Source: Marasmitruncus massiliensis
GTDB taxonomy: Bacteria > Bacillota > Clostridia > Oscillospirales > Ruminococcaceae
DNA: 64,000 bases
Direction of reading: 5' to 3'
NCBI RefSeq assembly: GCF_900186535.1
Contig: NZ_FYDE01000005.1
Coordinates: forward strand, 968,895 to 1,032,894
The notes under the pieces are model-generated. The model searched no databases. It was given only the letters and a program-made list of their open reading frames with translations, and was not told the origin of the DNA. Below are positions 1-64,000 of the stretch, one piece after another. Numbering within the stretch: position 1 is the first letter of the stretch; each line of letters opens with the position of its first letter. The position numbers and the translations under genes were made by a program.

Positions 1-1383
1 AGCCCGCCGTCGGTTGCCCACGCGGTTGCGGGCGCAACGATCATAGCCAACCTTTCCGCGAGCGACGAAACGATCGGTAAAGACGCCTACCGGAGAAGCC
101 TTGCAGTCGGGCAGTCGGCCCGCCTTGTCTGCGGTTATGTCTATGCCGACGCGGGCGAAGGGGAGTCCACCACCGACATGGTGTTTGCCGCGCACAACCT
201 GATTGTGGAAAACGGCACGCTGCTGGCGGAAAGCGAACGGTTTGTATCCAATGCGCTTACTGTAAGCGAAATTGATGTCAAACGGCTTACAGGGGAGCGC
301 CATCGGATGACAACCTATCCGGAAGTGAACGACAAGGGATACCTGCATATCGAATTCTCCATGCCTCTGCGGGAAACAACGCTGACGCGGCCGATATCCG
401 CCAAGCCGTTTATCCCGGCGGACCCTGAGGCGCGGCGCAGCTGCTGCTGGGATATCCTCTCCATCCAGTCGATGGGGCTGAAAAAACGCCTGGCACATTC
501 CCATGCGAAAACCGCCGTGGTCGGAATTTCGGGAGGGCTGGATTCCGCGCTTGCCCTGCTGGTGGCGGTGCGCGCCGCGGATCTGCTCGGCCGCCCGCGC
601 ACCGATGTGGTGGCGGTGACGATGCCGTGTTTCGGTACGACAGCCCGCACGAAAGGGAACGCCGAGCGGCTTTCCGAACTGCTCGGCGTTACGCTGATGC
701 ATGTGGACATCACGGCGGCTGTGCGGCAGCATTTCAAGGACATTGGCCATCCGGAGAACCAAACCGACGTCACCTTTGAAAATTCACAGGCGAGGGAGCG
801 CACACAGGTGCTGATGGATCTTGCCAATCGGACCGGCGGCATTGTGGTGGGAACCGGTGACCTTTCCGAATTGGCGCTTGGTTGGGCTACTTATAACGGT
901 GACCATATGTCCATGTACGGCGTGAACGCCTCCATCCCTAAAACACTGGTGCGCCACCTGGTGGCCTTTGAGGCGCAGCGGCTTGGCGGCGCGCTGGAAA
1001 AGGTGCTGGCTGATATTCTGGACACACCGGTCAGCCCCGAACTGCTTCCGCCCAGTGAGGGGGAAATTCAGCAGAAAACGGAGGATCTTGTCGGGCCTTA
1101 TGAACTGCATGACTTTTTCCTGTATTACGGAATCCGCTGGGGGTTTCCGCCGGAAAAGGTGCTAAGGCTCGCGGAATACGCGTTTGCCGGGGAATATGAG
1201 AAAGCAACAATCTTAAGCTGGCTGAAGATTTTTTACCGGCGCTTTTTTCAGCAGCAGTTTAAACGCTCCTGCCTGCCGGACGGTCCCAAAGTTGGTTCGG
1301 TTTCCCTGTCGCCGCGGGGCGACTGGCGGATGCCGAGCGATGCGGTTGCTGATTTATGGCTTCGCAGGCTTGAAAACCTGTAG
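1..1383 (+). CDS. nadE: Glutamine-dependent NAD+ synthetase, 3' part (5' end outside window)
   Basis: Makes NAD+ from nicotinate adenine dinucleotide, ATP and ammonia that an N-terminal amidase domain releases from glutamine. The frame is open from base 1 ([20 protein letters not shown]), so the gene starts upstream. About 460 of the usual ~640 residues are visible. The first ~110 are the end of the nitrilase-type glutaminase domain. The synthetase domain follows, with the ATP-pyrophosphatase P-loop [13 protein letters not shown] (bases ~520-560), then [11 protein letters not shown] and a C-terminal region rich in FF/RR as in long NadE proteins. It is convergent with the split ATPase gene and separated from it by a bidirectional terminator. 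Identity is secure; only the N-terminus is missing. Confidence 0.95.
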
Positions 1384-1399
1384 AAACGGCAGACTATAT

Positions 1400-1435
1400 A
1401 AAAATCCCGCACTGCTTTTGCAGCGCGGGATTTTT
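1400..1435. terminator. Bidirectional rho-independent terminator after nadE
   Basis: The arms AAAAATCCCGC and GCGGGATTTTT flank a small inner CTGC/GCAG stem. The runs of A and T on the two sides let it act for nadE and for the convergent ATPase gene. Confidence 0.85.
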
Positions 1436-1451
1436 AGAAATATGTGAGAGG

Positions 1452-2273
1452 TCACAGGGGGTATTCTGACAGAATATGTTCGTATTTTTCAAGAAGGCTG
1501 TTGCTGACAGAATCGACGGCTGAAAAGTCCATGGCGGCGATATAATAAGTCTCCAGCTGATTATGCAGTTCATAAGCTTCTGCGAGCAGGGAGCCTGCTT
1601 CGCTCAAAAGCTGCTGTGCTGCCTTTCGGTTAAATGTCAGCCTGCGGCGGGATTTTCTCAGGGCTTCTTCATCGGTAAACCTGCGGGAACGGATGACTTT
1701 GTAGGGGACAACATCCGGATGGTGGAAGTCATTGGATGTCATAAATCCAAGCTGCAGGGACGGGATAAACAGGTGTTCGAGCTTTTCAAATGGAGAAAGC
1801 GGGCAATAGCAGGAGATAATGTCAAGCCCGGATTCCAGCGCACGGCTGCGCAGTGCGTTTAAGATCAGCCGCGAAGTGGCGCCGTAGGAGTCTTCGATCA
1901 GGTAGATGCGGCTGCAAAGGGTATTTGCTGTCTCGTGAAAGAGGATGGGGCCTTTGTTTGTAATTGCGGAAAGGAAACGCACCGATTCGTGGCCTGGGGC
2001 GTTGCCGCCGCCTTTCAATTCAGCGGAAGCGATGCGCGCCGCCGCCTTTTGCAGTTTGGAAATTTCCGTTGCGTCCAACGCGATCCTCCAGTTATCGCCC
2101 AGCAGGCTTCCCGCTGCGGCAAGAAAGCGGCAGCAATGCTCATGGCACCGGCTGATGCGTGCTGCCAGCGTCATGATTTCCTTGCGCCGTTCATAGAGCA
2201 GATGTTCGTCCCAGCAGCCGGATAAATCCACGAGCTGTTCGAAAGCGCCCGGATATTTGGGATCGATCACATG
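1452..2273 (-). pseudogene. PRK06851-like P-loop ATPase, C-terminal half (split by element)
   Basis: This is the downstream 272 codons of an ATPase gene whose first 96 codons are at 18144-18428. The fragment begins at the junction with H-V-IDPKYPGAFEQ. Upstream in the same frame the element supplies only about 10 codons (YAFVFAAHPH) before a stop, and no ribosome site precedes the GTG at 2270. It is therefore probably not translated in this arrangement. The sequence is mostly helical, with basic runs such as RKSRRRLTFNRK, and has no P-loop, because that lies in the other half. The family is widespread in spore-forming Firmicutes; its function is not known to me. It should be intact if the element excises. 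Confidence 0.85.
2270..2273. repeat. attL core of the serine-recombinase element (CATG)
   Basis: CATG here and at 18140-18143 are the only bases shared at both junctions. Joining the left flank GATCGATCA-CATG to the right flank AGGTGCGGTACC restores codons GTAPH-VIDPKYP with no frame change. The true crossover dinucleotide lies inside these four bases. CATG is its own reverse complement. Confidence 0.8.
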
Positions 2274-2300
2274 GGGGTGGGCTGCAAATACAAACGCATA

Positions 2301-3872
2301 TCAGAAGAGCCAGTGAATCCGCAGATTCTGTTCGCCGGTACTGTGATTTCGTTCCCCGATTGCGATGGTATCCAGCAATTCTGCAACCAGTTCCCGGGGC
2401 AGCTGATCGAAGTTCAGCAATTGGTTGATTTGGTCAAGTACGGATTGCCGGTCATAATTGCTGCTTTCTAGGTTCTCCAGCTCGGCGTTCAATGCATCCA
2501 TACGGCTTTCCAGCCGCCCTTTTTCTTCAAGATATTCCCTGTTCAAAGCCATAAACTGCACGGCGTCAATGATGCCGGAGGATTTATCCAGATACAGGTC
2601 ATGAATTGCCCTGGAACGCCGCTCTACCTCCATCTGCAAGTTTTTAAGTTCTTTGTTCAGAGCACTCGTTTGCTTTTCTGCCCGGTCGTTCGTCAAGAAG
2701 TTCTCTATCCCGTCCGGCACATAATACAGGCGAATATATTCCCGAATCAGGGAAGCTACCTGCGCTTCCAGCAGGTCAAGCCGTATCATATGGTGAGAAC
2801 AGCGATTCTGATCCGTGGAATACAGTTTGCACCGGAGATAGCGGCGGCTGTTGCTTCCGGTCCCGTTGGAAAGCTTGAGCATGGTACTGCCGCAGTCCAT
2901 ACAGTGAACTTTACCGGCCAGCGGATGGACCGTGCCGGAGCCGCTGCTTTTTGTGCGCTCGCCGAGAAGCCGCTGGACGGTCTCGAAGGTAATTCTGTCA
3001 ATGACTGCTTCGTGGGTGTCCGGGACGATTGTCCATTCTTCTTTCGGCACAGAAAGCGACGCTTTGGATTTATAGCTGATTCTCCTGCGCTTACCCTGTA
3101 CCATGTCGCCGATGTACATCCTGTTTTTCAGGATACGTCCGACTGTTGTCCGGTTCCAAAGCCCGAGGGAATCTTTTTCAGAACCGTTCACATAGTTCAG
3201 CCCTTTTTGTTGCTTATATCTGGTTGGGTTGGGAATCCCCCGTTCATTCAGCTGGTCGGCGATGCGCTGCTTGCCATATCCCGCCAGATAGAGCCGGAAA
3301 ATTTCGCGGACGACTTCGGCGGACTGCTTCTCGACCAGCAAGTGGTTGTGGTCGGCGGGGTCTTTTTGATACCCGTATACCGGAAAGCTGCCGATATATT
3401 TCCCCTGTTTCCGTTTCATCCCGAAAACGGCGCGGATGTTTTCCGATAAATCCTCCAAATACCATTCGTTGATGAGCCCGTTGATCTGACGGGCTTTTTT
3501 ATTTCCTTTGATTTCTGTATCCACATGATCCAGCACAGCCACAAAGCGGATTCCCCACAGCAGAAACTTGTTGTGGAGATAGGTTTCCACCAGCTCCATG
3601 TCGCGTGTGAAGCGGGACTGGGTCTTGACCAGCAGGATGTCAAACCGGTGCTGTTCTGCTTCCGCAATCATCTGATTAAAGGCCGGGCGCGTTCGGTCGG
3701 TACCGGAATAGTCTTCGTCACAAAAAATTTTATAGATGTCCCAGCCGTTTTCGGCTGCATATTTGATTAGCAGCGCTTTCTGATTTTGAATACTTTCCGA
3801 TTCCAGGCTCTTATCCGTGTCCTCCTTGCTTAGCCGGCAATAAATCGCCGCGCGCTGCGAAAGTTCCCCCAT
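2301..3872 (-). CDS. Large serine recombinase (site-specific integrase)
   Basis: It cuts and rejoins DNA through a 5'-phosphoserine link and is the likely integrase of the surrounding element. The resolvase domain starts at AAIYCRLSKED with the nucleophile Ser in YCRLS (about residue 15). It continues through CDEDYSGTDRTRPAFNQM and KTQSRFTRDMELVETYL. The DNA-binding 'recombinase' domain follows (GYQKDPADHN, GKQRIADQLNERGIPNP). Next comes a zinc ribbon (HCMDCGS then RCKLYSTDQNRCSHH) and a C-terminal coiled coil. Start chosen at MGELSQ (3872), preceded by AAAGGAGG, giving 523 residues; the frame stays open to 4055 but the extra residues do not resemble the family. Its 3' end abuts attL. Confidence 0.93.
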   Translation of the reverse strand: MGELSQRAAIYCRLSKEDTDKSLESESIQNQKALLIKYAAENGWDIYKIFCDEDYSGTDRTRPAFNQMIAEAEQHRFDILLVKTQSRFTRDMELVETYLHNKFLLWGIRFVAVLDHVDTEIKGNKKARQINGLINEWYLEDLSENIRAVFGMKRKQGKYIGSFPVYGYQKDPADHNHLLVEKQSAEVVREIFRLYLAGYGKQRIADQLNERGIPNPTRYKQQKGLNYVNGSEKDSLGLWNRTTVGRILKNRMYIGDMVQGKRRRISYKSKASLSVPKEEWTIVPDTHEAVIDRITFETVQRLLGERTKSSGSGTVHPLAGKVHCMDCGSTMLKLSNGTGSNSRRYLRCKLYSTDQNRCSHHMIRLDLLEAQVASLIREYIRLYYVPDGIENFLTNDRAEKQTSALNKELKNLQMEVERRSRAIHDLYLDKSSGIIDAVQFMALNREYLEEKGRLESRMDALNAELENLESSNYDRQSVLDQINQLLNFDQLPRELVAELLDTIAIGERNHSTGEQNLRIHWLF

Positions 3873-4023
3873 TTCCTTTGCTGTTCCTCCTTTCGGATGG
3901 CTCCTGATTGTGTAATCACTCTGCTCTATTGGTATGAGAGTAGGATTGCGCCTATGATAAAAGGAAGGGGATATATGGGAGTTTGGAATTACCGACTGCT
4001 TTCTTTGTCGTTTTATGCGGAAT

Positions 4024-4057
4024 AATTGTTTTATATAAAATTTTATATAAAACAATT
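4024..4057. promoter_or_regulatory. 34-bp perfect palindrome, probable LacI-family operator
   Basis: Each 17-base arm ends in TATATAAAA and the centre is AAAATTTT. The core TAAAATTTTA recurs before both lacI genes of the element. It lies between the recombinase and the first lacI gene, in an AT-rich stretch (3873-4241) that otherwise holds only the lacI promoter. It could repress the recombinase, the catabolic operon, or allow looping with the operator at 4196. Confidence 0.6.
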
Positions 4058-4184
4058 TACTTAAATAGCAGATAATAAAGAACTGAATTACTTAAATTCA
4101 AAAATATTATGTAATTTTTCCATAAATGATCATGGAAATGTTTATTTATTCAAACAAAAATGGCATAAAATATAAAGTTGACTA

Positions 4185-4212
4185 TTGAAATTTTATATAA
4201 AAATTTTATAAT
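4185..4212 (+). promoter_or_regulatory. Promoter of the catabolic operon with overlapping operator
   Basis: TTGAAA (4185-4190), a 16-base spacer and TATAAT (4207-4212). An imperfect palindrome TATAAAAATTTTATA (4196-4210) overlaps the -10, so a bound LacI-type repressor would block transcription. Confidence 0.6.
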
Positions 4213-4241
4213 AATGCTAAATACCAAAGGGAGGCGAACGG

Positions 4242-5270
4242 GTGAAGGCAGGAATGAAAAGAATCAGCGAAATGACGGGCTATTCCGTAGCGACGGTTTC
4301 GAACGCGCTGAACCACAAACGCGGCGTCAATAATGAAACCTCCACCCGCATCTTTCAGGCTGCACAGGAACTTGGCTATATCAACAGCGCTAAAATTTCA
4401 AAAATCCGGTTTGTGACTTATAAAAAGAACGGACTGATTATCGACGATACGCCTTTTTTTCCGGCCTTGATTGACGGTGTGGAACGGGAGGCAAAAGGCC
4501 TGGGCTATGAAACCGTATTCTGCACGCTTGACCGGGAAAGCGCAAATTATGAGGAACAGGTTGCTTCCATTCTAAGCGACCCGGCGGCGGGGGTGCTGCT
4601 GCTTGGGACGGAAATGGTGGAGGAAGACTATCAGCCGTATCAGGATGCGAAAAGCCCGCTGGTGCTGCTGGACGGCTGGTGCGACAGTTTTCCGTTTGAC
4701 AGTGTACTGATCAGCAATGCCGATTCGGCTGCGCAGGCCGCGCAGCACCTGATTTCTAAAGGGCATCAGCGCATCGGCTATCTGAAAGGCAAATTCCGCA
4801 TTAAAAACTTTGCCTACCGCTCCGCCGGCTTTCGCCAGGCGCTTTGCAGAAATGGACTTACGCTTGCGCCGCTTGATACGGTCCCTCTGCTTTCCACAAT
4901 GGAGGGGGCCTATCAGGACATGAAGGAATGGCTGAAAACGGCAGTAAGCCTGCCTACCGCGTTTTTCGCTGATAATGATGTCATTGCGCTTGGCGCGATG
5001 CGCGCGATGAAAGAAAACGGCGTGCGTGTGCCGGAGGATGTTTCCGTGATCGGATTTGACGATCTGCTTTTGGGGGAGGTTTCGTCCCCGCGGCTTACCA
5101 CCGTTCACGTGTTTAAACAGGAGATGGGGCAGCTTGCCGTCCGACGGCTGGTGGATATCATCCAAAAAAATGGCAGCCGTACCCGCGCGAAAATCCAGGT
5201 CTGCACACAATTAGTGGAACGTGAGAGTGTTTTTGACCGGAATCAATCAATTGATCGTTTGGAGGAATGA
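4242..5270 (+). CDS. LacI-family transcriptional regulator (first of two paralogs)
   Basis: DNA-binding repressor responding to a sugar ligand. The N-terminal helix-turn-helix reads [20 protein letters not shown] with the hinge region after it. The rest is a periplasmic-binding-protein-like sensor domain ([33 protein letters not shown]). Start GTG at 4242 after GGGAGG, 342 residues. It is the first gene of the operon and ends 3 bases before the isomerase gene. It is clearly paralogous to the regulator at 14657, including the unusual [17 protein letters not shown] stretch. Shared TAAAATTTTA operators suggest the pair regulate the same promoters. Confidence 0.9.
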
Positions 5271-5273
5271 AGG

Positions 5274-6683
5274 ATGGAACAATTGAAACTTGGATTTGCC
5301 CCCACGCGCAGAAGTATTTTCAGCGCGCCCGATGCTGTCAAGTACAGCAACCTGACGCGGCAGCGGCTGCGGGAACTGGGTGTCTCGTTTGCGGACATCA
5401 CGGAGTTCAACGAGGAAGGGCTTCTCTACAATGACGCCGACATGCAGAAAATCGCGGCAAAATTCAAGGCGGAAAAGGTGGACGGATTATTTGTCCCGCA
5501 CTGCAACTTTGGAACGGAGTACGTGGTTGCCCGCCTTGCGAAGGAACTGAACGTTCCCGTCCTGCTTTGGGGCCCGCGCGACGAACGCCCGGATGAAAAC
5601 GGTATCCGCCTGCGCGATACCCAGTGCGGCCTTTTTGCGACCGGAAAGGTGCTGCGCCGCTTTCAGGTCCCGTTCACCTATCTCAAAAACTGCCGCCTGA
5701 CCGATCCCGCTTTTGAAAACGGCATCCGCCGGTTCCTCGCGGTCTGCAATGTGGTCAGGACATTCCGCCACACGCGGATTCTTCAAATTTCCACCCGCCC
5801 GTTCGACTTCTGGACAACGATGTGCAACGAGGGGGAACTGCTGGAGAAATTCAATATCCAGCTTGCTCCGATTCCGATGCCGGAACTGGCCGATGCGGTA
5901 AAAGCGGCGAAAGAACAAAAGACTGAGGTTGAGAAAACCATTGCATACATAATTGCCAATATGGATGTGCAGATCAAGCCGGACGAACTGGAAACCGTGG
6001 CGGCCCTGAAGGTTGCCATGCAGACGCTCGCAGACAAATACGGCTGCAACGCGGTGGCTGTCCAGTGCTGGAACTGCATGCAGGATGTTCTGGGAATCAT
6101 GCCGTGCGCCGCCAATTCCCTGCTGACCGACGAGGGACTGCCGGTCGTCTGCGAAACGGATATCCACGGCGCAATCACCTCGCTGCTGGTGCAGGCTGCG
6201 GGCATGGGCGAAAACCGGACGTTCTTTGCCGACTGGACGGTACGCCACCCCGACAATGAAAACGCCGAGCTTTTGCAGCACTGCGGCCCATGGCCCCTTT
6301 CGCTGGCGAAAACAAAGCCGGTGCTGGGCTATCCGCTTGCGTTCAGACACCCCGGCTCTGTTTCCGCCGAATGCCGCCACGGCGATATCACGCTTGCGCG
6401 CTTTGACGGTGACAACGGCGACTATTCGATGCTGCTTGGAAACGCGAAAGCGGTGGACGGCCCCTATACCAAGGGAACCTACCTATGGGCCGAGGTAGAG
6501 AATCTCGATCGTCTGGAGGATAAGGTCGTCTGTGGTCCTTATATCCACCACTGCACCGGTATCCACGGCGATGTGGTTCCGATACTGTACGAAGCCTGCA
6601 AATATATCGGCGTGAAGCCGGACCTTTATGACCCTGTGGAGGAACGTGTAAAAGCGATCATCAGGGGAGAGGAGCCAGCATGA
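5274..6683 (+). CDS. L-fucose/L-arabinose-isomerase-like sugar isomerase, candidate D-apiose isomerase
   Basis: Likely interconverts an aldose and a ketose using a divalent metal. The 469 residues match the fucose-isomerase C-terminal superfamily. Probable metal ligands are E294 and D296 in CETDIHG and a histidine of GPYIHHCTGIHG (421-432). It precedes a two-subunit transketolase, an FGGY kinase and a ribose-type ABC importer. That gene set matches the described D-apiose route: apiose to apulose, to apulose 4-phosphate, then transketolase. The substrate is inferred from neighbours; other pentoses or tetroses remain possible. The stop region overlaps the next start by 4 bases (ATGA). Confidence 0.75.
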   Translation: MEQLKLGFAPTRRSIFSAPDAVKYSNLTRQRLRELGVSFADITEFNEEGLLYNDADMQKIAAKFKAEKVDGLFVPHCNFGTEYVVARLAKELNVPVLLWGPRDERPDENGIRLRDTQCGLFATGKVLRRFQVPFTYLKNCRLTDPAFENGIRRFLAVCNVVRTFRHTRILQISTRPFDFWTTMCNEGELLEKFNIQLAPIPMPELADAVKAAKEQKTEVEKTIAYIIANMDVQIKPDELETVAALKVAMQTLADKYGCNAVAVQCWNCMQDVLGIMPCAANSLLTDEGLPVVCETDIHGAITSLLVQAAGMGENRTFFADWTVRHPDNENAELLQHCGPWPLSLAKTKPVLGYPLAFRHPGSVSAECRHGDITLARFDGDNGDYSMLLGNAKAVDGPYTKGTYLWAEVENLDRLEDKVVCGPYIHHCTGIHGDVVPILYEACKYIGVKPDLYDPVEERVKAIIRGEEPA

Positions 6684-7507
6684 ATACAAAGGAACTGACG
6701 GCAAAATCGTTCGAGCTGCGCCGTGTCGTTCTGGATATGATCTACCGGACGAAGACAGGCCATATCGGCGGCGATTTCAGCGTAATGGACATTCTGGTTA
6801 CCCTGTATTACCGGCAGATGCATGTCGGGCCGGAGCTGGTCAGTGACCCGAACCGCGACCGATTCATCCTGAGCAAAGGCCACTCGGTTGAGGCGCTCTA
6901 TGCCGTGCTGTCCGATCGGGGATTCTTCCCGGAAACCGACCTGCTGACCTATTCGCAGTTCGGGTCCAAATACATCGGGCATCCGAACAATAAGGTCAGC
7001 GGAATTGAGATGAATTCCGGCTCTCTGGGGCATGGACTTTCCCTTTCCGTGGGCATGGCGCTTGCGGCAAAAATGGATGGCGCGCCCTACCGCGTCTATA
7101 CGGTGATGGGGGACGGGGAACTGGCGGAGGGCTCGGTCTGGGAAGGCGCGATGGCCGCCGGGCATTATCATCTGGAGAACCTCACGGCGTTTGTTGACCG
7201 GAACCGCCTGCAAATTTCTGGGGGAACCGAACAGGTGATGGCGCAGGACAATCTTGACGCGCGGTGGTCGGCCTTCGGCTGGAATGTGCTGCATGCGGCG
7301 GGCAACGACGTCGCGGCGCTGGATGCAGCCGTGGAACAGGCGAAAGCCTGCAAAGGAAAGCCGACGGTCATCCTTGCGGATACCATAAAGGGATATGGGG
7401 TCTCCTTTATCGAGAATCAGGCCGGGTGGCACCATCGTGTTCCGACAGAGGAGGAATACCAGAAGGCGGCGGCCGAACTGGGAGAAAGGATGGTGAACGC
7501 GCAATGA
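6680..7507 (+). CDS. Transketolase N-terminal subunit (thiamine diphosphate binding)
   Basis: Transfers two-carbon ketol units with thiamine diphosphate, together with the next gene product. It has the TKTGHIGGDFSVMDIL start typical of transketolase, SKGHSVEALYAVL, the GSLGHGLSLSVGMALAAKM segment, and the diphosphate-binding GDGELAEGSVWEGAM motif with the Asn of DRNRLQISG. Its 275 residues equal the N-terminal half of a normal transketolase. It overlaps both neighbours by 4 bases, so the subunits are translationally coupled. Within this operon it may be the apulose-4-phosphate transketolase A subunit (AptA type); that assignment is by context. Confidence 0.88.
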   Translation: MNTKELTAKSFELRRVVLDMIYRTKTGHIGGDFSVMDILVTLYYRQMHVGPELVSDPNRDRFILSKGHSVEALYAVLSDRGFFPETDLLTYSQFGSKYIGHPNNKVSGIEMNSGSLGHGLSLSVGMALAAKMDGAPYRVYTVMGDGELAEGSVWEGAMAAGHYHLENLTAFVDRNRLQISGGTEQVMAQDNLDARWSAFGWNVLHAAGNDVAALDAAVEQAKACKGKPTVILADTIKGYGVSFIENQAGWHHRVPTEEEYQKAAAELGERMVNAQ

Positions 7508-8436
7508 ACCGGATTCCAAACAGGCAGGTAATCTGTGAAGTTTTAAACCGGCATGCGGATTCCGACAGGGATATTGTGGTGCTTTGCAGCGATTCGCGAG
7601 GCTCTGCTTCGCTGGCTCCTTTCGCGGACGCGCATCCGGAACAGTTTATTGAAGTTGGCATCGCGGAACAGGATTTGGTGTCTGTCAGCGCGGGGCTGGC
7701 CAGATGCGGAAAGAAAGTTTTTGCGGCTTCTCCCGCCTGCTTCCTCTCCAGCAGGAGCCTGGAACAGGTCAAGGTGGATGTGGCCTATTCCAATACCAAT
7801 GTGAAGCTCATCGGCATCAGCGGCGGCATCAGTTACGGCGCATTGGGGATGACACATCATTCAGCGCAGGATATCGCCGCAATCGCATCGATTCCGAATA
7901 TGCGTGTTTATCTGCCGAGCGACCGGTTTCAGACAGAGCTTTTGATGGAATCGCTCCTGCTGGATGACCTGCCCGCCTATCTGCGTGTGGGCAGGAACGC
8001 CGTTGAGGACGTTTATGAGGAAGGGAATACCCCTTTTGAACTGAACCGGGCGACCGTGGTGCATGAGGGATCGGATATTGCCATCATTGCCTGCGGCGAA
8101 CTGGTCGGCGCGGCAAAAAAAGCCGCCGAACTGCTTGAAAAGCAGGGCATCGGCACGCGGGTTCTGGATATGTACTGTGTAAAACCGATTGACCGGGAAG
8201 CAGTAATCCGGGCGGCGAAAGAAACCCGGGCGATCATCACTGTGGAAGAACACACCGTTTTTGGCGGACTGGGTTCTATGGTCAGCCAGATCACAGCAAG
8301 CGAGTGCCCAGTTGTGGTAAAGAATCTGGCTTTGCCGGATGCCCCGGTTGTTACCGGCACCTCAAAAGAAGTATTCGATTACTACGGGCTTAATGCGGAA
8401 AGTATTGCAAAGCTGGCGTCGGAGTTGGTAAAATGA
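7504..8436 (+). CDS. Transketolase C-terminal subunit
   Basis: Partner of the preceding subunit, carrying the pyrimidine-binding and C-terminal domains. It contains the family segments FIEVGIAEQDLVSVSAGLA, GALGMTHHSAQDIA, MRVYLPSD and VEEHTVFGGLGSMVSQ. Start ATG at 7504 overlaps the previous stop (ATGA), giving 310 residues; longer in-frame extension upstream is a shadow of the N-terminal subunit. In the apiose pathway the pair would split apulose 4-phosphate with glyceraldehyde 3-phosphate into DHAP and xylulose 5-phosphate, feeding central metabolism. Function as a transketolase is firm; the specific donor is inferred. Confidence 0.88.
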   Translation: MNRIPNRQVICEVLNRHADSDRDIVVLCSDSRGSASLAPFADAHPEQFIEVGIAEQDLVSVSAGLARCGKKVFAASPACFLSSRSLEQVKVDVAYSNTNVKLIGISGGISYGALGMTHHSAQDIAAIASIPNMRVYLPSDRFQTELLMESLLLDDLPAYLRVGRNAVEDVYEEGNTPFELNRATVVHEGSDIAIIACGELVGAAKKAAELLEKQGIGTRVLDMYCVKPIDREAVIRAAKETRAIITVEEHTVFGGLGSMVSQITASECPVVVKNLALPDAPVVTGTSKEVFDYYGLNAESIAKLASELVK

Positions 8437-9932
8437 GCGGGAACTATCTGCTGGCCATCGACCAGAGCACGCAGGGAACCAAAGGATTGCTGTTTGATGA
8501 AACGGGCGCGCTGACCGCGCGCGTAGATGTACCGCATGAGCAGCTGGTCGACGAGCGCGGCTGGGTCGAGCATGACCCCGAGGCGTTGTACAACAACACA
8601 CTGGCCGCCGCAGAGGCCGTATTGAAAAAAGCGGATCTACCGCCCCAAAGGGTTGCCGGAGCGGGCATCAGCAACCAGCGGGAAACCGCCGTCGCGTGGG
8701 ACCGGAAAACCGGGGAGCCGGTTTATCACGCCATTGTCTGGCAGTGCGCGCGCGGCGCGGAAATCTGCGAAAGGATTGCGGCGGGCGGACACGCGCAACT
8801 CGTAAAAAACCATACCGGCCTGCATCTCTCCCCCTATTTTTCGGCGGCAAAGCTGGCGTGGATCCTGCAAAATGTTCCAAAGGCATCCGAGCTGATGCGC
8901 CGCCGGGAACTGTGCATGGGAACGGTGGACAGCTGGCTGCTTTACCGGCTGACCGGCGGGCGGGAGTTTAAAACCGACTACTCCAATGCTTCCCGTATGC
9001 AGCTGTTCAATCTGACCGGTCTGTGCTGGGATGAAGAGGTGTGCGGCCTGTTCGGTATCGACCTGTCCGCACTGCCCGAGGTATGCGATTCCGACAGCCT
9101 GTTCGGATACAGTGATTTCGGGGGGCTGTTCCCGAATCCCATTCCCATTCACGCTATGATGGGGGATTCCCATGGGGCTTTATTCGGGCAGGGAGGGCTT
9201 TCTCCCGGGATGATGAAAACCACTTACGGCACAGGCTCATCTGTTATGATGAATATCGGCGGGACTCCTGTATTCAGCGACGCGGGCGTGGTGACGTCCC
9301 TCGCATGGCGGGTAGGAGGCAAAACCGATTATGTACTGGAAGGCAACATCAATTATACCGGAGCCGTCATGCGCTGGGTGGTGCAGGAGCTTGGCCTGCT
9401 GTCCTCCGCAAAAGACGCCTGCGCGGTCGCGGCTCAGGCGAATCCGGAGGATGAGACCTATCTTGTGCCGGCATTCTCGGGTTTAAATGCGCCGTATTGG
9501 GACAGCGACGCGAAAGCGGCAATCTGCGGCATGACCCGCCTGACGGGAAAAGCGGAGCTTGTAAAAGCGGCGGAGGAATGTATCGCCTATCAGATCGCGG
9601 ATATTGTCAACATCATGAGCAGGGAATCCGGCATCCCGATTGATTCGTTGCGCGTGGACGGCGGCCCCACAAAAGACGGCTATCTGATGCAGTTCCAGAG
9701 CGACATCCTCCAAATCCCGATTCTGGTGCCGGATGTGGAGGAACTCAGCGGCATGGGCGCCGCGTTTGCGGCGGGGCTGGCAATGGGAATTTACGAAAGG
9801 GAACCGCTATTTTCGCGCGTGCGGCGCACACAGTATACCCCGGCAATGCCGGAGACAGTGCGGGGGAAAAAATATGCCGGCTGGAAAGCGGCTGTTAACA
9901 TGGTGCTCACAAAAAACGGTAAGCGCGGGTGA
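8433..9932 (+). CDS. FGGY-family carbohydrate kinase, candidate D-apulose kinase
   Basis: Phosphorylates a sugar or polyol with ATP. The N-terminal FGGY domain shows AIDQSTQGTKGLLFD (phosphate-binding) and GISNQRETAVAWDRKTGEP. The last is the glycerol-kinase-like substrate region that polyol and branched-sugar kinases share. The C-terminal domain has GTGSSVMMNIG, LRVDGGPTKDG and ELSGMGAAFAAGLAMG. Length 499 residues, normal for the family. It overlaps transketolase C by 4 bases. Xylulokinase and glycerol-kinase annotations would be natural from sequence alone; the isomerase and split transketolase beside it favour apulose kinase (AplK type). Confidence 0.82.
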   Translation: MSGNYLLAIDQSTQGTKGLLFDETGALTARVDVPHEQLVDERGWVEHDPEALYNNTLAAAEAVLKKADLPPQRVAGAGISNQRETAVAWDRKTGEPVYHAIVWQCARGAEICERIAAGGHAQLVKNHTGLHLSPYFSAAKLAWILQNVPKASELMRRRELCMGTVDSWLLYRLTGGREFKTDYSNASRMQLFNLTGLCWDEEVCGLFGIDLSALPEVCDSDSLFGYSDFGGLFPNPIPIHAMMGDSHGALFGQGGLSPGMMKTTYGTGSSVMMNIGGTPVFSDAGVVTSLAWRVGGKTDYVLEGNINYTGAVMRWVVQELGLLSSAKDACAVAAQANPEDETYLVPAFSGLNAPYWDSDAKAAICGMTRLTGKAELVKAAEECIAYQIADIVNIMSRESGIPIDSLRVDGGPTKDGYLMQFQSDILQIPILVPDVEELSGMGAAFAAGLAMGIYEREPLFSRVRRTQYTPAMPETVRGKKYAGWKAAVNMVLTKNGKRG

Positions 9933-9970
9933 AATACCCGAAAGCATACAAGATTTACTCAAATGATTAA

Positions 9971-11047
<1,077 letters not shown>

Positions 11048-11073
11048 GCATCTGGATTTTCGCGCGACAAAAC

Positions 11074-11106
11074 GGGCGCGGGCAATCAACAGATTCGCCC
11101 GCGCCC
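11074..11106 (+). promoter_or_regulatory. Intercistronic stem-loop after the binding-protein gene
   Basis: Perfect 10-bp arms GGGCGCGGGC and GCCCGCGCCC with a 13-base loop and no T run. Likely a partial terminator or mRNA-stabilising hairpin that lets the binding protein be made in excess over the permease genes. Confidence 0.6.
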
Positions 11107-11255
11107 AAAACCGGACTCTATGGATTCCATCTGACCGATGGCTTTTAAACTTGAAAATCATCTGCTTCGGTATTGCCGGGCAGTCACATGGGCACGCCGG
11201 AATCCCGGCTGGCCTGATACACAGGGGCATACCCACAAAAAGGAGGATCATTCCG

Positions 11256-11894
11256 ATGCTGAGAAAAATCCTTGCAATTACTTTGGCAGCTTCAATAGCT
11301 CTCCTGTCGGCCGGCTGCGTTACAATCGTGAAGACAGGGGAGGAGGGAAAGCTGACCGGGGAAGTGGAATTCAACGCGGGCGATAATGTAGCGGAGATCT
11401 GGGAATCGAAGGTTCTGCCCGACCTCAACGAAAAGGCGGTGGATCTGGCACAATTTTTGACCGAAGCGAACGGCGACCTGAAGTCTCTTGCCTCAAAATA
11501 TGGAAAATACTCCATGGGAACCTCCGGGGAACTAAGCTATACGGTAAAGGGAACGGCTGTTGTCCAGGAAATTATTTCCGATAAAAAAGCAGGTTATATG
11601 ACCGTAAAACTGGACGGCTATTCCGGGCCCGAAACCATTAAACTACAGATCGGGACAGTCTATAAGGGATCGGCGGTGCGGGATTCTCTGGACTTTATTA
11701 AATTCGAGGATTACAAAAACCAGGTGGACTATGCTGCGGTTTCGCAGAGCCTGCATGAAACCATTCAGAACACCGTTATCAGTAAGCTGGATTTCGCGTC
11801 GCTTGCGGGGAAACAGATACAATTTGTCGGGTGCTTTACCGTGGATAAGGCGGACGAATTACTGATTACCCCGGTGCAGATCGAAGTGAAATAG
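11256..11894 (+). CDS. DUF2291 family lipoprotein of sugar ABC operon
   Basis: Predicted lipoprotein with lipobox LLSAGC (Cys about 21), 212 residues. The rest is a small soluble domain (GEVEFNAGDNVAEIWESKVL, GKQIQFVGCFTVDKADE) of the DUF2291 type, found beside ribose/erythritol-like ABC importers. The exact role is unknown; it may help the binding protein or bind ligand. Start ATG at 11256 is chosen for AGGAGG eight bases upstream; the frame is open much further but without a signal sequence. It lies 15 bases before the ATPase gene. Confidence 0.8.
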   Translation: MLRKILAITLAASIALLSAGCVTIVKTGEEGKLTGEVEFNAGDNVAEIWESKVLPDLNEKAVDLAQFLTEANGDLKSLASKYGKYSMGTSGELSYTVKGTAVVQEIISDKKAGYMTVKLDGYSGPETIKLQIGTVYKGSAVRDSLDFIKFEDYKNQVDYAAVSQSLHETIQNTVISKLDFASLAGKQIQFVGCFTVDKADELLITPVQIEVK

Positions 11895-11909
11895 GGAGGG
11901 GGCCATCGC

Positions 11910-13490
11910 ATGGAAAATCGGGACGGAGCGAATGATATCTGCCTGCATGCGCAAAATATAGATAAATTGTATCCCGGAACGAAAGCGCTCGATCAGGTTT
12001 CTTTTGATGTGCATACAGGGAAAGTCAATGTATTGATCGGTGAGAACGGCGCGGGCAAATCTACGCTGATGAAAATTATCGCGGGAATTGAACAGCCCAC
12101 CGCAGGGGAACTCTTTCTGGACGGCAGGCAAGTCAGCTTTCGCAGTACCGTGGAAGCGCGCAGATATGGAATCGGGATCATTCATCAGGAACTGAGCTTA
12201 TTTCCGAACCTGAATGTCTATCAGAACATTTTCATGGCCAATGAAAAGACAAAAAACGGCTGCTTCCTTGATAATAAAAAACATTACGCATTGGCGCATG
12301 AGGTGCTTGAACGTCTGGAGTATCCCATCAAACCCGATACGCTGGTGGGAAATCTGCGGGTAGGCCAGCAGCAGATGATTGAAATTGCGCGCAACCTGAT
12401 TCAGGAGGGGCTTAAAATCCTGATTATGGACGAACCGACTTCCTCACTGAGTGAAATGGAGGTCGAGGTGCTGTTCAAAATCATGCGTGAACTGACTGCG
12501 GCGGGCATCTCGATTGTTTACATATCGCACCGGCTTGAGGAAATCATGCGGATCGGGGACTATATAACCATCCTGCGGGATGGGAAACTCGTGGCGAAAG
12601 CGTCTGTCTGCGGGATTGACCTGCCGTGGATTGTGCGGCAGATGACCGGCGAAGGCAAATCCTACCCGAAAAAAGACCACAGCGTTGATTGGGCCGGGCA
12701 GGAAACCGTGCTGGAAGTAAAAGATCTGACGCTCCCAAAAAGCGGCGGTGGATATCTGCTGGACCATGTGAGCTTTGACCTGAAAAAAGGGGAAATCCTG
12801 GGGATTTACGGTTTGCTCGGCGCCGGGCGCACCGAAATTTTTGAGTGTATCATGGGGCTTCGGCCGGAGCATACGGGTACGATTGTCATGAATGGACAGG
12901 AAATCCCCGTAAAAAGCCTGTCTGAACAGATTGGACGCGGGTTTGCGTGGGTTCCGGAGGACCGCCAGCGCGAGGGTCTGGTGCAGACGCTGAGCATCGG
13001 GAAAAACATCTCGCTGTCCAGCCTGAAGCAGTATGTCCGCGGAATTTTCCTGAATGAACGGATGGAAGGCAAAAGCATCGATCAGATGATACGGGAAATC
13101 CATATCAAAGTCGCGGACAAATCCCTTCCGATCCTGTCACTTTCGGGAGGCAACCAGCAGAAGGTGGTCATTGCGAAAGGAATCCTGACCAGCCCCAAAA
13201 TCCTGCTTCTCGATGAACCCAGCCGCGGCATTGACATCGGCGCGAAAACCGAGGTATTCGATATCATCAACCAGTATGCTGCGCAGGGCCTGCCGCTCAT
13301 TGTAATTTCTTCGGAGCTGAATGAGATCATCGCGATTGCCGACCGGATTGTCGTGCTTTCCAACGGAATCAAAACCGCCGAATTTACAGGGGATGAGATT
13401 ACCGAAGACAATCTGGTTCTGGCATCCTATAAAGGGCACCATGGACACAATTCGAAAGAGAAGGAGTTTTCGGGCCATGAAATTCAATAA
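11910..13490 (+). CDS. Sugar ABC transporter ATP-binding protein, tandem nucleotide-binding domains
   Basis: Powers sugar import. The 526 residues hold two ABC domains as in RbsA/MglA. The first has Walker A GENGAGKST, Q-loop IIHQELSLFPN and Walker B ILIMDEPTSSL; its signature reads LRVGQQQM rather than LSGGQ. The second is the usual degenerate copy with GLLGAGRTE in place of Walker A, and has LSGGNQQK and LLLDEPSRGIDIG. It overlaps the permease gene by 14 bases. It belongs to the same operon as the isomerase, transketolase and kinase. Confidence 0.93.
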   Translation: MENRDGANDICLHAQNIDKLYPGTKALDQVSFDVHTGKVNVLIGENGAGKSTLMKIIAGIEQPTAGELFLDGRQVSFRSTVEARRYGIGIIHQELSLFPNLNVYQNIFMANEKTKNGCFLDNKKHYALAHEVLERLEYPIKPDTLVGNLRVGQQQMIEIARNLIQEGLKILIMDEPTSSLSEMEVEVLFKIMRELTAAGISIVYISHRLEEIMRIGDYITILRDGKLVAKASVCGIDLPWIVRQMTGEGKSYPKKDHSVDWAGQETVLEVKDLTLPKSGGGYLLDHVSFDLKKGEILGIYGLLGAGRTEIFECIMGLRPEHTGTIVMNGQEIPVKSLSEQIGRGFAWVPEDRQREGLVQTLSIGKNISLSSLKQYVRGIFLNERMEGKSIDQMIREIHIKVADKSLPILSLSGGNQQKVVIAKGILTSPKILLLDEPSRGIDIGAKTEVFDIINQYAAQGLPLIVISSELNEIIAIADRIVVLSNGIKTAEFTGDEITEDNLVLASYKGHHGHNSKEKEFSGHEIQ

Positions 13491-14514
13491 AAACGCGTTG
13501 ATGATGACGCTGCTCAAAAGCAGAACCTTTATCGTATTAATTATACTGGTAGTCTTCTTTTCCTTTGCAAGCCCGACCTTCCTGACCTCAAAAAGCCTTT
13601 TGCTGATTGCGAAGCATGTTGCCCTCTACGGTATTCTCGGTATCGGCATGACCTATGTCATTATCACAGGCGGAATTGACCTTTCTGTTGGCGCGGTGGT
13701 GGGGCTGAGCGGGATGATTGCCGGCGGGCTGATCAATGAGGGCCTGCAGATGTTCGGATATACGCTTTACTTTAGCGTCCCCATGATTGCGCTGATCACA
13801 ATTATCTGTGGGGCAGCCGTCGGTGTTGTGAACGGATTTTTAATTACCAGATTTAATGTGGCCCCGTTTATCGCGACGCTCGGCATGATGTATGTCGCCC
13901 GCGGTTTTGCGATGCTGCGTTCCAATGGAGCGACTTTTTCGAATATTGTGGGGAAAGAGGCGCTCGGCAATACCGGCTTTGAACTGTTTGGCCGGGACAT
14001 CTGGGGGATTCCGGTCGGCGCAATTATTCTGGCAGTCATTGCGGTGGGAGCATCGGTGGTACTGAAAAAGACCCCGTTCGGCTGGCATGTGTTTTCGATC
14101 GGCGGTAATGAAAGAGCGGCAAAGCTTTCCGGCGTCAAGGTCAATCAGGTGAAATTGATGGTCTATCTGTTTTCGGGAGCCTGTTCCGCGATTGTGGGGA
14201 TTATTACAGCCTCACAGCTGGTCGCGTCCCATCCGGCTTCCGGTGAATCCTGGGAAATGAACGCGATTGCAGCCGCGGTTCTGGGCGGGACGTCGATGGC
14301 GGGCGGCATCGGGACGATCGGCGGAACGATTGTAGGCGCGTTTGTCATCGGCGTCATCAACGACGGCATGGTGATGTGCGGCGTTTCGGAATTCTGGCAG
14401 ATGGTCATTAAGGGGCTGGTCATTGTGCTGGCGGTGATTATCGACCAGTTCCAGCGCAATCTTCAGGCAAAAATGGCGCTGCAGGCCCGCAGCAAAGATG
14501 CGGTTGTCCACTGA
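13477..14514 (+). CDS. Sugar ABC transporter permease (RbsC-like)
   Basis: Membrane channel of the importer. The 345 residues hold about nine hydrophobic segments and the BPD_transp_2 hallmarks GILGIGMTYVIITGGIDLSVGAVVGL, here split as GILGIGMTYVII then TGGIDLSVG, and VLGGTSMAGGIGTIGGT near the C-terminus. Start ATG at 13477 after AAGGAG, overlapping the ATPase end. It is the last gene of the sugar operon before a GC-rich hairpin. Confidence 0.92.
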   Translation: MKFNKNALMMTLLKSRTFIVLIILVVFFSFASPTFLTSKSLLLIAKHVALYGILGIGMTYVIITGGIDLSVGAVVGLSGMIAGGLINEGLQMFGYTLYFSVPMIALITIICGAAVGVVNGFLITRFNVAPFIATLGMMYVARGFAMLRSNGATFSNIVGKEALGNTGFELFGRDIWGIPVGAIILAVIAVGASVVLKKTPFGWHVFSIGGNERAAKLSGVKVNQVKLMVYLFSGACSAIVGIITASQLVASHPASGESWEMNAIAAAVLGGTSMAGGIGTIGGTIVGAFVIGVINDGMVMCGVSEFWQMVIKGLVIVLAVIIDQFQRNLQAKMALQARSKDAVVH

Positions 14515-14535
14515 TTTTTTCATTCTTTACTCCCG

Positions 14536-14571
14536 GCAGGCGCGTGCATCTGTTTTGATGTACGCGCCTGC
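14536..14571 (+). terminator. Hairpin after the sugar operon
   Basis: Arms GCAGGCGCGTGCATC and GATGTACGCGCCTGC with one mismatch and a 6-base loop. The T run after it is weak (TGTTTGT), so termination may be partial. Confidence 0.55.
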
Positions 14572-14588
14572 TGTTTGTCAGATTTGTG

Positions 14589-14639
14589 TTGACAACAAAC
14601 CCCGAAATGCGTAGTATAAAATTATGATGTAAAATTTTA
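14589..14639 (+). promoter_or_regulatory. Promoter and operator of the second lacI gene
   Basis: TTGACA (14589-14594), 17-base spacer and TAGTAT (14612-14617). The palindrome TAAAATTTTA (14630-14639) directly downstream matches the core of the operators at 4024-4057 and 4196-4210. Confidence 0.6.
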
Positions 14640-14656
14640 TATGAGGGGCCGTCAGC

Positions 14657-15655
14657 TTGAAAGTTGGAATCAAAAAAATCAGTGAACTGTCAGGATTTTC
14701 GCTTGCCACAGTTTCTAATGTTTTAAACCATAAAAAAGGGGTCAACCAGCAGACGGCAGATTTGATCCTGAAAATTGCGCATGAAATCGGCTATCTGAAA
14801 GAGAACTGCGTCAAAACAATCAAACTTGTCATTTATAAAAAACATGGCATGGTTGTTTCCGATACGCCATTTTTCAGCGCATTGATTGAAGGAGTGGAGG
14901 GCGAGTGCCGTTCGCGGGGCTTTGCTTTGGAAATATGCAGCTTGGATCAGCACAGCAGGGATTTCGAGGCGGTCCTGAACGGTTTGCTGCGGGATTATTC
15001 GTCGGCAATCCTGCTGCTTGCCACAGAACTGGACGAGCAGGATATGCGCCCTTTTGAGTCGGCTGTCCCGCCGGTCATGGTGCTGGACAATTGGTTTTCC
15101 AACATGAAATTCAATTCGGTGCTGATCAACAATACCGATTCGGTTTACGGCGCCGTCAGTTATCTGGTTTCCTGCGGGCATCGGAAGATCGGCTATTTGA
15201 AAAGCGCGGTTTCCATCAACAACTTTGATTATCGTGCCGAGGGCTATCTGAGTGCCATGCGGCATGCGCGGCTGGTTCCTGACGAAGCCTATACCGTCCG
15301 GCTGACACCCACCATGGACGGTGCTTATCAGGACATGTGCGCCTACCTCAATGGAACCCCTGCTTTTCCGACGGCTTATTTTGCCGACAATGACATTATC
15401 GCGCTTGGCGCGGTCAAAGCTTTGAAACAGCACGGAATAAAAATCCCGCAGGATATTTCCTTGATTGGCTTTGATGACATGCCTTTTTGCGAAATCGCTT
15501 CCCCTGCCTTGACGACAATCCGCGTGTTTAAGCAGGAAATGGGCGCTTTGGCGGTCAAAAATCTGGCGGACAGTTTTCAGCAGAAAAATCCAATCCGAAT
15601 CAAAGCGGAAGTTTGTACGGCATTTATCGTACGCGGCAGCGTAAAGCGGCTGTAA
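14657..15655 (+). CDS. LacI-family transcriptional regulator (second paralog)
   Basis: Repressor paralogous to the product of 4242-5270. Its HTH, KKISELSGFSLATVSNVLNH, aligns without gaps, and the effector domain keeps MVVSDTPFFSALIEGVE and ISLIGFDDMPFCEIASPALTT. Start TTG at 14657, 332 residues. It has its own promoter with a TAAAATTTTA site. Two related repressors at the two ends of one operon suggest duplication within the element. They may see different inducers, or act as a feed-forward pair. Confidence 0.9.
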   Translation: MKVGIKKISELSGFSLATVSNVLNHKKGVNQQTADLILKIAHEIGYLKENCVKTIKLVIYKKHGMVVSDTPFFSALIEGVEGECRSRGFALEICSLDQHSRDFEAVLNGLLRDYSSAILLLATELDEQDMRPFESAVPPVMVLDNWFSNMKFNSVLINNTDSVYGAVSYLVSCGHRKIGYLKSAVSINNFDYRAEGYLSAMRHARLVPDEAYTVRLTPTMDGAYQDMCAYLNGTPAFPTAYFADNDIIALGAVKALKQHGIKIPQDISLIGFDDMPFCEIASPALTTIRVFKQEMGALAVKNLADSFQQKNPIRIKAEVCTAFIVRGSVKRL

Positions 15656-15718
15656 CCACATTTTTACGGTCAAAGACGGGAAACGATGCGGTGGATTGCA
15701 TTGGCATTTCAGGCCAGT

Positions 15719-15750
15719 GCTGTCGGCGCATCTGCAAATCCGCCGACAGC
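15719..15750 (+). repeat. Inverted repeat after the second lacI gene
   Basis: Arms GCTGTCGGCG and CGCCGACAGC, perfect 10 bp with a 12-base loop. No T run follows. It is part of the 208-base gap between lacI and the chemoreceptor gene, which also holds the terminator at 15814. Confidence 0.5.
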
Positions 15751-15813
15751 CGCAGTGAAGCCCAAGAGACGGACCCTTTTATCGGGATGCTGCCGAAAAT
15801 GATGAAAACTACA

Positions 15814-15854
15814 GTAAAAAAGGGAAGCCGGCTATGCAGGCTTCCCTTTTTTAC
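15814..15854. terminator. Bidirectional terminator between lacI and chemoreceptor genes
   Basis: Arms GTAAAAAAGGGAAGCC and GGCTTCCCTTTTTTAC, a perfect 16-bp stem with A and T runs on opposite sides. It serves both convergent genes. Confidence 0.9.
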
Positions 15855-15863
15855 CAATTCAGT

Positions 15864-17648
15864 TTACTGAAGAAAGGCACCGACTTTTTTCTCTGAGATA
15901 GAATCCGAAAGTTTAAATTTTGAGGTTTCCCGGAACAGAACGCTTGCGTGAGCCGAAAGCTCCTCGCTGGAAGCGGAGCTTTCTTCCGCCGCAGACGCAT
16001 TGGACTGCACGACTGATGATATTTGCTCGATGCTTTGCGTAATCTTCGCAATGGCAGTTGCCTGTACCGAAGAAGAACGGTCGATTTCATCTACCGCCTG
16101 TTTGATTGCTTCGGTTGCCTGGAGGCTTGTGGCAATCGTCTGTGACATGTCCTGCGCAATCTGAGAGCCCGCATCGACGGCGTTGATGGAAGTGACAATC
16201 AAATCAGCGGCATGCTTGGCAGCCTGTGAGGATTTTTGGGCGAGATTTCCGACCTCGGAAGCAACAACCGCGAATCCTTTTCCTGCGCTTCCCGCACGGG
16301 CTGCCTCAATGGACGCGTTCAGCGAAAGAATATTGGTCTGGAACGCGATGGATTCAATGATTTTTGCAATGTTCGCAATCTGATCCGCAGACGTTTTAAT
16401 TTGTCCCATCGCTTTCAGCATTTGATTCATCTGCGTGTTCGAGCTTTCGATGTTTTGTGCCGCAAATCCGACATGCTGAGCCGCTTCCCTGGCTTTTGCC
16501 GCGTTTTTGGCGGCAGCGTCGGATACATGTTCAATTGCGAAGGTCAGGTCCTCAACAGCGCTTGTCTGTTCCGAAGCACCGGAGGCAAGCTCCTGCGCGC
16601 TGGAAGAAACCTGTCCGGCCCCCGCATTGACCTGATCGGCTGACTGGTAAATTGCAGAGAGTGTCCCGTTAAGCGAAGAATAGATTTCTTCAAGAGACCG
16701 CTTGATCGGGGCAAAATCCCCGATATAGTCGTATGTTACCGTTGCGGTCATATCTCCGTGCGACATTCCGTTCAAATGGCCGGTGATATCGCTGATGATG
16801 GTATCCATATTTGCAATCAGCTGTCCGGTTGCCTGTGTAAGCAGGCCTGTCTCGCTGTTGTTTTTTATAATGGGAGCTGAGGGCGTATGGACATCGCCCT
16901 TTGCAAGCAGCAGAAGCCTGTCGGTGACATTTTTAATGGGAGAGGCAATCTTTCCTGCCCATTTATACATAAACAAAATACCGAAGGCGGCGATTGCTGC
17001 GCTGGAGACCAGCAGAAAAAGTTCGGCAAGTAATTTATCGCGTTGTTGGGCCGCAAGCGCGGCGTCAATTTCGTCATAGTAGTTTCCGGTACTGATGTAC
17101 CACCCGTACGGCTCAAATTTGAGCGTATAGGCCCGCTTATAAAAGGAACCCTCCTGACCGGGTTTGGTAAAATAAAATTCTGTAAAGCCCCCGTCCGGCT
17201 GATCTCCCGCCGTAATGACATTTCGTATGTAATAGGTACCATTCAGATCGGTTGCATTATAGCGCATGGTTCCCTCATATTCGGGATTATTATGTACCGC
17301 GCATGTTCCGTCGGCAGTGTCTGCCCAAAAATATCCTTCGCCGTTGTCATAACGGGTGTCCCGCACGATTTTTTGCGCATTTGCCAATGCCTGCTCTTCT
17401 GTAATCTCGCTGCTCTGATACCGCTGGTAGTTGACGTTCAGCACACTGACCAGATTTTCCGTTACGGTTTTAATCTTAACATCATAAGCCTGCTTCTTCT
17501 CGAGAATAGCTTCTGAATATGCTTTGCTGAGACTATAATAGGAAATGATCGAGAGAAGCGCAATTGTGCCGGCCAACAGAATTCCGACAAAAAGGACAAG
17601 CTGGCCTTTCAATTTTAACTTTTTGAATTTTTTTAATCTGACATGCAT
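15864..17648 (-). CDS. Methyl-accepting chemotaxis protein with single Cache sensor domain
   Basis: Membrane chemoreceptor that signals to CheA/CheW, which are not in this window. Order: a basic N-terminus, TM1 (about residues 16-38), and an extracellular single Cache domain ([39 protein letters not shown]). Then come TM2 (about 205-225), HAMP, and a long signalling coiled coil with the hairpin tip [20 protein letters not shown]. Length 594 residues. It is the only motility-related gene in the element and presumably directs cells to a substrate or to its plant source. Its own promoter is at 17739-17767. Confidence 0.93.
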
Positions 17649-17738
17649 AGAAACACCCCTTCACCCTGTCGCCCCGTTTGTCCAGGAATAGATCGAATTC
17701 TTGAACAATTACCAAATATTATCAGGGCTTCCTGTGCT

Positions 17739-17767
17739 ATTATATGCTTGTCACAGTTTGCCGTCAA
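17739..17767 (-). promoter_or_regulatory. SigA-type promoter of the chemoreceptor gene
   Basis: On the minus strand TTGACG, exactly 17 bases, then TATAAT. No flagellar-sigma (TAAA-N15-CGATAT) motif was seen, so expression appears independent of the flagellar sigma factor. Confidence 0.65.
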
Positions 17768-17894
17768 TAACTTGGGAGGATGAAAGATTGTTTCAAAAAT
17801 GCCGGTGGATGCGGATTTTTCGCGATCTCGTATGCCTGTGCGAATCCGCGTTGAACCTGCATTGGGAATCGGTTTGTGAAAACCGGATAAGAAT

Positions 17895-18047
17895 TCAATT
17901 TTCTCGGTCAGCTTCGTGCGTCAAATTACCTTCACGGCGCAATGTATTCAGCAGATATCGGTCTACCGCTTTTTGCAGATTCTGTTTTCGTTCCTCTTCA
18001 TTGGAAGACTGAAACGTTTCGGTAATAATCAGTTTGACTCTGTTCAT
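17895..18047 (-). CDS. Small charged protein near attR, candidate recombination directionality factor
   Basis: A 50-codon frame starting MNRVKLIITETFQSSNEEER and ending NLTHEADREN. GGGGGTG lies nine bases upstream. It is highly charged, mostly helical in appearance, and has no membrane segment. It is about 90 bases from the right end of the element. The recombinase is at the other end, but the two become neighbours when the element is circular. Serine-integrase elements need a small accessory protein for excision, so this is the best placed candidate here. I do not recognise its family; the role is inference. Confidence 0.55.
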   Translation of the reverse strand: MNRVKLIITETFQSSNEEERKQNLQKAVDRYLLNTLRREGNLTHEADREN

Positions 18048-18110
18048 CTTTATACACCCCCATCATGCTTATGAAGGGGACAAGAAGCGGTATGCACCCG
18101 GCAGGAACTA

Positions 18111-18428
18111 TCAGGAACTATTAGGATATGTGCTCCGCGCATGAGGTGCGGTACCATCAGCAATGGAGGTTTTGATAGCGGGGACGATGACGCCGTCCAG
18201 AGAGTCCACGTCGGAAGAGCAGTGGATCATTTCAACAAGAGAACAGCGTTCCTCGACTTTTGAAATAACACGCCTCATAAGCGTCGATTTGCCGGTCCCC
18301 GGTCCACCTTTCAGGATAAAGGCGCGCCAGCCGTCAGATGCGTCGGCAAGCTGGTCAAAACGGGAAACAAAACCCTGCGGCGTATTCGCACCGAGGAAAA
18401 AGTGCAGAAGTTTTTTATTGCTATTCAT
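18111..18428 (-). pseudogene. PRK06851-like P-loop ATPase, N-terminal half (split by element)
   Basis: This is the first 96 codons of the split ATPase gene, followed by nine codons from the element (ARSTYPNSS) and a stop. The Walker A motif GGPGTGKSTLM is present near residues 41-51. MIHCSSDVDSLDGVIVPAIK and DGTAPH follow, the exact point where the C-terminal half resumes with VIDPKYP. A truncated 105-residue product could still be made, since start and ribosome site are intact, but it would lack most of the protein. The ribosome site is buried in the hairpin at 18430-18481. Reading order before insertion: uracil-DNA glycosylase, this gene, then convergent nadE. Confidence 0.9.
18140..18143. 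repeat. attR core of the serine-recombinase element (CATG)
   Basis: The partner of the CATG at 2270-2273. Directly inside it on the element side is a tandem AGGAACTAT repeat (18103-18121), which could form part of the integrase-binding arm. Confidence 0.8.
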
Positions 18429-18429
18429 A

Positions 18430-18481
18430 AAAATCCTCCCAAAACGATTGTTACCACATGGTATTCGTTTGGGAGGATTTT
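18430..18481 (-). promoter_or_regulatory. Long hairpin burying the ribosome site of the split ATPase gene
   Basis: Arms AAAATCCTCCCAAAACGA (18430-18447) and TCGTTTGGGAGGATTTT (18465-18481) pair along 17 bp with one bulged base. The centre TACCA-CA-TGGTA pairs again. In the minus-strand mRNA the GGGAGG used by the ATPase start codon at 18428 is fully inside the stem. The structure would keep translation off unless opened, for example by heat, a protein or an upstream ribosome. Confidence 0.7.
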
Positions 18482-18585
18482 GGTGAAAGACAGGCCATGG
18501 TGAGTTTTTACTTTCAGGGTTTCTTTATCGGGGCGGTAAATTCAAAAAATTGCGCAGTTTGAATGGCGTTTTTAACAAAGATCCG

Positions 18586-19164
18586 TTAAAGTTTCTCTTC
18601 AGCCAGCTCCAGTTCATCGAGCTTCGCGCGCAGTTTCACAAAATCATCCAGCCCGTCCGGCTTCTGGTTCGGGTTGCGCAGCAATGCCGCTGGGTGGAAA
18701 GTACCCATCATCAGGACCCCGTTTTTCTCATAAAATTCACCATGCTGGCGCGTTACTTTGAAATCAGGAGAAATCAGGGAACAGGCGGCGATGCGCCCGA
18801 GGCAGACAATGACCTTGGGCCGGATGAGATACACCTGATTGCGCAGATAACCGATGCAGGCGGCAATCTCGTCCTTTTCCGGGTCACGGTTTTTCGGCGG
18901 GCGGCATTTGACCATGTTGGCGATATAAATATTGGTTTTGCGGGAGAGTCCGACGTGCTCCAGCATTTTATCCAGAAGCTGCCCGCCGCGGCCTACGAAA
19001 GGTTCACCCTGCAGGTCCTCGTTTTCTCCGGGCCCTTCGCCGATGAACATGACTTTCGCTTTGGGGTTTCCGACACCGAACACCACGTTTGTGCGCGTTT
19101 CGCAAAGCTTGCATCCACGGCAGGCAAGAGCAGCCTCGCGCAGTTCTTCGAAATTCTCAATCAT
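18586..19164 (-). CDS. Uracil-DNA glycosylase, family 4 (Fe-S type)
   Basis: Removes uracil from DNA. The 192 residues begin with the cluster ligands CRGCKLC. The active-site loop GEGPGENEDLQGEPFVGRGG and, near the C-terminus, GTFHPAALLRNP follow, as expected for family 4/5. It lies upstream of the split ATPase gene on the same strand with a 157-base gap, so co-transcription through the hairpin is possible. Confidence 0.93.
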   Translation of the reverse strand: MIENFEELREAALACRGCKLCETRTNVVFGVGNPKAKVMFIGEGPGENEDLQGEPFVGRGGQLLDKMLEHVGLSRKTNIYIANMVKCRPPKNRDPEKDEIAACIGYLRNQVYLIRPKVIVCLGRIAACSLISPDFKVTRQHGEFYEKNGVLMMGTFHPAALLRNPNQKPDGLDDFVKLRAKLDELELAEEKL

Positions 19165-19196
19165 TCCTGGTCTTCCTCTCTGTTGCTTTCCGGGTT

Positions 19197-19313
19197 ATGA
19201 TACCACAAACGCAAAGCATGCAGTGGTATCATTGGCCATTGGGGCGGGAGCGAGCTTTACGAGCGCATCACCTTGGCCATAAACGTATAATAGCCGCCTT
19301 GCGGCTATTATAC
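19197..19313. repeat. Compound inverted repeats between uracil glycosylase and pduL genes
   Basis: Two palindromic units in the divergent gap of about 270 bases. ATGATACCAC/GTGGTATCAT (19197-19206, 19223-19232) has a 16-base spacer. GTATAATAGCCGC/GCGGCTATTATAC (19285-19297, 19301-19313) is a perfect 13-bp stem with a 3-base loop. TTGGCCAT occurs directly repeated between them (19232, 19273). The block could be a small REP/MITE-like unit or a double regulatory hairpin; nothing else is seen in the gap. Confidence 0.5.
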
Positions 19314-19434
19314 CACAATTTTCAATGTCAGAAAACTATGATAAAAGTTTAACAATGCTTGCAATATACCTGCATAAGGCTTAAAATAAAACTAGATATG
19401 AGTAAATTCTTTTCTTATAGGAGGAAACATCAGA

Positions 19435-20007
19435 ATGGCAAAATTTATTGTTGAAACTTCTGCGCGTCATGTTCATGTCACACAGGAGGATTTGGAGACT
19501 CTGTTTGGCAAAGGCGCGACGCTTACCAACAAAAAAAATCTTTCACAGCCGGGACAGTTTGCATGTGTGGAAAAGGTTGATGTAGTCGGACCTAAAAAAA
19601 CCATCCCGGGTGTTTCAATTTTAGGGCCGGTTCGTCCCGCGACCCAGATTGAGGTATCTCTGACCGATGCGAGGACACTTGGCGCTACGCCGCCTGTCCG
19701 TGAGTCCGGAGACATTGCTGGTTCCGCCGGCTGCAAGCTGGTTGGCCCTGCCGGCGAAGTGGAACTCAAAGAAGGGATGATTGCCGCAAAACGGCATATC
19801 CATATGACTCCCGATGACGCAAAAGTATTTGGTGTTTCCGACAAAGAAATTGTTTCTGTAAAGGTTTCTCCCTGTTCCCGTCCGCTGGTGTTCGGCGACG
19901 TGGTAGTCCGTGTCAGTGAAAAATTTGCGCTTGCCATGCATATTGATACCGATGAAGCAAACGCTGCCGGTTGTGCCGGTGAAGTGTTTGGTGAAATTGT
20001 AAAGTAA
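19435..20007 (+). CDS. pduL: Phosphate propanoyl/acetyltransferase, PduL type
   Basis: Moves an acyl group between CoA and phosphate, linking acyl-CoA to substrate-level ATP formation. The 190 residues show the two similar beta-barrel halves with zinc-binding motifs SARHVHVTQEDLETLFG and KRHIHMTPDDAKVFG. The N-terminus goes straight into the fold. It lacks the encapsulation peptide of microcompartment PduL, so it is a cytosolic form, as in anaerobes that use it in place of Pta. Good AGGAGG before the ATG. It stands alone, closed by a terminator. Confidence 0.92.
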   Translation: MAKFIVETSARHVHVTQEDLETLFGKGATLTNKKNLSQPGQFACVEKVDVVGPKKTIPGVSILGPVRPATQIEVSLTDARTLGATPPVRESGDIAGSAGCKLVGPAGEVELKEGMIAAKRHIHMTPDDAKVFGVSDKEIVSVKVSPCSRPLVFGDVVVRVSEKFALAMHIDTDEANAAGCAGEVFGEIVK

Positions 20008-20015
20008 ATTGCAGG

Positions 20016-20045
20016 AAAAACCGCAGGCTTGCCTGCGGTTTTTTA
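20016..20045 (+). terminator. Terminator after pduL
   Basis: AAAAACCGCAGGC, a 2-base loop, GCCTGCGGTTTTT, then more T. Confidence 0.88.
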
Positions 20046-20168
20046 TTTTTTATCGCATTTATCATAAAAATCCGGTTACTTATCGCAGATTGGAAATCAA
20101 TAGATCACATTTTGCACACAATTTTACCTCATACTGAAAAGAACAACTTGACAGGACAGGTGAGCGTA

Positions 20169-20843
20169 ATGGACAGTAAAATTCTGGTGGCGGAAGACGA
20201 AGCAAAAATCAGGCAGCTGGTGGCAAGTTATCTTGTGCGGGAGGGCTTTAAAGTCATTGAAGCCGCGGACGGGGAAGAAGCGGTCAAGCGCTTTGAGGAC
20301 AACGAGGATGTCGTCCTTGTGATGCTGGACGTCATGATGCCCAATAAAGACGGATATGACGCCTGCCGGGAGATCCGGAGCAAGTCGGACGTTCCGATCC
20401 TGATGCTGACGGCGCGGGACAGCGAGGTGGACGAACTGGCCGGATTCCGCATGGGGGCCGATGAATATATTGCGAAACCTTTTTCCCCGATGATTCTGGT
20501 GACAAGGGTCAAGAATCTGCTGCGCCGCACCACCTCAAATGATATGAGCGATGTTTCGGTAGGCGGTATCAAAGTGCTTTACCGTGAACGCACGGTGCTG
20601 GTCGATGATAAAAAGATCATTACGACACCTAAGGAGTTTGATCTGCTTTATTACCTGATTAAAAACACGAACATTGTTCTGACAAGGGATCAGATCATCT
20701 GCACAGTGTGGGATATGGATTATAACGGTGATGACCGGACGGTTGACACCCATATCAAATGCCTGCGCGCTAAGATTGGCCGCTACTCCAAAAATATTGT
20801 GACAGTGCGAAAGGTTGGTTACAAATTTGAGTGGCTGGAATAA
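20169..20843 (+). CDS. OmpR-family response regulator
   Basis: Transcription factor of a two-component system. The receiver domain has the acidic pocket AEDE, the phospho-acceptor D54 in VMLDVMMP, the T of LMLTARD and the K of YIAKPFSP. The C-terminal winged helix carries TPKEFDLLYYLIKN and DRTVDTHIKCLRAKIG. Start ATG at 20169, 224 residues. It overlaps the kinase gene by about 29 bases. The efflux operon that follows is the likely target, by position only. Confidence 0.93.
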   Translation: MDSKILVAEDEAKIRQLVASYLVREGFKVIEAADGEEAVKRFEDNEDVVLVMLDVMMPNKDGYDACREIRSKSDVPILMLTARDSEVDELAGFRMGADEYIAKPFSPMILVTRVKNLLRRTTSNDMSDVSVGGIKVLYRERTVLVDDKKIITTPKEFDLLYYLIKNTNIVLTRDQIICTVWDMDYNGDDRTVDTHIKCLRAKIGRYSKNIVTVRKVGYKFEWLE

Positions 20844-22377
20844 ATGGGGAATCCGGCGCAAGCTGTTTTCTGTCATCATTCTGATTCTGCTGTTTAATGT
20901 TGTGGTTTTGCTGGTGATGGGTTCCACCCTGTTTGCCGGCTTTTATCAGTCCAATAAGATCGGGGAGCTGAAGAAAAGCGCAAATCAGATCCGGCAGGCT
21001 TATCAGCAGAACAGCGAGACGTTTTATGACGAAATCAGCCTCATCGAAAACGAAAACACTCTGGTCAGCGTTTTTTCCGTCGGAGACGACGGTTCCCTGA
21101 AAGTCCTTTACCATTCCCGCGCGGACAAAGGCGAGGGGCGCTCATCGGAAGTGCCGCGTGACCTACCGCCCATGGTGCCCAGCAATAAAATGGAGGAATG
21201 GAAAAAAGAACTTCTGACCCGGATTCAGGATCTGGATGAATCGTTCGATGTGCAGGGGTTTGGAGCGCGAAGCGGCAACGGACGCATGGACATCACCCTT
21301 GCCACCAGGCTGGATGCGAACCTCTATCTCTTCATGCAGACGCCGAAGGATTTTATCCGTTCCACGGCGGATCTGGCTGTCATCTATACGGCGCTTCTTT
21401 CAATCGGCATCCTGCTGATCGGGTCGGTCATCATTTACTTCGTGGTTGCGCGCGTTACAAAACCGATCCAGCAGATACAGAAGGTAGCCGGGCAGATAGC
21501 CAAAATGGATTTTTCCGACCGCTGTGAAATTAAAGGCGGCGATGAAATTGCCATGCTGGGGACCAGCATCAACCACATGTCCGAAGAACTGGAGGCCTCC
21601 ATTGAAAAGCTGGTGGAAGCAAACCAGGTGCTGCAAAACGATCTTGTCCGCCAGCAGCAGACCGACCGTATGCGCCAGCAGTTTGTGGCGAATGTGTCCC
21701 ATGATTTCAAAACGCCGCTGACGCTGATGATCAGTTATGCGGAAGCGATTGCCGAAAGCGCGCAGAATGACCATCTCCAGGAATACTGCGAAATCATTAT
21801 CGGTGAAGGGAACAAGCTCTCTCAAATGGTGGGGCGGCTGCTGAACCTTTCCAAGCTGGAAAACGGCATTGACCAGGTGGAAAAGTCTATTTTTTGTTTA
21901 AGCGAAGTTTTCGATCAGGTCATTAACAATCAGCGCATTATAACGGAGCGGCAGAATGTTACCGCCAAAAAAGAACTGGACGAGGAGTTCATTGTATACG
22001 CCGATTATCAGAAGATCGAACAGGTCGTGACAAATCTGTTTGAAAATGCGGTGAAGTATACGCCCCCCGGCGGAACCGTTGTAATAGCCGCGGGCCGGCA
22101 GAACGGGAAATGCCATGTGTCTGTGATAAACACCGGAGACCATATTGCCGAGGAAGATCTGGAAAACCTGTTTGAAAGTTTTTACCGGGCGGATAAATCC
22201 CGTACAAGAGGCACCCAGAGCTATGGCCTTGGGCTGGCGATTGTGAAGGTTGTCATGGAGGCGCACGGGCAGCGTTACGGGGTGGAAAATATCGACAAGG
22301 GTGTAAAATTCTGGTTTGAACTGGAGCTTTCTGATCTGAATGATGAGGAACAGGATCCCCTCCACATCCTGGTTTGA
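20815..22377 (+). CDS. Membrane sensor histidine kinase
   Basis: Partner of the preceding regulator. It has TM1 at about residues 20-40, an extracellular domain of about 150 residues, TM2 at about 185-205, HAMP, then the H box FVANVSHDFKTPLTLMISYAE. The ATPase domain has NLFENAVKYTPPGG and GLGLAIVKVVMEAHG. Length 520 residues. The start is a TTG at 20815 inside the regulator gene; no better start was seen, as the next ATG is out of frame. Kinase-regulator pairs next to MacAB-type pumps often sense antimicrobial peptides; that is inference here. Confidence 0.92.
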   Translation: MVTNLSGWNKWGIRRKLFSVIILILLFNVVVLLVMGSTLFAGFYQSNKIGELKKSANQIRQAYQQNSETFYDEISLIENENTLVSVFSVGDDGSLKVLYHSRADKGEGRSSEVPRDLPPMVPSNKMEEWKKELLTRIQDLDESFDVQGFGARSGNGRMDITLATRLDANLYLFMQTPKDFIRSTADLAVIYTALLSIGILLIGSVIIYFVVARVTKPIQQIQKVAGQIAKMDFSDRCEIKGGDEIAMLGTSINHMSEELEASIEKLVEANQVLQNDLVRQQQTDRMRQQFVANVSHDFKTPLTLMISYAEAIAESAQNDHLQEYCEIIIGEGNKLSQMVGRLLNLSKLENGIDQVEKSIFCLSEVFDQVINNQRIITERQNVTAKKELDEEFIVYADYQKIEQVVTNLFENAVKYTPPGGTVVIAAGRQNGKCHVSVINTGDHIAEEDLENLFESFYRADKSRTRGTQSYGLGLAIVKVVMEAHGQRYGVENIDKGVKFWFELELSDLNDEEQDPLHILV

Positions 22378-22399
22378 GCGTAAAATCGCTGTTCAATTG

Positions 22400-22436
22400 A
22401 ATCCGCGGGAGCCTTTGGGCACTCGCGGATTTTTTG
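22400..22436 (+). terminator. Terminator after the two-component genes
   Basis: AATCCGCG-GGAG and CTCGCGGATTTTTT form a stem with a T run. It separates the kinase from the efflux operon, so the pump has its own promoter or depends on read-through. Confidence 0.75.
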
Positions 22437-22536
22437 TCGAACCCGGCACTGTTTCACACAATTCACACACAATGCGTCGTTACAATCGTCTCAAAGAATC
22501 AAAAGCGGACTGCACAAATGATAGGGGGATCTTGCG

Positions 22537-24171
22537 ATGACGGAACAGCTTCGGAAGCTGCCGGTCAAAAAGCTGGCAATAGCGGCTGCCATAATCGGAC
22601 TCAGCGCCTGTGTGCTGACAGCATTTACTTTTGGCGGGACCAAAAAAGAGGAAACACAGACGGTTTATAAAGAGACTGCCGTTCAGAAGGGCGATCTGAC
22701 GGTGGGGGTCAGTGAGACGGGGTCTGCTACCATTAAGGCAGTTACAATTGATACGGAAATTGACGCCAAGGTGGAAAAGGTGCTTGTCAAGGCGGGACAG
22801 TCCGTAAAAAAAGGGGACGCGCTGATCCAGCTTTCCACCGAGGATTTGCAGGATGAACTGGAAACGCTCCAGTTGAGCTACGAAAAGCAGCAACTGTCGA
22901 TTCAAAAAGCGGAGCTCGATCAAAAAGTTTCCGAACTGGAAGCAAAGTCTACCTTGGACAGCAGTATCCTCAAAGGGGAAACAGCCGATCAGTCCTATGA
23001 AATCACGCTGGATCAGGCGGAATATGAATATGCAAATGCTAAATCAGAGCTTTCGGAGCTTGGCGATACGCTGAATGACTATGAAAATGAACTGGACGAT
23101 ATGGATGATACCCTTAAAAAATACGCCCAAAACGCGGATGAGGCAAAAGCGGCCCTGATTGAGGCGCTGAATGCGGCAGACAGCAGTCTCGGCCTTTCCA
23201 CAGGCTCATCCGACACCGATATCAGCGGCGCCTATGACGGAGTAACGGACAGCGACCTCGACTCCGAGACAATACGTGCCATCAAAAACCTTTACAGCAA
23301 ATGGGAAAGCGCAGAAGACAAGTACGACGATTATAACGACGCTTACGACGAGAAAGAGGAAAGCCTCAAAGATAAGATTTCCTCTACGAAGAGCAGTATC
23401 AAAAGCAAATCCCTTTCGCTCAAAAGCCTCGAATCCAGCATGAAACTGGATGAAACCACGGCGGAAGCGGATAAAAACAGCAGCCTTGTCACAGCGGAGA
23501 ATGCGCAGACCATTTACGATACAGAACTCGCGCAGAATGATATCAGCTTAAAAACCGCTCAACTGGAGCTGAAGGAAATTCAGAAGAATATTGATGAGTT
23601 AACTCCTTACTTAAACGGCGGAATCCTCACAGCCACCTGCGACGGGCTGGTCATGAGCCTTGGCTGTGAAGAGGGGGATGAGGTTTCCAAGGGCGCTACA
23701 CTGGTTACCCTTTCCGACCCGCAGAATGCTTACGCGGTGGTCACCATTGATCAGGAGGACATTGCCGATGTGAAACTGGGCAACACTGCGAATGTTACAT
23801 TCAGCGCTTACGAGGAACTTAAATTTACCGGCACCATCGATTCCATCTCCATTACGCCCGCGCGTTCGGGATCCTCAACCGTCAGCTACACCGTCAATGT
23901 AAAACTGGACGGCGATGCTTCGCAGATATATGAGGGGATGACCTGTGAAATCACCTTCATCACAAAGGAAGTAAAGGACGTTCTCTATGTTTCCAATAAG
24001 GCGATCATCAGCGACGGCGGCAAGGAATCTGTCAAGGTGAAAGGCTCGGACGGCGCGGTCGGACAGGTGGAAGTAACCACAGGATTTTCGGATGGGCGCA
24101 ATGTGGAAATCAAGTCCGGCCTTTCGGAAGGGGACACCGCCCTGATTGAAAGCCAGGTGCAGACCAGATGA
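22537..24171 (+). CDS. Efflux periplasmic-adaptor-like protein (MacA/HlyD family)
   Basis: Membrane-anchored adaptor of an ABC efflux or export system. TM at about residues 12-30 is followed by a lipoyl/barrel-sandwich half (VEKVLVKAGQSVKKGDALIQL). A very long coiled coil runs from about 95 to 360, including a Ser/Asp-rich loop DSSLGLSTGSSDTDISGAYD. The second lipoyl half (VMSLGCEEGDEVSKGATLVTL) and a beta-barrel close the protein. Length 544 residues, longer than the usual ~400 because of the coil. It overlaps the permease gene by 4 bases. Confidence 0.88.
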   Translation: MTEQLRKLPVKKLAIAAAIIGLSACVLTAFTFGGTKKEETQTVYKETAVQKGDLTVGVSETGSATIKAVTIDTEIDAKVEKVLVKAGQSVKKGDALIQLSTEDLQDELETLQLSYEKQQLSIQKAELDQKVSELEAKSTLDSSILKGETADQSYEITLDQAEYEYANAKSELSELGDTLNDYENELDDMDDTLKKYAQNADEAKAALIEALNAADSSLGLSTGSSDTDISGAYDGVTDSDLDSETIRAIKNLYSKWESAEDKYDDYNDAYDEKEESLKDKISSTKSSIKSKSLSLKSLESSMKLDETTAEADKNSSLVTAENAQTIYDTELAQNDISLKTAQLELKEIQKNIDELTPYLNGGILTATCDGLVMSLGCEEGDEVSKGATLVTLSDPQNAYAVVTIDQEDIADVKLGNTANVTFSAYEELKFTGTIDSISITPARSGSSTVSYTVNVKLDGDASQIYEGMTCEITFITKEVKDVLYVSNKAIISDGGKESVKVKGSDGAVGQVEVTTGFSDGRNVEIKSGLSEGDTALIESQVQTR

Positions 24172-25517
24172 GACTGACGGAACTGCTGCATTTGGTATGG
24201 CTAAACATTACAGAAAACAAATTTAAGGTGATTCTAACCTCTCTTGGAATTATTGTCGGGGCCGCGACCATCGTGATGGTCATTGCCATCGGGCGCGGCG
24301 GTCAGGCGGACGTGGAAGATCAGTTTAAAAACCTTTCCGCCGGTGCAATCGATGTTGTATATGCCGGGCAGATTGACATGGACAACATGATGGCAGGCCC
24401 TGGAATGGGGGGAGGGATGCCGCCTGATATGGGGGGTGAACGCTCCTGGAGCAACCGTTCGGGCGGCAGCGGCCGGGCATCGGGCGGGGGACGTTCTTCC
24501 GGAGGTCAGATGGGCGGTATGGGAGGCACGTCCGCTCTAAGGAAGACGGTCACGCTGGACGAGGAAGATGTGGAAGATATTCTGCTCTTTGTACCGGATG
24601 TGGAGGCCGCTTCCATTTCCGCCTCCACAAAAACCAGTGTGACAGGCGGAAACCTTGAGGAAGAGACGCAATATACGGTAGCGGGTGTAAAGCCGGAATA
24701 TCAGGACATGAGCAATCTGACCATGGCGATTGGGGACTTTATCACAGATGAAAACGACGGGAATGAGGAAAAAATCTGCATCTTAGGATACAGTCTGGCT
24801 TTGGAAATTTTCGATACGATTATGGAGGCCTACGACAGCATGGTTTACATAGACGGCAGGTCGTTCACAGTGAACGGGGTCCTTTCCCAGATGGGCTCGA
24901 TGGCATCGGGAATCAGCCCCGACACGGCGATTTTTGTGCCTTACTCTACCGCGAAAAAATATGTGATGGGAAGCAGTATCAGCCCCCAGATCACCGTGAT
25001 TGCCGGCGATGTCAACAAGGTGCCGGAGGTTTCGGAAAATATCGAGACCGTTCTGACGTCCAGCTATACAGGCTCAAGCTTTACCATTACCGATGCGGGA
25101 AGCAAAATGGAAGCCGCCGCACAGTCGGCAAAAACGCTCTCGATGCTGCTGATCGCGGTTGCCTCCATTGTGTTTATCGTAGGCGGAATCGGCATCATGA
25201 ATGTGCTGTTTGTATCGGTGCAGGAGCGCACCCGGGAAATCGGGATTCTAAAAGCGCTTGGCAGCTCCAGACATGACATCCTGCTCGAATTTCTGTTTGA
25301 AGCCAACATGATCAGCACCTTCGGCGGCGTGGCCGGCATCGGGCTCAGCTTCGGGCTGCTGCCGCTTGTGCAGCAGTTCGGCATGCGCGTGGAGCCGTCG
25401 ATGCAGGGCTGGATAATGGCTTTAGTGTTTGCTATCCTGACAGGGACGGTATTCGGATTTTATCCGGCCATGAAAGCTTCCAAACTAATTCCGATCGAAG
25501 CGCTGAACGCGGAGTGA
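24168..25517 (+). CDS. MacB-like ABC transporter permease
   Basis: Membrane subunit of the same system. It has TM1 at about residues 17-42 (GIIVGAATIVMVIAIGRG), a large extracellular domain, then three TM segments with the FtsX/MacB motif FVSVQERTREIGILKALGSS. The extracellular domain begins with an unusual Gly/Met/Ser stretch of about 60 residues (GPGMGGGMPPDMGGERS and SGGSGRASGGGRSSGGQMGG), absent from typical MacB. Length 449 residues. The ATPase is a separate gene at 26197, with a lipoprotein gene between. Confidence 0.88.
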   Translation: MRLTELLHLVWLNITENKFKVILTSLGIIVGAATIVMVIAIGRGGQADVEDQFKNLSAGAIDVVYAGQIDMDNMMAGPGMGGGMPPDMGGERSWSNRSGGSGRASGGGRSSGGQMGGMGGTSALRKTVTLDEEDVEDILLFVPDVEAASISASTKTSVTGGNLEEETQYTVAGVKPEYQDMSNLTMAIGDFITDENDGNEEKICILGYSLALEIFDTIMEAYDSMVYIDGRSFTVNGVLSQMGSMASGISPDTAIFVPYSTAKKYVMGSSISPQITVIAGDVNKVPEVSENIETVLTSSYTGSSFTITDAGSKMEAAAQSAKTLSMLLIAVASIVFIVGGIGIMNVLFVSVQERTREIGILKALGSSRHDILLEFLFEANMISTFGGVAGIGLSFGLLPLVQQFGMRVEPSMQGWIMALVFAILTGTVFGFYPAMKASKLIPIEALNAE

Positions 25518-25522
25518 TGCAT

Positions 25523-26197
25523 ATGAAGAAAAAATGGCTGACAGTGGTTCTTACAGTACTCTTGATTTTTTCCGGCTGTTCTTCTGTCGAAGACGCTAAG
25601 ACGGCTGTACTAAGCTGGATGGGGAAAGAGCAGACTGTCCGGCAGGAAACGGCGCTTGCCGAAGGGCAATATCAGATATCCGGGAAAATTAAAGAGATTC
25701 GGGGGAATGAGATGACCCTTGAACTGGGCGAGCTTGAAGGCTCCGGCAGGCAGAACTTTGACCGGGAAAAGGCGGAAGAGAGCGGCGGACAGAACCGTTC
25801 TTCCGGAAGGCAGTCAGCGGGCGAACCTGCTTCACCGTTTTCTGCGGAACAGGGAACTCCCCCGTCGGATACGCAGGGCGGTGACCTTCCTGAAATACAG
25901 GGGGATGCCCTTTCGGAGACGCAGGACGGGACGCGCTCCGGGAGCGGCAAGGGTGATTCAGCCGCCCGGCGGAGCGGCGCAAGCGGCAGCGGGCGGCAAT
26001 CTTTCACAGCAACGTTTCAAAAATCGGGGGAGACAAAGATCTGTCTGATTCCGGTTAAAACGCCGGTATATGCGGCTGGCAATACAGGCACAAAACTGAG
26101 CTTCTCACAGCTGGAGGTCGGCGCCGTTATTACAGCCACTCTCCAAAAAAGCGATTCCGGTGATGATTACTTTATTTCCATACAGGTGGTGGGCTGA
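25523..26197 (+). CDS. Lipoprotein of the efflux operon, low-complexity centre
   Basis: Signal peptide with lipobox IFSGC (Cys about 18), then an OB-like segment (QYQISGKIKEIRGNEMTLELG). About 90 residues rich in Gly, Ser, Gln and Asp follow, and a C-terminal piece (TKICLIPVKTPVYAAG, VGAVITATLQKSDSGDDYF). Start at the MKKKWL methionine (25523), 224 residues. Its stop overlaps the ATPase start. I do not recognise a named family; it resembles small DUF5666-like domains. A role as surface partner of the pump is suggested by position only. Confidence 0.75.
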   Translation: MKKKWLTVVLTVLLIFSGCSSVEDAKTAVLSWMGKEQTVRQETALAEGQYQISGKIKEIRGNEMTLELGELEGSGRQNFDREKAEESGGQNRSSGRQSAGEPASPFSAEQGTPPSDTQGGDLPEIQGDALSETQDGTRSGSGKGDSAARRSGASGSGRQSFTATFQKSGETKICLIPVKTPVYAAGNTGTKLSFSQLEVGAVITATLQKSDSGDDYFISIQVVG

Positions 26198-26880
26198 TGG
26201 CTGAAACAAGTGAAAATATGATCGAGATGCGCGGCGTGTGCAAAGGTTATGACATGGGCGGCGCGCGGCTTGAGGTACTGAAAAATATTGACCTGACCGT
26301 CAAACGCGGACAGTTTCTGGCAATTCTGGGGCCGTCGGGTTCCGGAAAATCAACACTGATGAACCTGATCGGATGTATGGATCGGGCGGACCAGGGGGAA
26401 TATATGCTGGACGGAAGCCCCATCCATACCTATAAGGACGATGAACTGACGGTAATCCGCAACCGGAAAATCGGGTTTGTATTTCAGAAATACCATCTGA
26501 TCCCCAAGTATACGGTATTGCAGAATGTGATCATGCCGCTTCTGCTGAGGGGCATGAGCCATCGTCAGGCTGCGGCGGACTGCGCCGAAACGATCGCCAT
26601 GCTGGGCCTGTCCGACCGCCTGACCCACCGGCCGAACGAACTTTCCGGCGGACAGCAGCAGCGGGTCGCAATCGCCAGAGCTTTGGTTGGGCATCCCGCC
26701 ATCCTGCTTGCCGACGAGCCTACCGGTGCGCTTGATTCCGCGACAGGGCTGGAAGTTCTGGAGCTTTTCAGCAAACTCAACGAAATGGGCAACACGATTA
26801 TTATGATCACCCACGACCTGTCGGTGGCCGCACATGCGAAGCGGACCGTTAAAATCATTGACGGGGAACTGTTTGAATAA
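26197..26880 (+). CDS. MacB-type ABC transporter ATP-binding protein
   Basis: Drives the efflux complex. The 227 residues include Walker A GPSGSGKST, Q-loop VFQKYHLIPKYTVLQNV, signature LSGGQQQRVAIARAL, Walker B ILLADEPTGALDS and the switch histidine in MITHD. This is the LolD/MacB-type ATPase. It is the last gene of the operon, followed by a strong terminator. Confidence 0.93.
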   Translation: MAETSENMIEMRGVCKGYDMGGARLEVLKNIDLTVKRGQFLAILGPSGSGKSTLMNLIGCMDRADQGEYMLDGSPIHTYKDDELTVIRNRKIGFVFQKYHLIPKYTVLQNVIMPLLLRGMSHRQAAADCAETIAMLGLSDRLTHRPNELSGGQQQRVAIARALVGHPAILLADEPTGALDSATGLEVLELFSKLNEMGNTIIMITHDLSVAAHAKRTVKIIDGELFE

Positions 26881-26894
26881 GAATCTGCATAAGA

Positions 26895-26933
26895 AATGCA
26901 AGGCGGCAGTCAAAAGGGCTGCCGCTTTGCATT
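26895..26933 (+). terminator. Terminator after the efflux operon
   Basis: AATGCAAGGCGGCAG and CTGCCGCTTTGCATT form a stem of about 14 bp with one bulge; only a short T stretch follows. Confidence 0.7.
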
Positions 26934-27092
26934 CCTTTAGGAAATACATCTGGACTTTTTGACGAAAATCGAATATGATAATAAAAGTGTCTTTGGGCGG
27001 AGGATTTTTCTCTGGATTCTCCCCATTATAACCGTTCTGAACGGCTGGGCGCATTCGTCCTGGCGTTCAGAGAAGTAATAGAGGTGTGTTGT

Positions 27093-28430
27093 GTGTCAAA
27101 TGAAAAAAATTTAAATGGGCCGTCATCGGCCGGAAAGTTCGGGAGCAAGCTGGGGTTTATCATGGCTTCGGTCGGCTCGGCCATTGGCATGGGAAATATC
27201 TGGATGTTTCCTTACCGCACCGGACAATACGGCGGAGCGGCTTTTCTGGTTCCGTATTTTCTGTTTGTCGCTCTGTTCGGCTGGGTCGGCCTTTCCGGCG
27301 AGTTTGCGCTTGGGCGGCTGACGGGGACAGGCCCGATCGGGTCCTACGATTATGCCATGAAATCGCGCGGCAAAAGGGGTGGAAAATTCCTGGGTGCGAT
27401 TCCGCTGTTCGGCTCTCTGGGAATCGCAATCGGATACTCTATCGTGGTGGGATGGGTGCTTCGTTCTCTGGCGGGTTCTGCGACAGGCGCAATTTTTCGG
27501 GGGGAATCCGCCGATTTTTTTGCGGAAATGACAGGGCCGTTTGGAAGTGTGCCGTGGCATTTTGCGGTAGTAGTTTTGACTGTGCTGATTCTTGCAGGCG
27601 GAATTGTCGGCGGTATTGAAAAAATCAATAAAATTATGATGCCGGCTTTTTTCATTCTATTTTTCATTATCGCGGTACGTGTTGCGTTTTTGCCGGGCAC
27701 AGGCGCCGGCTATGCCTATCTGCTTGTTCCCAAATGGGACCAGCTCTTGCGGCCTCAAACCTGGATTATGGCTATGGGGCAGGCTTTCTTTTCTCTGTCC
27801 ATCACAGGCTCGGGAATGATTATCTACGGCAGCTATCTTTCCAAAAAAGAAGATATCGTGCATTCTTCTATCCTCACCGCTATTCTGGATACGGCCGCGG
27901 CGCTGGTAGCCGGATTTGCCGTGATTCCCGCTGTGTTCGCTTTTGGGATGGATCCTCAGGCGGGGCCTCCGCTCATTTTTATCATTCTGCCGAAGGTATT
28001 TTCGCAGATGCCTTTGGGAGGCATGTTTGCCACGCTGTTCTTTGTTTCGGTGCTGTTTGCGGGTGTGACATCCCTGGTGAACATGTTTGAGGTCTGCACA
28101 GAGGCGGCTCAAAAGCATCTGCGTCTGGGCCGCATACCGGCGCTGCTGCTGGTGGGAACGGTGGTTTTCGCCGCTGGGGTTTTGATCGAGTATGAACCGT
28201 ATATGGGCCGCTGGATGGATTTTATCACGATCTTTGTGGTGCCGGTGGGTGCCGTGTTGGGGGCCATCATGATCTACTGGGTGCTCGGACTTCCGAAAAT
28301 TCAGGCGGAGCTTATGGCAGGACGCCAGAGGCCGCTTGGCAGGGCATTCGGCTTTTTCGCCAAATATGTCTATGTCATTCTTGCCGCGTCCGTGGTGGTG
28401 TTCAGCATTGCATACGGCGGAATCGGCTAA
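27093..28430 (+). CDS. Sodium-dependent transporter, NSS (SNF) family
   Basis: Secondary transporter that probably imports an amino acid or related compound with Na+. The N-terminus has the family hallmark MASVGSAIGMGNIWMFPYRT, the Na+ and substrate site of LeuT-type proteins. About eleven hydrophobic segments follow. Length 445 residues from the GTG at 27093, eight bases after GAGG; an earlier in-frame GTG at 27084 overlaps that ribosome site. Stand-alone gene. The substrate cannot be read from sequence. Confidence 0.9.
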   Translation: MSNEKNLNGPSSAGKFGSKLGFIMASVGSAIGMGNIWMFPYRTGQYGGAAFLVPYFLFVALFGWVGLSGEFALGRLTGTGPIGSYDYAMKSRGKRGGKFLGAIPLFGSLGIAIGYSIVVGWVLRSLAGSATGAIFRGESADFFAEMTGPFGSVPWHFAVVVLTVLILAGGIVGGIEKINKIMMPAFFILFFIIAVRVAFLPGTGAGYAYLLVPKWDQLLRPQTWIMAMGQAFFSLSITGSGMIIYGSYLSKKEDIVHSSILTAILDTAAALVAGFAVIPAVFAFGMDPQAGPPLIFIILPKVFSQMPLGGMFATLFFVSVLFAGVTSLVNMFEVCTEAAQKHLRLGRIPALLLVGTVVFAAGVLIEYEPYMGRWMDFITIFVVPVGAVLGAIMIYWVLGLPKIQAELMAGRQRPLGRAFGFFAKYVYVILAASVVVFSIAYGGIG

Positions 28431-28525
28431 ATCACTGCTTCTCGTTCTGCTCAAACGCTGTACAATTTTTGATAGCTGGTATATAATAATATTGGAGTAA
28501 AAGTTGAATGAGGAGGGAAGCGGAC

Positions 28526-29161
28526 ATGACGGGAAAAACAGTCATCACGATTGGCAGAGAATTCGGCAGCGGAGGCAGGGAAATTGGAAAAAAGCTGGCG
28601 GAACGGCTACAAATCGCATTCTATGACAAAGAATTGCTCGAAGTAGCGGCGAAGGAAAGCGGAATTTGCAAGGAACTGTTTGAAAGCAACGATGAAAAAC
28701 CGGTCAACAGCCTGCTGTATTCCCTTTCCGTGAACCCCTATTCAGTCGGAACAATTGCCGGCACATCGGATCTTCTTCCGATTAATAACAAGCTGTTTCT
28801 TGCGCAGTTTGACGCAATCCGAAAGGTCGCGCAGCAGCATTCCTGCGTCATTGTGGGACGCTGCGCAGACTATGCGCTGCGTGACGAGCCGGATTGTTAC
28901 CACATTTTTATCCACGCACCGCTGCAGACACGTATCAAGCGCATTAAGGAACTCTATGAGCTGAGTTCGGGTGAAGCGAAAGATCTGATCCTGAAAACCG
29001 ATAAAAAGCGCAGTGCTTATTATAACTCCTACGCAGACCACAAATGGGGAGAAATCGGCAATCATCACCTGGTGGCCGATAGCAGTATGCTTGGAATTGA
29101 CGGTTGCGTTGAACTGATTATAAAATTTTTGGAACTTCAAAACAGATACAGATCGTTATAA
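28526..29161 (+). CDS. Cytidylate-kinase-like P-loop protein
   Basis: Belongs to the cytidylate kinase-like family (AAK6/COG1102 type). The N-terminal P-loop ITIGREFGSGGREIGKKLAE replaces the usual GxxGxGK, and VIVGRCADYALRD and RIKRIKELYELSSGEAKDL follow. Length 211 residues from the ATG at 28526 after GGAGGG. Many clostridial genomes have such paralogs besides the true Cmk; the substrate is unknown. It is followed 18 bases later by a DUF3006 gene. Confidence 0.85.
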   Translation: MTGKTVITIGREFGSGGREIGKKLAERLQIAFYDKELLEVAAKESGICKELFESNDEKPVNSLLYSLSVNPYSVGTIAGTSDLLPINNKLFLAQFDAIRKVAQQHSCVIVGRCADYALRDEPDCYHIFIHAPLQTRIKRIKELYELSSGEAKDLILKTDKKRSAYYNSYADHKWGEIGNHHLVADSSMLGIDGCVELIIKFLELQNRYRSL

Positions 29162-29179
29162 AATCGATGGAGATATACA

Positions 29180-29395
29180 ATGAGTTATATTATTGACCGG
29201 TTTGAGGGAGAGTTCGCAATTTGTGAAGACGAGACCGGTGTTATGCACGATATCAAAAAAACGCTTCTTCCTGCGAATGCGGTTGTAGGGGATTGCTTTG
29301 AGGAGATAAACGGTGCATATGTATTGGACCCTCAGGAAACTGTGCGCCGCCGCGAGACAATCCGTAGCAAGCTGGAATCCCTCTGGGAAGAATAG
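29180..29395 (+). CDS. DUF3006 family small protein
   Basis: A 71-residue protein starting MSYIIDRFEGEFAICEDETG and ending RKLESLW-like (IRSKLESLWEE). The family is a small beta-barrel-like domain of unknown function in Firmicutes. It follows the cytidylate-kinase-like gene closely, so it is probably in the same transcript. Its terminator has been split by the transposon at 29447. Confidence 0.8.
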   Translation: MSYIIDRFEGEFAICEDETGVMHDIKKTLLPANAVVGDCFEEINGAYVLDPQETVRRRETIRSKLESLWEE

Positions 29396-29436
29396 TGCAA
29401 CCCTGTGAAGATAAGATAGAATACAGAAAAAAGTCC

Positions 29437-29446
29437 GGCATGAGCC
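29437..29446. repeat. Left target-site duplication of the 1.3-kb transposon (GGCATGAGCC)
   Basis: The same ten bases occur at 30750-30759. Left flank AAAAAAGTCC plus GGCATGAGCC plus right flank GGGCTTTTTT rebuilds one terminator hairpin with loop ATGA. Confidence 0.8.
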
Positions 29447-29478
29447 TATTGTCATTTAGTTAAGCCCTATCCCAAACG

Positions 29479-29528
29479 AAAAAAAGCCCCCTGTCCATTT
29501 TTTAAAGAATGGACAGGGGGCTTTTTTA
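29479..29528. terminator. Strong bidirectional hairpin inside the transposon
   Basis: AAAAAAGCCCCCTGTCCATT and AATGGACAGGGGGCTTTTTT around a short AT loop; both strands end in a T run. It lies just inside the left inverted repeat and may insulate the element from outside transcription. Confidence 0.85.
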
Positions 29529-29823
29529 TTATTCGCTTGTTTACGCACAATCATTATAGGGGTTATCGTCTTATGATTGAAATGATTGTATTTATTCTAT
29601 TAAGTATGAGTTTAAAGGGCACCGTTAGGCTCAATATAATAGGAGCCGGAATTACTAACGAAGAGACATCGAGTAGTAAATCCTCAACTTATCAAGGCCT
29701 GTAACAAACGAACAGTACTTATATACTGCAATGTCACCACAGATATTTTACACAAAGAAAGTATCAGTCTTTACGATGGTATGATATATTATTAAAAAGT
29801 AAATAATCTGATGGGGAACGGGT

Positions 29824-30027
29824 ATGAAAAAACTCTTAAAAAGAATTTTACTGGAATGGGTTATCATCATAAGTGTGTCGGCTATAACTAATTATATATA
29901 TTCAACAATTAAAGGTAGAGAGTTTTCTTCCTCTTTTTTCTCATTTGGCCCCTTGTCTTCCATAATAATTTTGTGTGTTGTCTTTACAATTGTTGATATT
30001 ATAAAATATTATCGGGGAAAGCTATAA
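29824..30027 (+). CDS. Small two-helix membrane protein, unknown function
   Basis: 67 residues with a basic start (MKKLLKRILLEW) and two hydrophobic segments at about 12-27 and 43-59 joined by a polar/Phe-rich loop, then a basic end (IIKYYRGKL). AT-rich codon use differs from the neighbours, in keeping with its place inside the transposon. GGGG lies near the start. A hairpin overlapping the stop codon probably ends the transcript. No family recognised. Confidence 0.55.
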   Translation: MKKLLKRILLEWVIIISVSAITNYIYSTIKGREFSSSFFSFGPLSSIIILCVVFTIVDIIKYYRGKL

Positions 30028-30059
30028 ACTCCGCAAAATAAGCATACTGTGGAGTTTAT
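30024..30059 (+). terminator. Hairpin at the end of the small membrane-protein gene
   Basis: ATAAACTCC and GGAGTTTAT pair; the stop codon lies in the left arm. Confidence 0.5.
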
Positions 30060-30477
30060 CTTTGTCTCATTATACCCCCTAAACCTGTTCTCTGGAAGAG
30101 GCCGGGGCGCGTAACCTCGCAAAAGCCAACGATAACCGCGCCAGTGGAGCCGGTTTTGCCGTAGAATGAAGCGGACGGTCAAGGGCTTAAGGGTGGAGAT
30201 TTTCCCGCGTTCTTCTCCTTGAAGTTCTGACCATTCAAGATAGTATTGAATCATAAAAAAGCAAGAACAGTTTAAGGCTGAACTTGCTTTTATTATATAA
30301 TCGGCCGATAATCCTTGTATGGCCAAATCACAAATCTATAGTTTGAGTCCCTTAACTTAATAGCCCGTAAACAATGCGCGGCACTGATTTTCTATATGGA
30401 AATTAATTATATTTCAGACGTTGACTATACTTGTTGAATATCTGCGGATGACCTTAGATATCGGTTGACTGTGAAAA

Positions 30478-30503
30478 GCGGGGGGATCGCCCCCTGTTTT
30501 TTT
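30478..30503 (+). terminator. Terminator-like hairpin inside the transposon
   Basis: GGGGG-ATCG-CCCCC followed by TGTTTTTTT. No gene was seen directly upstream, so it may close an untranslated or lost gene. Confidence 0.65.
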
Positions 30504-30701
30504 AGTTACTGGTCATGCCGCAACACGATAGATAAATCCAACAAAAGATTTGGTCCTTATGTTGTGTGGGTCTCTGCGACCGGGCCCCGTACTGGTTCGG
30601 TGTACCTGCTGATGTCCTGCATGAGCTTCCTGCCGGTCTCCTGCGGGTTGCGGTAGAACTCCTTGCAGAGGTAACTTAATAAACATACGGCACAAAAAGA
30701 A

Positions 30702-30739
30702 TAGTTAAGGAACAAACTTGAAAGTTTGCTCCTTAACTA
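30702..30739. repeat. Inverted repeat at the right end of the transposon
   Basis: TAGTTAAGGAACAAACTT and AAGTTTGCTCCTTAACTA form a near-perfect hairpin overlapping the right terminal repeat. Similar subterminal hairpins are used as transposase binding or insulating sites. Confidence 0.6.
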
Positions 30740-30749
30740 AATGACATTG

Positions 30750-30759
30750 GGCATGAGCC
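30750..30759. repeat. Right target-site duplication (GGCATGAGCC)
   Basis: Copy of 29437-29446. With the following GGGCTTTTTT it forms the right half of the split terminator between the DUF3006 and dedA genes. Confidence 0.8.
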
Positions 30760-30769
30760 GGGCTTTTTT

Positions 30770-31396
30770 CTATTGTTTTTTGAAATAACGTTTTTTGAGA
30801 TACCAGGCGGCGGCAATCAGACCTCCCGCCGCAAGTACCAGCAGGGTTATCGTCGAATAGGTTCCGATATATCCGACGATTAATTCCCAGGAAGCGCCCG
30901 CAACGACCCCCAGCCAGACCAAAATCGTGTTCCAAACCAGACTGCCGGCGGTGGTGAAGAGCAGGAAAAGCCCCATCTGCATGTTCGCCATACCTGCCGG
31001 AATGGAAATTAAGCTGCGTACAATTGGAACGCAGCGGCAGAAAAAAACCGCACCGTTGCCGTGCTTTTCAAACCATTTGCATGCCGACGAAATATCTCCC
31101 TTTTTGAACCGGAGCAGTTTTCCAATCCAGCCATCCAGCCACTGCTCCAGCCGCTCAGGCGACAGGATGCGCCCCACACCGTAAAGAATCAGCGCACCGG
31201 CCAAGGAACCAAGCGTGGCCGCAATGACCACCGCCCAGACGTGCATCTCCGAGTAGGTCGTCATAAACCCGCTGAACGTCAGAATGACTTCGGAAGGGAT
31301 GGGCGGAAAAATATTCTCGACCGCAATCAGCAGAAAAACCCCTATATAGCCAAACTGATTGATTGTTTCCAGAATCCATTCCTGCAAATAAAGCAC
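30770..31396 (-). CDS. DedA family membrane protein
   Basis: Polytopic protein of the DedA/SNARE-associated family; some members flip polyprenyl or other phospholipids. Its 208 residues contain FLLIAVENIFPPIPSEVILTFSG near the N-terminus (here cut as VENIFPPIPSEVI). They also hold the conserved FFCRCVPIVRSLISIPAGMA motif with its essential arginines, plus about four to five membrane helices. It lies 77 bases downstream of nrdD on the same strand. Confidence 0.9.
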   Translation of the reverse strand: MLYLQEWILETINQFGYIGVFLLIAVENIFPPIPSEVILTFSGFMTTYSEMHVWAVVIAATLGSLAGALILYGVGRILSPERLEQWLDGWIGKLLRFKKGDISSACKWFEKHGNGAVFFCRCVPIVRSLISIPAGMANMQMGLFLLFTTAGSLVWNTILVWLGVVAGASWELIVGYIGTYSTITLLVLAAGGLIAAAWYLKKRYFKKQ

Positions 31397-31473
31397 TTCT
31401 TTCCTGATAATACAGTAAACTTCTGCGGCATTTCTCTTTTATTTTACCAGATAAACCGCACAACATGCGGATT

Positions 31474-33765
31474 TTATTCGCAGCCGCAGAAAACCGGCAT
31501 GCCGGGGAATTTTTTGCGCAGCTCGCGGAGCTTTTCCGCGGGAACCGCTTCGCCGTCCCGCCGTCCGCAGCGCGGGCAGATTTCGTCAATGATCCCCGTG
31601 TAGCCGCAGACCGGGTCGCGGTCGACGGGATGGTTTACGGAACCGTAGCCAATGCCCGCGTCTTTCATGCAGCGAATGACCGCTTCAAAAGCCTCCAGAT
31701 TTTTGCTCGTGTCACCGTCCAGCTCAACGTAGCTGATGTGGCCGGCATTGGTAAGCGCATGATAAGGTGCCTCCAGCCGGATTTTATCAAAAGCGCCGAT
31801 CGGGAAATAGACAGGGACGTGGAACGAGTTGGTATAGTAATCCCGGTCGGTAACACCCGGAATGGCGCCGTAAAGATCCCGGTCGATCCTGACAAACCGT
31901 CCGGAAAGCCCTTCTGCCGGGGTTGCGAGCAGGGTAAAGTTCAGCCCGTTTTTTTCCGATTCCTCATCCATGCGGCGGCGCATGTAGCTGATGATTTCAA
32001 GCCCAAGCTTCTGGCTTGCTTCACTTTCGCCATGATGTTTTCCGGTAAGCGCTTTAAGCGTCTCTGCCAAACCGATGAACCCCATGCTCAGGGTTCCGTG
32101 TTTCAGCAGTTCGCCCACACAGTCATCGGCGCCAAGCTGCTCGGAATCAATCCAGACGCCCTGCCCCATCAGGAAGGGGTAATTGCGCTCTTTCTTGGAA
32201 CATTGAATTTTAAAACGGTGGAGCAGCTGGCGTGTAACAAGCTCCATCCGTTTATCCAGAAGCTCATAAAAGCGCTTCAAGTCCCCTTTTGACTCAATGG
32301 CAATCCGCGGCAGGTTGACAGAAGTAAAGCTCAGATTCCCGCGTCCGCAGGTTACTTCGCGCGACGGGTCATAGTGGTTCCCCATTACGCGGGTGCGGCA
32401 TCCCATGTAAGCAATTTCCGTATTATAATCGCCGGGCTTGTAATAAGCGAGGTTAAACGGCGCGTCAATAAAGCTGAAATTCGGGAACAGACGCATGGCG
32501 GAAGTTTCCATCGCCAGCTTAAACAGGTCGTAGTTGGGGTCTCCCGGATTGTAGTTGACGCCCTCTTTTACCTTAAAGATCTGAACCGGGAAGATCGGGG
32601 TTTCCCCGTTCCCAAGACCTGATTTGGTGGCAAGCAGCAGGTTGCGGATGACCATACGGGCTTCGGGTGAGCAGTCGGTCCCATAGTTGACCGAAGAAAA
32701 AGGAACCTGCGCACCCGCACGGGAGTTCATGGTGTTCAGGTTATGGATAAATGCCTCCATTGCCTGATAGGTCGAGCGGTCCGTCTCTGTGAGAGCAATT
32801 TCCAAAGCGCAGCGGTGAGCATCCGCCGCCTGTTCCTCACTGATCGTCTGAAACCCGTTTTCGCGCTGGTGGCAAGGCAACCAGCCTGCAAGCCGGATTC
32901 CGTACTGCTCCGCGTTGCCGATAGATAATTTTTCATCTACCCCGACTCTTACAGCAGCCGCAAGTGCGGAGGCATCGGAAAAGGGCATGTCCATCTTAAA
33001 GCGGAAATACTGTGCCAGAGCTTTGAAATATTCCTTTTCAAAGGTTTTCGCTACGCCGGGTGCCATGGAATAATCAAAGTTCGGGATGCTCTGGCCGCCA
33101 TGCATTTCATTCTGGTTTGCCTGAATGGCAATGCAGGCGAGCGCGGAATAGCTGATGATGCTGTTTGGCTCCCGCAGATACCCGTGCCCTGTGGAAAAGC
33201 CGTCTTTAAACAGCTTGAGCAGGTCGATCTGGCAGCAGGTTTCTGTGAGCATATAGAAATCCTTGTCATGGATATGAATATCACCGTTGATGTGGGCGGC
33301 GGCGATGTCTTTTGGAAGAATATAGTTGTCAATAAAATATTTAGAGCCTTCGGAACCGTATTTCAGCATGGTGCCCATAGCGGTATCGGCATCAATATTG
33401 GCGTTTTCCCGCTTGATATCTGCATCTTTGGCATAGGCAAAGGTGAGTTCTTTATAAATATCCATCAGGTTGGCTTCCGACTGACGAATTTTGTTGTGTT
33501 CAGCACGGTATAAAATATAGGCCTTTGCTGTTTTCGCAAAGCCGGCGGCAATCAGCGCCTCCTCCACTTTATCCTGTACCTGCTCCACAGTGGGGACGTC
33601 AGCATCCGAAAAGCATCCAGTCACTTTATTGGTCAGGATGGTCAGGGTTCTCGCGGGAATCGTCTCATCGGCCACCGCAATGCTCGCTTTATGAATCGCT
33701 TCCCGGATTTTGCCGGGATCGAACGGCACAATTTCTCCGTTACGTTTTTTAATCGTCTCTACCAT
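31474..33765 (-). CDS. nrdD: Anaerobic (class III) ribonucleoside-triphosphate reductase
   Basis: Makes deoxyribonucleotides without oxygen through a glycyl radical. Order over 763 residues: ATP-cone (about 1-90, VETIKKRNGEIVPFDPGKI), the large catalytic barrel, and the radical site in DPVCGYTGIIDE near the C-terminus. The zinc site follows (CPRCGR then VFCGCE at the very end). The activase gene nrdG is usually adjacent but was not found in this window. Promoter with two NrdR boxes lies directly upstream. Confidence 0.95.
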   Translation of the reverse strand: MVETIKKRNGEIVPFDPGKIREAIHKASIAVADETIPARTLTILTNKVTGCFSDADVPTVEQVQDKVEEALIAAGFAKTAKAYILYRAEHNKIRQSEANLMDIYKELTFAYAKDADIKRENANIDADTAMGTMLKYGSEGSKYFIDNYILPKDIAAAHINGDIHIHDKDFYMLTETCCQIDLLKLFKDGFSTGHGYLREPNSIISYSALACIAIQANQNEMHGGQSIPNFDYSMAPGVAKTFEKEYFKALAQYFRFKMDMPFSDASALAAAVRVGVDEKLSIGNAEQYGIRLAGWLPCHQRENGFQTISEEQAADAHRCALEIALTETDRSTYQAMEAFIHNLNTMNSRAGAQVPFSSVNYGTDCSPEARMVIRNLLLATKSGLGNGETPIFPVQIFKVKEGVNYNPGDPNYDLFKLAMETSAMRLFPNFSFIDAPFNLAYYKPGDYNTEIAYMGCRTRVMGNHYDPSREVTCGRGNLSFTSVNLPRIAIESKGDLKRFYELLDKRMELVTRQLLHRFKIQCSKKERNYPFLMGQGVWIDSEQLGADDCVGELLKHGTLSMGFIGLAETLKALTGKHHGESEASQKLGLEIISYMRRRMDEESEKNGLNFTLLATPAEGLSGRFVRIDRDLYGAIPGVTDRDYYTNSFHVPVYFPIGAFDKIRLEAPYHALTNAGHISYVELDGDTSKNLEAFEAVIRCMKDAGIGYGSVNHPVDRDPVCGYTGIIDEICPRCGRRDGEAVPAEKLRELRKKFPGMPVFCGCE

Positions 33766-33809
33766 TCAACATCATCTTTTCTGTCTAATCATTTTTTTAA
33801 CCTTTTCCC

Positions 33810-33857
33810 ATTCTACTTTATATAGTTCGTGATGTCAACAGGACAACTAGATATAGT
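33810..33857 (-). promoter_or_regulatory. nrdD promoter with two NrdR boxes
   Basis: Minus strand TTGACA (33838-33833), 17 bases, TAGAAT (33815-33810). Two boxes, ACTTTATATAGT (33815-33826, inside the promoter) and ACTAGATATAGT (33846-33857), each match the core NrdR box ACWATATATWGT at 11 of 12 bases. Their starts are 31 bp apart, about three helical turns as for known NrdR pairs. Confidence 0.8.
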
Positions 33858-33960
33858 ACAGCGTGCGTTTTGCTTTTTGGCCGGAAAAACAGAGGAAGCC
33901 AGCGCCTTTGCAGCACAGGCAAATAAAAAGTTTTTTATATCCACAGAAAACTTTATCCGA

Positions 33961-34007
33961 AAGAAAGCAGAATCCATCGGTAGAAGGCCGGGGGATTCTG
34001 CTTTCTT
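33961..34007. terminator. Hairpin between nrdD promoter and IS200
   Basis: AAGAAAGCAGAATCC and GGATTCTGCTTTCTT pair perfectly over 15 bp around a 17-base loop. Orphan: no gene ends here, so it may be a remnant or an IS200-flanking hairpin. Confidence 0.5.
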
Positions 34008-34014
34008 ATTGTCG

Positions 34015-34715
34015 TACGAAAACTCCTGGCTGTGCCGGGAGTTCAAAAAAGCTTTAGCGATGAGTATAGCAAAAAACCTCCTTTTGATATAATGAAGCTG
34101 CGGTCTGCCAACTGCAACGAGACATATCAAAAGGAGGAACATTCGACATGAAGACGAATGATATAGATAGTTTAAATCATACGAGCTGAAATTGCAAATA
34201 CCATATAGTGTTTGCCCCAAAGTATCGAAGAAAAGTAACATACGGAAATATGCGGGCTGAGATAGGAAAAATACTGAGGGAGTTATGTAACTGGAAACAG
34301 GTGGAGATCATAGAAGCGGAGGTGTGTCCGGACCATATACACATGTTGGTGAAAATACCACCAAAGATGAGCGTTTCCGGATTCGTAGGATTTCTCAAAG
34401 GAAAGAGTACCTTGCTGATATTTGAGCGGCATGCGAATTTGAAATACAAGTATGGAAACCGGACATTCTGGTGCAGGGGCTATTTTGTGGATACGGCAGG
34501 GAAGAATGATAAAGCAATAGCCCAATATATCAAAAATCAACTGGAAGAAGATCAGGTTGAAGACCAGATGACACTCAAGGAGTACGTAAACCCGTTTACG
34601 GGTAGCAAGTAACAAACTTTTGCAATTGGCAGACCGTACCAGCGCCTTGAGGCGCAGCTAGTAAAACAGGGCTTTGCCCGCATATGGAGAACCCCCGGCT
34701 TTGCCGGGGGGTAAC
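34015..34715 (+). mobile_element. IS200/IS605-type insertion sequence (about 0.7 kb, ends approximate)
   Basis: A single tnpA-type frame lies between two subterminal hairpins: AACTCCTGGC-TGT-GCCGGGAGTT (34021-34043) on the left and CCCCCGGC-TTT-GCCGGGGG (34692-34710) on the right. This is the arrangement used by Y1 transposases instead of inverted ends. An inner pair CGGTCTGCCAACTGCAA (34101-34117) and TTGCAATTGGCAGACCG (34620-34636) encloses the gene. Exact ends are not determinable here because this family makes no target duplication. Confidence 0.75.
34148..34612 (+). pseudogene. tnpA: IS200-type TnpA transposase with in-frame TGA
   Basis: Single-stranded DNA transposase of the HUH/Y1 class. 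Reading from the ATG at 34148 after AGGAGG gives MKTNDIDSLNHTS, then TGA at 34187, then NCKYHIVFAPKYRRK. In intact relatives a Trp (TGG) sits here (WNCKYH), so one G-to-A change made the stop. The HUH motif (DHIHML) and the catalytic Tyr (AIAQYIKNQ) are intact downstream. A product from the GTG at 34208 would lack the first strand of the fold. Probably inactive unless the stop is read through. Confidence 0.8.
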
Positions 34716-34718
34716 TAT

Positions 34719-35411
34719 TTATTCGTGTTCATCTTCTGCTTTTTTCGTAAAACAATCCGCAAATTTGGTGTAAATCCGATCTCCAAGCCGTTTGATGCCG
34801 CCGTAGAGGTGACGCCGTATCAAAGGTTCAATCAGGTCGACGTCCTTATCGCAGATAGCCCGCAATAAAGCAACATGCTCTTCGTAGATTTCCTGATAGT
34901 TTTGCACGGCAACAATGTCCAGCATCCTGAAACGCATATAGTGAACCTGCATGCGCTGAATTAACTTCCACAAAGATTCCTTATGAACGTACGAGAACCA
35001 GATACCATGGAGAGCAGAGTCCAGCGCGTAAAAATCGTGAGGGTCGATTTCGCCGGACAGAAGAACCTCCTGCCTGTGGATCGCCGCCTTTACTTTTTCG
35101 ATTACAAAGGGATCGCATTCCCGAATCATGTCACGAACCACCATTGTTTCAACGGCGACACGCATGTAAATCGATTGTTCTATCTGGTCAAAGTCCAGCA
35201 GAGAGGCAGTGGTGCTTTTATAGGGAATGATGGTCAGCAGCCCGGCATCCTTGAGGCGCTGAAATGCGGCACGTACAGGTGTGCGGGAGGCGTTAAAGCG
35301 CACGCAGATTTCACTTTCGGAAATCTGCTGGCCAGGTTTGATCGTAAGATTCAATATTTCCTCTTTCAGCACGGAATAGATCGATTTGCTGGTTGCTCCA
35401 ATCGCATCCAT
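34719..35411 (-). CDS. GntR-family regulator, FadR/FCD subgroup
   Basis: Metabolite-responsive repressor, 230 residues. The winged HTH at the N-terminus (ISESEICVRFNASRTPVRAAFQRLKDAG) is followed by the all-helical FCD domain with metal-ligand type residues (ALDSALHGIW, LLRAICDKD, RRHLYGGIKRLGD). It is closely related to the next gene, 85 bases upstream, so the two look like a tandem duplicate. They probably control the TRAP/aldolase pathway downstream. Confidence 0.88.
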   Translation of the reverse strand: MDAIGATSKSIYSVLKEEILNLTIKPGQQISESEICVRFNASRTPVRAAFQRLKDAGLLTIIPYKSTTASLLDFDQIEQSIYMRVAVETMVVRDMIRECDPFVIEKVKAAIHRQEVLLSGEIDPHDFYALDSALHGIWFSYVHKESLWKLIQRMQVHYMRFRMLDIVAVQNYQEIYEEHVALLRAICDKDVDLIEPLIRRHLYGGIKRLGDRIYTKFADCFTKKAEDEHE

Positions 35412-35496
35412 ATCTGCCCTTTCCGGCCGGAATTGTATCCAACCTTTGTTTTCCTACATATTAGCATTATGCTTTATAAAATGCAAGTCCGTACTC

Positions 35497-36168
35497 TTAT
35501 TTCTGTGCAAAATAATCATGAAATTCCGTATAAAGACGGCTGCCAAGCCTTGTGATGCCGCCGTAAAGATGCCTGGTAAGCAGCGGCTCAATCGCGGGTG
35601 CATCTTTCCGGGCTATGGCGTCGAGCATTTCCCGGTGTTCCGAAACGATTTCAGCAAAATTGTGCACTTCAACAATATCCATCATGCGGAAGCGGGAATA
35701 GTTGCTCTGCGCTTTTTGAATCATGTCCCATAAATACGGCTTTTTTGTTTCATAGAACCAGATTTCGTGCAGCTGGCTGTCCAGGTCATAAAAGTCGCTT
35801 ACCTCAAAATCCCCATCAATTAAAAGCTCCGACCTGCGAACGGTATACCGGATATTCTCCAGCAGCATGGGATTGCAGAGTTTCATAAAATCCCGCAGGA
35901 CCATGGTTTCCACAGCAACCCGCTGGTAGATGATCTGATTGATAATGTCAAAATCAAGCAGCGTCACAGCGGTTCCCTTATAAGGAATAATGGTTACCAA
36001 ACCGTTTTCCTGCAGACGCTGAAGAACACTGCGGATAGGGGTACGGGATACATGGAACCTGCCGCAAAGCTCGTTTTCGCTCAGGGAAGTCCCCGGTTTG
36101 ATCACCAAATCGATAATTTCCTTTTCAAGAATCTGATAAATTGCATCACTGTTTGTATTCGCGTCCAT
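35497..36168 (-). CDS. GntR-family regulator, FadR/FCD subgroup (tandem paralog)
   Basis: Paralog of the 34719-35411 product. The HTH reads LSENELCGRFHVSRTPIRSVLQRLQENG, and the FCD domain ends in the same LLTRHLYGGITRLGSRLY segment. Length 223 residues. Upstream are two TGTATACA palindromes. FCD regulators generally bind organic or sugar acids, which agrees with the TRAP importer. Confidence 0.88.
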   Translation of the reverse strand: MDANTNSDAIYQILEKEIIDLVIKPGTSLSENELCGRFHVSRTPIRSVLQRLQENGLVTIIPYKGTAVTLLDFDIINQIIYQRVAVETMVLRDFMKLCNPMLLENIRYTVRRSELLIDGDFEVSDFYDLDSQLHEIWFYETKKPYLWDMIQKAQSNYSRFRMMDIVEVHNFAEIVSEHREMLDAIARKDAPAIEPLLTRHLYGGITRLGSRLYTEFHDYFAQK

Positions 36169-36257
36169 ACCGATCCCTTCCCGCCTTCAAAAATCAATTA
36201 GTCATTATTATAGCATGAGGGTACTTGGAATTCCAGCTTGGAATCAGAGTTTTTACC

Positions 36258-36333
36258 TGTATACAAATTCCGGATGTCAATTAAGTTCAAAATTGTTTGT
36301 TCTGTGTAAAATGCGTATATAGACATGTATACA
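36258..36333 (-). promoter_or_regulatory. Two TGTATACA palindromes, possible GntR operators
   Basis: TGTATACA occurs at 36258-36265 and 36326-36333 upstream of the second gntR gene, 68 bp apart. The form resembles FadR-type half-sites (TNGTNNNACNA). Suggestive only. Confidence 0.4.
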
Positions 36334-36462
36334 GATGACTCTGCGCAGGTGGCGGTCTGTTGCATGATAAAGCATCTTTTCAGTATCGTGCAAAAGAATT
36401 GGATTATACGGATTTGTTTAAATTGTTTCGGATAACAGAACATATTTCTAAAATTCGAGTTT

Positions 36463-36659
36463 ATTGTTCTCTATATCAGAACAATGAATTAAAAAAAGCG
36501 CTTTTTGTTCTCTATTAGAGAATCGAGTCTGTAATCTGACCAGATTTAAAAATTACAATTGTGATAGGATACAAGATTATGTTTGACACCTTGAAAAATT
36601 AGGTGACTATTTGCTATAATACAATTAGAAATTAAGAACAAAGTTCTCTAATGGAGAAC
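36463..36659 (+). promoter_or_regulatory. iclR promoter with three GTTCTC/GAGAAC operators
   Basis: Promoter TTGAAA (36591-36596), 18 bases, TATAAT (36615-36620). Operators: ATTGTTCT-N7-AGAACAAT (36463-36485), GTTCTC-N5-GAGAAT (36507-36523) and GTTCTC-N5-GAGAAC (36643-36659). One lies just after the promoter and two lie 70-130 bases upstream, fitting autoregulation by the IclR protein. Confidence 0.7.
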
Positions 36660-36688
36660 GACGTTTCTCGACAAGAACGGAGGCTGCT

Positions 36689-37456
36689 ATGGATCAGGAA
36701 GACTCAAAAGTAAAATCCCTTGCAAAATCACTTCGCATATTGGAATGTTTTACTGTTCAGCAGCCGGAGCTTGGAATCACACAGATCAGTGAGCTGCTGG
36801 GCGTCAATAAAAGCAATGTGCACAACATCATGTCGACCTTTCAGCAGTTTGGGTACGTTGAACACCTGCCAAACGGGAAATACTGTCTGGGACTGAAAAT
36901 GCTGGAATACTCCTTTATTATTAACCAGCATCTTGGATATCCTAAAGCTGTCTACGATATTTTGGATGATATCGCAAAGCAGACGGATGAAATTGTTTAT
37001 TTCGGTTTGCCGCGCGGAACCAATGTGCTTTACCTGTATGTGGTGCATCCCCGCTCCAAAATCGGGGTTTTGCCATACCGGGACATCCTCGGCGAAAAAG
37101 CGCCGCTGTTCTGTACCGGGATCGGCAAGGCAATGCTGGCGTTTATGCCGCAGGATGAATGGCCTCAGCGGATTCCGACGGAAAGGCGGGCATTTACGCC
37201 CAATACCATGCTGGAGTATGACCGGATTCTGGAGGACTTGAAACGTACCCGCCGCCGCGGTTATGCAATTGACAACGCGGAGCGTGATCTCGGTGTCCGC
37301 TGTGTGGGGGTACCGGTTTTCAATACACACGGACAGCTGGTGGCGGGAGTAAGCACATCCGGCCCGTCGTCGACGATGACAGACGAAATGCTGCTTCGGT
37401 GCTCAAAAATTTTACAGGAAGCTTCACTCCGTATGCGGGAACGCATCTATAACTAG
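36689..37456 (+). CDS. IclR-family transcriptional regulator
   Basis: Ligand-responsive regulator, 255 residues. The winged HTH (KSLRILECFTVQQPELGITQISELLGV, here seen as two parts) is followed by the IclR effector domain with GEKAPLFCTGIGKAMLAFMP, GYAIDNAERDLGVRCVGVPVF and the end VAGVSTSGPSSTMTD. It lies directly upstream of the TRAP importer genes on the same strand (56 bases), so it probably controls that operon together with itself. Confidence 0.92.
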   Translation: MDQEDSKVKSLAKSLRILECFTVQQPELGITQISELLGVNKSNVHNIMSTFQQFGYVEHLPNGKYCLGLKMLEYSFIINQHLGYPKAVYDILDDIAKQTDEIVYFGLPRGTNVLYLYVVHPRSKIGVLPYRDILGEKAPLFCTGIGKAMLAFMPQDEWPQRIPTERRAFTPNTMLEYDRILEDLKRTRRRGYAIDNAERDLGVRCVGVPVFNTHGQLVAGVSTSGPSSTMTDEMLLRCSKILQEASLRMRERIYN

Positions 37457-37512
37457 GTTCGGACGCCGAACGAAACGGCGTGATCATATGAGACTATTAG
37501 GAGGAAAAGTTT

Positions 37513-38583
37513 ATGAAAAAAGTTTTGTCAATGTTGCTTTGTGCCGCAATGACGGCGACACTCTTTACTGCGTGCGGTTCTTCGGGTGCCGCATCCAGTT
37601 CCGCACCGGCTTCTTCCGGGGCGCCTGCCGCATCGGAGGCGGCGTCTCCCGCGGCTTCCGAGCCCGTCAACCTGGTTTTCTCCATCACGGCAGTTCCGGG
37701 CGACGCGCATGCCGACGCACAGAAGATTTTTAAAGAAACTGTGGAGAAGGCATCCAACGGCAATATTACGGTGGAATGCTATGATTCCGGCTCCCTGTTC
37801 AATCAGGATACGGAAACAGCGGCAGTGATTGCGGGCGATTGCGACCTCATCTATTCCAGCGCATCATGGCTGACCACAAATTCACCGTGGGTTTCGATGT
37901 TTACCGCAGGCTATATGTTTAAGAGCTATGACCATATGACGAAAGTCCTGAACGGTGATATCGGAAAAGAAGCATTCAAAAAAATCGGCGACGAACAGGG
38001 GATCCTGCCGCTGGGCGCATTTTATCTGGGCACCCGCCAGGTCAGTCTTTCCGCAGATAAGGAAATCAAAACGCCTGCCGATCTGAACGGCGTGAACCTG
38101 AGAATGCCGAACTCCGACGCGTGGGTATTCCTTGGCAAGGCAATGGGCGCCAACCCGACCCCGATTGCGTTTAACGACCTGTATCTGGCGCTTCAGACCG
38201 GTACCGTGGATGGCCAGGACAACCCGCTGCCGACCGTGGAATCCGCAAAATTCTATGAAGTACAGAAATCCATCACCCTGACAAACCATCTGGTCGACAG
38301 CGTTTGGCCGACCATCAACAAAGCGAAATGGGATTCTCTGACTGATGAGCAGAAGGGCTGGGTCATGGAAGGCGTGGAAGCCGCCCGTAAGTACTGCGAC
38401 GAAACCAATGTTGCTAAAGAAGAAAAACTGGTTGAGTTCTTTAAGGAAAAAGGCCTGAAAATTTACAATGCGGATATTGACGCATTCTCCAAGCAGGTTC
38501 TTGACAAATATCTTGAAAACAAAGAAATGACGGATTCCTGGGATATGGACCTGTTCCAGAAAATTCAGGATATGGCGAAGTAA
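37513..38583 (+). CDS. TRAP transporter substrate-binding lipoprotein (DctP family)
   Basis: Captures a carboxylate substrate. The lipobox LFTACG (Cys about 21) is followed by a Ser/Ala/Pro linker to about residue 55. The DctP fold then has GTRQVSLSADKEIKTPADLNG and NLRMPNSDAWV, whose Arg is the usual carboxylate clamp, and FNDLYLALQTGTVDGQDNPL. Length 356 residues. AGGAGG upstream of the ATG. The clamp says the ligand is an acid, which fits a sugar acid given the enzymes downstream. Confidence 0.92.
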   Translation: MKKVLSMLLCAAMTATLFTACGSSGAASSSAPASSGAPAASEAASPAASEPVNLVFSITAVPGDAHADAQKIFKETVEKASNGNITVECYDSGSLFNQDTETAAVIAGDCDLIYSSASWLTTNSPWVSMFTAGYMFKSYDHMTKVLNGDIGKEAFKKIGDEQGILPLGAFYLGTRQVSLSADKEIKTPADLNGVNLRMPNSDAWVFLGKAMGANPTPIAFNDLYLALQTGTVDGQDNPLPTVESAKFYEVQKSITLTNHLVDSVWPTINKAKWDSLTDEQKGWVMEGVEAARKYCDETNVAKEEKLVEFFKEKGLKIYNADIDAFSKQVLDKYLENKEMTDSWDMDLFQKIQDMAK

Positions 38584-38615
38584 TTTTATAAACAAACAGA
38601 ATCCGGTTAAAAAGC

Positions 38616-38653
38616 AGGGGACATACCGTGGAAGACCCGGCGGTATGTCCCCT
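38616..38653 (+). promoter_or_regulatory. Stem-loop after the TRAP binding-protein gene
   Basis: AGGGGACATACCG and CGGTATGTCCCCT form a perfect 13-bp stem, followed by only TT. As in the ABC operon it lies between the binding-protein gene and the membrane genes, and probably lowers expression of the latter. Confidence 0.65.
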
Positions 38654-38729
38654 TTGGATACGGGTACATCGTTCATCTGCCTTTAGGCGCATAACGGTGG
38701 AATGATTGAATGAAGGGGAAGGGAGCCAT

Positions 38730-39314
38730 TTGAAACAGACAGCCAAAAAAGCGATTTTTCTGGTTCGTGATATTTTAGAGCTTTATATTCCTGTTGTCGC
38801 ATTTGTCGGGCTCTTCAGTGTGTTTGTCCTTCAGGTGTTCTTTCGCTACATCCTGCGGAACCCCCAGTCATGGGCGACAGAAGTCACTGCGGCCTGTTTC
38901 CTGTGGACAGTGCTGCTCGGCGCATGCTATGCACAGCGCAAAAAGAGCCATGTGATGTTTACACTGGTTTATGATATGCTTTCTGTAAAATGGAAAGCGT
39001 TTACCGCTTTCTTGGGGAACCTGATTATTGCGGCGGCATTTGCAATCAGTGTGAAGCCGACCTGGGATTTTATTCTTTTTATGAAAGTACAGAAAACAAG
39101 CATCCTGAAAATCGGTATGCATCTGATTTATCTTCCGTACATTGTATTTCTGATTTTGATGCTGATTTATACAATTGCAGATCTTTATGCGGATTTTATG
39201 ACCTTTACCGGTCTTGGCGGCAAAAAATTTGAAGAAAAACTGATAGAAGAAAGTATCCCTGATTATCAGAAAGCAATTGACGATGCAATCAAGGGAGAGG
39301 AGGGGATCGAATGA
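38730..39314 (+). CDS. TRAP transporter small permease (DctQ family)
   Basis: Small membrane subunit with four helices, about 194 residues. It contains FFRYILRNPQSWATEVTAACFLWTVLLGA (split here as FRYILRNPQSWATE), the conserved DctQ region. Start chosen at the TTG at 38730, six to seven bases after AAGGGAG; a TTG at 38706 is an alternative. It overlaps the large permease gene by 4 bases. Confidence 0.88.
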   Translation: MKQTAKKAIFLVRDILELYIPVVAFVGLFSVFVLQVFFRYILRNPQSWATEVTAACFLWTVLLGACYAQRKKSHVMFTLVYDMLSVKWKAFTAFLGNLIIAAAFAISVKPTWDFILFMKVQKTSILKIGMHLIYLPYIVFLILMLIYTIADLYADFMTFTGLGGKKFEEKLIEESIPDYQKAIDDAIKGEEGIE

Positions 39315-40606
39315 ATATCGCATTGATTACATTTTTGATTATATTCGTCCTGATCTTTGTTCTTCGCATGCCGATTCCGACGGGCATGATGGCAGCCTGT
39401 ATCTTTTATTTTGTACTTAGCGGAACCAATGTGAAGATGGTGGCCCAGCAGACCATGGGCATGTTGTTTTCCAATTATACCATTATCGCGGTCCCGCTGT
39501 TTATTTTTGCGGCAAACGTCATGAATTCCGGTAAAGTCACGGAAATGATTTTTGGGTTCTCTCAGGGAATTGTCGGGCGGTTCCGCGGGGGGCTTGGTCA
39601 CGTGAATGTTCTGGCATCCCTGATTTTTTCCGGCATGACCGGTTCGGCAATCGCCGACGCCTCCGGTCTGGGCAAAATGGAGATACAGGCAATGCGCGAC
39701 GAGGGCTATGATGACGGCTTTAGCTGCGCGATTACAGCGGCCTCTGCAACCATCGGCCCCATCTTTCCCCCAAGCATTCCAATGGTCATCTACGCCATGC
39801 TTTCCGGCGCATCGGTCGGCGCCCTGTTTATGGGCGGCATGGTTCCGGGCGTCCTGCTGGCAATTGCGCTGATGGTTTACATTGCGGTTATAGCACGCAA
39901 ACGCAACTATCCCCGCAGCGCCAAGCTGGTGCTGAGCGAATACCTGAAATATACGCTGCGGGCGATCCCGGCCATCCTGACGCCGGTGATCCTGCTGATT
40001 GGTATTTATACCGGCATTATGACACCGACTGAGGCGGGCGCGGTTGCCGGATTGTATGCTCTGCTGGTTGCTGTTTTAGCATATCGTGTGCTAAACTGGG
40101 ATGGATTCAAAAAGGTCCTGATTGATACCGTTCAGAGTACCGGAACAGTTTCGCTCATGGTGGGTGCCGCCACTTCTATTTCCTATATTGTCGCCAAAGA
40201 ACAGATTGCGGCGAAAGTTGGCGATTTGATTCTTTCCATGACCGACAACAAATATGTCTTTCTGCTGCTGGTCAATATTGCGTTCCTAATTTTGGGCATG
40301 TTTATTGATACATCCGTGATTCAGGTCGTCTTTATCCCGATTGTGCTGCCGCTGGTTTCTGCAATGGGGATTGACCTGGTGCACTTCGGCCTGGTTGTTG
40401 TGTTTAACATGATGATCGGCCTGTCAACGCCTCCGTTCGGAATGCTGCTGTTTATTACCAGCGGGGTTTCGGGAACACCGCTCAAAGATGTCATCAAGGA
40501 AATCTGGTGGCCGATTTTCGCGATGCTGGTTGTACTGATTGCCATCACTTATTTTCCGAACATCGTACTCTTCCTTCCTAAGATCTTCCTGCACTACGGT
40601 GTATGA
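39311..40606 (+). CDS. TRAP transporter large permease (DctM family)
   Basis: Main membrane subunit, 431 residues with about twelve helices. Family segments include GGLGHVNVLASLIFSGMTGS, ITAASATIGPIFPPSIPMV and TPTEAGAVAGLYALLV, and near the end GLSTPPFGMLLF. Together with the DctP and DctQ genes it forms a complete Na+-driven importer. Confidence 0.93.
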   Translation: MNIALITFLIIFVLIFVLRMPIPTGMMAACIFYFVLSGTNVKMVAQQTMGMLFSNYTIIAVPLFIFAANVMNSGKVTEMIFGFSQGIVGRFRGGLGHVNVLASLIFSGMTGSAIADASGLGKMEIQAMRDEGYDDGFSCAITAASATIGPIFPPSIPMVIYAMLSGASVGALFMGGMVPGVLLAIALMVYIAVIARKRNYPRSAKLVLSEYLKYTLRAIPAILTPVILLIGIYTGIMTPTEAGAVAGLYALLVAVLAYRVLNWDGFKKVLIDTVQSTGTVSLMVGAATSISYIVAKEQIAAKVGDLILSMTDNKYVFLLLVNIAFLILGMFIDTSVIQVVFIPIVLPLVSAMGIDLVHFGLVVVFNMMIGLSTPPFGMLLFITSGVSGTPLKDVIKEIWWPIFAMLVVLIAITYFPNIVLFLPKIFLHYGV

Positions 40607-40632
40607 TCAATTATTAACTTGAGGTGATTCAA

Positions 40633-41553
40633 ATGGCATTTTCTATCCACGGCGGCGTGTGGCCGACCATGATTACCCCGTTCACTGACGACAACAAGGT
40701 GGATTTTCAGGCAATCGAAAAAATCTGCAATTGGTATATTCAAAAAGGCTGCAACGGTATCTTTGCTGTCTGCCAGTCCAGCGAAATGTTTTACCTGACC
40801 AAACAGGAAAAGACGGACATTGCGAAAGCTGTTGTAGATGCGGTGGGCGGGCGTATTCAGGTGATTGCATCCGGACACACCGATTCGGACAAAAAGACAC
40901 AGTTTGAAGAGATTGAAGCCATGATGAAAACCGGTGTGGAAGCATATGTGCTCGTCAGCAACCGGCTTGATCAAAAGGGCGACGATGAAGAAGCATTTGT
41001 CAAAAATGCAAATGAAATTTTTGACAGGTTCCCCGAAGTCGACTTTGGCATTTATGAGTGCCCGATGCCGTTTAAGCGGCTGGTGCCCCTTGAGTTTCTT
41101 GCCGATGCCGCAAAATCCGGGCGGATGGTGTTCCTGAAGGATACCTGCTGCGATTACGAGCTGATCAGGGAACGGCTGAAGGTGGTTGAGAACAGCCCGC
41201 TGAAAATCTTCAACGCGAACGCGGCCTCTTTCTTTGACAGCGTTACTCATGGCGCCGCGGGCTATAACGGCATCATGGCAAACTATCACCCCGATTTGTA
41301 TAAATGGGCGGTTGACCATAAGGATACCGATTATGAAAAGGCGAGACTGCTTGCAGACTTCATCACCGAAGCGGCAATGATTGAAATGCGGCTGTACCCT
41401 GTCAGCGCGAAATACCATATGAATCTCGAAGGGATTCCGATGAGCCTGGTTACCAGAAGCGCCGACCCATCCCGGTTCGACAAAAACGCGAAAATGGAAG
41501 TTGACAGCCTCTTTGCGCTGGAAAACAAAATCCGCAGCCATCTTGGAATATAA
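40633..41553 (+). CDS. DHDPS/N-acetylneuraminate-lyase superfamily aldolase, divergent
   Basis: A (beta/alpha)8 lyase or dehydratase acting on pyruvate-type 2-oxo acids through a Schiff base. The Schiff-base Lys is K169 in VFLKDTCCD and the catalytic Tyr is Y141 in YECPMP. The usual GTTGE/GSTGE carboxylate loop is replaced by CQSSE (47-51), and YNVPGR-type text by YECPMP. It is therefore neither a standard DapA nor NanA. Length 306 residues from the ATG at 40633 (GAGGTGA upstream). Placed between the TRAP importer and a PfkB kinase; probable role in cleaving or dehydrating an imported sugar acid. Confidence 0.78.
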   Translation: MAFSIHGGVWPTMITPFTDDNKVDFQAIEKICNWYIQKGCNGIFAVCQSSEMFYLTKQEKTDIAKAVVDAVGGRIQVIASGHTDSDKKTQFEEIEAMMKTGVEAYVLVSNRLDQKGDDEEAFVKNANEIFDRFPEVDFGIYECPMPFKRLVPLEFLADAAKSGRMVFLKDTCCDYELIRERLKVVENSPLKIFNANAASFFDSVTHGAAGYNGIMANYHPDLYKWAVDHKDTDYEKARLLADFITEAAMIEMRLYPVSAKYHMNLEGIPMSLVTRSADPSRFDKNAKMEVDSLFALENKIRSHLGI

Positions 41554-41582
41554 GGCATAGAGTGGGAAAGGGGACATCCTGT

Positions 41583-42590
41583 ATGTTAAAGAAACCGAAA
41601 ATCTTAGTCGTCGGCAGTTTCGTAATGGATTTGATTGTATCCACTGAAAAATTTCCCGGGTCCGGGGAAACGGTTCTGGGTAAAAGCTTCCGTACCGCCC
41701 CCGGCGGGAAGGGTGCAAACCAGGCCGTGCAGGCCGCCCGCCTTGGCGCGGACGTTACCATGGTCGGGAAAGTGGGCGACGACGGCTTCGGCCGCGAACT
41801 GATTGCGTCCGCAAAGGCGGCGGGTATCCATACGGAGCATATATTGGTTGACCCGGACACCTCTTCCGCAGTCGGAAATATTTTGCTGGAGGTATCCGAA
41901 GGGCAAAAAAGCAAAAACCGGATTATTGTTGTGTCGGGCGCGAATATGAAGATCACACCGGAAGAGGTGGCTTTTCTCAAAGAAGAGATCGCATCTTACG
42001 ACATGGTGGTCCTCCAGCTGGAAATCTCGATGGAAATTAACGAGATTGTTGCCGGATATGCGTTTGAAAAAGGCGTGCCGGTCATGCTGAATTCCGCGCC
42101 TTCCGCGCCGCTGTCCGACGAGCTGCTTTCCCACCTCGCCTATATTTCACCCAACGAGCATGAGGCCGCCGACCTGACGGGCGTAACCATCCGCTCGGAT
42201 AAACAAAACGGCGTCAATATGGACGATGTGAAGTCCGCAGTGCGCGCGCTTCTTGACAAAGGCATAAAAAACGCTATCATTACACTTGGAAGCAATGGAG
42301 CGGTAGTGGCCAGCGCACAGGACTTTGCATATGCGTCCTGCGTGGATGTTGTGGAGGTCAAGGACCCGACTGCCGCCGGGGATTCGTTTGTTGCCGCGTT
42401 TGTAACCGGGCTTTGCGCCGGGCTTACGCATCAGCAGGCACTGGATTTTGCCAGCTATACAGCGACGATCACCGTTTCACGCATGGGCGCCCAGCCTTCC
42501 CTGCCGACTTTGAATGAGGTAATTGATTTGATGGAGCGGGAACAGTTCGGCGGGTTTGACCTTGCGATGCTGGCACCGCTCAGACAATAA
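41583..42590 (+). CDS. PfkB-family (ribokinase-like) sugar kinase
   Basis: Phosphorylates a sugar or sugar acid. The N-terminal motif APGGKGANQAVQAARLG and the C-terminal motif DPTAAGDSFVAAF with the catalytic Asp identify the ribokinase branch. The usual DTTGAGDTF is slightly changed (AAGDS). Length 335 residues from the ATG at 41583 after AAAGGGG. Substrate unknown; neighbours suggest an intermediate of a sugar-acid pathway. Confidence 0.85.
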   Translation: MLKKPKILVVGSFVMDLIVSTEKFPGSGETVLGKSFRTAPGGKGANQAVQAARLGADVTMVGKVGDDGFGRELIASAKAAGIHTEHILVDPDTSSAVGNILLEVSEGQKSKNRIIVVSGANMKITPEEVAFLKEEIASYDMVVLQLEISMEINEIVAGYAFEKGVPVMLNSAPSAPLSDELLSHLAYISPNEHEAADLTGVTIRSDKQNGVNMDDVKSAVRALLDKGIKNAIITLGSNGAVVASAQDFAYASCVDVVEVKDPTAAGDSFVAAFVTGLCAGLTHQQALDFASYTATITVSRMGAQPSLPTLNEVIDLMEREQFGGFDLAMLAPLRQ

Positions 42591-42602
42591 GGAGGCAGTC
42601 AC

Positions 42603-43214
42603 ATGGATCAGGAAAGCAGACAGGCACTTCATGTCTTTCTGGAAAAAGCGAAAACAGAATTTAACGCATTTGCCGATACAATCGGAAACGATGCTTATGA
42701 CGATGCGGTGCAGGTCATTCTGGACGCGCAGAAAAACAAAAACCGCGTGCATATCACGGGAATCGGGAAGCCAAGCCATGTGGCAAATTATATGGCTTCG
42801 CTGCTCTCTTCGACCGGTACGCCGACCTATTTCCTGCATGGAACGGAGGCGGTGCACGGCTCCTGCGGGCAGCTCGTTCCGGGCGATGTGGTGATCTGCA
42901 TTTCCAACAGCGGGGAAACCGCCGAATTAAAAGCGACCGCAACGGCAATCAAAAATAACGGCTGCAAAATCATCGGCGTTACCGGAAATCCGGAGAGCTG
43001 GCTTGCGAAAATTTCCGACGCTCATTTGTTTGCCGGCGTCAAAGAGGAAGGCGGACCGCTCAACCGCGCGCCCCGCGCCTCGATTCTGGCAGAAATTCTG
43101 GTACTTCAGGGCTTGAGCATTGTTCTGCAGTCTATTCGTGGATTATCGCCGCAGGAATACGTTACCTGGCATCCGGGCGGGTCGCTAGGTAAACTGCGCG
43201 ACAACGAAAAATAA
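42603..43214 (+). CDS. SIS-domain sugar-phosphate isomerase (KdsD/GutQ-like)
   Basis: Single SIS domain of 203 residues: HITGIGKPSHVANYMASLLS, the phosphate-binding ISNSGETAELKATA, and the C-terminal TWHPGGSLGKLR. The last is the hallmark of arabinose-5-phosphate isomerases (HPGGxLG). The CBS domains of full KdsD are absent. Good AGGAGG upstream. A role as aldose/ketose phosphate isomerase in the pathway is likely; it has no KDO genes nearby. Confidence 0.82.
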   Translation: MDQESRQALHVFLEKAKTEFNAFADTIGNDAYDDAVQVILDAQKNKNRVHITGIGKPSHVANYMASLLSSTGTPTYFLHGTEAVHGSCGQLVPGDVVICISNSGETAELKATATAIKNNGCKIIGVTGNPESWLAKISDAHLFAGVKEEGGPLNRAPRASILAEILVLQGLSIVLQSIRGLSPQEYVTWHPGGSLGKLRDNEK

Positions 43215-43228
43215 GGGAGGAACCAGCC

Positions 43229-43636
43229 ATGTTGAAGACATCCTGCATCAATCCGGAAATCATGAAAACGCTGTCCCTCTGCGGACACGGGGACAAAATC
43301 CTGATTGCCGACGGAAACTATCCGCTTGACAGCAAGACGGGGGATTCCAAGAAGGTCTACCTGGGTGTAGCGTCGGGGATTCCAACCGTTACGCAGGTTC
43401 TGGAAGCGCTTTTGGGCGGTATTAACGTGGAAAAAGCGGAAGTGATGGAACCCGGTGACGGAAGCCGTCCGGAGATTTTCAGTGAGTTCGAAAAGCTGCT
43501 GCCGGGTATGACGCTGGAAGGAATCGATCGGTTTGAATTCTATGATGCCTGCAGCGAACCCGCGGTTCGCCTCTCTATTTCCACAGGCGAAAAACGCATT
43601 TTTGCGAATATTCTGCTGACGATCGGGGTCGCATAA
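43229..43636 (+). CDS. RbsD/FucU-family sugar mutarotase
   Basis: Speeds interconversion of sugar anomers, so that the form taken up matches the form used by the enzyme. It carries the family's N-terminal SLCGHGDKILIADGNYPLDS with catalytic His and Asp, and ends in IFANILLTIGV. Length 135 residues. It is the last gene of the TRAP/aldolase operon. Presence of a mutarotase implies the substrate has a reducing (cyclic) form, for example a uronate. Confidence 0.85.
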   Translation: MLKTSCINPEIMKTLSLCGHGDKILIADGNYPLDSKTGDSKKVYLGVASGIPTVTQVLEALLGGINVEKAEVMEPGDGSRPEIFSEFEKLLPGMTLEGIDRFEFYDACSEPAVRLSISTGEKRIFANILLTIGVA

Positions 43637-43657
43637 TTTTGACAGGATGAAAAGACA

Positions 43658-43688
43658 AGCCCTTCCGGTTCGCCGAATCGGTGGGGCT
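43658..43688 (+). terminator. Imperfect hairpin after the mutarotase gene
   Basis: AGCCC-TTCCGGTT and AATCGGTG-GGGCT pair with mismatches; no T run. A weak candidate for the end of the operon. Confidence 0.4.
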
Positions 43689-43765
43689 CGTTCGTGATTT
43701 GGTTACAGACAGCACCGCTTTCTTTCTATATACTTTCAGTATAAAAAGAAGGTGGTGTTGTCTGT

Positions 43766-43972
43766 TTGTCTGTCAAAACAAGAAAACGTGCGGTTGTTGC
43801 ACAGGAGGAATGCGTTGCATGCGGCTGCTGTGTGCCTGTATGCCCGAAAGGTGCAATCCATATTGAAAAAGGAATGCACGCCCAAATAGAGCAGACCCTG
43901 TGTGTGGGATGCGGAAAATGTAAAGCAGTCTGTCCGGCTTCAGTCATTCAAATGGCGGAGGGAAACGGCTGA
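43766..43972 (+). CDS. 2[4Fe-4S] ferredoxin-type protein
   Basis: Small electron carrier of 68 residues with two cluster motifs, CVACGCCVPVCP and CVGCGKCKAVCP. The first has one extra Cys (CGCC). Start TTG at 43766 with GGTGGTG upstream. Its stop overlaps the start of the membrane Fe-S protein, so the two are made together. Confidence 0.85.
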   Translation: MSVKTRKRAVVAQEECVACGCCVPVCPKGAIHIEKGMHAQIEQTLCVGCGKCKAVCPASVIQMAEGNG

Positions 43973-44577
43973 TGAAGAAGAAACACTGGTACCAATTTCT
44001 TTGGATTGCCTCGGCGGTTTATCTCCTGCTTGGGTTTGTGAATATCCTGTTTGCATGGTTGGGGATGCTTTGCTTTCTCATTCCGGTGCTGATTGCGGTA
44101 TTGAAAGGCGATAAAGCCTATTGCAACCACTATTGCGGCAGAGGACAGCTGTTTGAACTTCTGGGAAATCGGCACGGCCTGTCACGTAAAAAAGAAATCC
44201 CGTCTTTTCTGCGCAGCAGATGGTTCCGCTACGGCTTTTTGATTTTCTTCTTTATCATGTTTTTCAATATGCTGTTCTCAACCTATATGGTCTTTGCCGG
44301 TGCGGCCGGCTTAAAACAGGTCGTTACGCTTATCTGGACGATCCGGCTTCCCTGGAACTGGGCTTATTCCGCGCAGGGAATCGCGCCGTGGGCGGCGCAG
44401 TTCGCTTTCGGATTTTACAGCGTGATGCTGACTTCCACGGTGCTGGGATTTGCGACCATGCTGTTGTATAAACCGCGCAGCTGGTGCGTTTACTGCCCGA
44501 TGGGTACCGCGACACAGCTGATTTGCAAGGCGAAAAACCATGGGAAGCGCACAGGCAAAATAAAGGGTGGTTCATAA
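43972..44577 (+). CDS. Membrane protein with NapH-like Fe-S binding motifs
   Basis: 201 residues with about four to five helices. Cys motifs are CNHYCGRGQLFELLG after helix 2 and SWCVYCPMGTATQLIC near the C-terminus, as in the polyferredoxin domain (Fer4_5) of NapH/CcoG-like proteins. With the ferredoxin it may form a small membrane electron-transfer unit. What it donates to is unknown; thioredoxin and thioredoxin reductase genes follow. Confidence 0.8.
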   Translation: MKKKHWYQFLWIASAVYLLLGFVNILFAWLGMLCFLIPVLIAVLKGDKAYCNHYCGRGQLFELLGNRHGLSRKKEIPSFLRSRWFRYGFLIFFFIMFFNMLFSTYMVFAGAAGLKQVVTLIWTIRLPWNWAYSAQGIAPWAAQFAFGFYSVMLTSTVLGFATMLLYKPRSWCVYCPMGTATQLICKAKNHGKRTGKIKGGS

Positions 44578-44698
44578 AATGGATATTACAAAGCCGTTTT
44601 GTGATTTGCTCACAGAAAAAGAAGTTCAAATGGGTATAATAGAAGCATAACAAGCCACATAACCATTTTGTAATATGAAGATTAAAGGAGACGATCTT

Positions 44699-45010
44699 AT
44701 GTCAGTTGTAACAGTAACAAAAGACAATTTTGAGCAGGAAGTCATGAAATCTCAAAAGCCCGTGCTGATCGATTTTTGGGCATCCTGGTGCGGGCCATGC
44801 AAAATGCTTTCCCCGCTGGTGGACGAGGTCGCCGAGGAAGCGCTTTATGCGAAAATCTGCAAGATAAACGTCGATGAACAGCCGGAATTGGCGGGCGTGT
44901 TTCGAGTTATGAGCATCCCGACGCTTGCCGTTTTGAAAGACGGGAAGGTTATCAGTACATCGGTCGGCGTCCAGTCAAAAGCAAAAATCCTCAAAATGAT
45001 TGAAGAATAA
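44699..45010 (+). CDS. trxA: Thioredoxin
   Basis: Thiol-disulfide carrier of 103 residues with the active site WASWCGPCKM and the cis-Pro region VMSIPTLAVLKDG. Start ATG at 44699 after AAAGGAG. A TATAAT with TGGG before it (44635-44640) may be its promoter. A strong terminator separates it from the reductase gene. Confidence 0.95.
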   Translation: MSVVTVTKDNFEQEVMKSQKPVLIDFWASWCGPCKMLSPLVDEVAEEALYAKICKINVDEQPELAGVFRVMSIPTLAVLKDGKVISTSVGVQSKAKILKMIEE

Positions 45011-45014
45011 CAGC

Positions 45015-45052
45015 CAGCAAATACGGCGGCACGGTGGCCGCCGTATTTGCTG
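45015..45052. terminator. Terminator after thioredoxin
   Basis: Perfect 16-bp stem CAGCAAATACGGCGGC / GCCGCCGTATTTGCTG with a 6-base loop, but without a T run; it may work as attenuator. Confidence 0.65.
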
Positions 45053-45232
45053 TACCGGTATCTGAAAAACGGGCAAAACAGGAAAAACCGTGACTTTTTT
45101 TGTAAAATATGGTAAGCTATCCTAAAATAAACGAATACAACAGGAGAATTCTCCGAAGAATGATAGAAAAAGCCGGTCAATTACGCAGCGGGACCCGCAG
45201 GGACGGCTTAAAGCAAAAAGGGAGGCTGGAAC

Positions 45233-46138
45233 ATGTACGATATTATCATTATAGGCGCGGGAACAGCGGGGCTTTCCGCCGCGATCTATGGTGTTCGTGC
45301 CGGCAAAAAAGTTCTTGTATTGGAAAGTGCTTCTTATGGGGGGCAGATCGTTACCTCACCGGAGGTGGAAAACTATCCCGGGATCAAAAAGATTTCCGGA
45401 TTTGAATTCGCCACAAATCTGTATGAGCAGGCGATGGAACTGGGCGCGGAAATTGAAATCGCCAGGGTAACGCAAATCAGGAAAGACGGCGTGCAGAAAA
45501 TTGTGGTGACGGAAGAAAAGGAATATGCCTGCCGGGCGGTGATTCTGGCTTCCGGAGCGAAAAACCGTCCTTTGGGCCTTGCAAAGGAGCAGGAACTGAT
45601 CGGCAAGGGGATCTCTTACTGCGCTACCTGTGACGGCGCATTCTATAAGGGCAAACCGGTTGCCGTAAACGGCGGCGGCAATACAGCTCTGGAGGACGCG
45701 GCCTTTTTGACCGGCTACTGCGAAAAGGTCTATCTCATCCATCGCCGCGATTCATTCCGCGGAGAGCATAAGCAGGTGGAAGCGCTCCGGCAGAAAGCGA
45801 ATCTGGAGTTTGTCCTTGACACGAATATCGTGAAACTGATCGCGGATGAGAGGCTGAAAGCCATAGAGGTTCAGAATACGAAAACGAAGGAAACCCGTGT
45901 GATTGAGGTCAGCGGTTTGTTTGTCGCAATCGGGCAGATGCCGGAAAACAGCGCGTTTTCGCCGCCTGTACAGTTGGACCAGGCGGGCTATATTATTGCC
46001 GGCGAGGATTGTAAAACCAATGTGGATGGCATTTTCGCCGCGGGGGACTGCCGCACCAAGACGGTTCGGCAGCTTGCGACCGCGGCGGCCGACGGCGCGG
46101 TTGCCGCGCTGGCGGCATGTGAATATATCAGAGCCTGA
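45233..46138 (+). CDS. trxB: Thioredoxin reductase
   Basis: FAD- and NAD(P)H-dependent enzyme that keeps thioredoxin reduced. The 301 residues show the FAD motif IIGAGTAGLSAAIYGVRAG, the redox pair CATCDGAFYKG, an NAD(P)H motif AVNGGGNTALEDA and the second FAD motif GIFAAGDCRTKTVRQLATAA. The NAD(P)H motif GGGNTA followed by HRRDSFRGE fits NADPH use. Start ATG at 45233 after GGGAGG. Confidence 0.95.
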   Translation: MYDIIIIGAGTAGLSAAIYGVRAGKKVLVLESASYGGQIVTSPEVENYPGIKKISGFEFATNLYEQAMELGAEIEIARVTQIRKDGVQKIVVTEEKEYACRAVILASGAKNRPLGLAKEQELIGKGISYCATCDGAFYKGKPVAVNGGGNTALEDAAFLTGYCEKVYLIHRRDSFRGEHKQVEALRQKANLEFVLDTNIVKLIADERLKAIEVQNTKTKETRVIEVSGLFVAIGQMPENSAFSPPVQLDQAGYIIAGEDCKTNVDGIFAAGDCRTKTVRQLATAAADGAVAALAACEYIRA

Positions 46139-46147
46139 GAACCAGTT

Positions 46148-46183
46148 AAAACGCCCTGTCCGTTTCTGCGGACAGGGCGTTTT
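46148..46183. terminator. Bidirectional terminator after trxB
   Basis: AAAACGCCCTGTCCG and CGGACAGGGCGTTTT, perfect 15-bp stem. It serves trxB and the convergent DUF2325 gene. Confidence 0.88.
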
Positions 46184-46192
46184 GGTATTCTG

Positions 46193-46489
46193 TTAAGCCT
46201 GCATTCTGGAACAAATTTGTTCCTTTAGAATATCTTTTAACGCGCAGGAACTGCTGCTGTGGGAACGAGCGATACAGGTTTTACAGCGGTCGGCTTCCTG
46301 TACGGCACAGCTGACCATGTTATGGGAAACCGTACTGGTAAATAAAATCAGCAAGTCCGGGCTGCCAATCTGCTTTCTGAAATCTGCCGGCATCTTGGTG
46401 AAAACTTTTGCTTTGTAGCCAAACTGCTTGCAGATCATTTTATATTGGGTTTCCATTCGTTCGTTTCCGCCAACAATGACGACACTCAT
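46193..46489 (-). CDS. DUF2325 family protein
   Basis: 98 residues beginning MSVVIVGGNERMETQYKMIC, with FTSTVSHNMVSCAVQEADRC and several Cys (CKTC, SSCALKDILKEQIC) that could bind metal. The DUF2325 fold is Rossmann-like and of unknown function. Start at 46489 with GGGGGATTTTA before it. Its promoter carries the same operator as feoA, so it is probably part of the iron (or manganese) response. Confidence 0.78.
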   Translation of the reverse strand: MSVVIVGGNERMETQYKMICKQFGYKAKVFTKMPADFRKQIGSPDLLILFTSTVSHNMVSCAVQEADRCKTCIARSHSSSSCALKDILKEQICSRMQA

Positions 46490-46524
46490 TAAAATCCCCC
46501 ATTTCCAGATCATAACCTTACGTG

Positions 46525-46576
46525 GTTAGTCTTAACTAACTAAGCGGATATTATCATAGAAACAGGGGAATGTCAA
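46525..46576 (-). promoter_or_regulatory. Promoter and DtxR-type operator of the DUF2325 gene
   Basis: Minus strand TTGACA (46576-46571), 17 bases, TAATAT (46553-46548). The operator GTTAG-TCTTAA-CTAAC (46525-46540) sits seven bases downstream of the -10. Confidence 0.75.
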
Positions 46577-46594
46577 CATGAAAATTTAAAAATT

Positions 46595-46960
46595 TTATAA
46601 ATTTCCCACATGTTCTTTCATTTTTTGGAAAGTCAATTCACTGATATCATGCTCAATTTTGCATGCATCCTGTGCGGCAATATCAGACGGAACCCCCAGA
46701 GCTGTCAGCCAACGGGTAATTAACTGGTGACGTTCATAGATTCGCTCGGCAATTTCCAGCCCTGATTCCGTCAGCTCAATCCAACCGTCCCTGTCAACGA
46801 CAATATAGCCGTTTTCTTTGAAAAGAGACATGGCATGGCTGACACTGGGTTTGCTGAAGTTCATTTTTTGCGCAATATCGATTGAACGCACAGCTCCTTT
46901 TTCTTTTTTTAATATTAAAATTGTCTCCAAATAATTTTCAGCCGATTCGTGTATTTTCAT
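46595..46960 (-). CDS. DtxR/MntR-family metal-dependent regulator
   Basis: Metal-sensing repressor of 121 residues. The winged HTH (VRSIDIAQKMNFSKPSVSHAMSLF) is followed by the dimer/metal domain with ERHQLITRWLTALGV and CKIEHDISELTFQKM. Those His, Glu and Cys positions match the metal sites of the family. The SH3-like third domain of long DtxR proteins is missing, as in MntR. It is divergent from feoAAB and next to the DUF2325 gene. Both of these have GTTAG-N6-CTAAC operators, so it is the obvious regulator of both. Confidence 0.88.
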   Translation of the reverse strand: MKIHESAENYLETILILKKEKGAVRSIDIAQKMNFSKPSVSHAMSLFKENGYIVVDRDGWIELTESGLEIAERIYERHQLITRWLTALGVPSDIAAQDACKIEHDISELTFQKMKEHVGNL

Positions 46961-47081
46961 TCCGGCACCTCCTGTAAAGATCGTTTATTATCTGAATTGC
47001 ATGATTTTTAATGCGGTTGTCTGTTTTATTGTAGCACGTTGCCGATTCCATCTCAACCCCTTCAAAATATTCAAAACAGCA

Positions 47082-47141
47082 TTGACAAATCTGGTTAGCC
47101 GTGGTAAACTACAGATGGATTAAAAGTTAGCTTTATCTAAC
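47082..47141 (+). promoter_or_regulatory. feo promoter and DtxR-type operator
   Basis: TTGACA (47082-47087), 17 bases, TAAACT (47105-47110). The palindrome AGTTAG-CTTTAT-CTAACT (47125-47142) lies at about +8 to +25. Core and spacing are identical to the site at 46525. Confidence 0.78.
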
Positions 47142-47182
47142 TACAGGAAGGGCAATCAGCAGCCATAAAAGGAGGAATAGTG

Positions 47183-47392
47183 ATGCCGTTAACAATGGTC
47201 GGTTCCGGTACGGTCAACACGGTGAAAAAAATAAACGGGAAAGATGAGACCAGGCGCTTTCTCGAAAGCCTCGGTTTTGTGGAAGGCGGAGTTGTGACAG
47301 TGATTTCCGAGCTTGGCGGAAATCTGATTGTCAACGTCAAGGATTCTCGGGTGGCAATCAGTAAAAGTATGGCCAACCGGATTATGGTTTGA
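47183..47392 (+). CDS. feoA: FeoA-domain protein (first copy)
   Basis: SH3-like partner of the FeoB iron transporter, 69 residues: ETRRFLESLGFVEGGVVTVI and IVNVKDSRVAISKSMANRIM. Start ATG at 47183, seven bases after AGGAGG. It is followed by a second feoA 18 bases later, then feoB; duplicated feoA genes are common in clostridia. Confidence 0.88.
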   Translation: MPLTMVGSGTVNTVKKINGKDETRRFLESLGFVEGGVVTVISELGGNLIVNVKDSRVAISKSMANRIMV

Positions 47393-47410
47393 TAGAAAGG
47401 GCGGAAAAAC

Positions 47411-47632
47411 ATGAAGACATTGAGAACCGCAAAATGCGGGGAAACTGTTACAGTGGCAAAACTGGAAGGGGAAGGAGCGCTGAAACGTCGGATTATGGAC
47501 ATGGGCATCACAAAAGGCACGGCGATCTTTGTTCGTAAAGTGGCTCCCCTGGGCGATCCGGTGGAGGTTACTGTGCGGGGATACGAGCTAACCATTCGCA
47601 AGGGAGACGCCGAGAAGATCCTTGTCGAATAG
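47411..47632 (+). CDS. feoA: FeoA-domain protein (second copy)
   Basis: 73 residues with the same fold as the first copy but only modest identity: ALKRRIMDMGITKGTAIFVR and VTVRGYELTIRKGDAEKI. It is closer to the classic FeoA pattern (MGITKGT, GYELTIRK). About 106 bases separate it from feoB. Confidence 0.88.
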   Translation: MKTLRTAKCGETVTVAKLEGEGALKRRIMDMGITKGTAIFVRKVAPLGDPVEVTVRGYELTIRKGDAEKILVE

Positions 47633-47738
47633 TTTGCGGGGAACCGCGTTTTTTTGTTCCCGGAGGTTAGCTGATGCTAATCAAAAAACGGCTGTACAGC
47701 AATCAGCGGGGCGTCCCCGCGGAGGAGGGTTTAACGAA

Positions 47739-49889
47739 ATGTCAATTACGATAGCACTTGCAGGAAATCCGAACTGCGGCAAAACGACAATGTTTAATGA
47801 TTTAACCGGTTCTTCCCAATATGTGGGCAACTGGCCGGGCGTAACAGTGGAGAAGAAGGAAGGAAAGCTTCGTGGTCACAAAGACGTGATCGTGACCGAT
47901 CTGCCCGGAATTTATTCACTGTCTCCCTATACGCTGGAAGAAGTGGTGACCAGAAATTATATCATCGATGAAAAACCGGATATCATCGTCAATCTGGTGG
48001 ATGCGTCCAATATTGAGCGTAACCTTTATCTGACGACCCAGCTGACCGAGATGGGAATCCCGGTAGTTGTTGCGCTGAACATGATGGATATCGTGAAAAA
48101 GAACGGCGACCGGATTGATACGCAAAAATTGTCCGCAGCAATCGGCTGTGAAATTGTTGAAACATCCGCGGTGAAGGGAATCGGCTCAAAGGAAGCTGCG
48201 GAACGGGCCGTTTTGCTGGCAAAACAGCGTGTGCAGACCGTTCCGCAGCATACGTTTGACAAGCGGGTGGAAGATGCGCTGGAGCAGATTGAAAGCCTGA
48301 TAAGCGAAATTGTCTCTTCGGAAAAATCCCGTTGGTATGCAATCAAACTGTTCGAGCGGGATGAAAAGGTGATGGAACGCTGTGGATTTACACAGGAAAC
48401 AAAGGATCACCTGGAAGAAATCATAGTCGATTGCGAGAAAAAGTTTGATGATGACAGCGAAAGTATTATTTCCAATGAACGCTACCAATATATCGGCAAA
48501 CTTGTAAAGACCTGTGTACATAAAAAGACCACCGGAATGACGACTTCCGATAAAGTAGACCGGATTGTCACCAACCGTTGGCTGGCGCTGCCTATCTTTG
48601 CAGCGGTGATGTGGGTGGTCTATTTTGTATCTGTCTCCTGGCTGGGAACGATTGTAACCGACTGGACCAACGATACGCTGTTTGCGGAAACTATCCAGCC
48701 TGCTGTTACAGCTTTCCTTGAAAATGTAGGCGCTGCTGAATGGCTCATTGGGCTGATCGTGGACGGCTGCATTGGCGGTGTAGGCGCGGTGCTGGGATTT
48801 GTTCCCCAGATGCTCATCCTCTTCTTTTTCCTATCCGTTCTGGAGGATTGTGGTTATATGGCGCGCGTCGCCTTTATTATGGACCGGATTTTCCGCAAAT
48901 TCGGCCTTTCGGGGAAAAGCTTTATCCCGATGTTGATCGCGTCCGGATGCGGTGTGCCCGGCATTATGGCTTCACGTACGATTGAAAATGAAAAAGACCG
49001 CAAAATGACGATCATAGTAACAACCTTTATCCCCTGCGGCGCGAAACTGCCTATCATTGCGCTGATCGGCGGAGCGCTATTCCCGGACCAGACCTGGGTT
49101 GCGCCGGCCATGTATTTCCTCGGCGTGGGCGCGGTTATCCTTTCAGGCGTGATTCTCAAAAAGACCCGCCTGTTTGCGGGAGATCCGGCACCTTTCGTGA
49201 TGGAGTTGCCCCAGTATCATATTCCGGGTGCAAAGGGTGTTTTGATCCATATGTGGGAACGCGGAAAATCTTTCGTTATTAAAGCTGGTACTATTATCTT
49301 TGCCGCCTGTGGTATCGTGTGGTTCCTTTCCAACTTCGGGTTTGCCGACGGCGCGTTTGGCATGGTCGATGCGGAAGTAAGCTTACTGGCTGTGTTGGGC
49401 GGCTTCGTTGCTCCGATCTTCGCTCCCCTTGGATTCGGCACCTGGCAGGCAACCGTTGCGACAATTACCGGGCTTGTGGCTAAAGAAAATGTCGTCGGAA
49501 CATTCGGTGTCCTGTTTGGCCTTGGTGAAGTGGCCGAGGATGATCCCACGCTGCTGAACAGCGTTTCCGCAATGCTTACTTCCGTTACCGCGATGTCCTT
49601 CATGGTGTTTAACCTCATCTGCGCACCCTGCTTTGCTGCTATTGGTGCGATCAAGCGGGAAATGGGCGGTTGGAAATGGACATTGATCGCGGTCGGTTAT
49701 CAGACTTTGCTTGCATATGTGCTGGCCTTTATCATCAACCAGCTTGGCTCGGTTATTTTTATGGGGGCATCGTTTGGAGTCGGTGCGGTGCTCGCTATCA
49801 TCATGGTGGCAGTTATCGTGTGGCTTCTGCTGCGCTCGTACCATCCGGAAAAAGCAAAGACATTAACTGCTGTAAAAGCGGGCGTCTAA
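47739..49889 (+). CDS. feoB: Ferrous iron transporter FeoB
   Basis: Fe2+ uptake protein with a cytosolic G domain fused to a membrane channel, 716 residues. G motifs: G1 LAGNPNCGKTT, G3 VTDLPGIYSL, G4 ALNMMDIV, and a GDI helical part up to about residue 260. The membrane part has two Gate regions with conserved Cys (GCGVPGIMASRTI, TFIPCGAKLPIIALI). Start ATG at 47739 after GGAGGAGG; the frame stays open from 47622 but that overlaps feoA. Confidence 0.95.
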   Translation: MSITIALAGNPNCGKTTMFNDLTGSSQYVGNWPGVTVEKKEGKLRGHKDVIVTDLPGIYSLSPYTLEEVVTRNYIIDEKPDIIVNLVDASNIERNLYLTTQLTEMGIPVVVALNMMDIVKKNGDRIDTQKLSAAIGCEIVETSAVKGIGSKEAAERAVLLAKQRVQTVPQHTFDKRVEDALEQIESLISEIVSSEKSRWYAIKLFERDEKVMERCGFTQETKDHLEEIIVDCEKKFDDDSESIISNERYQYIGKLVKTCVHKKTTGMTTSDKVDRIVTNRWLALPIFAAVMWVVYFVSVSWLGTIVTDWTNDTLFAETIQPAVTAFLENVGAAEWLIGLIVDGCIGGVGAVLGFVPQMLILFFFLSVLEDCGYMARVAFIMDRIFRKFGLSGKSFIPMLIASGCGVPGIMASRTIENEKDRKMTIIVTTFIPCGAKLPIIALIGGALFPDQTWVAPAMYFLGVGAVILSGVILKKTRLFAGDPAPFVMELPQYHIPGAKGVLIHMWERGKSFVIKAGTIIFAACGIVWFLSNFGFADGAFGMVDAEVSLLAVLGGFVAPIFAPLGFGTWQATVATITGLVAKENVVGTFGVLFGLGEVAEDDPTLLNSVSAMLTSVTAMSFMVFNLICAPCFAAIGAIKREMGGWKWTLIAVGYQTLLAYVLAFIINQLGSVIFMGASFGVGAVLAIIMVAVIVWLLLRSYHPEKAKTLTAVKAGV

Positions 49890-49905
49890 GAAAGGATTTG
49901 ATTTT

Positions 49906-50052
49906 ATGGCAACCTGGATTATCGGTGGAATTGTAATTGGCGCTATGGCGCTTGCAATCAGATATACCTGGAAAAAGCAAAAGAACGGCGAGTGCACAGG
50001 AGGTTGCTCCGGCTGCGATCATTGCGCAGGACATTCTCACTCGCCCCAGTAA
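49906..50052 (+). CDS. FeoB-associated Cys-rich membrane protein
   Basis: 48 residues starting MATWIIGGIVIGAMALAIRY (one membrane helix). A basic stretch and a Cys/His cluster CTGGCSGCDHCAGHSH follow. AAGGA stands ahead of the ATG and the stop is followed by a strong terminator. Such proteins follow feoB in many anaerobes and may pass Fe2+ or protect the pore; their function is not established. Confidence 0.85.
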   Translation: MATWIIGGIVIGAMALAIRYTWKKQKNGECTGGCSGCDHCAGHSHSPQ

Positions 50053-50066
50053 CAGAATCAGTTATG

Positions 50067-50103
50067 AAAAAGGTGCCGCTGCGTTTAGCAGCGGCACCTT
50101 TTT
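50067..50103. terminator. Bidirectional terminator between feo operon and permease gene
   Basis: AAAAAGGTGCCGCTGC and GCAGCGGCACCTTTTT, perfect 16-bp stem with a 5-base loop. Confidence 0.92.
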
Positions 50104-50111
50104 CATGCGAT

Positions 50112-51560
50112 CTAGTTATCGCCGTTCTCCTTTTTGTTCTCTTGAGGCGGATCGATTAATTCTTCAGCGGTTTCGGCTGAGAACCTTGCCTGAAGACCGC
50201 GAAGATTCTGCCGCCTTTGCGGTTGATTCTTTCGTATGCGGTTTAAGAATTGCATTGCCACATAGCAGATAAAGTAAAAAAGAATCAGCGATATCCCGGC
50301 GATTAGCCCCGAAGTCTGCCCGGACACAAACGGCATACTGACAATGATGATGACAAGGGAAAGCAACACAAACAGGGAAGTGAACGGAAATCCCCACAGC
50401 TGACATTTCCCGTCCGGCGGGCAGCCGTTTTTTTTGCGGAAACGGATATGCGTTGCCATGATGATGACATAGGTGAACAGCAGAGCGAAACCGCCGGAGC
50501 TGATTAAAAAAAGGTAAACACGCGGCAGCAGCATTCCAAGCCCCAGCCCTAAGAGCATGCCAAAGCCGGAAAAAAGAATGCCGCGATAGGGAACATCCCT
50601 ATGGTCCTGCAGCCAACCGGGCGCAAGCCCTTCTTCCGCCAGGGAGCGCATCATACGTCCCAGGCCGAACATGGAGGCAAGCATCGTCGAAAGGATCGCC
50701 GTAATCAGTACCAGATTGATGGCAGTTCCCGCCCATCCAAAACCGCGCCGGTTCAAAGCGGCCACAAACGGGCTGGTGCTTTCATTAATTTCAGCGGTCG
50801 GAATCAGAAAGAGCAGAACGGCAATGGAGATAATATAGAATCCGACCAGACAAAAGACCGTATAGCGGATCGCTTTCGGAATCGTTTCTTTAGGGTTTTC
50901 CACCTCTGAAGATGCCAGCCCGATGATTTCAAAGCCCGCGTAGGAGAACATCACGATCAGCATGCTGCCCGCAACGCTTTTTAATCCTCCGGGCATCAAA
51001 GGCTCCCGTGTCAGTTCCTGAGCTCCCGCAGCGGCGTTTTGCGGAAAAACCCCAAAGATCAATAGCGCCCCCATGATTACAAAGGAAAAAATTGCAAACA
51101 ATTTAATAATTGCAAGGCCGCTTTCCAGCTTGCTGAGCTTATCAGCGCCTAGCAGGTTCAGCAGGGTGACGCCGATAATGATGCCGCCGCCAAGCAGGGG
51201 CAGGGACATATTCGGAAGCCACTCCCGTACCAGGATGGAAACGGCGGTGGCTTCGCTGGACATCGCCAGAACCATTCCCGTCCAGTAGACCCATCCCACC
51301 ACAAAACCGGTTCCCTTGCCGAACGCCTGTGCCGCAAATGTGCGGAAAGAACCGGAATCGGGATTTGCCACCGTCATTTCAGAAAGGGCAAACAGGATAA
51401 AATAGACCAGCAGTCCGCCAATGATATAAGCAATTAGAATAGAAGGCCCGGAAGCGTGAATGGCGACTGAGGAACCCAGAAAAAAAGACCCGCCTATTAC
51501 AGTTCCCAGCGCCATCATCGTCAGCTGCCAAGCCGATAACCCTTTTTCGCGTTTTTCCAT
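50112..51560 (-). CDS. Amino acid permease (APC superfamily)
   Basis: Membrane importer, 482 residues with about twelve helices. The first helix carries the substrate/Na+ motif ALGTVIGGSFFLGSSVAI, and helix 6 FSYAGFEIIGLASSEVENPK. This places it with the GABA/lysine-type (AAT) amino acid permeases. The tail is long and basic then acidic (QRRQNLRGLQ, PPQENKKENGDN). Single gene; the substrate is not readable. Confidence 0.88.
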   Translation of the reverse strand: MEKREKGLSAWQLTMMALGTVIGGSFFLGSSVAIHASGPSILIAYIIGGLLVYFILFALSEMTVANPDSGSFRTFAAQAFGKGTGFVVGWVYWTGMVLAMSSEATAVSILVREWLPNMSLPLLGGGIIIGVTLLNLLGADKLSKLESGLAIIKLFAIFSFVIMGALLIFGVFPQNAAAGAQELTREPLMPGGLKSVAGSMLIVMFSYAGFEIIGLASSEVENPKETIPKAIRYTVFCLVGFYIISIAVLLFLIPTAEINESTSPFVAALNRRGFGWAGTAINLVLITAILSTMLASMFGLGRMMRSLAEEGLAPGWLQDHRDVPYRGILFSGFGMLLGLGLGMLLPRVYLFLISSGGFALLFTYVIIMATHIRFRKKNGCPPDGKCQLWGFPFTSLFVLLSLVIIIVSMPFVSGQTSGLIAGISLILFYFICYVAMQFLNRIRKNQPQRRQNLRGLQARFSAETAEELIDPPQENKKENGDN

Positions 51561-51672
51561 ATACAGCTATCGCGTCCTTATCGTTCATAGGTTTGTTTCG
51601 CTGTTATTATTCGTGAAAAAAGAATGGTTATCAGCGCAGGCTGAATTTTACAGCCCATAAATAAAAATTAGA

Positions 51673-51701
51673 TTGTTTCATCACAAGATGTCTGGTATAA
51701 T
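51673..51701 (+). promoter_or_regulatory. Promoter of the methylglyoxal synthase gene
   Basis: TTGTTT (51673-51678), exactly 17 bases, TATAAT (51696-51701). Confidence 0.7.
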
Positions 51702-51773
51702 AAGGAAGGTAAATCAGATTAAAAAGGATGCATGAAATGATCTTGATCAAATTAACTGCAGGGAGGCATAGCA

Positions 51774-52256
51774 ATGATTGAGGATAAATATATTCACTTT
51801 ACAATCGGCAGACAAAAACATATTGCGCTGATTGCGCACGACAACAAAAAAGAAGAAATGATTGAATGGGTGCAGGCTAATCAGGAGATATTAAAGAATC
51901 ATTTCCTTTGCGGAACAGGAACGACCGCCCGCCTGATTGCGGAAAAAACCAACCTTCCGGTAACCGCTTATAACAGCGGCCCGCTCGGCGGTGACCAGCA
52001 GGTCGGCGCGCGTATTGTGGAAGGCAGAATTGACTTTGTCATTTTTTTCTGGGACCCTCTCGAAGCGCAGCCGCATGACCCGGATGTCAAAGCTCTTTTG
52101 CGTATTGCCGCGGTTTATGATGTGCCGATTGCTTATAACCGTTCCACCGCGGATTTCATGCTGACTTCCCAATATATGGAAGGCGAATATGACCGCCGCG
52201 TACTCAATTATGATGCGATTAACCGCGAGCGGATTGAAAAATATTTGGCAAAATAA
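51774..52256 (+). CDS. mgsA: Methylglyoxal synthase
   Basis: Turns dihydroxyacetone phosphate into methylglyoxal and phosphate, a bypass that relieves sugar-phosphate stress. The 160 residues contain the phosphate site [24 protein letters not shown] and the hallmark [20 protein letters not shown] with its catalytic Asp. Start ATG after GGGAGG. It is relevant to an organism that can produce DHAP from the sugar pathways found here. Confidence 0.95.
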
Positions 52257-52284
52257 TCGGAATCCGGAACTATGTTTTTAAAAC

Positions 52285-52324
52285 AAATCTCCAGACCGGC
52301 GCTGGCACCGGCCTGGAGATTTTT
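52285..52324. terminator. Bidirectional terminator after mgsA
   Basis: AAATCTCCAG-CCGG and CCGG-CCTGGAGATTT with a T run; also in place for the convergent rsgI gene. Confidence 0.82.
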
Positions 52325-52344
52325 ATCATGCGTTTTAAAATGAA

Positions 52345-53535
52345 TTATTTTTTTGAGCCTTTATTGGAACTGTTGTCTGTATTTCCGCCGTTGTCGGACT
52401 TATCGGTGGACTTTGTCTCCGAATTGCCAGAACTCTTGCTGGCTTTTTCCGTTGTTTCCTTATCAGCTGCTTTGGAGGCTGCCTCCTCCTTGGCAGCGGC
52501 TTTGGAGGATGCAGCCGCTTCTTTATCAGCAGCTTTGGAGGACGCAGCCGTTTCTTTATCAGCAGCCTTGGAGGACGCGGACGCTTCCTTATCAGCAGCT
52601 TTGGAGGATACCGCGGCTTCCTTTTCGGCAGCCTTGGAAGATGCCTGAGCGGCTTTGGTATCTGCTGTCTCAATGCTTGCAGTGGAAGACGACGCTTCAG
52701 AAGAAGATTCGCTCTCCGATGAACTGGAGGATTCTTCGCTCGAAGAGCTTTCAGAGTCTGTTGGTTCCTCAGCGTCTTTGCCTGCCTTCGCAGCTTTTTT
52801 AGTTTCCTTGATGGCCTTCATGATCTCCTTGACCGGTTTGTTCAGCCAATCTTCCGTGCTGATCGTTTCAGAGTCCCCCGCGCTGGCCTGCAGCTTTTCC
52901 ACAAGATTGAGCTTTCCTGGGGTTACGCCCAGCTGTCTGGCTTCCTGAACGCGTTCCAATCCGACACTGATGGCCTCAACTGCAACGTCGTCGCCAGTTT
53001 CTTCCACAGTTTCCTCAACCTGCTGCTGAAGCTCCTCCGCCAGGCTCTCCGCTTCTTCTGAATTGTCCCCGGCGGTTGCAATCACAATTCCGCCTTCTTC
53101 AGCGCCTTCGAAATAGCCGTTTTCGGCAATCTGGAGGACAGTCTGGGAGATGGCCTCCTCAATCGGCTTATGCTTGAGCTTCTTTATGCCTAATTCTTCT
53201 ATAATTTCTTTCCCATCGTCGTTTACTGCCTTAACGGTCAGAACCCGCTTGAAACGGTTTAGGGAGTATTCCACCGAAGGGTTGACATCAAGGCTGACAT
53301 AAGAATAAGGAGTGGCATATGCCCATGCTGTGGTACCCAGAACACAAACTAAGGCAGCCGCCGATATTGCGGAAGCCAGCCACTTTGTATGTTTTTTCGC
53401 TTGATAAAACGACTGTTCTTTCAAATCAATCACCTGTCCGATCGTATAGTTTTGATTTTTCAACTTCACGATATTGCCATCGTCGGAAAGAACCGCAGCG
53501 TAACTATCTCTAAAATCTATCACGATTCCTCTCAT
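52345..53535 (-). CDS. rsgI: RsgI-type anti-sigma factor with repetitive C-terminal region
   Basis: Membrane anti-sigma factor holding SigI. The cytoplasmic RsgI_N domain (MRGIVIDFRDSYAAVLSDDG) is followed by one membrane helix (about residues 55-75) and the extracellular segment YVSLDVNPSVEYSLN. Its Asn-Pro is the known self-cleavage point of RsgI proteins. No carbohydrate-binding module follows. Instead come a helical domain, a Ser/Glu block and five 11-residue repeats (SSKAADKEAAA type), then a Ser/Asn/Lys tail. Start ATG at 53535 overlaps the sigI stop (ATGA), with AAGGAG eight bases upstream; 396 residues. Confidence 0.88.
   Translation of the reverse strand: MRGIVIDFRDSYAAVLSDDGNIVKLKNQNYTIGQVIDLKEQSFYQAKKHTKWLASAISAAALVCVLGTTAWAYATPYSYVSLDVNPSVEYSLNRFKRVLTVKAVNDDGKEIIEELGIKKLKHKPIEEAISQTVLQIAENGYFEGAEEGGIVIATAGDNSEEAESLAEELQQQVEETVEETGDDVAVEAISVGLERVQEARQLGVTPGKLNLVEKLQASAGDSETISTEDWLNKPVKEIMKAIKETKKAAKAGKDAEEPTDSESSSSEESSSSSESESSSEASSSTASIETADTKAAQASSKAAEKEAAVSSKAADKEASASSKAADKETAASSKAADKEAAASSKAAAKEEAASKAADKETTEKASKSSGNSETKSTDKSDNGGNTDNSSNKGSKK
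52477..52641 (-). repeat. Five 33-bp tandem repeats in rsgI
   Basis: Encode SSKAAEKEAAV, SSKAADKEASA, SSKAADKETAA, SSKAADKEAAA and SSKAAAKEEAA in a row. The DNA repeats the unit ...TTATCAGCAGCTTTGGAGGA on the plus strand. Such arrays change copy number readily. Confidence 0.85.
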
Positions 53536-54251
53536 TTGCACAGCTCCTTTCCAATGGCGCGTATATAATCTGCGAGGTAAGGATACTCTCCGGATAGTAT
53601 CACTACCGCCGCTATAATATACTTTCGGTAGCGTTCGATTATTTTTCGGGGTATCTGCGCATTTTTTTCAATACGGTTCAGCGGCAGCTGCCTGGTACGC
53701 GATAAAGTATCCAGCAGTTCAGGGTGGTTGACCATATATCGAATAATTTCAGCGCAGGCAAGCTTTGTTTTTTTCGCTTTGGGCGAACAGGAGACAAGGT
53801 CAAAAAAGGAAAAACCAAATTGCGCTAGAACTTCATTGGCTGCTTCGATTTCGTATTTCAGCGAATCGTCGCTTCTTTGAGAAACCGTTTTTGAAACCGC
53901 CTGTGTCACGGCAATTTCTTCTTCCTCCGTTTCTGAAGGAGTATCAAAGATGTAAGGGTCCACTGCGATTTCATGTGCGTATTTATTTTGCTTTCTTTGG
54001 TAATCAATCAACCTTCGGCAGATCACTTTATCTGCAAAACTAAAAAAGCTGCCCTTGTCCAATTGATAGCCTTCAACGGCTTGTACAAAGGCCTGCAGTG
54101 CAATCGCCCATTCGTCGTCGCTTTTGGAGATATAGCGGTGGGTTATTTTCGAAGCGGTTTTTATAATAAAAAATTCACTTTGCGCAATCAGTGTATTTAG
54201 TGTGGTTTCATCTGTGCGGGATTGCACTGCAATCTGATCAATTTCCTTCAA
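53532..54251 (-). CDS. sigI: RNA polymerase sigma factor SigI
   Basis: Alternative sigma factor controlled by RsgI; known members respond to heat or to extracellular polysaccharides. Region 2 (SKSDDEWAIALQAFVQAVEGYQLDKGSFFSFADKVI, quoted in part as AFVQAVEGYQLDKGSFFSFA) is strongly SigI-like. The C-terminal part has LNRIEKNAQIPRKIIERYRKYIIA. Start chosen at the TTG at 54251, seven bases after GGGAGGG, giving 239 residues as in other SigI. The frame is open to 54395 but without a ribosome site. A TATAAT lies just upstream (54290). Confidence 0.82.
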   Translation of the reverse strand: MKEIDQIAVQSRTDETTLNTLIAQSEFFIIKTASKITHRYISKSDDEWAIALQAFVQAVEGYQLDKGSFFSFADKVICRRLIDYQRKQNKYAHEIAVDPYIFDTPSETEEEEIAVTQAVSKTVSQRSDDSLKYEIEAANEVLAQFGFSFFDLVSCSPKAKKTKLACAEIIRYMVNHPELLDTLSRTRQLPLNRIEKNAQIPRKIIERYRKYIIAAVVILSGEYPYLADYIRAIGKELCK

Positions 54252-54517
54252 ATGAATATCCCTCCCAAGCAAATTTTTCTGTTCCATTATATCATAAAAA
54301 GAATCAAGCGATATTTGGAAAAAAATCCACATAATTTCGCCTGAAAACGGCTCCAAGTATTTATAGGTCAATAAACAATTCGTAACGATTTGCATTTTTT
54401 ATAAGGTCATCCGAAAAAAATTTGACTTTCGAATATCATAACAGAAATATAGTTCTGTCCGCGTTATCCAAATTTCAAGCTTTATGATTGCGTTTTCAAT
54501 AGAAAGCAATCACAAAA

Positions 54518-54546
54518 AGCGCAGGAACAAATTTTGTTCCTGCGCT
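54518..54546 (-). terminator. Terminator after the Fur-family gene
   Basis: AGCGCAGGAACAAA and TTTGTTCCTGCGCT, perfect 14-bp stem; on the minus strand TTTTTGTG follows. The rest of the 54396-54593 gap shows nothing clear. Confidence 0.85.
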
Positions 54547-54593
54547 GATGAAATCGTGGTTATTGCAGCAGGGGGCAGAACACCCGCTCCCTG

Positions 54594-55019
54594 CTATGCT
54601 TTGTTTTTTGCTTTTTTGGCGCACTTTGGACAGATTCCGCAGAATTCCAAACTATGCCCGTTAATCGTATAGCCTGTTTTCTTTTCCAGTTCCGCTTCCA
54701 GTGATTCTAACGGGCAGTTCTCAATCAATATGATTTCATTGCAGGCCGTGCAAACCAGACGATGCTTATGCTGGTGACTGCTCAGCTGATAATAGGTTTT
54801 GCCATCCTGGCTGATGCTTTTGAGCAGAACTCCTTTTTCAGACAGGGTAGACAGTGTGCGGTAAACAGTGGAAAGTGTAACGGGTTCACCGTTCTGAAAG
54901 GCTTTGGCATAGATGTCTTCCGCAGTCAAAGATACAGCCGCATCTTCTATGATATGCAGCACAGTTTGGCGGCTTCTGGTATTTTTTAAGGCATTTATTT
55001 TTAAAATATCGTTTGCCAT
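54594..55019 (-). CDS. Fur-family metal regulator, probably Zur
   Basis: Metal-dependent repressor. HTH and hinge: AVSLTAEDIYAKAF, VTLSTVYRTLSTLSEKGVL. The metal part has HQHKHRLVCTACNEIILIENC (sensor His plus first CxxC) and FCGICPKCAKK (second CxxC structural zinc). Start at MANDIL (55019); the frame is open to 55052. It is divergent from a CobW/permease operon of zinc-handling type, so Zur is more likely than Fur or PerR. That call rests on context, since HTH sequence alone does not decide it. Confidence 0.82.
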   Translation of the reverse strand: MANDILKINALKNTRSRQTVLHIIEDAAVSLTAEDIYAKAFQNGEPVTLSTVYRTLSTLSEKGVLLKSISQDGKTYYQLSSHQHKHRLVCTACNEIILIENCPLESLEAELEKKTGYTINGHSLEFCGICPKCAKKAKNKA

Positions 55020-55052
55020 CGTTTCACCCGAAATCATCGTTTCTTCCCTCAC

Positions 55053-55081
55053 AGTATACTATTGCATTTGCTGTGTGTCAA
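55053..55081 (-). promoter_or_regulatory. Promoter of the Fur-family gene
   Basis: Minus strand TTGACA (55081-55076), 17 bases, TATACT (55058-55053). The spacer contains AAATGCAA, also present downstream of the divergent promoter; a possible but unproven operator word. Confidence 0.7.
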
Positions 55082-55127
55082 ATCTTCCATGAAAATGAAA
55101 ATTTTTTTAAAACTATTTTGAATTGCC

Positions 55128-55180
55128 TTGACAGTGCCTGAAAATAGCTCTAGTATGAAATGCAAATGGTTCTTGTTTGC
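55128..55180 (+). promoter_or_regulatory. Promoter of the CobW operon, with an inverted repeat downstream
   Basis: TTGACA (55128-55133), 17 bases, TAGTAT (55151-55156). GCAAA-N9-TTTGC (55162-55180) lies just after. It does not match the Bacillus Zur box, so its role is only a suggestion. Confidence 0.6.
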
Positions 55181-55276
55181 TGTTGAGCGCATCTCAAATT
55201 TTGCAAAGACAGCATGAGGATATTCATCCATATATTAAGAAGAGCCCGGTTGTGGGATTTTGAAAGGATTGTAACG

Positions 55277-56338
55277 ATGGCGAGGATTGATATTATATCC
55301 GGATTTTTGGGGGCAGGAAAAACGACACTGATCAAAAAGCTGCTGAAAGAATCATTTTCCACTGAAAAAGTTGTGCTGGTGGAAAATGAGTTCGGGGAGA
55401 TTGGGATCGACGGCGGATTTCTCCGTGAAGCCGGGATTGAGATTCAGGAAATGAATTCGGGCTGCATCTGCTGTACGCTTTCCGGCGACTTTACAAAAGC
55501 GATTAAGGAGGTTGTCCGGCGTTTTTCTCCGGAACGTATTATCATCGAACCGTCCGGTGTCGGTAAGCTGTCAGATGTTATCAAAGCCTGTGAACGTGCT
55601 GTGCAGACGGACGAATTGAAACTGAATATGTGTATATCTGTGGTGGATGCCACGAAATATCGGATCTATGTGAAAAATTTTGCAGAATTCTTCACCAATC
55701 AGATTGAACATGCAAAGACGATCATTCTCAGCAGGACGCAGAAGATGCAGGAAGAAAAACTGCGAGAGGTGGTTCTGGATATCCAGAAGCGCAATCCTAA
55801 GGCGAATGTGATCACCACCCCTTGGGAAGAACTGGCGGGGGAACGGATTGTGGCAGCCGCGGAATCTGATACGGCCCGTTCGTTTATTGAGCATGCGGTG
55901 GCTGCGACACAGCAGCCACACAAACACGGGTTACACTGTACCTGTGATCACGACCATGACCATGAACATGAACATGAACATAATGATCACCCGCAGGGCT
56001 GTTCCTGCGGCCATGAACATGAAACAGATGACGCCTCATGCTGTGAACATCATCACGCGGCTGACGAAGTATTTGGAACATGGGGCGTGGAAACGCCCAG
56101 GCAGTTTACCCGGGCGCGGCTTCAGGATGCTTTGAACAGCCTGTCTATGAACTCGGAATATGGAAACGTGCTGCGGGCGAAAGGGATTGTTCCGGTTGAA
56201 AACGGGGAATGGGTACAGTTTGACTATGTCCCGGATGAAACAGAAATCCGCCCGTGCGCCCCGGATTATACCGGGCGGCTTTGCGTGATTGGTGAAGATC
56301 TTTGCGCCGACTGCCTCAGCGCATTGTTTGAAGTTTAA
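55277..56338 (+). CDS. CobW/COG0523 G3E GTPase, His-rich metallochaperone
   Basis: GTP-dependent metal chaperone (ZagA/ZNG1-like). The P-loop GFLGAGKTTLIKKLL is followed by the metal site NSGCICCTLSGDF (CxCC), EPSGVGKL, and a G4-like region. At about residues 215-265 is a strongly His/Cys-rich stretch (HKHGLHCTCDHDHDHEHEHE and on to CSCGHEHE, CCEHHH), a probable zinc store. The CobW C-terminal domain ends the protein. Start ATG at 55277 after AAAGGA, 353 residues. First gene of a four-gene metal operon divergent from the Fur-family gene. Confidence 0.9.
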   Translation: MARIDIISGFLGAGKTTLIKKLLKESFSTEKVVLVENEFGEIGIDGGFLREAGIEIQEMNSGCICCTLSGDFTKAIKEVVRRFSPERIIIEPSGVGKLSDVIKACERAVQTDELKLNMCISVVDATKYRIYVKNFAEFFTNQIEHAKTIILSRTQKMQEEKLREVVLDIQKRNPKANVITTPWEELAGERIVAAAESDTARSFIEHAVAATQQPHKHGLHCTCDHDHDHEHEHEHNDHPQGCSCGHEHETDDASCCEHHHAADEVFGTWGVETPRQFTRARLQDALNSLSMNSEYGNVLRAKGIVPVENGEWVQFDYVPDETEIRPCAPDYTGRLCVIGEDLCADCLSALFEV

Positions 56339-56365
56339 AAAACCGCGGAAAGAGGAGAGCCTCAA

Positions 56366-57646
56366 TTGAAACAGAAGCTCATTTGGCTAGCGACGGTCGC
56401 GGCTTCATTACTCTGTATCATTCTCGGAAACAGGGTTGCCGTTCAGGGGCTGACATCGTTCAGCGGAGCCGAAACTGCCTCGGTCGAAAAAGTCAGGGTA
56501 ATCGAAATACTCAGTAAAGAGACGGTAAAACCCGAATATGCGGGGATGCCTGGCGACAACATTAATATCAAATTTCGCGCGGTGATCCTCAGCGGTATCC
56601 ACAAGGGAGAGGAACTGGAAGCAATGCAGCTGATTAACCCGATGCAGCCCCTCCCAATCAAGGAGGCGCAGCCGGGTGTCAAATTTCTGGTCACCAAAGA
56701 CCAGTCGGGCGTTTATGACGCCGATACATGGTATGCGTCACAGGATGTCAGGAGCGACGCGCTGATTGGATTAGGGCTGTTTTTTGCGGTGTGCCTGCTC
56801 CTGTTTGGACGAATGAAAGGATTTGATACCATTCTGTCGATGGGGTTCACCTGCTCGGCGATCTTTCTGGTGCTGATCCCGGCGATATTGTCCGGAAAAA
56901 ACATTTATGTCTGGTCGATGCTTGTTTGCTCGTATATCGTAGCCATGACGCTGCTGATCGTCACAAGAGCCAATATGAAAAGCCTCGGGGCCGGACTTGG
57001 ATGTGCGGGGGGCGTGCTGGCGTCCGGAGGGCTTATGTTTTTCATGAGCCATATCATGAGCTTGACAGGAATGGTCGACGAAGAATCGTATTATTTGCAA
57101 TTTTTAAACGGCGAGAACCCTATCGATATGAAGGCAATCATCTTTGCTGCGATCATCATCGGCGCGATCGGGGCTGTGATGGATGTCGCCGTATCAGTTG
57201 CGACGTCGCTGTATGAAGTCTGCAGAAACACCGAGCATCCGGATTTTTTCCTGATGGTAAAATCGGGGTTTGCCATTGGTCAGGATATGATTGGCACGAT
57301 GGCGAACACATTAGTCCTTGCATATATCGGAAGCTCGCTTTCGACCGTTTTACTGCTTGCCGCTTATAACCGTTCGATTCTTTCGCTGCTGAACCGTGAA
57401 ATGATCGTCGTCGAAATTTTGCAGGCGCTGATCGGCAGCCTTGGCATCCTGCTCACAATTCCTCTGACCTCCGTGGTTTGCGGCTTCCTGTATGCGGGCA
57501 GGCCCCGCCTGAAAAAATTTCGCGGGCCAAAAGCTGGGAAACAAGACAGGATGGCTATTGGAAATGACTATGGCGGGCTGACGCAGTATGATACTCTTCG
57601 GAATAAATTCTCGGAATTGGAGGGGCAGGATGGAAGTTCAGATTGA
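56366..57646 (+). CDS. YibE/F-like membrane protein
   Basis: 426 residues. One N-terminal helix, then a small outside OB-like domain (VRVIEILSKETVKPEYAG, GEELEAMQLINPMQPLPIKE), then seven or more helices. The conserved segment GAIGAVMDVAVSVATSLYEV is followed by KSGFAIGQDMIGTMANTLVLAYIG, seen here in parts. The family's function is not established. Start TTG at 56366 after GAGGAGAG. It overlaps the next gene by 17 bases, so it works with the metal operon. Confidence 0.85.
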   Translation: MKQKLIWLATVAASLLCIILGNRVAVQGLTSFSGAETASVEKVRVIEILSKETVKPEYAGMPGDNINIKFRAVILSGIHKGEELEAMQLINPMQPLPIKEAQPGVKFLVTKDQSGVYDADTWYASQDVRSDALIGLGLFFAVCLLLFGRMKGFDTILSMGFTCSAIFLVLIPAILSGKNIYVWSMLVCSYIVAMTLLIVTRANMKSLGAGLGCAGGVLASGGLMFFMSHIMSLTGMVDEESYYLQFLNGENPIDMKAIIFAAIIIGAIGAVMDVAVSVATSLYEVCRNTEHPDFFLMVKSGFAIGQDMIGTMANTLVLAYIGSSLSTVLLLAAYNRSILSLLNREMIVVEILQALIGSLGILLTIPLTSVVCGFLYAGRPRLKKFRGPKAGKQDRMAIGNDYGGLTQYDTLRNKFSELEGQDGSSD

Positions 57647-59219
57647 TGTGGTTACGGGGTTCCTTGAATCCGGGAAAACCAGCTTTATCCAAAGCCTGCT
57701 GGAGCGGGACGTAATAGCGGCGGGAAGGCCGACTGTCCTTTTGGTATGCGAGGAAGGGCTCGAAGAATATGATCCAGAACAGCTGAAAGCTAAAAATATT
57801 ACTTTGGTAACGGCGGATGATCCAAACACCCTGAATCAGACATTCTTTCAGAATTTAATCGGAACCCATAAGCCGCACCGTATCCTGGTTGAGTATAACG
57901 GTACATGGAAGATCGGCAGCCTGCTGAAAATCAAGCTTCCGGACGGCTGCAGGATCAACAGTATTGTGGGGCTGGTGGATGCCTCCACCTTTGAAACATA
58001 TATGTCCAATATGAGCCGTATGATGGCGGAACAGCTTGCGAATTGTGATGTGATCTTTGTCAACCGGTTTGAGGAGCTTGAACCGGAGCAGGCAGATATC
58101 ATTCGGAGAAGTTTAAAAAATATCAACCGAAAAGCGGAAAAGGCGTTTTTTAAAAACCGGATACCGAAGAATATTTTAAAACGTTATTTCATGATTGCCG
58201 GCCCCAGCCTTTGGAAAGTTGCAAAGGGCTTTCTAGTCGTTTTTCTGTTTTGGGCGGTCGTTATGTATTTTCAGGCGGTGCAGGCTCTTGCGCTGGAAAA
58301 TCAGTATACATTTCTGCAATCGGTCAATACCATTTTTATCAGTATTCTTCTGCAGGCGATTCCGTTTGTTTTGATCGGGGTTTTTACCTCTTCCATTTTG
58401 CAGGTATTTGTTTCGGATACGCTGCTTGTCCGCCTGTTTACCAAACATCGTCTGTTGGGTGCGCCGCTGGCCGTTGTTCTGGGCGTGTTCTTTCCGGTGT
58501 GTGATTGTGCAATGGCGCCTGTCGTTGCCCGTATGGTGCGTAAAGGAGTCCCGCTTTCCTATGCGGTCACCTTTCTGCTTGCGGCTCCGGTAGTCAACCC
58601 GGTGGTCATATGGTCCACGCTCTATGCGTTCCCGGGGCAGCCCCGGATTGTACTGCTGCGGGTGGTTTGGGGCATTCTGGTGGCGCTGATTGCGGGCCTG
58701 CTGATTCCGCTCCTTTGGAAGAAGGGACTTCCTGTCCAGCGGACGATCATTGATTCGACCTGCGCCAGCGGATATATCGGTGACAGTTCTTCCGAAGGCT
58801 TCCGAGGTAAACTGGAAATACTGTTTCGGCACGCGGGTATGGAATTTTTCAATGTGGGGCGTTATGTGGTGGCCGGCGCACTGATATCGTCCGTGTTGCA
58901 GGTGCTGGTTCCCAAAACCGCGCTTTTGGGAACAGCACAAAATGTTGTGCTGGCACCGCTCGCAATGCTTGTGGCGGCATTCCTGATGTCGGTCTGCTCC
59001 ACTTCCAACGCGTTTATTGCCAGGAGCTTTTCTTATACGTTCCCGATTGGGTCGGTGCTGGGTTTTATGGTAATGGGGCCGATGCTTGATTTGAAGAACC
59101 TGCTGATGCTGATGAGCGGTTTCCGTAGAGGTTTTGTTCTTCGTCTGGCGGGACTGCTGGCAGTCATCGGCTGGATTGGATTTGTGACAGCGACAATCGC
59201 TGGGCAGGGGGTGTTATGA
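57630..59219 (+). CDS. Fusion of CobW-type GTPase domain and YcgR/YraQ-type permease
   Basis: 529 residues. The N-terminal ~170 are a shortened G3E GTPase: P-loop TGFLESGKTSFIQSLLERD, switch-like VEYNGTWKIGSL, and a VNRFEEL G4 region; no CxCC metal motif is present. From about residue 200 begins a PF03773-type permease with about eight helices, including PVCDCAMAPVVARMV, LAAPVVNPVVIWSTL and VCSTSNAFIARSF. Start ATG at 57630 after GGAGGGG. The fusion ties a chaperone-like GTPase to a membrane transporter; probable role in zinc or other metal traffic. Confidence 0.82.
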   Translation: MEVQIDVVTGFLESGKTSFIQSLLERDVIAAGRPTVLLVCEEGLEEYDPEQLKAKNITLVTADDPNTLNQTFFQNLIGTHKPHRILVEYNGTWKIGSLLKIKLPDGCRINSIVGLVDASTFETYMSNMSRMMAEQLANCDVIFVNRFEELEPEQADIIRRSLKNINRKAEKAFFKNRIPKNILKRYFMIAGPSLWKVAKGFLVVFLFWAVVMYFQAVQALALENQYTFLQSVNTIFISILLQAIPFVLIGVFTSSILQVFVSDTLLVRLFTKHRLLGAPLAVVLGVFFPVCDCAMAPVVARMVRKGVPLSYAVTFLLAAPVVNPVVIWSTLYAFPGQPRIVLLRVVWGILVALIAGLLIPLLWKKGLPVQRTIIDSTCASGYIGDSSSEGFRGKLEILFRHAGMEFFNVGRYVVAGALISSVLQVLVPKTALLGTAQNVVLAPLAMLVAAFLMSVCSTSNAFIARSFSYTFPIGSVLGFMVMGPMLDLKNLLMLMSGFRRGFVLRLAGLLAVIGWIGFVTATIAGQGVL

Positions 59220-60043
59220 TGAAAAAAATCAATGGGGAAGTTTTATTGCAGATGATTCTGATCGCTGTCATCGATGCTTTCCTTGTCGGTTTGCTTGTTA
59301 CCGGAAAAGTGAAAAATTATATCCATCCACGTTTGATTTTATATCTGTGGTTTGCGGTGGGAGCATTGGCCGTCATTGCGCTTTTGATGATTCCGGTGAT
59401 GCTTCAGCCCCGCCACAAGGTAAGCCTGTTCCCGTATCTTATTTTTGTGTTTCCCCTATTGACCGGTTTCATTCTGCCGCCGACGACAGATATGGCGCAG
59501 GTAGCGGGGATCGGGACAGGAAAGACAATCTCTTCCCCCGGGTTGTCCGAACAGGCCCCGCAGAACCTGCAGGATACGGTTTCTCAGCTTACTTTCCCGG
59601 AACAGGAAGCATCGCAGAGCAGTTCCTCAGCCCCAGAAAGCGGTGAATCCGCTGAAAAGGTCGATGTTCCGGACGGGGTGACTCTGATCACCGACGACGA
59701 ATATCTTGACTGGTATATGGATGTTTATGAAAATCCGGAAAAATACGAGGGGAAGCAGTATAAGATCAAGGGTACTGTCTTTCGGATGGACGGATTTGCC
59801 GATAATGAGTTTGTCCCGGCCCGCATGGCGATGGTATGCTGCGCCGCGGATTTGGCAGCGGCGGGCTTCCTGTGCAGGGCTGACGATGCAAAAAAGTGGA
59901 ATGATGGCGACTGGATATGGGTAACCGCAACCATAAAGGTTGAATTTGAAAAAAATATGGGAGAAACCATGCCGATCCTTTACCCCTCCTCCATTGAACC
60001 AGCGGAAAAGCCCAAAGAAGAATGGGTATATCCCACCTATTAA
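59216..60043 (+). CDS. TIGR03943-like (YcgQ) membrane protein
   Basis: 275 residues. Three N-terminal helices, a Ser/Gln/Pro-rich linker (about 100-145), and an outside domain (ITDDEYLDWYMDVYENPEKY, GKQYKIKGTVFRMDGFADNE, MVCCAADLAAAGFLCRA). These are the family marks, with a CC pair that could bind metal. It overlaps the permease gene by 4 bases. In Bacillus the homologous ycgR-ycgQ pair also lies next to a permease of the same type. Confidence 0.82.
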   Translation: MMKKINGEVLLQMILIAVIDAFLVGLLVTGKVKNYIHPRLILYLWFAVGALAVIALLMIPVMLQPRHKVSLFPYLIFVFPLLTGFILPPTTDMAQVAGIGTGKTISSPGLSEQAPQNLQDTVSQLTFPEQEASQSSSSAPESGESAEKVDVPDGVTLITDDEYLDWYMDVYENPEKYEGKQYKIKGTVFRMDGFADNEFVPARMAMVCCAADLAAAGFLCRADDAKKWNDGDWIWVTATIKVEFEKNMGETMPILYPSSIEPAEKPKEEWVYPTY

Positions 60044-60049
60044 ATTATC

Positions 60050-60092
60050 TGCCCCGGATTCCTCGGGCCACGCGGCCTTAGAATCCGGGGCA
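60050..60092. terminator. Terminator after the metal operon
   Basis: TGCCCCGGATTC and GAATCCGGGGCA, perfect 12-bp stem with an internal GC-rich loop; it also lies at the end of the convergent DUF421 gene. Confidence 0.78.
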
Positions 60093-60100
60093 TTCTCAAT

Positions 60101-60790
60101 TTAAAAGGATTCCTCGACGGGCATGATATAGATGCTGCCGTCGTCCTGCAGTTCGGCATATAAAACATCCTGATGGGAGTGGATGTTCTGCAAAGACAAT
60201 TGCCTCATAAGCCAGCCTTCATCAAGATTGAATTCCGTCAGATTCCGTTCGATCAGCTTGCCGTCAACAATAATCTCTGCCGGTAGATTGTTTGGCTTTG
60301 TTAAGGGAGCGTTTACATCCTGTTTTGTTGCCTGCTGCTTTTCAGGCTTTTTCAGGACACTGAGGCTTCCGTTGGTTTCCAATATGGCATACTCCACATC
60401 CCTGACTGAGAAGATACTTTGCTCCCTTAGCAGCATCGAGACTTCGTCCATATCAAGCTTGGCGGATTTCAGCGCCTTTCTGACCAGGGCGCCTTTTTTT
60501 ATTACAATTGTGGGCTCTCCGTCAACAAAGCATCTGAATTTACCCGACTTCAGTCCGGCAAACGAGATTATTCCAGTCAGCGCGCACCACCAAACCAGCC
60601 CTAAAAATTCATCGATAAAAGGCTCGTTGGATTTGCTGATGATATTTCCTGCAATAGAACCGATTGTAATGCCGGTTACATAATTGAAGTAGGTGAGCTG
60701 GCTGATCTGTTTTTTCCCCAGAATCCGGGCTAATACTAATATTACAAAAAATGTCAGCGTCGTTCTTAAAATCAGATAGACATGTTCCAT
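60101..60790 (-). CDS. DUF421 (YetF-like) membrane protein
   Basis: 229 residues: three N-terminal helices (VILVLARILGKKQISQLTYFNYVTGITIGS as the conserved block, cited in part), then a soluble YetF domain. The start ATG at 60790 follows AAAGGAAACAGGAAC; the frame is open to 60922. The function of the family is not settled; in Bacillus some members are in spore or stress regulons. Confidence 0.85.
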   Translation of the reverse strand: MEHVYLILRTTLTFFVILVLARILGKKQISQLTYFNYVTGITIGSIAGNIISKSNEPFIDEFLGLVWWCALTGIISFAGLKSGKFRCFVDGEPTIVIKKGALVRKALKSAKLDMDEVSMLLREQSIFSVRDVEYAILETNGSLSVLKKPEKQQATKQDVNAPLTKPNNLPAEIIVDGKLIERNLTEFNLDEGWLMRQLSLQNIHSHQDVLYAELQDDGSIYIMPVEESF

Positions 60791-60917
60791 GTTCCTGTTT
60801 CCTTTCCGCAGTTTTTTCCATAGCACCCATGTATTAGCATAACCGCCGATATGCAATTCAACCGCGAAACCAAGAGCAATAAGCGAAAAATGATGAATTG
60901 CGATTGTTGCGGGATTA

Positions 60918-60955
60918 ACCAAAAGCAGGGCCTGATAGCAGGCCCTGCTTTTGGT
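60918..60955. terminator. Orphan hairpin upstream of the cyanophycin operon
   Basis: ACCAAAAGCAGGGCCTG and CAGGCCCTGCTTTTGGT, perfect 17-bp stem with loop ATAG. It looks like a strong terminator but no gene ends on either side: DUF421 starts at 60790 leftward and iadA at 61141 rightward. It may end an untranslated RNA or control one of the two transcripts. The rest of the 60791-61140 gap shows no clear feature. Confidence 0.6.
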
Positions 60956-61140
60956 TGTAATCTAATCCCACCTGTTATCTGCATAATCGGTTATCGAACT
61001 ACCCATAATGAATATCTTCTGGTTTTCGTTGGGATTCTACCCCATAAAAATGCCTCATTTATCCAGGAATTACAAAAAGTGGATACATAAATGATTTCCT
61101 GATACTCAAAATAACTGTATTATGTCATAAGGATGATCAA

Positions 61141-62229
61141 ATGATAACCTTATTAAAAAATATTGAGTGTTATGCTCCCGAATATATAGGCAAAAAAGAC
61201 CTTTTCATCGCATGCCACAAAATCTGCAAAATAACTTCGCCGGGCGGCTTAGCTAACCAGGAACCCATTGCGGATGTGATTAACTGCGAAGGACTGATTG
61301 CCTTCCCCGGTTTGATTGACCAACACGTGCACATCATCGGGGGAGGCGGTGAAGAAGGATTTGCAAGCCGCATTCCTGAAATCAGGTTTGAAGAGATAGC
61401 GGCGGCCGGTGTAACCACCCTCTGCGGGCTTCTGGGTGCCGACGGCTGTACGAGGACTTTGGAAACTTTATACGCAAAAGCAAAGGCGCTGGAGCTGAAC
61501 GGGATTACTACTTACCTTTACGCAGGGAGTTACGAAATTCCTGCCGTTACCTTTACCGGCAGCATCATGCGCGATTTAATTTTGATTGATAAAGTAATCG
61601 GGGCGGGGGAGATCGCAATTTCTGACCATCGCTCTTCACAGCCGGATACGGGGGAACTGCTGAAGCTGGCGGCACAGGTACATCTCGGCGGGTTATTGGC
61701 CGGAAAAGCCGGGGTGCTTCACCTGCACGTCGGGGACGGGAAAGAAGGGCTGGCCCCCGTCCTGAAGATGGAGGATCACTCTGATCTGCCGAAAGAAATG
61801 TTTGTCCCCACCCATGTCAACAGAAACCCCCGGCTGTTTCGGCAGGCGATGGATTATTACAAAGCAGGCGGCAATATCGACCTGACGGCGGGGGAATCCA
61901 ATGGAATCCCCGTTCCAAAAGCAATCCGAATGTTGGCGGAACAGAATCCTGACTTGTCAACAGTCACCGTCAGCTCGGACGCGAACGGCAGTATCCCGCA
62001 GGGGGGAACGGTAAAGATACAGGTTCTGTATCAGGATTTAAGAGACTGCATACTGGAAGAAGGGCTGAAACCGGAAACCGTTATCCGCCTTGCCACAGTG
62101 AATGTTGCAAAAATCCTTCATTTGTATCCGCAGAAAGGTGTAATCAGGGAAGGAAGCGACGCGGACCTCCTGATCACAGACCATGACTATCGCATCCGGA
62201 TGGTATTTGCAATGGGAAAACGTTTATAA
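61141..62229 (+). CDS. iadA: Isoaspartyl dipeptidase
   Basis: Splits beta-Asp dipeptides such as beta-Asp-Arg, the product of cyanophycinase. A metal-dependent amidohydrolase of 362 residues with the HxH motif LIDQHVHIIGGGGEEGF, then YAGSYEIP, the AISDHRSS segment, LHLHVGDG and the catalytic Asp of VSSDANGS. Start ATG after AAGGATG. First gene of the cyanophycin operon. Confidence 0.92.
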   Translation: MITLLKNIECYAPEYIGKKDLFIACHKICKITSPGGLANQEPIADVINCEGLIAFPGLIDQHVHIIGGGGEEGFASRIPEIRFEEIAAAGVTTLCGLLGADGCTRTLETLYAKAKALELNGITTYLYAGSYEIPAVTFTGSIMRDLILIDKVIGAGEIAISDHRSSQPDTGELLKLAAQVHLGGLLAGKAGVLHLHVGDGKEGLAPVLKMEDHSDLPKEMFVPTHVNRNPRLFRQAMDYYKAGGNIDLTAGESNGIPVPKAIRMLAEQNPDLSTVTVSSDANGSIPQGGTVKIQVLYQDLRDCILEEGLKPETVIRLATVNVAKILHLYPQKGVIREGSDADLLITDHDYRIRMVFAMGKRL

Positions 62230-62267
62230 AAATTAAAAGAATTAAATTTGTTCTGGAGAATCAATAC

Positions 62268-63101
62268 ATGAAAAAAGAAACAAGAGGCTATCTGATCATT
62301 ATCGGCGGCGCGGAAGATAAAGAAAATGACAGTATTATTTTAAAACAGGCACCGCGGATGCTTACGGATGAGGATTTGCTGACCATACTAACTACGGCAA
62401 CTGAACACCCGGAGGAAACGGGGCAGAAGTATTTTGAAGTATTCCGCAAAATCGGGGTCCAAAATATTCAGGTGCTGAACATCAATACGCGGGAGGAAGC
62501 CAGCCATGCGTGCTTTTGCGAGCAGATCGAACGCTCCAGCTGTGTTTTCATGACCGGCGGAGACCAGCTGCGCATTACCAGCATCCTAGGGGGGACGAGG
62601 GCCTGCTCGGAACTGAAACGGTTGTATGAATCGGGCGGGATTATTATGGGCACCAGCGCCGGCGCGTCGGCAATGAGCTCGACCATGATTGTGACTGGCA
62701 AAGACAATGAGCCCGCCAGAAAGTGCACCTTGAAAATGGCCCCGGGGCTGGATTTGATTGACGGCGCGATCATTGATCAGCATTTTGACCAGCGGGGCAG
62801 GTTCGGACGGCTGCTCTGCGGCGTCACGGAAAATCCGGGCGTGCTGGGTATCGGGATTGATGAAGACACCTCGATCAAAATACATCCGGACATGCATTTT
62901 GAAGTGATTGGTTCCAACGCAGTTACCATTATTGACGGAAAAACCATGCAAAGTTCCAATGTGTCTGAATTAGAGCAAGATGAAATTCTCGCGGTCAACG
63001 GGGTAACGGTCCATGTTTTGCCCCAGGGATACGGTTTTGATTTAAAAAACAGAAAGGTTCTGCGTCTTAAAAATGAAAACAGAGCAAATTCAAATTTATG
63101 A
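62268..63101 (+). CDS. cphB: Cyanophycinase
   Basis: Serine exopeptidase that breaks cyanophycin into beta-Asp-Arg dipeptides. The nucleophile elbow IIMGTSAGASAMSSTMI is followed by DQHFDQRGRFGRLLCGV (catalytic His region), and FMTGGDQLRI is also present. Length 277 residues. Its end overlaps the synthetase start by 29 bases in another frame. Confidence 0.92.
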   Translation: MKKETRGYLIIIGGAEDKENDSIILKQAPRMLTDEDLLTILTTATEHPEETGQKYFEVFRKIGVQNIQVLNINTREEASHACFCEQIERSSCVFMTGGDQLRITSILGGTRACSELKRLYESGGIIMGTSAGASAMSSTMIVTGKDNEPARKCTLKMAPGLDLIDGAIIDQHFDQRGRFGRLLCGVTENPGVLGIGIDEDTSIKIHPDMHFEVIGSNAVTIIDGKTMQSSNVSELEQDEILAVNGVTVHVLPQGYGFDLKNRKVLRLKNENRANSNL

Positions 63102-64000
63102 GTTCACAGTATTCAGCGGACGCAATATTTACAGCCACAGGCCTGTGATCAAGATGGTTGTCAATATTGGGAAATATGGGGAGATTCCGACCAACGAAAT
63201 TCCGGGATTCAATAAGAAACTGCTGGAACTGTTTCCGGGGCTGAAAACCAACTGCTGCAGCCTGGGCTATGAAGGCGGGTTTGTACAAAGGCTCCGTGAA
63301 GGAACCTATATGGCTCATGTGCTGGAGCATGTGATCCTCGAAATGCAGTATATGCTGGGCTATCAGGTGAGTTTTGGAAAGACAAGGGCAGTTTCCGAGA
63401 ATGATGTCTATTCGCTTGCCTATGAATATCAAAACGAGGTTTGCGGGCAGGAATGCGGAAAAGCCGCTGTTTTTATCTTAAATCAGCTGCTTGCCGGAGA
63501 AGAGGTTGCGATCGAGCAGTTTTTTGACTATTTAAAAAAAATTTCCCTGGAGGCCGAATTGGGCCCCAGTACATCCGCTATTGTAGATGAAGCAAAGAGA
63601 AGGGGAATCCCGATTACGAGAATCGGCAATGAAAGCCTGGTGCGCTTAGGTTATGGGAAGCACAGCAGGCTGATCGAATCCACGCTGACCGACGCCACAT
63701 CGTGCATCTCAGCGGACATTTCCTGCAACAAACAGCTGACAAAATTTCTGCTCAATGAAAATAAGATCCCGGTGCCGTTTGGAAAGATTGTTTATTCCGA
63801 AATATCAGCCCTGATGGTGGCGGACCAGATTGGGACGCCGGTCGTTATCAAACCGTTTGACGGCAATCAGGGCAAAGGCGTGCATTTGTGCCTGAAAAAT
63901 GAAAAAGAGATCAAAGAGGCTTTCCGCGATGCTGCCAAATACAGCAAAGGCATTATTGTAGAAAAATATGTTTCGGGAAGGGACTTCCGGATTCTGGTGG
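63073..64000 (+). CDS. cphA: Cyanophycin synthetase, 5' part (continues past window)
   Basis: Builds the Asp-Arg storage polymer with ATP. The first 309 residues are present. The N-domain has NEIPGFNKKLLELFPGL and EGTYMAHVLEHVILEMQ, and a linker follows. The start of the ATP-grasp domain reads LLNENKIPVPFGKIV, VVIKPFDGNQGKGVHL and IVEKYVSGRDFR. The C-terminal Mur-ligase half lies beyond base 64000. Start ATG at 63073 inside the cyanophycinase gene; ribosome site weak (AAAGG 12 bases away), suggesting translational coupling. Confidence 0.92.
   Translation, partial: MKTEQIQIYEFTVFSGRNIYSHRPVIKMVVNIGKYGEIPTNEIPGFNKKLLELFPGLKTNCCSLGYEGGFVQRLREGTYMAHVLEHVILEMQYMLGYQVSFGKTRAVSENDVYSLAYEYQNEVCGQECGKAAVFILNQLLAGEEVAIEQFFDYLKKISLEAELGPSTSAIVDEAKRRGIPITRIGNESLVRLGYGKHSRLIESTLTDATSCISADISCNKQLTKFLLNENKIPVPFGKIVYSEISALMVADQIGTPVVIKPFDGNQGKGVHLCLKNEKEIKEAFRDAAKYSKGIIVEKYVSGRDFRILV

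Follow-up and report, generated by a model that had tools for sequence, protein, structure and literature searches.

The window analysed here is a stretch of 64,000 nucleotides from Marasmitruncus massiliensis, and on its forward strand a single open frame at 57630..59219 encodes a protein of 529 amino acids in which a GTPase is followed by a membrane permease. Upstream of this fusion gene on the same strand lie the gene for a canonical CobW-type GTPase (55277..56338), which has a P-loop, the motif GCICC and a His-rich stretch (Pfam cobW 136.4 bits, CobW_C 37.6 bits), and the gene for a YibE/F-like membrane protein (56366..57646; Pfam YibE_F 230.4 bits), which overlaps the fusion start by 17 bases. 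Directly downstream follows the gene for YcgQ (59216..60043; DUF1980, TIGR03943), overlapping the fusion stop by 4 bases; its product scores 147.9 bits against TIGR03943 (NCBIfam cut-off 88.8), is matched by both the N and the C parts of DUF1980 in Pfam, and carries the invariant pair C208-C209. The canonical CxCC protein is encoded by a separate gene in the same operon as the fusion. Divergent from this operon, on the reverse strand, is the gene for a Fur-family regulator, which we propose to be Zur (54594..55052; Pfam FUR 92.9 bits), while on the operon side of the intergenic region a consensus scan finds the promoter-like site TTGACA-17-TAGTAT (55128..55156, forward strand, 10/12), with a proposed Zur operator (55158..55180, forward strand) directly 3' of its -10 element. 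As to the YibE/F-like protein, relatives with 59% and 31% identity in two other genomes (L098:4098-4601 and L109:244-1338) adjoin a YcgQ or permease gene on the opposite strand, and YibE/F may act in one pathway with YcgQ and the permease.

Both halves of the fusion protein are recognised by Pfam above cut-off. The cobW family (PF02492) matches residues 7-170 with 47.6 bits (cut-off 20.7), within a GTPase domain of residues 1-176 (57630..58157), and ArsP_1 (PF03773) matches residues 229-513 (58314..59168) with 200.1 bits (cut-off 32.3). The P-loop at residues 10-17 reads GFLESGKT, while inspection of the protein finds no CxCC and Pfam finds no CobW_C. Up to an E value of 10 the Pfam list consists of ArsP_1 and cobW only, so that membership of FeoB is ruled out by the absence of any FeoB domain; a PHROGs search gave no match. 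The preliminary description of this DNA had proposed exactly such a GTPase, with a P-loop and without CxCC, continuing into a PF03773-type permease, and sequence and Pfam agree with it. It had also considered that a frameshift or misassembly near codon 180 might have joined two genes, an explanation to which the first sample of relatives could lend some colour, since there the full fusion was found in 1 of 61 genomes, the window's own. However, the architecture search which that description had suggested recovers the two-domain protein intact at 33 loci (29 distinct) spread over several families, among them Ruminiclostridium papyrosolvens, Clostridium ihumii, six Peptostreptococcus records and further sample genomes. 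An artefact of this kind is thus ruled out, its probability being negligible, and the fusion is real, neither a frameshift nor a misassembly.

These counts come from genome sets that are draws, namely 61 relatives, 394 genomes of the order, 391 of the class and 398 of the phylum, together with a scan of named genomes. The scan brought nine relatives, eight being the full fusions of the three named taxa listed above, while in the ninth, a Lachnospiraceae bacterium, the same GTPase is joined to the C-terminal domain of YcgQ. Three additional fusions occur in the order of the window (G203, G417, G069). With A3, a profile built from nine fusions, full-length matches were found in 17 of the 391 class-sample genomes and in 5 of the 398 phylum-sample genomes, the window's genome being included each time, and two weaker fusions of the class sample (L113 and L114) were recognised on annotation. 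Some of the sample fusions are of the same species as named records; in total there are 33 fusion loci, or 29 once near-copies at 97% are removed. YcgQ adjoins the fusion in all 33, and a CobW gene is nearby, that is at most three annotated open frames away on either strand, in 28; among the five others, L103 starts at a contig edge and the CobW gene of G069 lies about 6 kb further. One genome (G561) has two fusions (C43 and C20), and two others (G586 and G663) have separate GTPase and permease genes plus one GTPase frame of about 320 amino acids each.

The GTPase of the fusion belongs to a CxCC-less subfamily which we name GTP2, and 79 GTP2 domains were compared. As they were drawn from loci fetched as matches, they give no measure of frequency, and the count omits 25 locus ids that duplicate or overlap others in the set, as well as GTP2 matches below 60 bits (at least one, in L130). 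The P-loop GxxxxGK[ST] is present in all 79 domains and CxCC in none, while of 73 P-loop-bearing CobW frames 72 have CxCC, the exception (L031) not being next to a GTP2. In all 74 deduplicated domains G10, G15, K16, E41, G43, E88 and N90 are invariant; the guanine-binding motif is degenerate, mostly NR, so that the nucleotide specificity is not fixed by sequence. E41 is aligned to the E of NEFG in the canonical CobW neighbour and corresponds to E37 of YjiA, so that GTP2 has retained the glutamate and lost the cysteines. According to the title of PDB entry 4ixn, E37, C66 and C67 were jointly mutated in Zn-bound YjiA. A GTP2 profile searched against PDB finds YjiA (E 1.6e-6), and the GTPase part taken by itself finds nothing useful there in a plain sequence search. 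For an AlphaFold model built from nine sequences (pLDDT 72, pTM 0.53), the best PDB matches by Foldseek are YjiA (E 2.5e-4) and HypB; 4 of 983 matches have E of 0.001 or less, every one a GTPase, and at this threshold the permease part has no match. With a Pfam score above cut-off and a G3E fold by Foldseek, the fused domain is assigned to G3E (PF02492) as a conserved CxCC-less subfamily, predicted to bind and hydrolyse GTP. In COG0523, the CobW_C domain is usual. CxCC is stated for all members of that group in the part of Haas 2009 used here, and the fused domain, having neither feature, is ruled out as a member.

GTP2 occurs in three architectures. In the first, (a), it shares one chain with the permease (33 loci). 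In the second, (b), it is a separate gene of about 210 amino acids in the order CobW, GTP2, permease (L107, L110, L111, L112), with YcgQ in view in three of these four genomes; a fifth GTP2 that stands alone (L017) is interrupted by a contig end. In the third, (c), found at 41 loci, it shares a chain with the YcgQ C-terminal domain, giving proteins of 311-324 amino acids in 11 sequences, and the one such protein for which hydropathy was computed (L036) has no hydrophobic segment. This GTP2-YcgQ_C form is very common in the order of the window, and it is placed behind a canonical CobW gene at L036:8075-9025 and 40 more loci. In one A3 search, 58 rows (56 genomes) match the GTPase part alone in frames of about 310-342 amino acids, and two of these rows (L116, L117), as well as L145 from the other A3 search, are all annotated as GTP2-YcgQ_C; in the order sample, a GTP2 profile at 1e-10 matches 145 of 394 genomes, with canonical CobW proteins at the weak end. 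At one locus of this form (L039:9260-9400, reverse strand), a TTAGGTTAGACTAACTAA-like sequence, similar to DtxR-type boxes in appearance, lies upstream of CobW and GTP2-YcgQ_C, and this branch may respond to a different metal.

Since GTP2 is joined either to the permease or to the YcgQ C-domain, one GTPase appears as covalent partner of either member of the YcgR/YcgQ pair. It had been suggested beforehand, on the ground of the fusion, that COG0523 GTPases and YcgR-type permeases, separate proteins in known operons, work as one machine, perhaps with loading or gating by GTP. The first half of this stands in that GTPase and permease belong together, as indicated by the recurrence of the fusion, the unfused genes in the same order and the fusion with a YcgQ domain; what has to be given up is COG0523 as the name of the permease-linked GTPase, which is not canonical (no CxCC in any of the 79 domains, no CobW_C in the fusion), and the separateness of the two proteins holds in some lineages and not in general. 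A tree of 74 GTP2 domains and 18 CobW proteins, with long branches and numerous weak forks, is compatible with a single origin of the YcgQ_C fusion (c), and the number of permease fusions (a) cannot be counted from it. Form (c) could be derived from (a) via one in-frame deletion that took out the permease together with the membrane portion of YcgQ.

A CobW-type gene is near 73 of the 79 GTP2 loci, including 40 of the 41 GTP2-YcgQ_C loci, none of which (0/41) has a permease nearby. Such constant company might mean that GTP2 is mainly a docking platform, which would form a mixed G3E dimer with CobW and hand zinc over to it, GTP turnover timing the release and the permease working independently of GTP. 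G3E GTPases act as dimers, and GTP2, though without CxCC, yet keeps the glutamate aligned to that of the CobW NEFG, both of which speak for docking; genomic company, however, is no proof that GTP2 and CobW are in contact, and we regard docking as the main function as rather unlikely, though deserving attention.

For the membrane partners, C291-D292-C293 (58500..58508) and C456 of the permease are invariant in the nine aligned fusions, and so is the CC of YcgQ in an alignment of nine, which appears as TCC or VCC in 11 GTP2-YcgQ_C proteins. Hydropathy gives eight segments in the fusion, and for YcgQ three in the membrane part and one weak segment within its C-domain, a domain which resembles OB folds, a likeness that does not indicate function. 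With three segments the C-domain of YcgQ would be on the side opposite to its N-terminus, in conflict with a cytosolic GTP2-YcgQ_C, and this counts against the permease being a zinc importer gated by its own GTPase, the reading we prefer below; with two segments, as reported for a Streptococcus homologue in the part of PMC5584981 used here, the conflict disappears. The nearest NCBIfam models of the fusion permease are efflux families with scores far under cut-off, namely the SO_0444 Cu/Zn efflux model (59.5 against 300 bits) and the SaoE efflux model (56.8 against 325 bits), neither of which assigns the protein. This nearness is one ground for considering that the permease might export, or might move another metal, a zinc complex or a sulfur or arsenic compound, with the GTPase sensing metal status, and the control region and the neighbouring genes bear on this as well.

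The promoter scan is weak alone, since the region has 7 sites where shuffles have 5.5; the proposed operator directly after the -10 element has a placement that fits repression. Palindromes of the ATGCAAATNATTTGCAT type are found upstream of some fusion operons (L086, L087, L097, with a variant in L119) and not of every one. The operator pattern was derived without the window and without znuA, and allowing up to two mismatches it has two sites in the window's genome. The better of these (1 mismatch) directly precedes a ZnuA-family gene (312.6 bits against PF01297), and the second lies upstream of an unrelated membrane protein. In G203, one of three sites is ahead of ZnuA and an ABC ATPase and two are within coding frames; the further matches inspected in other genomes are mostly within coding frames. 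A reversed control pattern has 2 sites per strand in G706 and none in the other five of the six genomes. When a matrix is built from six sites, its scores in the intergenic region next to ZnuA are 13.0-21.4 for six genomes (G000, G1131, G561, G642, G203, G069), and next to ZnuA in G1151 it scores 10.7; it reaches 14 or more at 19 of 119492 positions (nine loci), the training sites of G069 and G1151 among them. It finds nothing on the fusion or ZnuA side of G542 nor upstream of CobW in G1094, and the window's own operator is not among its eight best sites. With the 23-mer upstream of znuA of the same genome, the best match in the window is 55158-55180 (18/23), a score that none of 2000 mononucleotide shuffles of this intergenic region attains, and the next-best (17/23) is in coding sequence. 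A longer pattern made from these two sites matches nothing else in the genome exactly, which is partly due to how it was made; when up to three mismatches are allowed, it has 8 sites on each strand, compared with 4 and 5 for the control. Upstream of CobW at the GTP2-YcgQ_C loci, a 19-base palindrome of any kind is found in 3 of 39 and one of Zur type in none, so that a zinc link is not supported for that branch.

ZnuA was searched in 18 of the 26 fusion-bearing genomes (named records apart); seven of these (G1131, G542, G561, G642, G1151, G203, G069) have a PF01297 gene at most 5 kb from the fusion, and in 11 none was found within this distance. By our own arithmetic, about 1% per genome or less is expected by chance. 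In G1131 and G561, genes for ZnuA, an ATPase, a ZnuB-like protein, Fur, CobW, the fusion and YcgQ follow each other on one strand. The top NCBIfam scores of the ZnuA-family proteins are for zinc models (AdcA, AztC), below cut-off and not far above those of manganese models; as PF01297 includes manganese-binding proteins, these scores do not settle the metal. For the ZnuB-like protein of G561 the best model is AztB, also below cut-off. The Fur protein of the window is 60% identical to the one beside the Ruminiclostridium fusion and 28% to the only other Fur match of its genome, and this comparison places it with the Fur proteins of these clusters; in NCBIfam it stays below cut-off for every Fur, PerR and Zur model, and for the Fur proteins the Fur and PerR scores exceed the Zur score, all below cut-off. 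With this cluster-type Fur, the znuA-like operator, which the six-site matrix however does not rank, and the linkage to ZnuA-family genes in 7 of the 18 genomes, the fusion operon may well be under Zur control, and zinc can be proposed as the metal of the fusion. In Bacillus anthracis, a Zur gel shift upstream of an ArsP_1 permease gene adjoining yciC, described in the part of PMC6336718 used here, counts for zinc; what counts against is that positive Zur control of that gene was predicted there from position, its substrate not being given, and that B. subtilis ycgR/ycgQ are reported under ECF sigma factors (PMC5584981, in part). The predicted positive control and the possible manganese binding of PF01297 proteins add to the case for export or another substrate, whereas an operator at the transcription start, repressor-like and resembling that of znuA, and the clustering with znuABC-type genes, which suggests uptake, argue against it, and we consider it improbable.

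The likeliest reading, which we hold with modest confidence, is a permease that imports zinc and is gated by the GTPase it carries. The fusion would be the large subunit of a two-subunit YcgR/YcgQ permease made in zinc starvation, with a G3E-type GTPase carried at its cytoplasmic N-terminus. Under zinc shortage a Zur-type repressor would come off the operator at the promoter and the operon would be expressed along with ZnuABC; the permease and YcgQ would then import zinc or a zinc complex via the conserved C-D-C site, GTP would be bound through the intact P-loop, and the CxCC-less GTPase would act as a switch at the cytoplasmic face which gates the permease. The fused GTPase probably meets the neighbouring CobW chaperone, which would receive the zinc. 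The sequences themselves show the architecture and its recurrence, the conserved GTPase residues and missing CxCC, the neighbouring CobW and YcgQ genes, and the operators and linkage in common with ZnuA-family genes; zinc as substrate, the direction of import, the gating by GTP and the contact with CobW are what we infer from them. Support for gated zinc import comes from the recurrence, the unfused genes in the same order, the GTP2-YcgQ_C fusion, the operators, the ZnuA linkage and the cluster-type Fur; against it are the degenerate guanine-binding motif, the efflux families as nearest permease models, the Fur and ZnuA scores below cut-off, the 11 of 18 genomes where ZnuA was not near the fusion, and the unranked operator of the window. 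We thus place it first, docking to CobW second, and export or another substrate third, the first two not being exclusive.

In FeoB, an N-terminal cytoplasmic GTPase is carried on a metal permease in a single chain, and the fusion is like it in this layout; it differs in having a G3E GTPase and a PF03773 permease and no FeoB domain, so that by its domains it is FeoB-like and not a FeoB. The FeoB permease and its intramolecular G protein are mentioned in PMC9164220, as far as used here, and in a reference title. With CobW-type G3E proteins of COG0523 (YjiA, YciC) the fusion shares PF02492 and the P-loop, YjiA ranking first in PDB both in the profile search and in the fold comparison, and it differs from them by the missing CxCC (0/79) and CobW_C and by the attached membrane domain. 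The YcgR/YcgQ pair known as ScfAB in group A Streptococcus and SMU_747 in S. mutans has the same permease family and a DUF1980 partner in adjacent genes, and the passages of PMC5584981 used here mention no fused GTPase for it. BAS1632 of Bacillus anthracis brings an ArsP_1 permease, a COG0523 neighbour and Zur together, in separate genes and with positive control predicted, a likeness by description and not by sequence (PMC6336718, in part). Within open-access PMC full text, as far as it was searched, no description of a fusion of CobW/G3E with PF03773 or of CobW with DUF1980 was found, and the words permease, fused and fusion are absent from the text of Haas 2009 used here. The parts are already known; what appears new is how they are combined, the CxCC-less subfamily that is joined to one or the other of two partners, and the assignment to zinc.

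A 2018 review calls the role of zinc-linked COG0523 GTPases in zinc homeostasis unclear (PMC6103462, in the part used here), and a conserved GTPase-permease module in ZnuABC-type and Fur clusters makes this question directly testable. Group A Streptococcus requires the YcgR/YcgQ pair in a model of soft-tissue infection, the function of the pair being given as unknown there (PMC5584981, in part), and zinc import would supply a proposed function for it. More speculatively, and with somewhat more doubt than belief on our side, GTPase-coupled metal import could have evolved a second time and independently, with the G3E-YcgR fusion as a class of its own, a zinc counterpart of FeoB in which the pairing of GTP2 with CobW leaves no zinc free. 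If true, there would be a physical supply of zinc at the membrane for the COG0523 proteins of zinc starvation.

Next to the fusion operon in G1094, the genes at L207:8489-9121 and 10409-11960 look like what we take to be a CbiM/CbiQ/ATPase metal uptake system. In the window itself, the reverse strand carries at 52345-54395 a gene pair that resembles one for a SigI-type sigma factor with an RsgI-like partner, and this partner ends in a long Ser/Ala/Lys/Glu-rich repeat tail.
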